Virus record (IMG/VR): IMGVR_UViG_3300048088_000201
Span: 1-29,655 of that record
Length of the DNA: 29,655 nucleotides
DNA from: a virus
Strand: one strand, 5' to 3'
The position numbers were made by a program, and so were the translations under genes. The notes beneath the pieces are model-generated. The model was not told where the DNA came from. It made no database searches and worked only from the letters and a program-made list of their open reading frames with translations. Below are positions 1 to 29,655 of this stretch, piece after piece (the first letter of the stretch is position 1; every line of letters starts with the position of its first letter).

Positions 1-466
1 CGTCGTTTTTCTCGCCCTTCGTGCCTTGCAGCACCGATGCGTGCCAGCCAGCAGCAAGCGGCGTCTGCGTATCAGGCGTGTTGCCCTCGTAATTCGTCAC
101 CGCGCCGAACTGCGCCTGCGTCTGCGGCCGCGCGAACGACAGAATGCGATTGCATTCGACCGCGAGGATCGGCAGAAGCGGCTGCTGCGCTGCGATGAAG
201 AACGTTCCGGCCGCGCCGATCAGGTAATCGCCGACTTGCGTCTGCGTGCCGTCGACCAGCGCGTACCAAGTCGGCTTGGCGTACTTGTTCGGCCGGCTGT
301 ACGTCATGTCTTCAGCGTTGAAGCTGGCGAGCAGTGACGTCGAGATGGGCGCGAGGCCGGTCAGATCGGCTGATACGGGGCGATATTGCGTGTATGCGGT
401 GCCGATGTATTGGGCGCTTTTCTTGAAGCCGTAGAAGACCTTCGCCTGAAGCTTTGCTCCGTCCAT
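1..466 (-). CDS. Virion-associated protein, partial (C-terminus off the left edge)
   Basis: At least 155 residues are present, beginning MDGAKLQAKVFYGFKKSAQ and remaining open to the window edge. GAGGG sits seven bases before the ATG, and the start lies three bases after the stop of the preceding gene. No catalytic motif or membrane segment is visible. Its place downstream of the coat protein and of a connector-like gene suggests a head-tail joining, neck or minor virion protein. That role is inferred from position only, because I do not recognise a named family. The 3' end is cut by the window, so the full length cannot be judged. Confidence 0.7.
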   Translation of the reverse strand, partial: MDGAKLQAKVFYGFKKSAQYIGTAYTQYRPVSADLTGLAPISTSLLASFNAEDMTYSRPNKYAKPTWYALVDGTQTQVGDYLIGAAGTFFIAAQQPLLPILAVECNRILSFARPQTQAQFGAVTNYEGNTPDTQTPLAAGWHASVLQGTKGEKND

Positions 467-469
467 CTA

Positions 470-865
470 TTACCCTCGCACTACTTGGCCGCCACCATTC
501 CCGAGCGACGGGCCAGGCGCAATGCCGATGAAAAAGCACATGCGTCGGCGCCATTGGTCGAAAAGCTTCGATCGATCCGAGACTTCGTTCGCATTGCGCT
601 TCCAGACGGCCGCTTGATCGGTGTCGAGATTGTCTGCAGCGCCGAAAATAGCCGTCTCAAGCGAGTAGAGCGGCGTCAGATAGACCGTGAGCAGCGTGGT
701 CTCCTCTTCCGGCCGCAGATTCGTCAGCCGGTGCTGCAGCGTCATCCATGTGCCCGGCGAAACCCAGCCATAGGCAAAGTCGCGCGAGTCGTCGGCAACG
801 GTATCGCCCAACAATGGATACCCGGCGAAGCGCCGAACGTCGGCCAACTGTTGATCGGTCAGCAT
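470..865 (-). CDS. Putative head completion/connector protein
   Basis: This 131-residue protein starts MLTDQQLADVRRFAGYPLLG and ends in a glycine-rich tail. Its ATG begins one base beyond the stop codon of the upstream 53-residue gene (TAA followed directly by ATG), so the two are probably translated together. It has alternating hydrophobic and charged stretches (LTVYLTPLYSLETAIFG near residues 60-75) and no transmembrane signal. Proteins of this type are commonly seen just after the coat gene in phages with DUF4055 portals. The connector role is inferred from order and is not proven by a motif. Confidence 0.65.
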   Translation of the reverse strand: MLTDQQLADVRRFAGYPLLGDTVADDSRDFAYGWVSPGTWMTLQHRLTNLRPEEETTLLTVYLTPLYSLETAIFGAADNLDTDQAAVWKRNANEVSDRSKLFDQWRRRMCFFIGIAPGPSLGNGGGQVVRG

Positions 866-1027
866 TTATGCAATCTCCCAACCGCCAGGGCGGTAGTTTT
901 CCACTTCGTCTGGATGAACTTGCGCGGTGTGCGGCTCGGGATAGAGCTCAGCGTCGCGCGTCATCGTGACGAATGAGATTTCGCCGTCGTTTTGCGGCGT
1001 TTCTGCTTCTTTCTTTGGTCGTGCCAT
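866..1027 (-). CDS. Small phage head-region protein (53 aa)
   Basis: The protein runs from MARPKKEAETPQNDG to RPGGWEIA. It has a basic N-terminus, then a segment with ELYPEPHTAQVHPDEVENYR. Small proteins with a similar 'YPEPH..DVHPDEVENY...GW' pattern are frequent beside coat genes in phage head modules, and their function is unknown. The start lies just after the terminator hairpin that follows the coat gene, so its expression is probably lower than that of the coat gene. GGAGA precedes the ATG by a few bases. The reading is short, but its tight junction with the next gene (TAAATG) supports it. Confidence 0.65.
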   Translation of the reverse strand: MARPKKEAETPQNDGEISFVTMTRDAELYPEPHTAQVHPDEVENYRPGGWEIA

Positions 1028-1040
1028 GCGTTCTCCAATG

Positions 1041-1084
1041 AAAAACGGCCTGTCAGCCGGATTTGCCGCTTTGACAGGCCGTTT
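1041..1084 (-). terminator. Rho-independent terminator after the coat protein gene
   Basis: A perfect 13-bp inverted repeat (AAACGGCCTGTCA at 1043-1055 with TGACAGGCCGTTT at 1072-1084) has a 16-base loop. Read on the minus strand the stem is followed by a run of T (complement of A at 1041-1045). It lies nine bases past the coat stop codon. It fits an intrinsic terminator, or a partial one that lowers expression of the connector genes relative to the coat. Confidence 0.85.
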
Positions 1085-1092
1085 CAGCGCTC

Positions 1093-2223
1093 TTAGCCGA
1101 GCAACAGCGCCGTGTGTTCCGGCTTGATGTTCGCCCAGCCATACGCAACCGCCACTTCGTAGCGGACGCGCTTGTAGAGCTTGTACATCGAGACTTCAAA
1201 CGCGAGGCCCGAACGCGCGTCTTGGATCATCACGCGGTCTTCAGCCATGTCGCCCTCTTCCGGGACAGCCGGCGCGCGGGTAGCGAGCACGATTGCCGAG
1301 CGAGCGAAAGCCATGTTGCCGGTGTACGCGGCAGCGACGGTCACAGCCGTACCCGATGCCACAGCCTTGCGCAGACCAGGCGCCGCGATGATGACGTTGC
1401 CGCCCGACAGCGCCGTTGCGACGACGTACTTGTTGCTATCACCAGCGAACGAGATCACATCGCCGGCGACGATCGTGCCGGTGCCAGTCTGAACCGGGAT
1501 GGTCGTTGCGCCGACAGCAAGAGCGCCGTTCGTGACGTAGCTCGCGCCAGTGCCCGCGGTGTGGATGCCAACGCCAGCCGACTCGCGCAGCTTGAAGCCA
1601 TGAATGTCAAGCAGCGTGCCTTGCGATCGAAGGTCGGTCGTGCCAGCTTCGTTCGCCTTGGTCAACTGAGCCAGCGAACGCACCTTCGCGCCCGAGGTCG
1701 TGTCGATGACCATTTGCAGGTCGCTGAGTGCCGCGCCGTTGTCCGACAGGATCTTGCGCACTTGCGCCGGATCGCTGAGGTCCGATGCGAACGGCGCCGT
1801 GCCGGCCGTTCCCCATGCGCGCGATGCAGTCGATGCGAGCGATGCGACGTTCGCCTCGATTTCGTTGGTCAGCGTGCGGAACGCTTGCGCGATCTGATCG
1901 CGCCGAATGTTCGCGTAGCCAGGGCCGTTGTTCACGCCCTTCTGCTCTTCACCGGACCAGCGGAACGGCACGACGCGCGACTTGGTGATCGCGAGCGGGG
2001 TGTTGCCGATCGACTGATCGCCGTCGTCAGGCGGGAGCTGACCCGGCGTGACGTCGGAAGCGGTCGATGCCGGCGTGACCGGAATGCGGATGACTTCGTT
2101 GAGCGAGGCGCGCGCAGCCGAAGCGTCGAGCGTGACAGCGGGGATGAAGCCGACCAGTTCGCGCGACACGACGTCGAGCGCTTCGTACAGGTCGGGAATC
2201 AGGTTCGTGAGCGTATTTGCCAT
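1093..2223 (-). CDS. Major capsid (coat) protein, P22 Gp5-like
   Basis: The 376-residue protein begins MANTLTNLIPDLYEALDVVS, an N-terminus typical of the P22 coat protein family (HK97 fold, PF11651-like). It lies directly after the scaffold gene, which is the usual order. Residues of about 225-300 form a Gly/Thr/Val-rich beta segment (GALAVGATTIPVQTG...VVATALSGGNVIIAAPG) that looks like an inserted surface domain. The C-terminal part (FEVSMYKLYKRVRYEVAVAYGWA) matches the usual end of such coats. The ATG is five bases after the scaffold stop and has no clear Shine-Dalgarno sequence, so translational coupling to the scaffold is likely. The coat assembles the icosahedral head around the scaffold and portal. 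Confidence 0.9.
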   Translation of the reverse strand: MANTLTNLIPDLYEALDVVSRELVGFIPAVTLDASAARASLNEVIRIPVTPASTASDVTPGQLPPDDGDQSIGNTPLAITKSRVVPFRWSGEEQKGVNNGPGYANIRRDQIAQAFRTLTNEIEANVASLASTASRAWGTAGTAPFASDLSDPAQVRKILSDNGAALSDLQMVIDTTSGAKVRSLAQLTKANEAGTTDLRSQGTLLDIHGFKLRESAGVGIHTAGTGASYVTNGALAVGATTIPVQTGTGTIVAGDVISFAGDSNKYVVATALSGGNVIIAAPGLRKAVASGTAVTVAAAYTGNMAFARSAIVLATRAPAVPEEGDMAEDRVMIQDARSGLAFEVSMYKLYKRVRYEVAVAYGWANIKPEHTALLLG

Positions 2224-2228
2224 GTGTA

Positions 2229-3002
2229 TCAGTCAGAAATGGTTACGCCGCCCTTGATCGCTTCCATCTGTTTCGCAGGTGAAAGCTGGTCAAAAGCTGC
2301 GCGGTTGAGGGTTTTGCCGCCGTTACCAGCGCCGCGACCGCCCTGTGCGCCGCCGCCCGATGCGGTAGCGGGGAACCAGTGAGGCGCGGTCTCCTTCATG
2401 CCGTCGAGCCACTCGATCGGCGAGAAGAAGGTTTTTCCATCCTTTCCGAGCACCGGCTGGCCGTCCGGCCCGAGCTGCACGGCGTCGCCGTTCGCATCGA
2501 GCGAGAACATCGAGCGGCCACGCAACAGCGCGTCGTCGACGGCGTATTGGTGCAGCCCTGCCTTTGCGGCAGCAGCCCGCAGCGCGTCATCGAGCACGCG
2601 GCCTTGGAACGCTTTGGCGCGCTCCGCTTGGGCCTGCGCGAGTGCGCTCGCATCGGAAAGCTTCTTTTCGTAGTCCGCACGCAGACGTTCGGTGCGCTTC
2701 TCGATCACCTCGGACATTTTTCCTTCGGCGATCAACTTCGCTTCTGCGTCGTTTTCGAAGCGCGCGATCATTTCGCGGGTCTTGACCGGATCGATGCCTT
2801 CGAACGACTTCAGTTGCTCGCTGCTGTTCTTGAGCTTGCCGAGCAGTTCATCGTTCTTGGCCTTCAGGCCGGATACGGCGCTTGCCACGGCATCAGCGAT
2901 CAGCTTCTGCACGTCAGGCGCACCGCCGCCGCCAGCTTCGCCACCCTCGGTAGCTTCGTTGCGGTAGACACGGGAAAAGAGTTTGCGTTGGAGATACGAC
3001 AT
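2229..3002 (-). CDS. Capsid scaffold protein
   Basis: At 257 residues, it carries a long charged, coiled-coil-like centre (about 35-140, rich in Lys, Glu, Ala and Gln), a Gly-rich N-terminal linker and a Gly-rich C-terminal segment ending IKGGVTISD. This composition and its place between portal and coat are typical of phage scaffold proteins, which guide procapsid assembly and are then lost or cleaved. AAGGGG lies seven bases before the ATG. The last residues resemble the portal C-terminus (IKPGAVAISD). No protease motif is seen, so maturation would need another protein or scaffold exit. Confidence 0.85.
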   Translation of the reverse strand: MSYLQRKLFSRVYRNEATEGGEAGGGGAPDVQKLIADAVASAVSGLKAKNDELLGKLKNSSEQLKSFEGIDPVKTREMIARFENDAEAKLIAEGKMSEVIEKRTERLRADYEKKLSDASALAQAQAERAKAFQGRVLDDALRAAAAKAGLHQYAVDDALLRGRSMFSLDANGDAVQLGPDGQPVLGKDGKTFFSPIEWLDGMKETAPHWFPATASGGGAQGGRGAGNGGKTLNRAAFDQLSPAKQMEAIKGGVTISD

Positions 3003-3099
3003 GAATTCCCCTTGGGAATGGTTGGAAACAGCGGCCTAGCCGCAGAAATGAAAACGCCCGGCTTAACCTGGCGCGTGATGCTGTGATTCGTGTTTGGCG

Positions 3100-4491
3100 T
3101 CAGTCAGAAATGGCGACGGCGCCGGGCTTGATCGCGTTCTGCTTGATGCGAAGCTTCTCGTCATCCCACGTTGTTTCGGGGCTGATGTAGCCGCGGCGTT
3201 TCGCTTCGTTGAACAGCGATTCATCGGAGAACGTGCCGTCAACATTCATGTCGCGCAGCAGGTCTATCGAAGCCTCTGCAAGCGTCGCAACGCCGAAATC
3301 CTTGAAGATCTGGATGTTGCCGCCCCGCTTCTCGCCAATGAACATCGCCGTCAGTTGCAGTGCGGCGTCGATCGCATCCTCCACGTCTTCGACGAGGCGT
3401 TGCAGCGCGCACATGCCGGCTTCGTTTTCCGCTACCGTCTGAGCGACGGTCGTCTTGCCCGGCTTAATGACGAGCAGTTCTGCGCCGACTTGGCGCATGC
3501 GGTCTTCGAGATCGAGCAGCGAGAGACGACCGGCTTCGATTGCTGCGCCGGAGTGCTCGACGTACCTCAGATCAGAATGCTCGTGATCGGCATTGACCAG
3601 CGAGCCAGCGCCCACTGTCACCGTCGTTTCGCCGAGGTTCTTGCCGAACAGGATCGGCACGCGAGCGACGTGCAGGATCGTCTGCTGATCGCTCTTGCTC
3701 TGCCAGTGCTCGACGTTCATGTGCGCGAGCTCAAGCAATGGCGGCACAGCCGTCATGAATCCAGTGCGCTTACCGTATGCAGGCACGAACGGGATTACAG
3801 GCAGGGCGGTAGTCCCCTGATCGTGCAGAATCCATTCCTTTTTGCCGTTCGCGTCGACCTTCTCAGGCTCGCGATAGGTCGCCCATCCGCCAGGCACCAG
3901 CACGCGCACCTGCTCAATCTCTTTCTCGCCGAACTCGCCGTCATCCTCGATGACCTGTTCAAGCAACCGCAGTTGCGTGAACACTTCGGCGCCGTTGATG
4001 CGCTGTGATCGCCAGCCGAGAATGTTGCCGGCGCGCACTTGCACCCAATAGGGGCGAATGCCGGCGACCTTTTCGTCGGCCGCCGTTGCGCCTTTAACTG
4101 TCGGCGGGCTATCAACCAAAATGCCCTCAATGCCGCGGGCCAGCGCCGCCTCGGTCAGACTAGCCGCGAACGCATGCAGGTTGCGCCCCTGCATATCGAT
4201 GTCCGTGTCGCACCATTCCCTGATGCGCGCCGGCACATCGTCGGTAAGCGTGACGGGCTTGCTGAACGGCTTGCCTGCCAGCACTTCGACGGTGCGAGGA
4301 AACGCCGGGAACAACGTTGCAGTCGCCAAGCGAGCGTCGTATGCCTCTTTCGTCTCGCCGGGCCACTGCGGTAGATATGTCTTGCCCGCCTTGCGCATGG
4401 CAGGCGTGCCGCCAAGCAGTGCGTCGACGATCGGCCAGTTCTCGGCCATCGCTTCCACTGCGGCGGACGGGTCGCGCACTGTTGTCGTCAT
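3100..4491 (-). CDS. Phage portal protein, DUF4055 type
   Basis: This 463-residue protein is placed between the large terminase and the scaffold, as portals are. The N-terminal part (MRKAGKTYLPQWPGETKEAYDARLATATLFPAFPRTVE, here split by eye around residues 30-70) and the 'LVDSPP' and 'RPYWVQVRAGNILGWR' segments are characteristic of DUF4055 phage proteins, which act as portals. It would form the dodecameric DNA channel at one head vertex and dock the terminase. It starts 14 bases after the terminase stop with no evident Shine-Dalgarno sequence (CATCACACATG), which suggests coupling. A 97-base gap with a weak GCGGC/GCCGC hairpin separates it from the scaffold gene. Confidence 0.88.
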   Translation of the reverse strand: MTTTVRDPSAAVEAMAENWPIVDALLGGTPAMRKAGKTYLPQWPGETKEAYDARLATATLFPAFPRTVEVLAGKPFSKPVTLTDDVPARIREWCDTDIDMQGRNLHAFAASLTEAALARGIEGILVDSPPTVKGATAADEKVAGIRPYWVQVRAGNILGWRSQRINGAEVFTQLRLLEQVIEDDGEFGEKEIEQVRVLVPGGWATYREPEKVDANGKKEWILHDQGTTALPVIPFVPAYGKRTGFMTAVPPLLELAHMNVEHWQSKSDQQTILHVARVPILFGKNLGETTVTVGAGSLVNADHEHSDLRYVEHSGAAIEAGRLSLLDLEDRMRQVGAELLVIKPGKTTVAQTVAENEAGMCALQRLVEDVEDAIDAALQLTAMFIGEKRGGNIQIFKDFGVATLAEASIDLLRDMNVDGTFSDESLFNEAKRRGYISPETTWDDEKLRIKQNAIKPGAVAISD

Positions 4492-4504
4492 GTGTGATGT
4501 TCGG

Positions 4505-5779
4505 TTACATGTGGAGCGGCTTGACGGTCGTCTGGCGCTTCACGATGGGATACAGGCGCACGATCGGATACGTGCCGGCGTCGTTCACGTGGTCGACTCC
4601 GCTTGTCTTGTCCGGCTCACCGCGCTCGTCGTAGGCTTGCTGCTCGAGCCCTTCTGTGAACTTCGGGCAGCGCCGCGTGTTGACCTTCATGCGCCGCTCG
4701 CCAGTGCCGTTCATCAGCATTGCGTTCGTCGACAGCACGCGGTCTTTCACAGCCGGGTTCGTCGAGCCGACGTTGATCGTGAACTTGGCTTGCTTCAGGA
4801 TCGAAATATCGGATTCGGACGCCTTCTTGCTGCTCGTGTTCTGGCCGCTGGCGTCCGGGTAGATCGTGATGGCGTGGCCGTTGTCGCGCCAACGCTCGCC
4901 GATGATTCGCGCCATGTCCGGCGTATCCCGCACGTCGACCAGCTCGTCTACAGCAATCGGATTGCCGTCACGGATGACGTACACCACCGATGCCATGCGG
5001 AGCACGTTGAAGTCCATGCCGATGTGCAGCGGCTCGCCAGGCTTGATCTCGGCGTCGCTGTGGTTCAGTTTGCGGTCAAAGTTCGGATAGACGCTGCCGC
5101 TCGTCAGGTTGCAGAACTGGCCGCGCAGATATGCGTCGATCAGTTGCGGCGGATATGTCTGAAACAGCGAGTCGATGTAGTCATCAGGCAGGTTCGCCTC
5201 GTTGTCATACGTGCTCGCCTGAATCAGCCCGTACATGCCGCCGAGCGCCGGCTTCTCGCTCAGCTGCTTGACGAACTGCGAATGCACAAAGCGGAACCCT
5301 TCGGGCGTGGTCGTCACGTCGACGCCGTTCTTCAGGTTGTCCACCTTGTAGCGCATACGGGCGATGATCTTTCGCCATGCCTGCTGCGCCTTGTCCGCCT
5401 TCATAACGTCGAGCTCGTCGCACAACGCCTTGCCGATCTTGAAACCAACGATCGTGTCGGGTCGCTCCATCGAACGGCAGATGATCGTGCCGCGCGACTT
5501 TCGCCCATCGAATATGTGTACTTCCTTGTTCGACTCGTTGATGCGGACGCTAAGCCCCCAGTCGGAAGCCACTTCCTCAACGGTCGGATAGAAGATGTCG
5601 CGGATCTGCGGATACGACGGCGCGAAGTAGCCCGCATTGATGCGCGGATACTCCCAGAAGTGCTGCATCAAGCCGCCGCAACCGACCCACGTCTTGCCGG
5701 AGCCGAATCCCGCAACGTAGGCGCGAAACTTGTGCTCCATCGACAGGAACTGAGCCTGCGGAACGTTAAGACTCGGCAT
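4505..5779 (-). CDS. terL: Terminase large subunit
   Basis: The protein has 424 residues. Its N-terminal ATPase has Walker A GFGSGKT (24-30), Walker B ALCDELD (118-124) and a coupling TTTPEG segment (156-161). The C-terminal RNase H-like nuclease has acidic residues in HIGMDF (D256), IYPDASG (D309) and VDHVND (D396/D400). It cuts concatemeric phage DNA and drives it through the portal. AAGGAAG lies seven bases before the ATG, and the start overlaps the 3' end of the small terminase gene by 14 bases. Length and motif order are normal for the family, and nothing essential appears to be missing. Confidence 0.95.
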   Translation of the reverse strand: MPSLNVPQAQFLSMEHKFRAYVAGFGSGKTWVGCGGLMQHFWEYPRINAGYFAPSYPQIRDIFYPTVEEVASDWGLSVRINESNKEVHIFDGRKSRGTIICRSMERPDTIVGFKIGKALCDELDVMKADKAQQAWRKIIARMRYKVDNLKNGVDVTTTPEGFRFVHSQFVKQLSEKPALGGMYGLIQASTYDNEANLPDDYIDSLFQTYPPQLIDAYLRGQFCNLTSGSVYPNFDRKLNHSDAEIKPGEPLHIGMDFNVLRMASVVYVIRDGNPIAVDELVDVRDTPDMARIIGERWRDNGHAITIYPDASGQNTSSKKASESDISILKQAKFTINVGSTNPAVKDRVLSTNAMLMNGTGERRMKVNTRRCPKFTEGLEQQAYDERGEPDKTSGVDHVNDAGTYPIVRLYPIVKRQTTVKPLHM

Positions 5780-6533
5780 CGTCGCGCTTCCTTGCGTCCC
5801 GCACCTCGATCACGAACTTGCGCGACTCAGGCGGCGATTCGTCACCGTCTTCCATGTCCTTGCGCATCAGTTCGTTTTCCATGCGGAGCTTTTCAGCCTG
5901 CGCCGCCTTAATCGGATCGTCGCGTCGATCGCTATAGACGCCAAGAATGCGTGACACGTTGTCGAGCGCCTTCATGCGGTCGTCGACAAGCGCCTTCAGG
6001 CCATCTTTGCCCTGGTGGACGCCGGCATACAGCCGACGTGCAGCGCCCTTCAATCGGCGCGTATCGTGGACGTGGACCTTGCCCTTACCCTCACCAGCGC
6101 ATTCGGGGCACTCGGGATTGGGCTCACGTGTCGCAATGAACCCGAATCCGCCGATGCTGTCCGGCGATTCCTTTCCGTTGTCGGCTGCCTCATGAGTGGC
6201 GCGCTCGAATTCGGCTTCCGTCCACTGGTATTGATGGTCAATGCCCCAGCAGTGCCGGCAGTTATCGCGCCGGTACTCGACGATCTCGTTGATGTCGACG
6301 TTTGCCAGATCCCACCATCGCTGCAGCACCACTTCAGGCGTGATCGCAGTCGATGCGGCAATTTCTGCCCGACGTTTGGTCAGATATTCGCTTACGTCAG
6401 GTTTGGTAAGGTTCTCAGCAGCGATGGAACGTGCGGTTTTCTCGCTATACCCTGCCCTGATTGCCGCTTGCGTGGCGTTCAAGTCAATGAGGTATTCGTC
6501 CACGAAGCGGCGCTGCTTGTCTGTCAGCGCCAT
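5766..6533 (-). CDS. terS: Terminase small subunit with zinc-ribbon-like insert
   Basis: At 255 residues from the chosen ATG (AAGGAA precedes it; an in-frame ATG at 6590 has no such site). Residues 1-60 (MALTDKQRRFVDEYLIDLNATQ...AGYSEKTARSIAAENLTKP) are the classic Terminase_2 N-terminal helix-turn-helix that binds packaging DNA. Unusually, residues 92-95 (CRHC) and 142-145 (CPEC, then AGEGKGK) form two CxxC pairs that could bind a metal in a 50-residue insert. The C-terminus is strongly charged and would contact the large subunit. The adjacent upstream non-coding, stem-rich DNA is a natural candidate for its recognition site. Confidence 0.9.
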   Translation of the reverse strand: MALTDKQRRFVDEYLIDLNATQAAIRAGYSEKTARSIAAENLTKPDVSEYLTKRRAEIAASTAITPEVVLQRWWDLANVDINEIVEYRRDNCRHCWGIDHQYQWTEAEFERATHEAADNGKESPDSIGGFGFIATREPNPECPECAGEGKGKVHVHDTRRLKGAARRLYAGVHQGKDGLKALVDDRMKALDNVSRILGVYSDRRDDPIKAAQAEKLRMENELMRKDMEDGDESPPESRKFVIEVRDARKRDDAES

Positions 6534-6802
6534 TGCTGTTCCTTGAGTGAATTCTTGCGCTCGGAGGCGCGAGCATGGAGTGAATTTCACTCATGCGGTG
6601 TAGTTGGCAGACCCTGCCGGCGTAGAAACCGACCGAGGTCGGGGAGGAGCGCCTTCCATGAGCATGTCTGCCTGCGGCGGTTACTCGTGATGCTTCGCGC
6701 CACCTCTCCGCTGGGCGCGTGACTGCAAGCAGTCTCGTGTTAGGTGCGCGTCCGGCCCGTATGTGTTCCGGGTGCCTGCCCTGACCGGGCGCGCGGGGAT
6801 CG
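6534..6802 (-). other. Stem-rich non-coding stretch upstream of terminase; candidate packaging site or mRNA leader
   Basis: No convincing ORF is present in 269 bases. Several perfect inverted repeats are visible: GGCAGAC (6606-6612) with GTCTGCC (6666-6672) enclosing CCGACC-GA-GGTCGG (6629-6642); GACTGC-AA-GCAGTC near 6722-6735; and GC-rich pairs near 6750-6800 (CCCG/CGGG, GCCC/GGGC). Gaps this size are rare in this genome. Position next to the small terminase is where cos or pac sites usually lie, but cleavage or binding cannot be seen from sequence. A structured 5' leader of the packaging operon is the alternative. Confidence 0.4.
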
Positions 6803-6865
6803 TTATGCGTGACTCAGCGCCACGCAGATAATCAGAATCAGAAACGGTGCGAGCGTGCCGAACAT
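6803..6865 (-). CDS. Tiny hydrophobic peptide (20 aa), possible
   Basis: The ATG overlaps the TGA of the preceding gene by one base (TGATG), a typical coupling junction. The product MFGTLAPFLILIICVALSHA would be a single membrane-spanning segment. There is no independent Shine-Dalgarno evidence beyond coupling, and 20 codons is within chance. It could be a small membrane peptide of the late operon or simply a spurious reading. Confidence 0.3.
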   Translation of the reverse strand: MFGTLAPFLILIICVALSHA

Positions 6866-7083
6866 CAATGCACCGCCCTGCTGCGCTTCAGAATCGCCAT
6901 CGCCGCCTTCATGATCTCGAGTCGCACATCAGCGTCGTCGTCGATCGCGTACAGACGCGCGTTCACCGCTTCCGCCTCTGCGTCAGGCAGCGTGATCGCG
7001 TCTTCGTTGTAGAGCAGCAGGATTGCGATTGAGAGCGCGTCGCAGAGTGTTTGAATGTCGGAGTGAGGATCGCTTCTGCTCAT
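6865..7083 (-). CDS. Hypothetical acidic small protein (72 aa)
   Basis: It runs from MSRSDPHSDIQTLCDALSIA to AMAILKRSRAVH and has a 4-base ATGA overlap with the metallophosphoesterase gene upstream. It is mostly helical in appearance with an acidic centre (LPDAEAEAVNARLYAIDDDADV) and no metal, HTH or membrane signature. A longer reading in the same frame exists, but the ATGA junction favours this start. It lies in the minus-strand block ahead of the terminase genes; its function is unknown to me. Confidence 0.6.
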   Translation of the reverse strand: MSRSDPHSDIQTLCDALSIAILLLYNEDAITLPDAEAEAVNARLYAIDDDADVRLEIMKAAMAILKRSRAVH

Positions 7084-8252
7084 GCGGCCTCCGCGAACAT
7101 ATCCGGCGTGACGATCGTTCTCGCCACCTGGCCGAACTTCGAGTGATACGTGATCGCCACCGCGGCACGCTCCGATAACCAGCCGCCGCGCGCAGCGTAT
7201 GCGTCGCGAGCTGCGATCGTCGGATGCTGAATGACCGTCATGCCGCTGTGCTCTTTCTCTTCGACGTGATGGCGGTGTCCCGTATGCGCGTATCGTCTCG
7301 TGGTCGCGCCCCACAGTTTCGGGAACTGAGCAGCGAAGAACAGCGGCAAGGCGTCGTTCTTCTTCATGTGACCGTGATGGAACGCGACCAGCGTCTCGCC
7401 GTGCTGGTGGACGTAGTACGGAAACTCCGAATCGATCACCGTCACGCGCGGCTCGTTCTCATACAGCGCCTTGAACATCGCGCGAAGCCAGATGCTCGAG
7501 GCGAGATCGTGATTGCCTTCCGCCATCAGCACGACGACTTGCTCGTGCTTCTCCAGCGCGAAATCAACGATGCGGCGCAGAACGCGAATCGCGGCGCCAA
7601 CGATCTTCGAGAATCGCCCGTCTTGGTCAAGAATGTGGCCGTGCGTCGGCGTTACCGGCAGCATGCCGTCGCTATGCAGGAAGTCGCCGAGCTGCGCGAT
7701 CAGGCCAGTCTTTGCGGCCGGCGCAGAATTCACCATATGCAGGAACGCCGAAACCAGCGTGCGCTCTGCAATCTTGATGTCCCAGTTCGCATCAAGCGTC
7801 TCTTTCGCGCTGGCGAGCATGCCGAGATGGCAGTCCGTCAGCGTGTAGACGTTGCACAGATCCGGCTTCGTCTCTTCCGGCGATGCGATCGGCTCGACGC
7901 GCGGCAGCTCTTGCGCCATCGCATCGAATGCTTCACGCAGAATCGCGGCTTGGCGCTCGTTGTCGACAGCGCTTTTTACCCACTGGCCACGCGGCGCGCC
8001 GTCCTTGTCGTAGTACGTCGAAACGCCCTTGACGAGGTATCCATCCGGCACCGTGCGGCGCATGTCGTGCTCGGGGCTGTAGCCAGAGCGAGCGGCCCGC
8101 TTTCTCAGCGACGCGATCGCATTGCTGATCGTGCCGTGGCTCAGATTCAATGCTGCGGCGGCCTTTCGTTCCGATCCGTGTAGATTGATCGAGTCGATGA
8201 ATTCAGCCTGCCGCGGTGTCGCCCATTCCTTCAGTTTGTGGTCGATTCCCAT
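7080..8252 (-). CDS. Calcineurin-like metallophosphoesterase with N-terminal HTH
   Basis: Residues 10-55 (TPRQAEFIDSI..HGSERKAAAALNLSHGTISNAIASLRKRA) read as a DNA-binding helix-turn-helix. The catalytic part follows: DCH (140-142), LGDFLHSD (188-195), AEGNHD (244-249), HHGH (292-295) and GHRHH, which is the full metal-binding set of calcineurin-like phosphoesterases. Such enzymes hydrolyse phosphomono- or diesters, including nucleic acids in the Mre11/SbcD branch. Several phages carry this HTH-phosphoesterase architecture next to packaging genes, where it may process DNA during packaging or recombination; the substrate here is unknown. The 390 residues appear complete. Confidence 0.88.
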   Translation of the reverse strand: MGIDHKLKEWATPRQAEFIDSINLHGSERKAAAALNLSHGTISNAIASLRKRAARSGYSPEHDMRRTVPDGYLVKGVSTYYDKDGAPRGQWVKSAVDNERQAAILREAFDAMAQELPRVEPIASPEETKPDLCNVYTLTDCHLGMLASAKETLDANWDIKIAERTLVSAFLHMVNSAPAAKTGLIAQLGDFLHSDGMLPVTPTHGHILDQDGRFSKIVGAAIRVLRRIVDFALEKHEQVVVLMAEGNHDLASSIWLRAMFKALYENEPRVTVIDSEFPYYVHQHGETLVAFHHGHMKKNDALPLFFAAQFPKLWGATTRRYAHTGHRHHVEEKEHSGMTVIQHPTIAARDAYAARGGWLSERAAVAITYHSKFGQVARTIVTPDMFAEAA

Positions 8253-8271
8253 CAGCGGGCGTCATCCTCTT

Positions 8272-8448
8272 TCAGCGAAGCGTTGCCGCCGCGCTCAGCA
8301 GGTTGTATGCGTCAGCGCAGGCGACTTGCTCGGGGTTGTCGGGGTTGATCGCCGTCATGCGCGGTCGCATGTGCTCGATCGTCATTTCGATGCCGCCGTG
8401 TTCTTCCATCACGCGGCGAGCGATTTCTAAGGCTTGCGCGAACGTCAT
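8272..8448 (-). CDS. Hypothetical protein (58 aa)
   Basis: The protein starts MTFAQALEIARRVMEEHGGI and ends LLSAAATLR. It has an ATGA overlap with the upstream 46-residue gene and a 19-base gap to the phosphoesterase gene. It looks like two short helices and contains no recognisable motif. Codon use is GC-rich as in its neighbours, and the gene junctions support translation. Its function is unknown. Confidence 0.6.
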   Translation of the reverse strand: MTFAQALEIARRVMEEHGGIEMTIEHMRPRMTAINPDNPEQVACADAYNLLSAAATLR

Positions 8449-8585
8449 TCGTCGATGTAGTCCTGCATGCTCGTCAGAACAGAATCAATCCCTTCGCAGG
8501 CGTCGCCGAGAGCGTCAGCAGTGAATGCGCACACACCAAGCAAGCCAAGCAGCGGCCAGCATGCGAACCAGGTGAGCAGCTTCAT
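8445..8585 (-). CDS. Small membrane or exported protein (46 aa)
   Basis: The start MKLLTWFACWPLLGLLGVCAFTA is a charged residue plus a hydrophobic core, typical of a signal peptide or membrane anchor. A short acidic tail follows (DSVLTSMQDYIDE). GGAGG lies about six bases before this ATG and the start overlaps the previous gene's stop (ATGA), which decides against the longer in-frame reading from 8639. A strict lipobox is not visible. Paired with the membrane protein upstream it could belong to a lysis or envelope module, but there is no proof. Confidence 0.6.
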   Translation of the reverse strand: MKLLTWFACWPLLGLLGVCAFTADALGDACEGIDSVLTSMQDYIDE

Positions 8586-8842
8586 GCGCCCTCCTTCGGA
8601 GGAATACGCGGCACCTCGCCGAACGGCGTCCCGGCCCATGCGGCGAATGCCGCATCCCGATCGCGTTTCATGGCGGTGACGATTAGTTGCGACTTCTCAC
8701 GCTCTCGCGATGCCTGCAACTCTTCAGGCGTCGGCGTCCAGTCTTCATCGAAGCTCTCATCGAGCGAATCGAGCACCGCACACGCGTAGATCGCAGCAAG
8801 CGCAATCAGCGTGATACCACCACCAATCAGCCACGGAAGCAT
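8582..8842 (-). CDS. Membrane protein (86 aa), first gene of the minus-strand block
   Basis: The ATG at 8842 has AAGGGG seven bases upstream, better than the in-frame ATG at 8860. Residues 2-25 (LPWLIGGGITLIALAAIYACAVL) form one transmembrane segment. The rest is charged and soluble, with a DEDWTPTPEELQASREREKSQ segment ending PRIPPKEGA. Topology resembles small phage membrane or lysis accessory proteins, but there is no spanin or holin hallmark. No minus-strand promoter was obvious in the 100 bases upstream, so the promoter of this block remains unlocated. Confidence 0.65.
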   Translation of the reverse strand: MLPWLIGGGITLIALAAIYACAVLDSLDESFDEDWTPTPEELQASREREKSQLIVTAMKRDRDAAFAAWAGTPFGEVPRIPPKEGA

Positions 8843-8950
8843 TGCAATCCCCTTTTGCAAAAGCTACTGTTAAAGATGCGTTTCTGATCGTACCAATACG
8901 CGCTTCGCCACTACACGTATCCGCGATCTCACTTAGATGCACAAATACGC

Positions 8951-8981
8951 TTGCGTAAACGAATCTATTAAAGTATCGTTT
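8951..8981 (+). promoter_or_regulatory. Promoter with embedded 25-bp operator (site 1)
   Basis: The -35 box TTGCGT (8951-8956) and -10 box TATCGT (8974-8979) are spaced 17 bp apart. The 25-bp palindrome (8957-8981) starts AAACGA directly after the -35 box and ends AGTATCGTTT, so it covers the spacer and the -10 box. The same arrangement recurs at several other early promoters. It should drive the plus-strand pair at 9026-9609. Confidence 0.7.
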
Positions 8982-9025
8982 CACCTATGCGCTGGACGAA
9001 CAGCGAACAACAAGCGAGGCAGACC

Positions 9026-9196
9026 ATGAACAACTACGAACGACTCATCGTCACTCACGCGATCGAAGAGATCGAGAAGCTTCAAGCACTGGTGCGCGCG
9101 AACGGGGTCACCTTCGAGAACGCAGGAATCATCGGCTCATCGACGGCTACCATCAGTCACCTTCGCATCGTTCTCGATACCAACCCGGCCGCCTAA
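9026..9196 (+). CDS. Hypothetical protein (56 aa)
   Basis: The start chosen is MNNYERLIVTHAIEEIEKLQ, because GAGGCAG precedes this ATG; the in-frame ATG at 8987 falls only about ten bases after the promoter -10 box. It is predicted helical, with no recognised motif. It is the first gene of a two-gene rightward unit under operator site 1, so it is probably an early, repressor-controlled gene. Its function is unknown. Confidence 0.65.
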   Translation: MNNYERLIVTHAIEEIEKLQALVRANGVTFENAGIIGSSTATISHLRIVLDTNPAA

Positions 9197-9300
9197 CCAG
9201 ATTCGCCTTTTCGTCAGGATCGCAGCACGGCTCCCAGTCACCTTTCAGCCGTGCGCACCACCAGCACCTAATTAGCTTGTATCGCATACGGAGAAAAATC

Positions 9301-9609
9301 ATGAGAGCAATCGAATCCGCAGCAGACGCATACGCCAATCGATTATTAGCGGCACATTACGGCGAGCAGGATGAACACGACGCAATGCTTGAAGAAGCCG
9401 AGCGCATGACTGACGAGCGCATCAAGAAGCTTGCCGACGATGACCTCGTTGCCGGCCTTCACTCAGTCATCGGCAAAGACGCAGCGCGCATCCGGGCCGC
9501 GTATCACGATGACGCAAAACTCGCTGCACTCGTGCGTGAGCTAGTCGAGGTAGAAATCGCGCGGGATTCGCGCGATATGGCTGAGAACGCGATGCCTAGC
9601 AGCCACTGA
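9301..9609 (+). CDS. Hypothetical acidic helical protein (102 aa)
   Basis: The reading starts MRAIESAADAYANRLLAAHY, preceded by GGAG eight bases upstream. It is a strongly charged, alpha-helical sequence throughout (DEHDAMLEEAERMTDERIKKLADDD) with no catalytic or membrane motif. It is separated from the previous gene by about 104 bases containing an 8-bp hairpin (GCACGGCT 9225-9232 / AGCCGTGC 9247-9254), and it is followed by a strong terminator at 9674. It probably belongs to a short early operon between the late block and the immunity region. Function unknown. Confidence 0.7.
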   Translation: MRAIESAADAYANRLLAAHYGEQDEHDAMLEEAERMTDERIKKLADDDLVAGLHSVIGKDAARIRAAYHDDAKLAALVRELVEVEIARDSRDMAENAMPSSH

Positions 9610-9673
9610 GGTAAAGCATGGTCCCGCAACGCAATCCGGTGCTCAGGTTATAGACCGATCCGCTACGAGACGA

Positions 9674-9698
9674 AGCCAGCCGATGTGCTGGCTTTTTT
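9674..9698 (+). terminator. Rho-independent terminator closing the 9026-9609 operon
   Basis: A perfect 7-bp stem AGCCAGC (9674-9680) / GCTGGCT (9687-9693) has a six-base loop and is followed by six T (9693-9698). On the opposite strand no T-run follows the hairpin, so it acts mainly rightward. Confidence 0.85.
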
Positions 9699-9712
9699 GT
9701 TTGGAGCGCGGA

Positions 9713-9913
9713 CTAACGGAGTCGAACCGTCACCGCAACATCGTTCGAGCGCTCGTCGATGCCGCAGACCGCCGGGGCCGAGCATAGTCGCCCGTTGATA
9801 AGCCGCGCGTGAGCGCCGGGCACGGCAAGAGAAAACGCCACCGTGCAAGCAGAGGGTGACGCCATTTGGGGGAGGTCGCGGCCCGAGAGCGACTCAGGTG
9901 CGTGCAGTTGCAT
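9713..9913 (-). CDS. Ash-like small ORF in a structured region, uncertain
   Basis: This 66-residue reading starts MQLHAPESLSGRDLPQMASP and ends DERSNDVAVTVRLR. AAAGG lies eight bases before the ATG. From memory, its tone (AHARLINGRLCSAPAVCGIDE) resembles the odd Ash/Icd-like ORFs that sit beside antisense-RNA immunity loci in phages such as P4 and P1. It may instead be a non-coding transcript that happens to stay open, as these regions are GC-rich and full of stems. Function unknown; the resemblance is recognition, not a search result. Confidence 0.35.
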   Translation of the reverse strand: MQLHAPESLSGRDLPQMASPSACTVAFSLAVPGAHARLINGRLCSAPAVCGIDERSNDVAVTVRLR

Positions 9914-10039
9914 AATGCGACCTTTCCCAAAGGGGCTCGTACTGTTCCGAGCTGTCAGGAGCGCCTCCCGGCGAGTCCAGGCGCTGGATCAACGCCGAAG
10001 CGGACCCAGACTCTGAGCGGCAGAGTAGTCGCTACCCGA

Positions 10040-10130
10040 CGCAGCGCGCGAGGATCGCCCGCGGAGCTGCGCTTGACTCTCACGACTGGCGGCTGACTCC
10101 TATAAGGTGGAGGCCCGGCATAGCGCCGCG
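10040..10130 (-). ncRNA. Candidate C4-like antisense/immunity RNA
   Basis: The minus strand here has a short CTCC-loop-GGAG hairpin within CCTCCACCTTATAGGAG (near 10098-10114). Next come GCCGCCAGTCGTGAGAGTC and further GC-rich pairs, ahead of the Ash-like ORF. Stem-loops continue on both sides (TTGCTCC/GGAGCAA near 10163-10181, AGCGCCT/AGGCGCT near 9960-9986). Gene order (small structured RNA, then Ash/Icd-like ORF) recalls the P1/P7 c4 and P4 immunity loci. No minus-strand promoter was recognisable and boundaries are guesses. Confidence 0.28.
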
Positions 10131-10217
10131 GATGCCGCCGCGACCAACCGCCATGCGTGAGATTGCTCCTTACGGGAGCAAGTCGGTCGGTGGGGAGCCG
10201 ACAGGCGAAACAGACGC

Positions 10218-10252
10218 AAAAAAGCCGTCGCGAGAACACTCAGGCGACGGCT
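10218..10252 (-). terminator. Rho-independent terminator (second of a tandem pair)
   Basis: A perfect 9-bp stem AGCCGTCGC (10223-10231) / GCGACGGCT (10244-10252) has a 12-base loop. Read leftward it is followed by six T (complement of A 10218-10223). It should stop transcripts from the minus-strand gene at 10388-10594 and from the repressor gene. Confidence 0.85.
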
Positions 10253-10259
10253 GCTGTGT

Positions 10260-10292
10260 AAAAAACGCCACTCAAGCTCGAAAGCGAGCGGC
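10260..10292 (-). terminator. Rho-independent terminator (first of a tandem pair)
   Basis: On the minus strand, GCCGCTC (10292-10286) pairs with GAGTGGC (10273-10267) including one G-U pair, with a 12-base loop, followed by G and six T (10265-10260). An inner GCTCG/CGAGC hairpin overlaps it. It lies eight bases before the second terminator and doubles the insulation after the immunity transcript. Confidence 0.7.
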
Positions 10293-10387
10293 TAACGGCC
10301 CTTGCGAACCGAGGAAAGACCTAACTACACGAGGCATCACGCAATTTCGACATCTTGCCTAAATGGTACAGAACCGTAACGGATGCG

Positions 10388-10594
10388 TCAAGCGCTTTCT
10401 GCAACTTTTTTGGCATCGTTTCGCGCGCAGCGATCCAACAGAATCGCCAGCACCTCCGCATGACGATCTGCCGGGATCGCACTCGTCACCGCATTGACTA
10501 GCTCGACAGCCGAAAACGATGTCGATAAGCCCCCCTCCGTAGCGGCAGGCTGGTTCGACGATGCGATCGACATCACTTGTTCTTGGACAATCAT
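10388..10594 (-). CDS. Hypothetical protein of the immunity region (68 aa)
   Basis: It starts MIVQEQVMSIASSNQPAATE and ends KKVAESA, with AGGT about seven bases before the ATG. The second half (AVELVNAVTSAIPADRHAEVLAILLDRCARND) looks like two amphipathic helices; there is no HTH or membrane segment. It has its own promoter and an operator half-site upstream, and tandem terminators follow it, so it forms a compact single-gene unit downstream of the repressor. A perfect operator half-site (GGCATCGTTT, 10412-10421) lies inside its coding sequence. Function unknown; a lysogeny-expressed accessory role is an inference from location. Confidence 0.65.
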   Translation of the reverse strand: MIVQEQVMSIASSNQPAATEGGLSTSFSAVELVNAVTSAIPADRHAEVLAILLDRCARNDAKKVAESA

Positions 10595-10606
10595 TGGTTA
10601 CCTGCC

Positions 10607-10679
10607 TTCGCTATCTATTGCGGGATCGTTTGTGGTGAAACAGTTCCAATACAATAATCCCTATCATATGGCGAAGCAA
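10607..10679 (-). promoter_or_regulatory. Leftward promoter with downstream operator half-site
   Basis: On the minus strand, TTGCTT (10679-10674) and TATTGT (10656-10651) are 17 bp apart. Twenty bases further on is AAACGATCCC (10631-10622), a 9/10 match to the operator half-site; the other half of the palindrome is poor. It would drive the 68-residue gene and could be modulated by the repressor. Confidence 0.5.
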
Positions 10680-10790
10680 GTTTTTTATGTTTAACTTTGT
10701 TGCATAAAAGTCGTTTGCGCGGGAATATTTACTTTGTTCACACTAAAAGGGACATGTTTTGTCTACTTCCTGTCAACCGAATCAAATCAG

Positions 10791-11234
10791 TCATTTATGA
10801 ACGGCCGGTCGCTTCTTCGGCTCGCTATGCACCAAGCTCTCTAGCGGCTTCCCGGTAATAAGTGCCGTCATGACTTCCAGCAACGTATCGCGCGACGCTT
10901 CCGGATACTGAGCGTACAGCGCCATCACCGTTTCGTTGAATTTCTTGGCGGCGTCATCCTTTGCCATGAACTCGGCTGAGTGATCGGTATCGAGCCATCC
11001 GCTCGGCAGCTTCAGCGCCTCTTCTACCCTGTCGCGCAGGTTTGGGCCGGCCAGCTTGTGACCGCTCATGATCTGGCGAAAGTTGATGACGCTTATCCCA
11101 AGGCGCTCAGCGAACATCTTCATCATCCCGCGCTCTGGGTGCTCGGGATACTGCGATCGAACCTCATCCTTGAACTGCTCGAGCAAGAACTTCAGGTTTC
11201 TACGCCGTACCTGGTCAACGGTCTCAATGCTCAT
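10791..11234 (-). CDS. Putative phage repressor (HTH, 147 aa)
   Basis: Residues 36-80 (GMMKMFAERLGISVINFRQIMSGHKLAGPNLRDRVEEALKLP, read in two parts) form an XRE-like helix-turn-helix followed by the 'LPxGWLD' ending common in such regulators. There is no C-terminal S24 peptidase domain, so LexA-type self-cleavage is not expected. GAGGA precedes the ATG. The gene is transcribed away from the early rightward promoter across a 250-base control region holding two operator elements, the classic position of a lysogeny repressor. I infer that it recognises the dispersed AAACGATGCC palindrome; this is not shown directly. Induction would need an antirepressor or other route. Confidence 0.75.
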   Translation of the reverse strand: MSIETVDQVRRRNLKFLLEQFKDEVRSQYPEHPERGMMKMFAERLGISVINFRQIMSGHKLAGPNLRDRVEEALKLPSGWLDTDHSAEFMAKDDAAKKFNETVMALYAQYPEASRDTLLEVMTALITGKPLESLVHSEPKKRPAVHK

Positions 11235-11327
11235 TCTTTAGATCCTCAATCTTCGAAAGGTTTTGTCTTTGACGTGTGCTGCGTCACGCGATCTTTCTTC
11301 TAGCCGTGTGCGTCGCCCCTGCGACTA

Positions 11328-11337
11328 GGCATCGTTT
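11328..11337 (-). promoter_or_regulatory. Operator half-site upstream of the repressor gene
   Basis: A perfect GGCATCGTTT (AAACGATGCC on the minus strand) lies 94 bases before the repressor ATG, without a good partner half. It is 113 bases from the early-promoter operator. It may serve autoregulation. A nearby TTGCTT on the minus strand lacks a convincing -10 box. Confidence 0.45.
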
Positions 11338-11432
11338 TGTGTATGTTCCGGCTTTTTGCAGCGAAAAGCAACCGCAAAAGAAGCATATTTCTAGTGTTTT
11401 CTTGCACTTAGCCCAGTTAACGCACGGCGAGA

Positions 11433-11474
11433 TAGACATCTTTTACAGCATACGCTACTATTTCGGCATCGTTT
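11433..11474 (+). promoter_or_regulatory. Early rightward promoter with operator
   Basis: TAGACA (11433-11438) and TACTAT (11456-11461) are spaced 17 bp. The 25-bp palindrome at 11450-11474 (ATACGCTACT, ATTTC, GGCATCGTTT) covers the -10 box and start point. The better half faces downstream, opposite to several other copies. This is the expected main early promoter, divergent from the repressor. Confidence 0.7.
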
Positions 11475-11490
11475 CAACTGGGGAGAAACC

Positions 11491-11631
11491 GTGAACGCCG
11501 ATCGCGAAACGAAAGCTCGCCAGATGGCGATGGCGAAGAACGTCAAGAAGCTCAAAACCAAGGAGGCGAAGCGGGCTCAGGTTCACCAGCTCTGCGAATC
11601 GCTGAAGAAGGCCATACGAGGCAAGAAATGA
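11491..11631 (+). CDS. Small basic protein in Cro position (46 aa)
   Basis: A GTG start with GGGGAG seven bases upstream reads MNADRETKARQMAMAKNVKK and ends ESLKKAIRGKK. It is very lysine/arginine-rich and helical. It is the first gene after the early promoter, where phages place Cro or another early regulator, but no HTH is evident. An 11-codon ORF (ATG at 11628, stop 11663) links it by overlaps to the initiator gene and may relay ribosomes. Nucleic-acid binding is an inference from charge. Confidence 0.6.
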   Translation: MNADRETKARQMAMAKNVKKLKTKEAKRAQVHQLCESLKKAIRGKK

Positions 11632-11659
11632 AAGCACAGTTACCGCAGGGGACCGCAGC

Positions 11660-12433
11660 ATGAGCGTTAAAGTCATGACGATGGTTTGGGAACGCTACCC
11701 GGATGGCGGCGGCGACATGTTATTGGCGCTCGCGCTCGCGGATCACTCACACGACGACGGAACGCATATCTACCCTTCCGTTGACTCGCTCGCCAAGAAG
11801 ACGCGCCAGTCCGTTCGGACGGTGCAGTACCAGCTTGGCCGCATGAAAGAAGCAGGCTGGCTCATCGCCACGAATGCTGGCGACGGCGGCCGCGGACGTC
11901 ACGCCGAGTACCGTATTTCGCCCGACTGGCTAAACGGTGCAGAAATTGCGCGAGCCAAAAAGGGTGCAAGTGACGACGCGAAAGGGTGCAATCCACGACA
12001 AGAAAGGGTGCAATCTGACGCAAGAAAGGGTGCAACAGCTATTGCACCCGCTAATAACCAAGAAGAATCGTCATTAGAACCGTCAGGGAACCGTAGCGCT
12101 TCGCGCCGTCGCGCCAAGCGCGCCGATACTCCCCTGTCAGCTTGGTTAGATGCGTGCAAGGAAAGCGGCGAGCGTCCGATTCCTGAAGACGACACGATCT
12201 TTGAATACGCCGAAAAGGTGAAACTTCCTATCGACTTCATTCGATACGCATGGCTGGAGTTCAAGCGCCGCCACATTGAAGACGACTCTAAGAAGTACAA
12301 GGACTGGCGGGCCGCGTTCCGCAATGCTGTGCGGGAGAACTGGTACAAGCTCTGGTTTCAGGCTGATGACGGCAACTGGCTTCTGACTACGCGCGGCAAG
12401 CAAGTCAAACAAGAACACTCGGAGGGAGCATGA
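11660..12433 (+). CDS. Replication initiator with winged helix (lambda O analogue)
   Basis: The protein has 257 residues. Residues 36-70 (HIYPSVDSLAKKTRQSVRTV...KEAGWL) are a winged helix-turn-helix of the kind found in phage replication initiators. The middle (about 90-150) is low-complexity and encoded by the iteron DNA. The C-terminal part (LSAWLDACKESGERPIPEDD...WLEFKRRHIEDDSKKYKDWRAAFRNAVRENWYKLW) resembles the domain by which phage initiators or DnaT-like proteins contact the helicase. The gene is followed by a small ORF and a DnaB-type helicase gene, overlapping by ATGA, so the set forms a replication module. I infer that its N-terminal domain binds the iterons inside its own gene. Confidence 0.85.
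   Translation: MSVKVMTMVWERYPDGGGDMLLALALADHSHDDGTHIYPSVDSLAKKTRQSVRTVQYQLGRMKEAGWLIATNAGDGGRGRHAEYRISPDWLNGAEIARAKKGASDDAKGCNPRQERVQSDARKGATAIAPANNQEESSLEPSGNRSASRRRAKRADTPLSAWLDACKESGERPIPEDDTIFEYAEKVKLPIDFIRYAWLEFKRRHIEDDSKKYKDWRAAFRNAVRENWYKLWFQADDGNWLLTTRGKQVKQEHSEGA
11959..12049 (+). repeat. Iteron array, probable origin of replication
   Basis: Four exact copies of AAAGGGTGCAA lie at 11959-11969, 11981-11991, 12003-12013 and 12025-12035, each 22 bp apart, about two helical turns. An inverted TTGCACCC follows at 12042-12049. An AT-rich stretch (about 12050-12090, CTAATAACCAAGAAGAATC) comes next, as in lambdoid origins inside gene O. Because 22 is not a multiple of three, the repeats are read in different frames, so selection is on DNA rather than protein. 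Confidence 0.88.
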
Positions 12434-12810
12434 CTGACGAACAGATTTTGGACGAATTCGAAGGCCGCGCCATGAAGCTTCGGGATTTCATGGGTTATCC
12501 GACCACTGACGGCGTGCGTGTCATCGAAGGTGTCCGAGCGATTCTCGCCGCCTCGATCGCGAGCGACAAGCAAGATACTTTCGTGCCTTGCAAATGCGAG
12601 TCAGATGATGGCCGGATTTGCGGGCGTTGCCACGCTTGGGATGACGTAACGGCAGCACAGCGCCGAGCGATCGACCGCCCACTGACTGACGAACAGATCG
12701 AGCGCATTGGCCGTATGTGGGCGACTAAGCGGTTCAACTGCGACGATATTCGCGCGGATCTCGCCGCGACTCGGGACAAATCCGCAGAGAGCGGGAAGGA
12801 GCAAAAATGA
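12430..12810 (+). CDS. Hypothetical protein with cysteine cluster (126 aa)
   Basis: It starts MTDEQILDEFEGRAMKLRDF with a 4-base ATGA overlap with the initiator gene. Near residues 54-68 a CKCESDDGRICGRCHAW segment carries four cysteines and a histidine that could bind zinc. A 'TDEQI' phrase appears at both ends of the protein. It sits between initiator and helicase genes, where lambda-like phages place helicase loaders, but it has no AAA+ ATPase motif, so a loader role is speculative. Confidence 0.7.
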   Translation: MTDEQILDEFEGRAMKLRDFMGYPTTDGVRVIEGVRAILAASIASDKQDTFVPCKCESDDGRICGRCHAWDDVTAAQRRAIDRPLTDEQIERIGRMWATKRFNCDDIRADLAATRDKSAESGKEQK

Positions 12811-14177
12811 GCGCCAACGACCTTCAGCGGGCCGTCCCGCAAGCCGCAGAAGCCGAACAAAGTGTGCTCGGCGCCCTTCTGCTCGACAACGACGCCATCG
12901 ACCGTATCGGCGATCTGCGCGCTGAGCACTTCTTCCGCGGCGACCATCGCGCGATCTTCGTTGAGATCGTCTCGCTGATCAGCAACGGCGCTGGCGCTGA
13001 CGTGATGACCGTGTTTGAGCGCCTGCAAGCCAAAGGCCGCGCGCAAGACGTCGGCGGGCTGCCGTATCTCAACGACCTGGCGCACAACACGCCGAGCGCA
13101 TCGAACATCACGCGCTATGCCGACATCGTGCGGGACCGTGCGCAGAAGCGCGGCGTGCTTGCTATGACGCATGAGATTCAGGAGATGATCGGAACGACGC
13201 CAGAGAGCGCAGCAGTGATCATTGACCGCGCGTCGTCGAAGCTCGAGAAGCTTGGCGAGTCTGTCGTGAAGTCGGAGCCGGTGAAGGCTGCGCAAGCGCT
13301 CGTCGACTACATCACGCACATGGAGAAGCAGGCGGAAGGCTTGATTAAGCCCGTCTCCACCGGCCTGACGGATCTCGACCGCAAGCTTGGCGGCGGCTTC
13401 TATGCGGGCGATCTGGTCGTCGTTGCCGCCCGCCCCTCGATGGGGAAAACCGCGTTTTCGCTGACGGTTTCGGCGAACGTTGCGGAGACTAAGCCGGTTC
13501 TCTTTCTGTCTATGGAGATGACGAACCTCCAGCTCAATCAGCGACTTGTGTCGTCGCAGGGCCGGATCTCTATGGCGACACTGCGCAACCCGGCCGGCAT
13601 GAGCAACGACGAATGGTCGCGCGTGACTGTGGCGACACAACGCATTGCCAACCTCGAACTGTATCTCGACGATCAACCGAGCCTGACCCTGCTCGAAGTG
13701 CGTAACAAGGCGCGAACTGCGAAACGTAAATATGGCTTATCGATGCTTGTTGTCGACTATTTGGGATTGATGGCGACTGGCGACGAGGAGCGGCGCGATC
13801 TGCAAATCGGTGCGATCACGAAGGGGTTGAAGAACCTGGCGAAAGAACTTGGCATTCCCGTCGTCCTGCTCTCGCAGCTCTCGCGCAACGTTGAGCAGCG
13901 CCCGAACAAGCGGCCGTTATCGAGCGATCTGAAGGACTCCGGCGACATCGAGGCCGACGCCGACACGATCCTGTTCCTGTACCGCGATGAGGTCTACAAC
14001 CCGGATTCGATGGACAAGGGCATCTGCGAGGTGATCTGCACGAAGCAGCGCCAAGGCGAAACCGGGATTGTCGGACTTTCGTTCATCGGCGAACAGACGC
14101 GATTTGAGGACTTGGTGCACGGCCAGTCGTTCGGATCGAGAGGCGAATCAAGGCCAAAAAATAGGGGATTCGACTGA
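12807..14177 (+). CDS. dnaB: Replicative DNA helicase, DnaB family
   Basis: At 456 residues it has the normal DnaB length. The N-terminal domain (AVPQAAEAEQSVLGALLLDN) is standard. The RecA-like motor has Walker A ARPSMGKT (208-215), Walker B MLVVDYLGLM (about 313-322), the 'QLSRNVEQRPNKRPLSSDLKDSG' segment and 'IEADADTILFLYRDEVY'. It unwinds DNA ahead of the phage fork as a hexamer. A phage-coded DnaB removes the need to capture the host helicase. It overlaps the upstream gene by ATGA and is followed by a 206-base control region. No motif is missing. Confidence 0.96.
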   Translation: MSANDLQRAVPQAAEAEQSVLGALLLDNDAIDRIGDLRAEHFFRGDHRAIFVEIVSLISNGAGADVMTVFERLQAKGRAQDVGGLPYLNDLAHNTPSASNITRYADIVRDRAQKRGVLAMTHEIQEMIGTTPESAAVIIDRASSKLEKLGESVVKSEPVKAAQALVDYITHMEKQAEGLIKPVSTGLTDLDRKLGGGFYAGDLVVVAARPSMGKTAFSLTVSANVAETKPVLFLSMEMTNLQLNQRLVSSQGRISMATLRNPAGMSNDEWSRVTVATQRIANLELYLDDQPSLTLLEVRNKARTAKRKYGLSMLVVDYLGLMATGDEERRDLQIGAITKGLKNLAKELGIPVVLLSQLSRNVEQRPNKRPLSSDLKDSGDIEADADTILFLYRDEVYNPDSMDKGICEVICTKQRQGETGIVGLSFIGEQTRFEDLVHGQSFGSRGESRPKNRGFD

Positions 14178-14185
14178 AAAACCGC

Positions 14186-14227
14186 GTGCTTTTTTTGCCG
14201 ACATACGATACTATTTAAGCATCGCGT
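14186..14227 (+). promoter_or_regulatory. Promoter with operator after the helicase gene
   Basis: GTGCTT (14186-14191) and TACTAT (14209-14214) are 17 bp apart. The palindrome 14203-14227 (ATACGATACT, ATTTA, AGCATCGCGT) matches the left half at 9/10 and the right half at about 7/10. The rest of the 206-base gap contains a GGGCC/GGCCC hairpin near 14263-14282 and AT-rich DNA. It should start the cluster beginning at 14384. Confidence 0.55.
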
Positions 14228-14383
14228 ACCGCATTAGATATGTTTCTTTCTTTCTGCGTTTGGGGCCGAAAAATTTGGCCCTTCGTTGCAGAAAAGCCAA
14301 AACGGCGATGTAAATGTGTGCCGAAGTGGCATCTTAACCCATAAATCCGTCACGGAATAATCGGCCAAACGAGGAGCCATACA

Positions 14384-14626
14384 GTGTTCAAGATCGAAAA
14401 AGACATTCCGATTCCCGAGGGCCGCAAGCGCGGTCGGCAGTCGTCCTACCCTTTCGCCAAGATGTCGAACGGCGAATCTTTCATCGTGGAAGGTGCGGAA
14501 GAGCGCATTGCGGTGATCCGTCGCGCTGCGCATTCGTTCGGCTTGCGCCACCGCAAGCAATTCATCGTGCGCTTAGTTCCGGGCGGTGTTCGTGTTTGGT
14601 GCGCTGGCGACAAGGAGCCGGCATGA
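14384..14626 (+). CDS. Phage protein of DUF7303-like type (80 aa)
   Basis: A GTG start with GAGGAG eight bases upstream reads MFKIEKDIPIPEGRKRGRQS. The pattern (basic 'GRKRGRQSSYPFAKMSNGESFIV', then 'RRAAHSFGLRHRKQFIVRLVPGGVRVW') is common in small phage proteins that look like compact DNA-binding or regulatory folds. It is the first gene after operator site 14203. The function is not established, and the family name is my recollection. Confidence 0.7.
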   Translation: MFKIEKDIPIPEGRKRGRQSSYPFAKMSNGESFIVEGAEERIAVIRRAAHSFGLRHRKQFIVRLVPGGVRVWCAGDKEPA

Positions 14627-14826
14627 GCGACCTCCATCGCCAAATCATGAACCTGCGATGCGTGGCGCCGAAGGAATTCGGCATCAACGAGCGCATCGCC
14701 TACGCGCAAGGGCATCGCGACGCCCGTCACGCTGCTGCGGGAATCGCCAGCGCATCGGCCGAATCTCCCACCGACTTCGCCGCCAATCACCTGACGCCGG
14801 AGCAGGCGGCGAAGGGGGCGGAATGA
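14623..14826 (+). CDS. Hypothetical protein (67 aa)
   Basis: It starts MSDLHRQIMNLRCVAPKEFG at the ATGA overlap with the previous gene; AAGGAG lies upstream. It resembles small phage proteins with an 'NERIAYAQGHRDARHAAA' segment. No catalytic motif. The longer in-frame reading from 14596 is rejected because the overlap and Shine-Dalgarno site favour this start. Function unknown. Confidence 0.6.
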   Translation: MSDLHRQIMNLRCVAPKEFGINERIAYAQGHRDARHAAAGIASASAESPTDFAANHLTPEQAAKGAE

Positions 14827-15197
14827 GCGCTCGCGAGAACACTGGCGAGTATTTCAGCGTCGAGCAAGCATCCTCTCATGCCGCCGAGTTCTGCCGAAAG
14901 AATCCTGCATGGCTTCGCGTTTGCGACATGCCCGATACAGAGGAAGTGAGCCGCGCGCTCTACGTCCAGTGGGACGAATTGAGCAAGGCAGCGCAGGAGC
15001 GGTGGGGCAGCGAGTACGCCTACGACGAGTTCGCGCGCAAGCGATGCAAGGTCAAGCAGGGCGTCATGAGCGGCAAGGGAGAGATTTACGGCAGTGTGCT
15101 CGATGTCCCCCTATTCCACAACATGATGTGCATGTATCGGGTCGGCGTAGCACGCGCGAAGGAATGGCGCGAGCAGCGCGCAAAGGAGCAAGCATGA
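14823..15197 (+). CDS. Hypothetical protein (124 aa)
   Basis: MSARENTGEYFSVEQASSHA opens the protein, overlapping the previous gene by ATGA, with a GGGGG-rich ribosome site. It is a mixed helical protein with several aromatic and cysteine residues (FCRKNPAWLRVCDMPD). The stretch 'YVQWDELSKAAQERWGSEYAYDEF' suggests a compact soluble fold. No known family recognised. It is part of an uninterrupted overlapping cluster from 14384 to 15767. Confidence 0.65.
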   Translation: MSARENTGEYFSVEQASSHAAEFCRKNPAWLRVCDMPDTEEVSRALYVQWDELSKAAQERWGSEYAYDEFARKRCKVKQGVMSGKGEIYGSVLDVPLFHNMMCMYRVGVARAKEWREQRAKEQA

Positions 15198-15490
15198 GTG
15201 CCTCCGCCATCCTCTCCTACCTCACCGCAAATCCTGCCGGCGCCAAGCCCGCAGAGATCGCCGAGCACATCGGATCGCATGTGAACGTCGTCTGCGTGCT
15301 GCTAGGCCGACTCTGGAACGACGATCAAGTGACGCGCAACGGTGGCGGCCGCTCGCGCCTCAAGGCCACATGGCGCATTGCTGGCGCTGAGCCGGTAGCA
15401 ACGTTCGGTGCGGCCGAAGCGCTCGCAGCAATGCAAGCAGCCTGCCGTGCGCGGCTGCTCGATCAACCTGCGCTGCGGAGTGCGGCATGA
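15194..15490 (+). CDS. Winged-helix DNA-binding protein (98 aa)
   Basis: MSASAILSYLTANPAGAKPA starts the protein, with AAGGAG and an ATGA overlap. Residues 3-55 read as a winged helix (ILSYLTANPAGAKPAEIAEH, then IGSHVNVVCVLLGRLWNDDQ followed by a basic wing GGGRSRLKATW). The tail is alanine-rich. Such small regulators are frequent in phage early regions. The target is unknown. Confidence 0.68.
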   Translation: MSASAILSYLTANPAGAKPAEIAEHIGSHVNVVCVLLGRLWNDDQVTRNGGGRSRLKATWRIAGAEPVATFGAAEALAAMQAACRARLLDQPALRSAA

Positions 15491-15681
15491 CGAGAACCGA
15501 GTGGTTCCCGCACAACGTGGAACCTGTTCACGTTGGATGGTACGAGCGCCGACATGGGTATGACTGGCCGTACATGGCATGGTGGAATGGCGAGTGTTTC
15601 ACTACCGGCGCGAGGAACGCATTGATCTACTCGCATCACTATAAATGCGAATGGCGCGGCCTGACGGAGCGCGCAGCATGA
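15487..15681 (+). CDS. Small 'WFP...PVH.G.YE' protein, copy A (64 aa)
   Basis: The sequence MTRTEWFPHNVEPVHVGWYE shares its plan with the protein at 20491-20742: WFP near the start, PVHxGxYExR, a W-G-E turn, and a final EWRGL/EWRGV. Both are tryptophan-rich. GGAG precedes the ATG, and the start overlaps the previous stop. Similar small proteins are seen in many phages with unknown roles. The two copies probably arose by duplication or separate uptake. Confidence 0.68.
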   Translation: MTRTEWFPHNVEPVHVGWYERRHGYDWPYMAWWNGECFTTGARNALIYSHHYKCEWRGLTERAA

Positions 15682-15767
15682 GCCCCGCCCTCGCCTTCTG
15701 GCTATTCGTCAATGCAATGGCGCGCGCATGGGTGCCGCCGAAGATCGAGCGAAAGGAGGATGCGTGA
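15678..15767 (+). CDS. Short hydrophobic-start peptide (29 aa)
   Basis: It is MSPALAFWLFVNAMARAWVP followed by a charged end, bounded by an ATGA overlap upstream and a GTGA overlap with the HNH gene downstream, with GGAG before the ATG. Its N-terminus could be a short membrane helix. Its end carries AAAGGAGG, the ribosome site for the next gene, so it may act mainly as a translational bridge. Confidence 0.45.
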   Translation: MSPALAFWLFVNAMARAWVPPKIERKEDA

Positions 15768-16258
15768 GAGAGATCCCACTGACGCGCGGCTTAGTTGCCT
15801 TAGTTGACGACGAGGATTTCGAAGAACTCAACAGTCACAAGTGGTACGCCGACAAAGACGGATACGCATGCAGAGCGGCGCCGCATCCGGTGCATTCTGG
15901 AAAGCGGACGCTACTGATGATGCACAGGGTAATTCTTGGGCTCCAGTACGGCGACGCGAGACAGGGAGACCACCGCGACGGCAACAAAGCGAACAACCAA
16001 CGCGGCAACCTGAGAATCGCGACGCGACAGCAGAACCTGCAAAACGTCGGGGCGAAGCGGCGAAACACCTCTGGGTTTAAAGGCGTCTGCTTCGTCAAGA
16101 GAACAGGAAAATGGAGGGCGTCTATAAGGAACAACGGACAGCCCAAGTTCTTGGGTGACTACTGCTCGCCAGAGTTAGCTCATGCGGCATATGTTGCAGC
16201 AGCAACCAAGATGCACGGCGAATTTCTAAACCTGAAGGTGGGCGAGTGCCTGACCTGA
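15764..16258 (+). CDS. HNH endonuclease with AP2 domain, homing-type
   Basis: A GTG start follows an excellent AAAGGAGG site; 164 residues. Residues 50-87 contain the HNH core (LMMHRVILGL, then GDHRDGNKANNQRGNLRIAT). Residues 103-153 form an AP2-like DNA-binding domain (SGFKGVCFVKRTGKWRASI..FLGDYCSPELAHAAY). This pairing is typical of mobile phage homing endonucleases, which nick or cut intron- or gene-free alleles. It stands alone with no intron visible, between the two copies of a duplicated gene pair. It overlaps its neighbours at both ends, so it is well integrated in the operon. Confidence 0.88.
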   Translation: MREIPLTRGLVALVDDEDFEELNSHKWYADKDGYACRAAPHPVHSGKRTLLMMHRVILGLQYGDARQGDHRDGNKANNQRGNLRIATRQQNLQNVGAKRRNTSGFKGVCFVKRTGKWRASIRNNGQPKFLGDYCSPELAHAAYVAAATKMHGEFLNLKVGECLT

Positions 16259-16476
16259 GACGCGGCGATTATTCGCGTGATCCGCTAACGATACTAATCG
16301 AAAAAGAGGCCAGGACATGTCGCGGCTGTGTGTGGGAAATCGGGAAGATCAGTTTCGGCAGCACGGTATTACTCTGCGCAAAGCTGCATGTGATGACGAA
16401 GCGATGCAAGGATTACCAATGTTCCGAAGCGTGGAGGCGGCGCTACTCTTCGCCTACTCGTGGAGAGCCCTCCTAG
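16246..16476 (+). CDS. Hypothetical protein with cysteine pairs (76 aa)
   Basis: A GTG start reads MPDLRRGDYSRDPLTILIEK; AAGGTGGG precedes it. Cysteines in TCRGCVW, LLCAK and RCKDYQC suggest a small metal-binding or redox fold. The 3' end overlaps the next gene by 58 bases in another frame; both readings look genuine, because this protein keeps a plausible composition up to about residue 60. Function unknown. Confidence 0.55.
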   Translation: MPDLRRGDYSRDPLTILIEKEARTCRGCVWEIGKISFGSTVLLCAKLHVMTKRCKDYQCSEAWRRRYSSPTRGEPS

Positions 16477-16949
16477 GCGTCAAGATCGGCGAGATCAAAG
16501 AGTACACCGGCAAGGAAGGCGGCCGCCTAATCCTCTCTACGCACGAGAAGAAAGCGCAGGCGTCATTCATCCTCGAAGTGATCGCCAGTCACCTGTCGCT
16601 CGATCAGCGCGCCATGCTTGACGCAACGTTCGGCGGGGAATGTGGCGAGCGAGCTGCTGGCATCGAACGGCTCATGCACATGTGCGCAGGCATGCACTCC
16701 AATCGTCATCTCGTCTCCCTGCTACTCATGCGCGAGTTCATCGACAGCAAGCGCCAAGAGTTGAGCCAGGCACGCATCGCGCTCGAATGCGGCGTTAGCC
16801 CGATGACGGCCTCGCGTGTTGCGGCGAAGATCATGCACGCTATCGGAGACTTACGCGACAGCACGTATGAGAAGCTGCGGCCGGCGTTTGAAAGGCGCGC
16901 GTGGGTCGCGCGAGAGGCGTCAACAAATAGCGTACTTTCCGCTTGCTAA
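16419..16949 (+). CDS. HTH protein, possible antitermination-type regulator (176 aa)
   Basis: The start MFRSVEAALLFAYSWRALLG has AAGGATTACC before it; a longer frame from 16317 lacks such support. The C-terminal part (ELSQARIALECGVSPMTASRVAAKIMHAIGDL) is a helix-turn-helix resembling sigma-region-4 or Q-type antiterminators. Phage proteins beginning 'FRSVEAAL.FAF' often lie at the end of early clusters where the late switch is expected. The gene ends exactly at the next operator-promoter. Late-gene control is therefore plausible but unproven. Confidence 0.6.
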   Translation: MFRSVEAALLFAYSWRALLGVKIGEIKEYTGKEGGRLILSTHEKKAQASFILEVIASHLSLDQRAMLDATFGGECGERAAGIERLMHMCAGMHSNRHLVSLLLMREFIDSKRQELSQARIALECGVSPMTASRVAAKIMHAIGDLRDSTYEKLRPAFERRAWVAREASTNSVLSAC

Positions 16950-16973
16950 AACGATGCCGTAATAGTATCTTTG
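16943..16973 (+). promoter_or_regulatory. Promoter with embedded operator (16949-16973)
   Basis: TTGCTA (16943-16948) and TATCTT (16966-16971) are 17 bp apart. The palindrome starts with a perfect AAACGATGCC half and ends AGTATCTTTG. A second GGCATC in inverted orientation lies just downstream (16984-16989, in CTATTGCGGCATC). The -35 box overlaps the end of the previous gene. It drives the cluster 17001-18880. Confidence 0.72.
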
Positions 16974-17000
16974 CATCTATTGCGGCATCACACCAGCGCC

Positions 17001-17114
17001 ATGACGCCCGACACGCTCTCCATCCTGATCGCATACCTGCTCGGCACATTCGTGCTCGGTCTTGCGATCGGGTTCTTATACGACCAAACGAAAAAGGATC
17101 TGAGGAAGCTATGA
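17001..17114 (+). CDS. Single-span membrane peptide (37 aa)
   Basis: The protein opens MTPDTLSILIAYLLGTFVLG, continues with more hydrophobic residues and ends in a basic tail (DQTKKDLRKL). It is the first gene after the promoter at 16943. There is no clear Shine-Dalgarno sequence, and the expected transcript start is only about 22 bases upstream, so initiation is unusual. The stop overlaps the next gene's ATG (ATGA), which supports translation. A phage early membrane protein is likely; function unknown. Confidence 0.58.
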   Translation: MTPDTLSILIAYLLGTFVLGLAIGFLYDQTKKDLRKL

Positions 17115-17455
17115 CCAAGGAAGTCGACGATGCGATTCATCGGGCCGCGCTGGAGGCTGGCTTGTTCGTCAGCAAGGACGACGGATCAGACCTGATGCTG
17201 AATCCCGAAGCGCGATACGTGACCGTTATGCGCTTTGCCCGCGCCATCATACGCAATGCTGAACTGAAGACGATCGAAGACGCGCTGCTGACGATCTCTG
17301 AGCCAGTCGGCATGGCGTGCTGCGGCCATCCTGCGGACGATCATGGCTACGTCTGCTGCGGCAATGGCGATCCGGATTTCCGCACGATGCAGGAGGTTGA
17401 AAAGGTGCTGGTGGGATGGCGCGACAAGCTGATCGGCGAGAAGGAGGCAGCATGA
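17111..17455 (+). CDS. Hypothetical protein (114 aa)
   Basis: MTKEVDDAIHRAALEAGLFV begins the product, overlapping the upstream peptide by ATGA, with GAGGAAG as ribosome site. The centre has a cysteine/histidine cluster (MACCGHPADDHGYVCCGNGD, around residues 69-88) that might bind metal. The ends are helical. Similar cysteine-rich small proteins occur in phage accessory clusters. I do not recognise the family. Confidence 0.65.
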   Translation: MTKEVDDAIHRAALEAGLFVSKDDGSDLMLNPEARYVTVMRFARAIIRNAELKTIEDALLTISEPVGMACCGHPADDHGYVCCGNGDPDFRTMQEVEKVLVGWRDKLIGEKEAA

Positions 17456-17832
17456 GCCTCGACTTGAACAACCTTCTCGACGACCAGCCAACAATCGAGA
17501 TTGCCGGCGAACGGCTTATGCCGAGCTGGCCGCTTGGCGGACTCTGCAGATACGACTCGACCATGTATCGCGAAGAATACGGCACACGCGACAACGTGCG
17601 AATCGGCCTGACTTGGTATCGCATCGTTCGAAAGACGCCAAAAGGCGCATGGATCGACGTATGGGGGCAACAGAAGTTCGTGCTCGATAACGCCCGCAAG
17701 CGCTACGCCTATCCGACTGAGGAGCTAGCCCGCGACTCGTTCATTGAGCGAAAGGAATGGCAGATCATCCACGCCACGCGCCAGCGTAAGCATGCGGAAC
17801 TCGCGCTCGCAGCCATGAAGGAGCCGAAATGA
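17452..17832 (+). CDS. 'LCRYDS...RKTPKGxWID' protein, copy A (126 aa)
   Basis: The start MSLDLNNLLDDQPTIEIAGE has AAGGAGG upstream. It is paralogous to 20726-21115: both share GLCRYDS/SLCRYDS, RKTPKG(A/C)WID, KFVLDNARKR and YPTEELAR(D/E)SFI in the same order, followed by a charged helical C-terminus. Conservation of this kind suggests a folded domain of about 80 residues plus a coiled tail. The function is unknown. DNA identity is still visible in the KFVLDNARKR region, so the duplication is fairly recent or under strong selection. Confidence 0.72.
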   Translation: MSLDLNNLLDDQPTIEIAGERLMPSWPLGGLCRYDSTMYREEYGTRDNVRIGLTWYRIVRKTPKGAWIDVWGQQKFVLDNARKRYAYPTEELARDSFIERKEWQIIHATRQRKHAELALAAMKEPK

Positions 17833-18110
17833 CCGAACGCGAACAATGTCAGGCACTGCCCATGTGCGAGCACTGCGGCGATTCAATCATGGCGCACAAC
17901 CCCGGAATCTGCGGAACGTGCCACGCGACGCACGAAACCGGCACCGATACCGCTCGCCTCGACTTCATGGTTCGCCGCTCAGCGGTTGTGCAGTGGTATG
18001 GCGAGACGTGCCAGCTTCATGGTGACCAAGGCGTCATTTCCGGCGAAGGAGAGTTCTACGATTCCGCTCGAGAAGCAATCGATGCGGCGATGGCACTGGA
18101 GGCGAAATGA
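17829..18110 (+). CDS. Hypothetical protein with zinc-ribbon-like N-terminus (93 aa)
   Basis: MTEREQCQALPMCEHCGDSI has CEHC (13-16) and CGTC near residue 28, spaced like a small zinc ribbon. The rest (RLDFMVRRSAVVQWYGETCQLHGDQGVIS, in parts) resembles short phage proteins that often follow such motifs. AAGGAG and an ATGA overlap fix the start. Function unknown. Confidence 0.65.
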   Translation: MTEREQCQALPMCEHCGDSIMAHNPGICGTCHATHETGTDTARLDFMVRRSAVVQWYGETCQLHGDQGVISGEGEFYDSAREAIDAAMALEAK

Positions 18111-18208
18111 CCAAGCGTGACGTATTCGCCGCATGCATGTATGCGTTAGCCGCGAACGAATTCATCAAAACGACTGTCAGCGCGATCTTTCACGCGCTCG
18201 GGAGGTGA
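18107..18208 (+). CDS. Small protein (33 aa)
   Basis: It reads MTKRDVFAACMYALAANEFI and ends in AIFHALGR. GGAGG lies five bases before the ATG and the start overlaps the previous stop. The 3' end carries the GGGAGG ribosome site of the next gene. It may be an amphipathic helix. Coding status rests on junctions, because it is too short for motif analysis. Confidence 0.5.
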   Translation: MTKRDVFAACMYALAANEFIKTTVSAIFHALGR

Positions 18209-18209
18209 C

Positions 18210-18482
18210 ATGAGCCAGATGGAACTGATCGACGACGAGCACGTTGTCGCGCTGATGCTCAAGGCTACCGGCGAGGATTACTGGGAGTCGGACGCGTGGA
18301 AGCTGCGCATGTTCGCAGACTACATGAACGCGGCCGTATCGCTCCGCGTCGAGCCAATCTACCAGGTGCGCGACGTCCACAACATGGTATGGCGCGATGT
18401 CGGCGAATCGACGTTCTATCTGATGCGCGAGAAGCCGGAATACAAGGTGCGCATCGTCTACGCGAAACAGGAGGGAGCATGA
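18210..18482 (+). CDS. Hypothetical protein (90 aa)
   Basis: MSQMELIDDEHVVALMLKAT opens the protein, with GGGAGG ahead of the ATG. It is soluble, with a run VEPIYQVRDVHNMVWRDVGE that looks like beta strands, and acidic and aromatic residues. It lies in the overlapping cluster controlled from 16943. No family recognised. Confidence 0.65.
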   Translation: MSQMELIDDEHVVALMLKATGEDYWESDAWKLRMFADYMNAAVSLRVEPIYQVRDVHNMVWRDVGESTFYLMREKPEYKVRIVYAKQEGA

Positions 18483-18880
18483 GCATCGAACAGAAAGCGC
18501 TGAAGGCCGTCCGCGACTACGCGCGGCTGACTGGCGAGATCCGCCGCCTGAAGAACGTCATCGGCGAGAGCCTGAGCAAATGCAACGGCGTGAACGGCTA
18601 TCTGCAGCCGCCGCCGTTCGACGCGATCCTCGACGACGCGACATGGCGGAAGCACAACCAAGACACGACACACCTGAAGGCGGCATACACGCCAGAGCCG
18701 GCCTGCGATACCTACGAGCAGTATCTCGAGTACATGGCGGAAGAGGATCTGCGTGAATTCCTGTCTGAGTGCCCGCACTGCATGGCAGCGCACGAAGCGA
18801 TCCAGGCGCGAAAAGCAGCTCGGCGGAGCCTAGCAGCCACGAAACGGTTCATCGGAAGGCTGGGCCGCGAAGCAATGTGA
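18479..18880 (+). CDS. Phage protein of unknown function (133 aa)
   Basis: It starts MSIEQKALKAVRDYARLTGE with AGGAGGG upstream and an ATGA overlap. It has a long helical N-terminus with 'IGESLSKCNG', a THLKAAYTPEP segment, and a C-terminal 'ECPHCMAAHEAIQARKAARR' motif with a CxxC. This arrangement is recognisable from other Burkholderia-type phage genomes as a conserved hypothetical. The CxxC plus His could bind zinc. It is the last gene before the 18911 promoter. Confidence 0.68.
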   Translation: MSIEQKALKAVRDYARLTGEIRRLKNVIGESLSKCNGVNGYLQPPPFDAILDDATWRKHNQDTTHLKAAYTPEPACDTYEQYLEYMAEEDLREFLSECPHCMAAHEAIQARKAARRSLAATKRFIGRLGREAM

Positions 18881-18910
18881 ACTCACGCGCAGAACAGTAT
18901 CTTTTTTCGC

Positions 18911-18941
18911 TTGCTTTAACGTCGCTCTTTTAGTATCGTTA
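18911..18941 (+). promoter_or_regulatory. Promoter with embedded operator (18917-18941)
   Basis: TTGCTT (18911-18916) and TATCGT (18934-18939) are 17 bp apart. The operator's right half AGTATCGTTA is a strong match; the left half (TAACGTCGCT) is weaker. The geometry is identical to sites at 8951, 16943 and 26852. It should drive the recombination cluster from 18986. Confidence 0.65.
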
Positions 18942-18985
18942 CATCAACGCAGCAACCACAACAACAACCAAGGAAAGGACCAACT

Positions 18986-19258
18986 ATGAAGCTCCAGCAC
19001 CACGTACATAACGGCTTATTACGCCTCGCATCCGGCTTTTCCCTGCAGCCGTCAGACGTTGCGGGAAAAATTTTGCCCGCAAGCGACACTGTAAAAGTAT
19101 CGTTTCCGCAATTCCCGAAGAACATGGACGTGAAGCATATCCGTCCGTCGCTTTCGGACCGGATCGACCTCGCGCTGTTGGAGTTTCCGGGCCGGACAGC
19201 TTTGCTGTTTGCGGCTCTGGCGGCGCTGGTTGTGATCGTTGCAAGCGTGGTGACGTGA
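18986..19258 (+). CDS. Membrane-anchored hypothetical protein (90 aa)
   Basis: The ATG has AAGGAAAGG upstream. The N-terminal half is soluble (LASGFSLQPSDVAGKILPAS). The C-terminus ends in one transmembrane helix (TALLFAALAALVVIVASVV). Operator site 19081-19105 lies inside the gene, and an internal in-frame ATG at 19123 could give a 44-residue form keeping the membrane segment. Two products are therefore possible. Function unknown. Confidence 0.62.
   Translation: MKLQHHVHNGLLRLASGFSLQPSDVAGKILPASDTVKVSFPQFPKNMDVKHIRPSLSDRIDLALLEFPGRTALLFAALAALVVIVASVVT
19081..19105 (+). promoter_or_regulatory. Intragenic operator copy with weak promoter
   Basis: The left half AAGCGACACT (8/10) and right half AGTATCGTTT (10/10) give one of the better palindromes, but the hexamer in the -35 position is poor (GCCCGC, or TTGCCC with 19-bp spacing). 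TATCGT at 19098-19103 could be a -10 box. It may be an internal promoter for the ERF-SSB genes or a repressor roadblock. Confidence 0.5.
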
Positions 19259-19386
19259 TGAGCGACGACAACGGCCAGCAACAAATCGAACACGACGAAC
19301 AGCAGCAATACGAACTGGAGAACCCAAATGAGCGAATCGACCAACTTCCCGCGCGTGTATTCGGCGATCTGCAATGTGATTTCTGA
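19258..19386 (+). CDS. Glutamine-rich small ORF overlapping erf (42 aa)
   Basis: The ATG overlaps the previous stop (TGATG). The product is acidic and Gln-rich (MSDDNGQQQIEHDEQQQYEL) and ends inside the ERF gene in another frame, a 59-base overlap. Its sequence contains the GGAG ribosome site of the ERF gene, so it may simply couple translation. No motif. Confidence 0.4.
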   Translation: MSDDNGQQQIEHDEQQQYELENPNERIDQLPARVFGDLQCDF

Positions 19387-19981
19387 TATGGCCCGCGAAG
19401 GCATCTCGAAGGATCGCAAGAACCAGCAGCAAGGCTACAACTTCCGCGGCATCGATGACGTTTATTCGGCTCTCTCGCCGATGCTTGCTGCTCGAAAGCT
19501 CTGCATCCTCCCGCGCGTCATCAAGCGTGAGCAGGTCGAGCGCCAGACGTCCAAGGGTGGCGCGATCTTCTACACGACCGTGCATGTCGAGTTCGACTTC
19601 GTGAGCGCCGAGGACGGCAGCAAGCACACGATAGCGACTGTCGGCGAGGCGATGGACTCGGCTGACAAGAGCTCGAATAAGGCGATGAGCGCAGCCTTCA
19701 AATACGCCGCGTTTCAAGCCTTCTGCATCCCGACCGAAGGTGACAACGACGCCGATGCGCACACGCACGACGTCGCAGCCCCCGCACGAAACACCGTGCC
19801 CGCAATGCCCGACAGCGAAGTGGCTGATTGCCTCATCGCACTCAACGAGTGCGAAGACCTCGAATCGCTCAAAGGCATCTTTGGCGCCGCATGGAAGCGC
19901 GCTACTGACGAGCAGAAAACGAAGCTGCAGAAGAAGTATGACGAGCGCAAGGCCGCTCTCTCCGAACCCGCTCACGCATAA
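19328..19981 (+). CDS. erf: ERF-family single-strand annealing recombinase
   Basis: The 217-residue protein starts MSESTNFPRVYSAICNVISD. The ERF signature region is complete: GISKDRKNQQQGYNFRGIDD (near 24-44), then VYSALSPMLA, a beta segment with TVHVEFDFVSAEDGS and the TVGEAMDSADKSSNKAMSAAFKYA block (about 103-127). ERF proteins anneal complementary single strands and promote genome circularisation or recombination, as in P22. GGAG lies upstream, within the overlapping small ORF. The SSB gene follows immediately, and such pairs usually work together. The C-terminal 60 residues are charged and variable, as usual. Confidence 0.93.
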   Translation: MSESTNFPRVYSAICNVISDMAREGISKDRKNQQQGYNFRGIDDVYSALSPMLAARKLCILPRVIKREQVERQTSKGGAIFYTTVHVEFDFVSAEDGSKHTIATVGEAMDSADKSSNKAMSAAFKYAAFQAFCIPTEGDNDADAHTHDVAAPARNTVPAMPDSEVADCLIALNECEDLESLKGIFGAAWKRATDEQKTKLQKKYDERKAALSEPAHA

Positions 19982-19990
19982 GGAAACATC

Positions 19991-20437
19991 ATGGCATCAG
20001 TCAACAAAGTCGTACTCATCGGAAATTTGGGCGCGGACGTCGAAACAAGGTATCTGCCCAGTGGTGACGCCGTGGCGAACATTCGCCTCGCGACGACGGA
20101 CAAGTACAAGGACAAGTCCACCGGCGAATGGAAAGAATCGACTGAATGGCATCGCGTCGCTTTCTTCGGGAAGTTGGCCGAGATCGTCACGCAATACCTG
20201 AAGAAAGGCTCGTCCTGCTACATCGAAGGAAAGATCCGCACGCGCAAATGGACGGACAAGGACGGCGCAGAGAAGTACTCGACCGAGATCGTTGCCGACC
20301 AGATGCAAATGCTCGGCGGCCGCCAGGACGGTGGCGCAAGCGGCGAGAGCCAGCACCCCAAGCGCCCCGCTCAGCGCAATAAGACCGCACCGGCGAACGC
20401 TGACCTCAACGATGACATGAGCGACGTGCCGTTCTGA
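19991..20437 (+). CDS. ssb: Single-stranded DNA-binding protein
   Basis: The 148-residue protein has a full bacterial-type OB fold: [20 protein letters not shown] (2-21), '[20 protein letters not shown]', '[16 protein letters not shown]' and '[19 protein letters not shown]'. A flexible tail ends in the acidic [11 protein letters not shown] motif that recruits partner proteins. AAGGAAAC precedes the ATG. It would protect single strands and serve ERF annealing and DnaB replication. After it, a 54-base gap holds a CGCCGGC/GCTGGCG hairpin without a T-run. Confidence 0.96.
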
Positions 20438-20490
20438 CCTAAACCGCACCGCGTCGCCGGCCTGCGCTGGCGGCGCACAGGAGATCAAGC

Positions 20491-20742
20491 ATGGAGGAGC
20501 AGCTTAGTGGGTGGTTTCCGAGAACGATTAAGCCAGTCCATCACGGCGTGTACGAAGTCCGCACAAAGGCGACTGGCAGGCTAACGCGATGGTTTAGCTG
20601 CTGGAGTGGCGAATACTGGGGCCGATCGGCTCAGACGCCAGAGGATGCAGCGGAGTACTGCGACACACGAAGCGACGCAGCGGAGCATGCTGGCGGGTTT
20701 GAGTGGCGCGGGGTTCTGAGGGGTAATGATGGAAATTTTTGA
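20491..20742 (+). CDS. Small 'WFP...PVH.G.YE' protein, copy B (83 aa)
   Basis: MEEQLSGWFPRTIKPVHHGV shares the WFP, PVHxGxYExR, W-GE and final FEWRGV elements with the 64-residue copy at 15487. It is longer by an insert rich in Asp/Thr (TPEDAAEYCDTRSDAAEHAG). AGGAG precedes the ATG. Its 3' end overlaps the next gene. It is paired directly with copy B of the second duplicated family, unlike the A copies, which are separated. Confidence 0.68.
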   Translation: MEEQLSGWFPRTIKPVHHGVYEVRTKATGRLTRWFSCWSGEYWGRSAQTPEDAAEYCDTRSDAAEHAGGFEWRGVLRGNDGNF

Positions 20743-21115
20743 CCTGTTGGCCGATCCTGGCGAGGCGACGATACGGATCTGCGGCCGAGAAAAGATGCCG
20801 TGGTGGAAACTCGGCAGCCTGTGTCGGTACGATTCAAACGCCTACGGCGAAGGATATGAATTCATCGTCAACGTGGCGCTGAATCACTACGAGATCAAGC
20901 GAAAGACCCCAAAGGGATGCTGGATCGACATATATGGAACGGAGAAATTCGTTCTTGATAACGCCCGCAAGCGTTGGGCATACCCAACGGAAGAACTGGC
21001 CCGAGAATCGTTCATCGCCCGCAAGCAGTCACAAATTCAACACCTAAAGCGGCAACTTGAGCATGCAGAAGCCGCCCTCGCGCACATGAGCAAGGAAACC
21101 GGAGAACAATCATGA
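20726..21115 (+). CDS. 'LCRYDS...RKTPKGxWID' protein, copy B (129 aa)
   Basis: It reads MMEIFDLLADPGEATIRICG and continues with SLCRYDS, RKTPKGCWIDI, KFVLDNARKRWAYPTEELARES and a long charged helix. It is clearly homologous to 17452-17832. The GGGG of the preceding gene's end serves as ribosome site; either of two adjacent ATGs may start it. Function unknown. It precedes a small helical gene by an ATGA overlap. Confidence 0.72.
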   Translation: MMEIFDLLADPGEATIRICGREKMPWWKLGSLCRYDSNAYGEGYEFIVNVALNHYEIKRKTPKGCWIDIYGTEKFVLDNARKRWAYPTEELARESFIARKQSQIQHLKRQLEHAEAALAHMSKETGEQS

Positions 21116-21348
21116 ACAAGACCGCCTTATTCGCCGACATCGACAGCGCAGCAGCGCGAGCGCAAGCATTCTCGCACCTTCCCATGATCGACCACCCGAC
21201 AAGCGACGTTCGCCAGCAGTTGAGAGACGCGGAAATCGCCATCCTCGAAGCGACGATGCGCCGGGACATGCTGCGCTTGATCGTCGAGATGCGTGACGCT
21301 CAGGATCTTCGCCGCACACGTTCGATCCTGCAAAAAATTTGTGCTTAA
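21112..21348 (+). CDS. Hypothetical helical protein (78 aa)
   Basis: MNKTALFADIDSAAARAQAF starts the product, overlapping the previous stop, with GGAG upstream. It is fully helical and charged (QQLRDAEIAILEATMRRDML). The stop codon lies inside the -35/operator region of the next promoter, so the promoter evolved at the gene end. No family recognised. Confidence 0.65.
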   Translation: MNKTALFADIDSAAARAQAFSHLPMIDHPTSDVRQQLRDAEIAILEATMRRDMLRLIVEMRDAQDLRRTRSILQKICA

Positions 21349-21397
21349 ACGATGCCCTATTAGGATCGTTTCGCGGTATGATGGTTGAAACGATCCT
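21341..21397 (+). promoter_or_regulatory. Promoter/operator region with one full and one half-site
   Basis: GTGCTT (21341-21346) abuts the 25-bp palindrome 21347-21371: AAACGATGCC (10/10), CTATT and AGGATCGTTT (9/10), the most symmetric copy. The corresponding -10 (GATCGT) is poor, but TATGAT follows at 21377-21382. A second half-site AAACGATCCT lies at 21388-21397. It controls the Gp157-helicase cluster. Confidence 0.65.
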
Positions 21398-21430
21398 CAA
21401 ACAGCAGCATACAACCAAAAGGAAATAGCC

Positions 21431-21925
21431 GTGAACGCACCGCTTTACCAACTGACTGGCGAACTGCTCGCGATCCGCAATGACCTGATGGACGCAGGTT
21501 TCGACGACACCACGATCGAAGACACGCTCGAAGGCTGCGCCGAAGATTTCGACAAGAAGGCTGTCGGATGCGCCCTGATTTCGCGCGAACTCGATGCCAA
21601 CGCGAAGATGATCCGCGATGCGGCCGCCGAGCTCGTTGAGCGTGCCCGCAAGATCGAAGCGCGCGCCGAGCGACTGCAAGACTACCTGCAACTGAACATG
21701 AAGGCCGTTCAGCGCCTTCGCATCGAAAACCCGCTCGTGACCATCGCCCTGCGCGAGGGCCGCGACAAGTCCGTCGAAGTGCTCGACGCCGAGTTGATCC
21801 CGCAACAGTTCATGCGCGTCAAGACCGAGCCGAACAAGACGGAACTGAAGAAGGCGCTCGAATCCGGTCAGGAAATCGTCGGCGCCCGCCTCGTCATCAA
21901 GGATCGACTCGAGATCCGCGTTTAA
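21431..21925 (+). CDS. Siphovirus Gp157-like protein (164 aa)
   Basis: A GTG start with AAAGGA reads MNAPLYQLTGELLAIRNDLM. The architecture (an N-terminal 'LYQLTGE' helix, a coiled coil with 'KIEARAERLQDYLQLNM', then a beta-rich 'NPLVTIALREGRDKSVEVLD' and 'PNKTELKKALESGQEIVGARLV') matches the Gp157 family (PF05565). In some siphoviruses it has been linked to phage resistance or replication, but the mechanism is unclear. It commonly sits next to recombination genes, as here. Confidence 0.85.
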   Translation: MNAPLYQLTGELLAIRNDLMDAGFDDTTIEDTLEGCAEDFDKKAVGCALISRELDANAKMIRDAAAELVERARKIEARAERLQDYLQLNMKAVQRLRIENPLVTIALREGRDKSVEVLDAELIPQQFMRVKTEPNKTELKKALESGQEIVGARLVIKDRLEIRV

Positions 21926-21937
21926 CCGAGAGCAACC

Positions 21938-22069
21938 ATGTCCACGACCTTAACGATTCTCTCTGGTGGTTACCTTGAAATCGCGTGCGCGAACCCTTGG
22001 GCTGAGCCCTTGCGCCGGCACTACGTGATTCGCCGCACCGTGGACTGGTCAAGCATCCCATGGTGCTGA
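21938..22069 (+). CDS. Small hypothetical protein (43 aa)
   Basis: It reads MSTTLTILSGGYLEIACANP and ends DWSSIPWC. It sits between the Gp157 gene and a GTG-start ORF one base further on. The ribosome site is weak (GAGAG). Its tryptophans and lack of a membrane segment suggest a compact soluble peptide. It is supported mainly by the tight gene spacing. Confidence 0.45.
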   Translation: MSTTLTILSGGYLEIACANPWAEPLRRHYVIRRTVDWSSIPWC

Positions 22070-22070
22070 C

Positions 22071-22247
22071 GTGAGTCGAGAGGAAGCATTGCGCCGATTT
22101 CTATCGGCAGTGCGAGCAGGCCGAAACGGGGACTACTCGGAAGCCAAAGAAATTGTCGAGCGCGTTAGAGAAAAGGCCGGAGACGTAGCGGCCGAGCGAG
22201 CAAAGAAGGAAGTTTGGGCCTATATCAAATCGGGGAAACGAGCGTGA
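22071..22247 (+). CDS. Small helical protein (58 aa)
   Basis: A GTG start one base after the previous stop reads MSREEALRRFLSAVRAGRNG. It is highly charged and helical (AKEIVERVREKAGDVAAERA), a pattern common among small phage proteins. Its stop overlaps the GTG of the helicase gene (GTGA). No motif beyond the helix. Confidence 0.55.
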   Translation: MSREEALRRFLSAVRAGRNGDYSEAKEIVERVREKAGDVAAERAKKEVWAYIKSGKRA

Positions 22248-23680
22248 TTCAAACAACACAAAGCGCCTTACACGCGGCACAACACACGGGCGCATACGAG
22301 GCGTTCATTGCCAGCAAGCAGTTTTCAGACATTCCGACCGGGTTCGATTGCGATGTTCCGGTTGGCCCGCTGTTCGATTTTCAAGCCGCTTGCGTGAAGT
22401 GGGCGCTGAAGCGTGGGCGCGCTGCACTGTTCGAGGATACGGGCCTCGGCAAGACTGTACAGCAAGTCACTTGGGCGAACGAAGTCCACAAGCACACTGG
22501 CGGAAACGTAATCATCGCCGCGCCGCTCTGCGTGGCGCAGCAAACCATCGAAGAAGCCGCGAAGATCGGCATTGAAGTGAAATATTGCCGCAGCGATGCT
22601 GATGTTGTCGATGGCATCACGATCACGAACTACGAAATGCTTGAGCATTTCGACCTTGAATCGTTCGTCGGCGTCGTTCTCGACGAATCGAGCGTCATCA
22701 AGTCGGCGAACGGCAAGACGCGTCAGTTCATCACGGATTCATTCCGCCGAACGCCCTACAAGCTGTCCTGCACGGCGACGCCCAGCCCGAATGATTGGAT
22801 GGAGCTCGGCAATCAGGCTGAATTCCTCGGCGTCATGACGGCCGTCGAAATGCTCTCTACGTTCTTCACGCACGACGGCGGCGACACCGGCAAGTGGCGG
22901 CTGAAGGGTCACGGCAAGGTCAAGTTTTGGGAATGGATGGCGACGTGGGCCATCTGCATTCGCAGCCCTGCCGATCTCGGATTTTACGGCTCGCGGTATG
23001 TGCTCCCCGCGCTCAAGATGCATGAGCATGTGGTATCTGGCGGCGAACTGCTCGAAGGGCAGCTGTTCGCGACTGTTGCGCAATCGCTGTCCGAGCGTCG
23101 CCAAGCCAAAAAGGCAAGCATCAATTCGCGCCTCGAAGTGGCCGCGAACATCGCAAATGAGCACGACGGCCCCGTGATCGTCTGGTGCCACCTGAACGAA
23201 GAATCCGAGCGCCTCGCAAAGATGATCGACGGCGCGGTCGAAGTGACCGGCTCCATGACGGCCGAGCAGAAGACGGGAAACATCATGGCATTCACGCGTG
23301 GCGAGAAGCGTGTTTTGGTCAGCAAGCCGTCGATCTGCGGCGCAGGCATGAACTGGCAGCACTGCAATCAGATGATCTTTGCCGGCATGAACGACAGCTT
23401 CGAAGAGTTCTATCAAGCCGTGCGTCGCTGCTATCGATTCGGCCAAAAGCGCGAAGTCAACGTCCACATCATCACCGCGGACACGGAAGGCGCGGTCAAG
23501 GACAACATCAAGCGCAAGCAGGAACAAGCGAACGTCATGGCGCTGGAAATGGTCGCGCACATGATGGGCATCACCAAGAAACAGATTCAAGGCGCATCGA
23601 GCGGAACCGAAGCATATCGGCCGACCATGCCCATCGTCATCCCGGCCTGGGTGATCAACAACGTCGAGACACTGCAATGA
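22244..23680 (+). CDS. SNF2-like DEAD/DEAH-box helicase or translocase
   Basis: At 478 residues from the GTG at 22244 (GTGA overlap; a TTG start at 22214 is less likely). Motifs: ALFEDTGLGKT (Walker A, about 61-71), VVLDESSVIK (Walker B, 144-153), TATPSPND (motif III, 177-184), SKPSICGAGMNWQ (motif V) and QAVRRCYRFGQ (motif VI, SNF2 style). SNF2-type ATPases translocate on double-stranded DNA. It is directly fused by overlap to a DNA methyltransferase gene. Some phages carry this pair, and its job is not settled; protecting or remodelling phage DNA is possible. All motor motifs look intact. Confidence 0.88.
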   Translation: MIQTTQSALHAAQHTGAYEAFIASKQFSDIPTGFDCDVPVGPLFDFQAACVKWALKRGRAALFEDTGLGKTVQQVTWANEVHKHTGGNVIIAAPLCVAQQTIEEAAKIGIEVKYCRSDADVVDGITITNYEMLEHFDLESFVGVVLDESSVIKSANGKTRQFITDSFRRTPYKLSCTATPSPNDWMELGNQAEFLGVMTAVEMLSTFFTHDGGDTGKWRLKGHGKVKFWEWMATWAICIRSPADLGFYGSRYVLPALKMHEHVVSGGELLEGQLFATVAQSLSERRQAKKASINSRLEVAANIANEHDGPVIVWCHLNEESERLAKMIDGAVEVTGSMTAEQKTGNIMAFTRGEKRVLVSKPSICGAGMNWQHCNQMIFAGMNDSFEEFYQAVRRCYRFGQKREVNVHIITADTEGAVKDNIKRKQEQANVMALEMVAHMMGITKKQIQGASSGTEAYRPTMPIVIPAWVINNVETLQ

Positions 23681-24567
23681 ACGTCATTAACCAAGAAATC
23701 CAAGATCGATTTTCAGTCTACAACGCCGACTGCGTGGACCTCGCGCGATCGCTTCCCGAGAATTCCGTCGATTTCTCGGTGTACAGCCCGCCGTTCGAGT
23801 CGTTATTCGTGTTCAGCAATTCCGAGCGCGACATGGGCAACAATGCATCGAGCGCTGATTTCTGGACGCACTATCGATTCCTGATCGCCGAGCATTTCCG
23901 CATCATGAAGCCGGGCCGACTGGTTGCGATCCATTGCATGCAACTTCCGACGTCGAAGGCGCGCGATGGCTACATCGGTCTGAAGGACTTCCGCGGCGAG
24001 ATCATCCGCGCGCACCAAGAAGCCGGTTTCATCTACCACTCGGAAGTGTGCATTTGGAAAGATCCGGTCGTTGCGATGCAGCGCACGAAGGCACTCGGTC
24101 TGCTCTACAAGCAACTGCGCAAAGACAGCGCAATGAGCCGGCAAGGCATCGCCGATTATCTCGTCATCATGCGTAAGCCGGGCGAAAATCTCGAGCCGGT
24201 CACGCACACGACGGAGGATTTCCCGGTCGATCTTTGGCAGCGCTTCGCGTCTCCCGTCTGGATGGACATCAACCAGTCGAAGACGCTGCAATATATGAGC
24301 GCGCGCGAGAACGACGACGAGCGCCATATTTCGCCGCTCCAGCTCGAAGTGATCGAGCGCGCCATCGAACTGTGGACGAACCCGAACGATCTGGTCTACA
24401 CGCCGTTCCTCGGAATCGGCAGCGAAGTCTATACGGCGTTGAAGATGGGGCGCCGCGGCATTGGGTCTGAGCTCAAATCGTCGTACTACCGTCTTGCCGT
24501 CGAGAACTGCAAAGCGGCCGTCGCGGATAACCAGGCGGATCTGTTCGCGGGAGAGCAAGCAGCATGA
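23677..24567 (+). CDS. DNA methyltransferase (N4-cytosine/N6-adenine type)
   Basis: The 296-residue protein has motif IV SPPF (37-40, after VDFSVY) preceded by NADCVDLARSLPENS. The SAM-binding TPFLGIGSEVYTALKMGRRG (242-261) is near the C-terminus, a permuted beta-type order. SPP[YF] is usual for amino-methyltransferases acting on cytosine N4 or adenine N6. No restriction nuclease is adjacent, so it is likely an orphan enzyme that hides phage DNA from host restriction or marks it for phage use. The ATG overlaps the helicase stop (ATGA). Recognition sequence unknown. Confidence 0.9.
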   Translation: MNVINQEIQDRFSVYNADCVDLARSLPENSVDFSVYSPPFESLFVFSNSERDMGNNASSADFWTHYRFLIAEHFRIMKPGRLVAIHCMQLPTSKARDGYIGLKDFRGEIIRAHQEAGFIYHSEVCIWKDPVVAMQRTKALGLLYKQLRKDSAMSRQGIADYLVIMRKPGENLEPVTHTTEDFPVDLWQRFASPVWMDINQSKTLQYMSARENDDERHISPLQLEVIERAIELWTNPNDLVYTPFLGIGSEVYTALKMGRRGIGSELKSSYYRLAVENCKAAVADNQADLFAGEQAA

Positions 24568-24932
24568 GCGAACTCTACGGCGTCAGCCAGTTCCTGACGC
24601 TCCCCCTTCCGCCCTCCGTCAATCGCTACTGGCGGCAATCTCCGCGCGGCGTCTACCTGACGCAAGAAGCGAAGGATTTTCGCCAGAAGGTCGCCGAGAT
24701 CGTTGCCGAGCGCGAAGCCATCAAGTTCGGCAGTTCTCGATTGTTCATGGCCGTCCGCATTTGCATGCGCGACCGCCGCAAAGGTGATGTTGATAACAGG
24801 CTCAAGGGACTCTGCGACGCGCTCGAGCACGCCGGCGTATTCGACGATGACGAGCAGATCGACGAACTGCTTGTGACGCGCGGGCCGATTGTCAAGGGCG
24901 GCGAGTGTGTCGTGATGGTGGCGGCAGCATGA
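24564..24932 (+). CDS. rusA: RusA-type Holliday junction resolvase
   Basis: The 122-residue protein has the RusA fold signature: LPLPPSVNRYWR (13-24) and KGDVDNRLKGLCDALEHAGV (73-92), then FDDDEQIDEL (93-102). The acidic residues D75, D77 and D96 and lysine K81 align by spacing with the known E. coli RusA catalytic set. It cuts four-way junctions in pairs of symmetric nicks, resolving replication and recombination intermediates before packaging. It overlaps both neighbours by ATGA. Confidence 0.93.
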   Translation: MSELYGVSQFLTLPLPPSVNRYWRQSPRGVYLTQEAKDFRQKVAEIVAEREAIKFGSSRLFMAVRICMRDRRKGDVDNRLKGLCDALEHAGVFDDDEQIDELLVTRGPIVKGGECVVMVAAA

Positions 24933-25339
24933 AGGAAACGATCTTCCTCACTCCTACCAGCCGCGCGTATGCGATCGAATGCCTAAAGCGCCGACCAGAC
25001 GGTCACATGATGGTTCTGCAAGAGCGAACACGCAGCCTGAATCAAAACGCCCTGCTCCACCATCTGTTCGGCGTGGCGTCGAAGCAGGCAACGTACATGG
25101 GCCGCCAGTTCTCAGTCGCCCAATGGAAGGTGCTTTTTGTGAGCGGCCATGCGATCGCAACAGGCATCGGTGCCGACGTTATCCCCGGCCTAGAGGGTGA
25201 ATTCTGCAACGTTCGTGAGTCGAGCGCTCAGATGGGCGTCGGCCGCATGAACAGCCTGCTTGAGTACGTCCAAGCGTGGTTCGTCGAAAACAACATTCCA
25301 CTGAGCGCTCCGCCAGGATACGAGGATCTCGCCGCATGA
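24929..25339 (+). CDS. ninB: NinB-like recombination protein
   Basis: MKETIFLTPTSRAYAIECLK starts a 136-residue protein with TRSLNQNALLHHLFGVASKQ (34-53) and a C-terminal FCNVRESSAQMGVGRMNSLLEYVQAWFVEN block, both typical of NinB (Orf) of lambdoid phages. NinB binds single-stranded DNA and helps strand exchange in place of RecFOR. Its place directly after rusA mirrors the nin region order of recombination helpers. The start overlaps the RusA stop by ATGA. Confidence 0.88.
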   Translation: MKETIFLTPTSRAYAIECLKRRPDGHMMVLQERTRSLNQNALLHHLFGVASKQATYMGRQFSVAQWKVLFVSGHAIATGIGADVIPGLEGEFCNVRESSAQMGVGRMNSLLEYVQAWFVENNIPLSAPPGYEDLAA

Positions 25340-25692
25340 TTACAAGAGAACAAGTTCTCGCCTTACTGAGCGAGCGCGACTACACGATAACGGAGATGAG
25401 CGAAGCGCTCAACACGCACCGAAAGTCCGCGTGGCGACAGATCACCCGAGCGCACGCAGATGGTCAAGCGCACATCCTCGACTGGAGGCGAGCTGCAGGC
25501 AATCGCGGCGGCACGATGACAGCAATCTATCGCATTGGACCGGGAGAAGACGCGAAGAAGCCGAGGCCGTACACGCCTGCTGAGCGCACGGCAAGGCACA
25601 TGCAGAAGAACCGCATGATCTTCAAGGCGCGCCGAGCGGCGAAAAACGGCCAAATGAACCCGTTTTTTCAATTGCTGGAGGCCGCGCGATGA
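25336..25692 (+). CDS. HTH-like DNA-binding protein (118 aa)
   Basis: MITREQVLALLSERDYTITE and the following 'MSEALNTHRKSAWRQITRAHADGQ' form a winged-helix-type N-terminus (about 1-50). The rest is very basic (PYTPAERTARHMQKNRMIFKARRAAKNG). An ATGA overlap fixes the start rather than the longer frame. Likely a DNA-binding accessory protein; its target is unknown. Confidence 0.68.
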   Translation: MITREQVLALLSERDYTITEMSEALNTHRKSAWRQITRAHADGQAHILDWRRAAGNRGGTMTAIYRIGPGEDAKKPRPYTPAERTARHMQKNRMIFKARRAAKNGQMNPFFQLLEAAR

Positions 25693-25916
25693 GCGAGCAG
25701 AAACACGGTCACTACTTCAAGCCGTGCCCCTACCCTGCTGTCGATGTCTACCGTGTGCTGTCGATGTTCGGCGTATCTGACCCTTGCTTGCAACACGCAA
25801 TCAAGAAGCTGCTCGTTGCTGGCGGGCGCGGTCACAAGGACATCGGCAAGGACGTTCAGGAGTCGATCGACACTCTGGAGCGCTGGAAAGAGATGCGCAC
25901 GGAGGAAACAGCATGA
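25689..25916 (+). CDS. Hypothetical protein (75 aa)
   Basis: It starts MSEQKHGHYFKPCPYPAVDV with an ATGA overlap. The pattern 'HYFKPCPY...DVYRVLSMFGVSDPCLQHAIKKLLVAGGRGHKD' is a recognisable conserved phage hypothetical, usually beside recombination genes (resembles DUF1372-like small proteins, though I am not certain). Soluble, no catalytic motif. Confidence 0.7.
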   Translation: MSEQKHGHYFKPCPYPAVDVYRVLSMFGVSDPCLQHAIKKLLVAGGRGHKDIGKDVQESIDTLERWKEMRTEETA

Positions 25917-26056
25917 AGGCGTCACTGTTATTCGTCGCGCTGTTTGCTCTGCTCATCGTCGCTTCCGTTTGGTACGAAGTGTCGATGTGGCAGGAATGCC
26001 GAGCGACGCCGCATTCGTTCTGGTATTGCCTGCGCGTACTTGGGAGCCACGGATGA
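25913..26056 (+). CDS. Small membrane protein (47 aa)
   Basis: MKASLLFVALFALLIVASVW is one hydrophobic segment followed by a short cysteine-containing tail (WQECRATPHSFWYCLRV). The two cysteines could form a disulphide outside the cytoplasm. ATGA overlaps mark both ends, with GGAGG upstream. It is a likely signal-anchored peptide in an otherwise cytosolic recombination cluster; role unknown. Confidence 0.6.
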   Translation: MKASLLFVALFALLIVASVWYEVSMWQECRATPHSFWYCLRVLGSHG

Positions 26057-26487
26057 AGCGCTCTACCCCACTTCGCCGCACTGGCTTCAAGCGCCCCGAG
26101 CCGAAGCCGTTTGCTCTGGCAGATCGGCAGACGACGCTCAAACGCACGGCGATGAAGTCGCGCGTCAAGAAGCCGACCGTCGAGCAGGGATCGAAGTATC
26201 TGGCTGCGTGCAGAAACGAGCCGTGCTACCTCAACGTCAAGTGTCCGTGGACCGATTGGGCCGATCCCACAGTCGTACCATGTCATTCCAACTTCAGCAA
26301 GCATGGAAAGGCCGGCGCAATGAAAGCGGAGCATCGATTTAGCGTTCCCGGCTGCTACGCGTGCCATTGCTGGCTGGACGCTGGCCCGGCGCCATACGAA
26401 GACAAGGTCGAGAAGTTCGACAACGCACTCGCCCGATGGGAACCCCGCCGAGCCCGCAAAATGAACCTTGAACCGAACGCAGCATGA
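26053..26487 (+). CDS. DUF1364 (YbcO-like) nuclease-domain protein
   Basis: The 144-residue protein begins with a basic tail (MKRSTPLRRTGFKRPEPKPF), typical of the family. Residues 67-112 hold the domain: YLAACRNEPCYLNV, then VVPCHSNFSKHGKAGAMKAE and SVPGCYACHCWLDAG. The conserved Cys and His residues resemble an HNH/metal-binding nuclease centre, as in E. coli prophage YbcO. It often sits with nin-region genes. Catalytic activity is inferred from the family. Confidence 0.85.
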   Translation: MKRSTPLRRTGFKRPEPKPFALADRQTTLKRTAMKSRVKKPTVEQGSKYLAACRNEPCYLNVKCPWTDWADPTVVPCHSNFSKHGKAGAMKAEHRFSVPGCYACHCWLDAGPAPYEDKVEKFDNALARWEPRRARKMNLEPNAA

Positions 26488-26840
26488 GAACAACAATCAG
26501 CGCCAACCGCCAGCCGGAAACCGTATCGCCGCACGAGCTCGCCGAAGTGATGAAGCCGGGCGTTGCATATAGCCAAGACGCCGTGCTCGACATGCTGCCC
26601 GGCCGCCCTCGTTCGTGTGTGCGCGAAACGCTGCATCTTATGGTCAGCCGTGGCCAGGTGTGGCGCAACAACCAGCGCGGCGCGGTGACGTTTCAACTTC
26701 TCGAAGGCGACGAGTTACGGAACGCCGTCGACAAGGCAACAACGGTTCTCGAGCCGCCAGTGTGGATGCGCAGAAATCTCACCGGCTACAGCGCAGAGCA
26801 AGACCGCTTCCGATCGCTCTGTATGGTGACGCGCAAATAG
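26484..26840 (+). CDS. Winged-helix-like hypothetical protein (118 aa)
   Basis: MRTTISANRQPETVSPHELA starts the protein with an ATGA overlap. A middle section (YSQDAVLDMLPGRPRSCVRETLHLMVSRGQVWRNNQ, residues about 31-66, read in parts) suggests a winged helix. It closes the cluster before the 26852 promoter. A regulatory or DNA-binding role is plausible; no family recognised. Confidence 0.65.
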   Translation: MRTTISANRQPETVSPHELAEVMKPGVAYSQDAVLDMLPGRPRSCVRETLHLMVSRGQVWRNNQRGAVTFQLLEGDELRNAVDKATTVLEPPVWMRRNLTGYSAEQDRFRSLCMVTRK

Positions 26841-26851
26841 CGATTTATCGC

Positions 26852-26882
26852 TTGCGGAAACGATGCCGTATTAGTACTATAG
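26852..26882 (+). promoter_or_regulatory. Promoter with embedded operator (26858-26882)
   Basis: TTGCGG (26852-26857) and TACTAT (26875-26880) are 17 bp apart. The operator starts with a perfect AAACGATGCC half; the right half is weak (AGTACTATAG). A GCGGCAT in the opposite orientation lies downstream (26891-26897), as at the 16943 site. It should start the last cluster in the window. Confidence 0.7.
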
Positions 26883-26967
26883 TCACCAATGCGGCATTGC
26901 TTTAGCACGAACCAAATGCCTACCGACACCCCCGGCCCTGCGCCGGATAACGATTAAAGAGGACAGC

Positions 26968-27255
26968 ATGAGCGAGAAGAACGGCGGTGGTCCGGCGTTT
27001 CCGGGAAAGGCGTCGATCAACAGGAACGATGGCGAACTTCAGCCGTTCCAGTTCGGCAATAACGACTTCGAGACGCTCGGCATGACGCTGCGCGACTACT
27101 TCGCGGCGCGCGCGATGGATCACGCGCTATCGCACTTCCCGTGTGAAATCTGGAATCAATCGCAAGGCGATCTAAGCGGCACCGAGTATCTCGACGGCGC
27201 CGCTCGGTCGGCATATGCGATCGCAGACGCCATGCTCCGCGCACGCGAAGCATGA
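26968..27255 (+). CDS. Phage 'GMTLRDYFAA' protein (95 aa)
   Basis: GAGGACAGC precedes the ATG. The sequence includes GGGPAFPG near the start and LGMTLRDYFAARAMDHAL near residue 37, a short conserved combination widespread in phage early regions and of unknown function. The C-terminus is helical. A 13-codon ORF (26916-26957) sits between the promoter and this gene and may be a leader. Confidence 0.8.
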   Translation: MSEKNGGGPAFPGKASINRNDGELQPFQFGNNDFETLGMTLRDYFAARAMDHALSHFPCEIWNQSQGDLSGTEYLDGAARSAYAIADAMLRAREA

Positions 27256-27440
27256 TCCGCCACCTTCGCCCCTACCTCGCGCTGCTCGAAGCACTCGACC
27301 GCCTCGGCCGCGCGAAGAAAGCCACTGACGCCCTGATCCACGCCGCTTGCGTGGCCTTCGTGGAAGTGCTCTCGCACATAACCGGGCAGAGAGTCAGCGT
27401 CATTGTCGGGAATGCTGTTATTGCACGAGGTGAGAAATGA
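27252..27440 (+). CDS. Hypothetical protein (62 aa)
   Basis: MIRHLRPYLALLEALDRLGR starts the product with an ATGA overlap. It is amphipathic with an ALIHAACVAFVEVLSHITG segment that could be a weak membrane helix or a buried core, followed by VSVIVGNAVIARGEK. No family recognised; the junction supports coding. Confidence 0.6.
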   Translation: MIRHLRPYLALLEALDRLGRAKKATDALIHAACVAFVEVLSHITGQRVSVIVGNAVIARGEK

Positions 27441-27631
27441 GCGAACAAAAGCAGACCGTGACCGTCGACGCCAATGCTCTGCGTGAGGTGCTCGTTGCGC
27501 TTAACGGCCCTGGGCATTACATCCGAGAGCTTAAGGTGACGCGAGGCGCGCTGTTCGACAACCCGATCGACAAGCTCATCGCGGAATTCAACGCGCAGGT
27601 ATCAGGAGGCGGTGATGCCAATCAAGCCTGA
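27437..27631 (+). CDS. Hypothetical protein (64 aa)
   Basis: MSEQKQTVTVDANALREVLV starts the protein with an ATGA overlap. Phage proteins with 'VTVDANALREVL.AL.GPGHYIREL' are common early hypotheticals. The 3' end carries AGGAGG, the ribosome site for the HNH gene, and overlaps it by 17 bases. Function unknown. Confidence 0.7.
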   Translation: MSEQKQTVTVDANALREVLVALNGPGHYIRELKVTRGALFDNPIDKLIAEFNAQVSGGGDANQA

Positions 27632-28037
27632 GAACCGCGCCCGTTATCCGGCCAACTGGAAGCAGATTCGCGCATCGATTCTCGAGCGCGCTGGCAACCG
27701 CTGCGAGCAATGCCGCGTTGCGAACGGCGACATGATCGTGCGCGGCATCGATAGCTGCGCCGGCACGTTTCAGCGGTACGAAGGCGACGGCGAGGTGTAC
27801 GACGCGGAAACGGGCCGTCTGCTTGGACGTCGGAAAGCGTCCGAGTATCTCGGCAATCGATGGACGCGCATCGTGCTGACGATTGCGCACCTCGATCACG
27901 TGCCTGAGAACTGTGACCCATCGAACCTGAAGGCGCTTTGCCAGCGTTGCCATCTCGCGTACGACGCCGAGCATCACGCAGAGACGGCGCGCGAGATGCG
28001 GCGAGCACGCAAGGCCATCGCGGACCTGTTCGCCTAA
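27615..28037 (+). CDS. HNH endonuclease (140 aa)
   Basis: The ATG at 27615 is chosen, five bases after AGGAGG, rather than the GTG just before it. The protein has RAGNRCEQCRVANG (zinc-binding CxxC near residue 31) and LTIAHLDHVPENCDPSNLKALCQRCHLAYD (about 88-117), the HNH core with the second CxxC. It is not linked to an AP2 domain as the enzyme at 15764 is. Phage HNH proteins of this type often help packaging or degrade DNA. Here it stands in the early region, so its partner is unknown. Confidence 0.88.
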   Translation: MPIKPENRARYPANWKQIRASILERAGNRCEQCRVANGDMIVRGIDSCAGTFQRYEGDGEVYDAETGRLLGRRKASEYLGNRWTRIVLTIAHLDHVPENCDPSNLKALCQRCHLAYDAEHHAETAREMRRARKAIADLFA

Positions 28038-28075
28038 CCTCCCCGCCCTTTAGCGATTAACTTTGGAAGACTGAG

Positions 28076-28642
28076 ATGACTGACCTGCATAAGCGATTTG
28101 CGTTTGACCTTCACGACAAAGCAGCATTGGACGAAAACGCGTTCAGTGTCGCGCGTGCGCGCTTCGGAACGAATACCGAAGAACAAGACCGGATGCTGTA
28201 TCAGGCGATCTTGATGTACCAGAGCGCTCTCGCCACCCCCGCCCCTCTCTCAGATGAACCGGTGGCGTGGCAGTACTTCGACAGTTTCGGAAAGTGGACA
28301 CACGTCGATGCGGCACAACTCGATTGGCATAGAAATCGAGGGTTCGAAGTGCGCCCGCTCTACGCCGCCCCTCTCGCCACTCCGAGCGACAAGCAAGAGG
28401 CGGTCGGAGCCGTTCCGGGTGGAAATGGGTACCCCGATGCGATGGTAATTAAGAACGACCCCTGCGCTCATTGCGGCGGCCGCGGGTGCTTTTCCTGCCT
28501 TAGAAACGCCCCTCTCGCCCAGTCCGCAGAGCAAGACAGGATTGATGCGGAGCGGTGGCGCTATGCTCGCCAGCTTCAGCGGCGACCGGATGAATACGAC
28601 GCTTATATCGACAGGCAACGAGCCAAGGGAGCGAGCAAATGA
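28076..28642 (+). CDS. Ea22-like 'EPVAW...PLYAAP' protein (188 aa)
   Basis: The middle of the protein has DEPVAWQYFDSFGKWTHVDA and RPLYAAPLAT (about 61-101), a repeat-like domain of unknown function found in Ea22/Ead-type phage early proteins. A later cysteine cluster (CAHCGGRGCFSC, near 133-144) looks like a zinc knuckle of DnaJ type. The weak ribosome site GGAAGA is near the ATG. The ends are charged. Two neighbouring genes share the domain or style. Confidence 0.75.
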   Translation: MTDLHKRFAFDLHDKAALDENAFSVARARFGTNTEEQDRMLYQAILMYQSALATPAPLSDEPVAWQYFDSFGKWTHVDAAQLDWHRNRGFEVRPLYAAPLATPSDKQEAVGAVPGGNGYPDAMVIKNDPCAHCGGRGCFSCLRNAPLAQSAEQDRIDAERWRYARQLQRRPDEYDAYIDRQRAKGASK

Positions 28643-29034
28643 CTGACGACGACCTTGGAAAACTCTGGAACGTGGCGCGCTATCAAGGTTCATGGGACGC
28701 ATTCGTACAGACTGCCCGCGCCCTCGAATCCCGCGTATTGGCGGAGAGGAAGGAGCCGGTGGCGTGGGTCCGCTATCGCAGCGACGGCGGATTCGAAGGC
28801 CCGATCATGGACAGCGACGCGCGGATGTGTGACACGCGCAGGAGCTTTTGGACGCCGCTATTCGCCCACCCCACGCCGGATGATGCAAATCTGCTGCCAC
28901 ATATTCGGCGCGACATTCGCATCGAATTGGCACGCGCCGAGGCTGAATTGAACGTTGCAGGTATTCAGGCATTCAGGCGAGTTCTAGCCGCCATCGACCG
29001 AGCAAGGCAATCCGGGGAGGAAGGGAATGAATAG
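28639..29034 (+). CDS. Ea22-like 'EPVAW...PLFAHP' protein (131 aa)
   Basis: MTDDDLGKLWNVARYQGSWD opens it with an ATGA overlap. KEPVAWVRYRSDGGFEGPIM followed by WTPLFAHPTPD repeats the domain seen in the gene before. The C-terminal half (DIRIELARAEAELNVAGIQA) is helical. The two genes probably arose from a common ancestor and diverged. Function unknown. Confidence 0.72.
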   Translation: MTDDDLGKLWNVARYQGSWDAFVQTARALESRVLAERKEPVAWVRYRSDGGFEGPIMDSDARMCDTRRSFWTPLFAHPTPDDANLLPHIRRDIRIELARAEAELNVAGIQAFRRVLAAIDRARQSGEEGNE

Positions 29035-29278
29035 CCGCGAACGATTCGAAGCGTGGTGCGAATCAGAAGGGATCAGCGCTGACAAGAGCCGCCTAACCGG
29101 CATCTATTCATATCCATCTGCCCGCGTGGCTTGGAGAAGCTGGCAAGCCGCAGAGCGCCAAGCGCTGGAGCGGGCACTTGCCATACTTGAGCGATTCGGA
29201 AAGGTGAGTTCGGCCGATTTGATCCGAGCACTAATCGAGCAAGGCGCGCAGAGCGGAGAGGAGAAGCGCGGTGACTGA
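29027..29278 (+). CDS. Small 'RFEAWCESEG' phage protein (83 aa)
   Basis: MNSRERFEAWCESEGISADK and SARVAWRSWQAAERQALERA mark a small protein type common in phage early regions, often next to Ea22-like genes. GGGGAGG lies before the ATG, inside the previous gene, which it overlaps by eight bases. Soluble and helical; unknown function. Confidence 0.72.
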   Translation: MNSRERFEAWCESEGISADKSRLTGIYSYPSARVAWRSWQAAERQALERALAILERFGKVSSADLIRALIEQGAQSGEEKRGD

Positions 29279-29366
29279 CAAAAGAAAACTGACCGCGTTC
29301 GAGTGGGCCTGCCTTGCGGTTCCAGTCGCGGCAGGAATTGCGTACCTGATCGCTGAGATTTTTTGA
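29271..29366 (+). CDS. Single-span membrane peptide (31 aa)
   Basis: A GTG start with GGAGAGGAG upstream overlaps the previous gene by eight bases. MTDKRKLTAFEWACLAVPVA followed by more hydrophobic residues forms one membrane helix with a basic N-terminus. It belongs to the set of tiny membrane peptides scattered through the window. Function unknown. Confidence 0.5.
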   Translation: MTDKRKLTAFEWACLAVPVAAGIAYLIAEIF

Positions 29367-29423
29367 AGTGGCCACAACAATCGAATCAATTCTGCGCACA
29401 ACTCGCGCGGCATGGGGAATGTA

Positions 29424-29655
29424 ATGAGGAAGCGAACGAACAGAAAGCCTCGGCTTGTCAAAAACAACATCGTCAGCAATTTATTCAACGCTGACGATCC
29501 GATGCCGGAGCACGATCGCGTTGCCGTTCTGACCGAGCTGCACTCAGCCGTCTTCGCCCTCTCCCGTGGATTTGGCGACGCGCATCATTGGGATACGCTG
29601 ATCGTGGGCATGAACATCGCCGTCAACGTCTGCGCAATGGCACAGAACGCGCACA
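29424..29655 (+). CDS. Hypothetical phage protein, partial (C-terminus off the right edge)
   Basis: The ATG has GGGG about six bases upstream; an in-frame ATG at 29412 is the alternative. It starts MRKRTNRKPRLVKNNIVSNL and remains open through 77 codons. The pattern 'H..AVFALSRG.GDAHHWDTLIVGMNIAVNVCAMAQ' resembles a conserved phage hypothetical family found near late-switch genes in Burkholderia-type phages. Truncated by the window. Confidence 0.65.
   Translation, partial: MRKRTNRKPRLVKNNIVSNLFNADDPMPEHDRVAVLTELHSAVFALSRGFGDAHHWDTLIVGMNIAVNVCAMAQNAH

Follow-up and report, generated by a model that had tools for sequence, protein, structure and literature searches.

Architecture of the replication locus

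We analysed the viral record IMGVR_UViG_3300048088_000201 over its whole length, and this stretch of 29,655 bp is referred to as the window. An initiator gene is found upstream of the gene for a DnaB-type replicative helicase (Table 1). The match of the initiator to PF13730 (HTH_36) scores 38.8 bits against a cut-off of 25, and its PHROG matches are replication initiation proteins (phrog_1032, 1.8e-18; phrog_678, 3.4e-17). Both confirm the winged-helix initiator that was originally predicted around the repeats. The helicase is presumed to be the cargo loaded at the origin. A 126-residue ORF at positions 12430 to 12810, between initiator and dnaB, has no Pfam or PHROG match; it is possibly a loader or an accessory factor.

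The AlphaFold2 model of the initiator was calculated from an alignment in which rows from certain phage records were left out. It comprises a winged helix (residues 1–92), a disordered linker of low confidence (about 95–157) and a helical C-terminal domain (158–254), with pLDDT values of about 95 at residues 1–70, about 50 in the linker and about 80 in most of the C-terminal domain. The linker is the part encoded by the repeat array and the AACC tract, and since it is modelled as disordered, origin repeats can live in its codons. A search by sequence for relatives of solved structure gave none that was useful. Fold comparison, which essentially covers the winged helix, is not specific and finds many winged helices including CRP/CAP and TFIIE-alpha (Z about 8).

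Table 1. Features of the initiator locus, numbered from the first position of the window.
Feature	Position	Strand	Remark
Initiator gene, 257 aa	11660..12433	+	PF13730 (HTH_36), E 8e-10; PHROG replication initiation
Recognition-helix codons, residues 52–65	11813..11854	+	helix modelled with high confidence
Residue 57 (Tyr) codon, specificity position	11828–11830	+	maximum mutual information with iteron class
Degenerate upstream iteron AAACGGTGCAG	11932..11942	+	27 bp 5' of iteron 1
Iteron 1 AAAGGGTGCAA	11959..11969	+	
Iteron 2 AAAGGGTGCAA	11981..11991	+	
Iteron 3 AAAGGGTGCAA	12003..12013	+	
Iteron 4 AAAGGGTGCAA	12025..12035	+	
Terminal inverted iteron, + strand reads TTGCACCCGCT	12042..12052	-	dyad with iteron 4
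Phased AACC element, proposed opening site	12056..12096	+	four copies, directly after the cap
AACC copy AACCAAGA	12056	+	
AACC copy AATCGTCA	12066	+	step 10 bp
AACC copy AACCGTCA	12078	+	step 12 bp
AACC copy AACCGTAG	12089	+	step 11 bp
DnaB-type replicative helicase	12807..14177	+	PF03796, 2.6e-87; phrog_19, 5e-110

The four exact repeats at 22-bp steps and the inverted copy behind them are present as had been claimed. No further exact copy of AAAGGGTGCAA occurs anywhere in the 29,655-bp record. A record-wide search for two exact copies 19–25 bp apart matches at the array alone, and the reversed-pattern control gives 0 matches over the same length. No DnaA or IHF consensus site is found near the proposed origin, the one DnaA-like match lying far off at 10255, and a plasmid search for similar sequence found none.

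The flank of the array had been described as AT-rich. It is so only mildly, with 50% AT at positions 12050–12105 (43% in the initiator gene, 41% in the window), although its duplex stability is at the 97th percentile for weakness; the tract is in fact made of phased AACC copies. Within the initiator gene, duplex stability is lowest over 50 bp near 12196, outside the proposed opening site. The cumulative GC skew, suggested as a check of the origin, has its minimum at 11478 near the array; this minimum coincides with the divergence of transcription, that is with gene orientation, and is therefore not independent evidence.

The array is conserved at the DNA level

Relatives were gathered from bacterial genomes and viral contigs by protein similarity of the HTH domain alone, in order to avoid circularity. 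At least three GGTGCA iterons at 20–24 bp are observed in 56 of the 67 non-redundant genes, with four copies in 50. The exact 22-bp step of the window is not kept among them: steps of 22 bp (99), 21 bp (62) and 23 bp (1) are all used. In 55 of the 56 relatives with an array, the inverted cap starts 12–14 nt beyond the point where the last iteron core begins. As a null model, synonymous codons were shuffled within each gene with protein and codon usage kept. Against this null the 67 relatives hold 327 GGTGCA words where 52.6±6 are expected, and 151 TGCACC words where 28±4 are expected. Across relatives the iterons are distributed over reading frames 0, 1 and 2 as 125, 55 and 38. The use of all three frames and the excess over codon shuffles show that selection acts on the DNA, and the earlier claim that the repeats are kept as DNA signals holds. 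The iterons thus lie inside the coding sequence of their own initiator and are conserved there as DNA. This arrangement recurs in numerous unrelated phages.

One to three GGTGCA-N5-TGCACC palindromes are found 5' of the array in most relatives, for instance at 3921 and 4002 of relative L011 and at 13555 and 13591 of L013. Unlike the array, they are nearly always in frame 0 and encode the peptide GAxxAP. In the window such a palindrome is present in degenerate form alone, at 11932–11950, and the upstream copy at 11932 is taken as a remnant of it. These palindromes may serve as dimer sites or in handcuffing.

The triple-array pattern is also present in 14 of 200 whole genomes sampled from one bacterial family; ten loci of this sample were examined, of which nine belong to this initiator gene and one is a short tandem repeat. 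Pattern matches in L021, L035, L040, L048, L075, L096, L110, L117, L122 and L605 were discarded as simple repeats or chance. Three further loci are of separate interest. Over the HTH domain, the initiator of L172, a record titled Bacillus subtilis SK7B5 contig00035, shares 60% identity with the query; elsewhere in the scan this initiator type is confined to proteobacterial genomes, and L172 is probably a contaminant contig. In L125, near-perfect 22-bp GGGTGCAAAACTCGTAACGCCC repeats at 11718–11790 are covered merely by a 20-residue ORF and represent a different kind of array. In L099, three GGTGCAA words with 22-bp spacing run across the start of a repressor-like gene, not an initiator gene, and might be an operator with a similar iteron.

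Residue 57 of the recognition helix predicts the iteron class

Five relatives have no GGTGCA. They keep the whole layout, including inverted copies and the AACC tract, with iterons that read GGTGACA or GGTGTCA. Their recognition helices have VQRQ, VQRL or VIRL, compared with mostly VQYQ in GGTGCA genes. Residue 57, located in the first turns of the modelled recognition helix, was singled out after inspection of these first five switched genes. The survey was then extended with further lineages, and arrays were called de novo in 200 genes under 80% identity. In this set Arg57 occurs in 0 of 106 genes of the GGTGCA class, in 18 of 18 of the GGTGAC class and in 8 of 8 of the GGTGTC class. All 26 switched genes thus carry it, and residue 57 predicts the iteron class perfectly. 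Its mutual information with iteron class is 0.716 bits, the maximum possible. The columns next in rank, 94 and 97, are not independent of the iteron DNA because upstream copies are encoded there; position 13 follows at 0.34. Loci fetched after the rule had been noticed agree in 21 of 21 cases, with two query alignments chosen after Arg57 members had been seen.

On a tree built without the helix columns, supported branches require at least four independent iteron switches; the best tree has nine. In each of the four supported pairs the change goes with Arg57; four supported independent switches are too few for the sign test (p = 0.125) to become significant. From the S-x-x-T-V-x-[Y/R] alignment we take residue 57 to correspond to the base-contacting Arg185 of CRP/CAP, and residues 52 and 53 presumably correspond to its Arg180 and Glu181; both serve as leads and not as tests. 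Arg52-Ser53 is found in several GGTGT types, and residues 52–53 may tune the next iteron base.

Quite different iterons, GGTGTAGG, GGTATGCC and CCTGTGCC, are observed in the enterobacterial-type relatives L479, L482, L462, L493, L503 and L502, in which residue 53 is Ser or Ala and residue 57 is Lys, Thr or Ala. The sequences suggest that the recognition code may reach beyond the three tested iteron classes. No description of a GGTGNCA recognition code was found in the open-licence literature, and the code appears to be previously undescribed.

A phased AACC element follows the iterons

Among the AACC copies of the window, the third (12078) is the only perfect AACC(A/G)TCA. Under the codon-shuffle null, 148 AACCRTCA words are observed in the 67 relatives where 16±3.6 are expected. 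Their reverse complement is at chance (3 seen, 2.5 expected), so the element is confined to one strand. In genes with an array every AACCRTCA copy lies 21–58 bp past the start of the last iteron core, successive copies are 10 or 11 bp apart in 68 of 81 cases, and all three frames are used. The looser word AACC forms phased runs of at least three in 60 of 129 genes, where about 6 are expected, and runs of at least two in 85 of 124 genes with an array, which is about two thirds and not all. Regular strand-specific repeats are thus found beside the iterons.

The tract accompanies each of the three GGTG iteron classes and is present in 14 of the 21 clusters of C-terminal sequences. On inspection by eye, Shigella phage SfV, Pseudomonas phage phi2 and Arthrobacter phage Cote have comparable tracts behind iterons of other sequence, and Bifidobacterium phage Bbif-1, Gordonia phage Sting and Erwinia phage Pavtok have looser versions. 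Repeats of the type GGTGCAA, GGGTGCAA or AACCATCA in phage origins were not found described in the open-licence literature, and the AACC element likewise appears to be new.

The repeats lie at the joint of an exchangeable domain

In 142 gene pairs the N-termini are at least 75% identical while the C-termini have no detectable similarity. The reverse is also found: in L044 a Pseudomonas-type N-terminus is followed by a C-terminus that shares about 79% identity with the one in L002 and L033. Similar N-termini with unlike C-termini, and the reverse, place the proposed origin at the joint of an exchangeable domain, and this joint falls at the origin repeats. Judged from these sequences, the origin seems to act as a recombination hinge.

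Comparison with known replication origins

Iterons within initiator genes are already known from lambda, P22 and phage L. The lambda record (NC_001416, L509) annotates O-binding ori iterons inside gene O. The two layouts have in common about four mid-gene iterons roughly two helical turns apart, an opening tract to their right, which in the window is a proposed one, and a helicase-loading gene downstream. The repeats themselves are different. Lambda iterons are 18-bp dyads at 20, 24 and 23 bp (L509, 635–719), while the window has asymmetric GGTGCA iterons with a separate inverted cap; the lambda tract is plainly A-rich and has no AACC repeat, while that of the window is half AT and phased. The original prediction of a lambda-O-style layout in the initiator gene with a different repeat stands, and the iterons differ also in being asymmetric. 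The system would work like lambda ori but is not lambda ori.

Gene 18 of P22 and gene 18 of phage L encode distantly related initiators with different iterons within the genes, and each protein appears to bind the iterons in its own coding region (PMC8022706); the repeats are of other sequence, and the available part of that source describes neither a recognition code nor a second element. Pseudomonas phage MD8 has repeats within an O-like gene and a lambda-like mechanism (PMC8508860); repeat sequence, spacing, specificity and AACC element are not described in the available part of the paper. Pseudomonas phage phi2, with replication proteins close to those of MD8, contains TGCACCC repeats together with AACC repeats.

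Parallels for the second element are found outside phages. At ori2 of Vibrio cholerae, six ATCA repeats at regular intervals are kept single-stranded by RctB (PMC11711613), and at oriV of RK2, TrfA does so with four 13-mers (PMC4081077). Both systems share with the window the layout of iterons and adjacent strand-specific repeats, and the commoner form of AACC(A/G)TCA contains ATCA. Their initiators belong to unrelated families, however, and their origins lie outside the initiator gene. By analogy, the AACC tract could be held as single strand like these repeats.

Proposed mechanism and alternative explanations

From its sequence, the region 11932–12096 is very probably a phage origin set in the disordered-linker codons of its own initiator, with iteron binding, AACC opening and DnaB loading. 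We infer that replication would start at the array in the following way. The winged-helix domain would bind the GGTGCA iterons, with residue 57 of the recognition helix reading the bases after GGTG. With a spacing of 21–22 bp, about two helical turns, the initiators would all sit on the same side of the helix, and the inverted copy at the end would cap the array. The initiator–iteron complex may then strain or capture the adjacent AACC tract, one repeat per turn, which would open or stay held as single strand, and the phage DnaB would be loaded there.

The array could instead be mainly an autoregulatory operator, at which the initiator blocks transcription through the replication operon while replication starts elsewhere. 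Read literally, the covariation would mean that the array is bound by the product of its own gene, and intragenic binding could block the downstream dnaB. A repressor, however, has no need of the second phased element to which the array is linked, the sites lie about 300 bp into the gene and not at a promoter, and the same placement is an origin in lambda. We consider this unlikely as the main function, although autoregulation could exist alongside origin function. It is more improbable still that the array is a site for another protein, acting in partition, packaging or recombination, and is merely located in the initiator gene. Iteron arrays do serve as centromeres in some other replicons. 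The array sequence, however, changes in perfect step with a residue in the recognition helix of the gene that carries it, and this holds also in lineages with different C-terminal domains. Hardly credible is a protein-level explanation, in which KGA/KGC/RVQ and EPS/TI/NH repeats contact a partner of the initiator and the likeness of the DNA is a by-product. The repeats do lie in coding sequence and the upstream palindromes are in frame 0 in nearly all relatives. Against this stand the use of frames 0, 1 and 2 by both motifs, a codon-shuffle null that misses by tens of standard deviations, and a linker modelled as disordered. We reject this explanation for the array on frames and codon shuffles; the rejection does not cover the upstream palindromes.

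Within the origin reading, the role of the AACC element is less settled. We tentatively propose, at somewhat under an even chance, that AACC(A/G)TCA is a new and widespread class of origin-opening signal, phased and strand-specific. Its reader would be a factor that these systems share, either the winged helix through another mode of binding or a host replication protein. The tract would be retained in phages from several bacterial phyla, with the iteron specificity set by residue 57 and the C-terminal domain swapped beside it, so that these origins would evolve as three exchangeable modules. It is also possible that the element is not an opening site: a host factor may bind it as double strand, or it may bend the DNA and so help to wrap the origin. 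The period of 10–11 bp sets every copy on one helical face, and this one-turn period makes a double-strand reader or bend a serious rival. The AT content is modest, and the element is shared by varied C-terminal domains and iteron specificities, so that its reader looks common to all. The place next to the iterons and the strict strand, on the other hand, parallel the single-strand repeats of TrfA (PMC4081077) and RctB (PMC11711613).

Implications

Across a large family of temperate-phage initiators, the gene itself shows the probable origin, whose sequence follows from a single amino acid. If the rule holds, origins and replication incompatibility groups could be called from sequence for many uncharacterised phages, and the code predicts that origin specificity would be switched by a single residue. 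That the AACC element is kept while the DNA-reading residue and the C-terminal domain change suggests a common, apparently undescribed step in strand opening or helicase loading.
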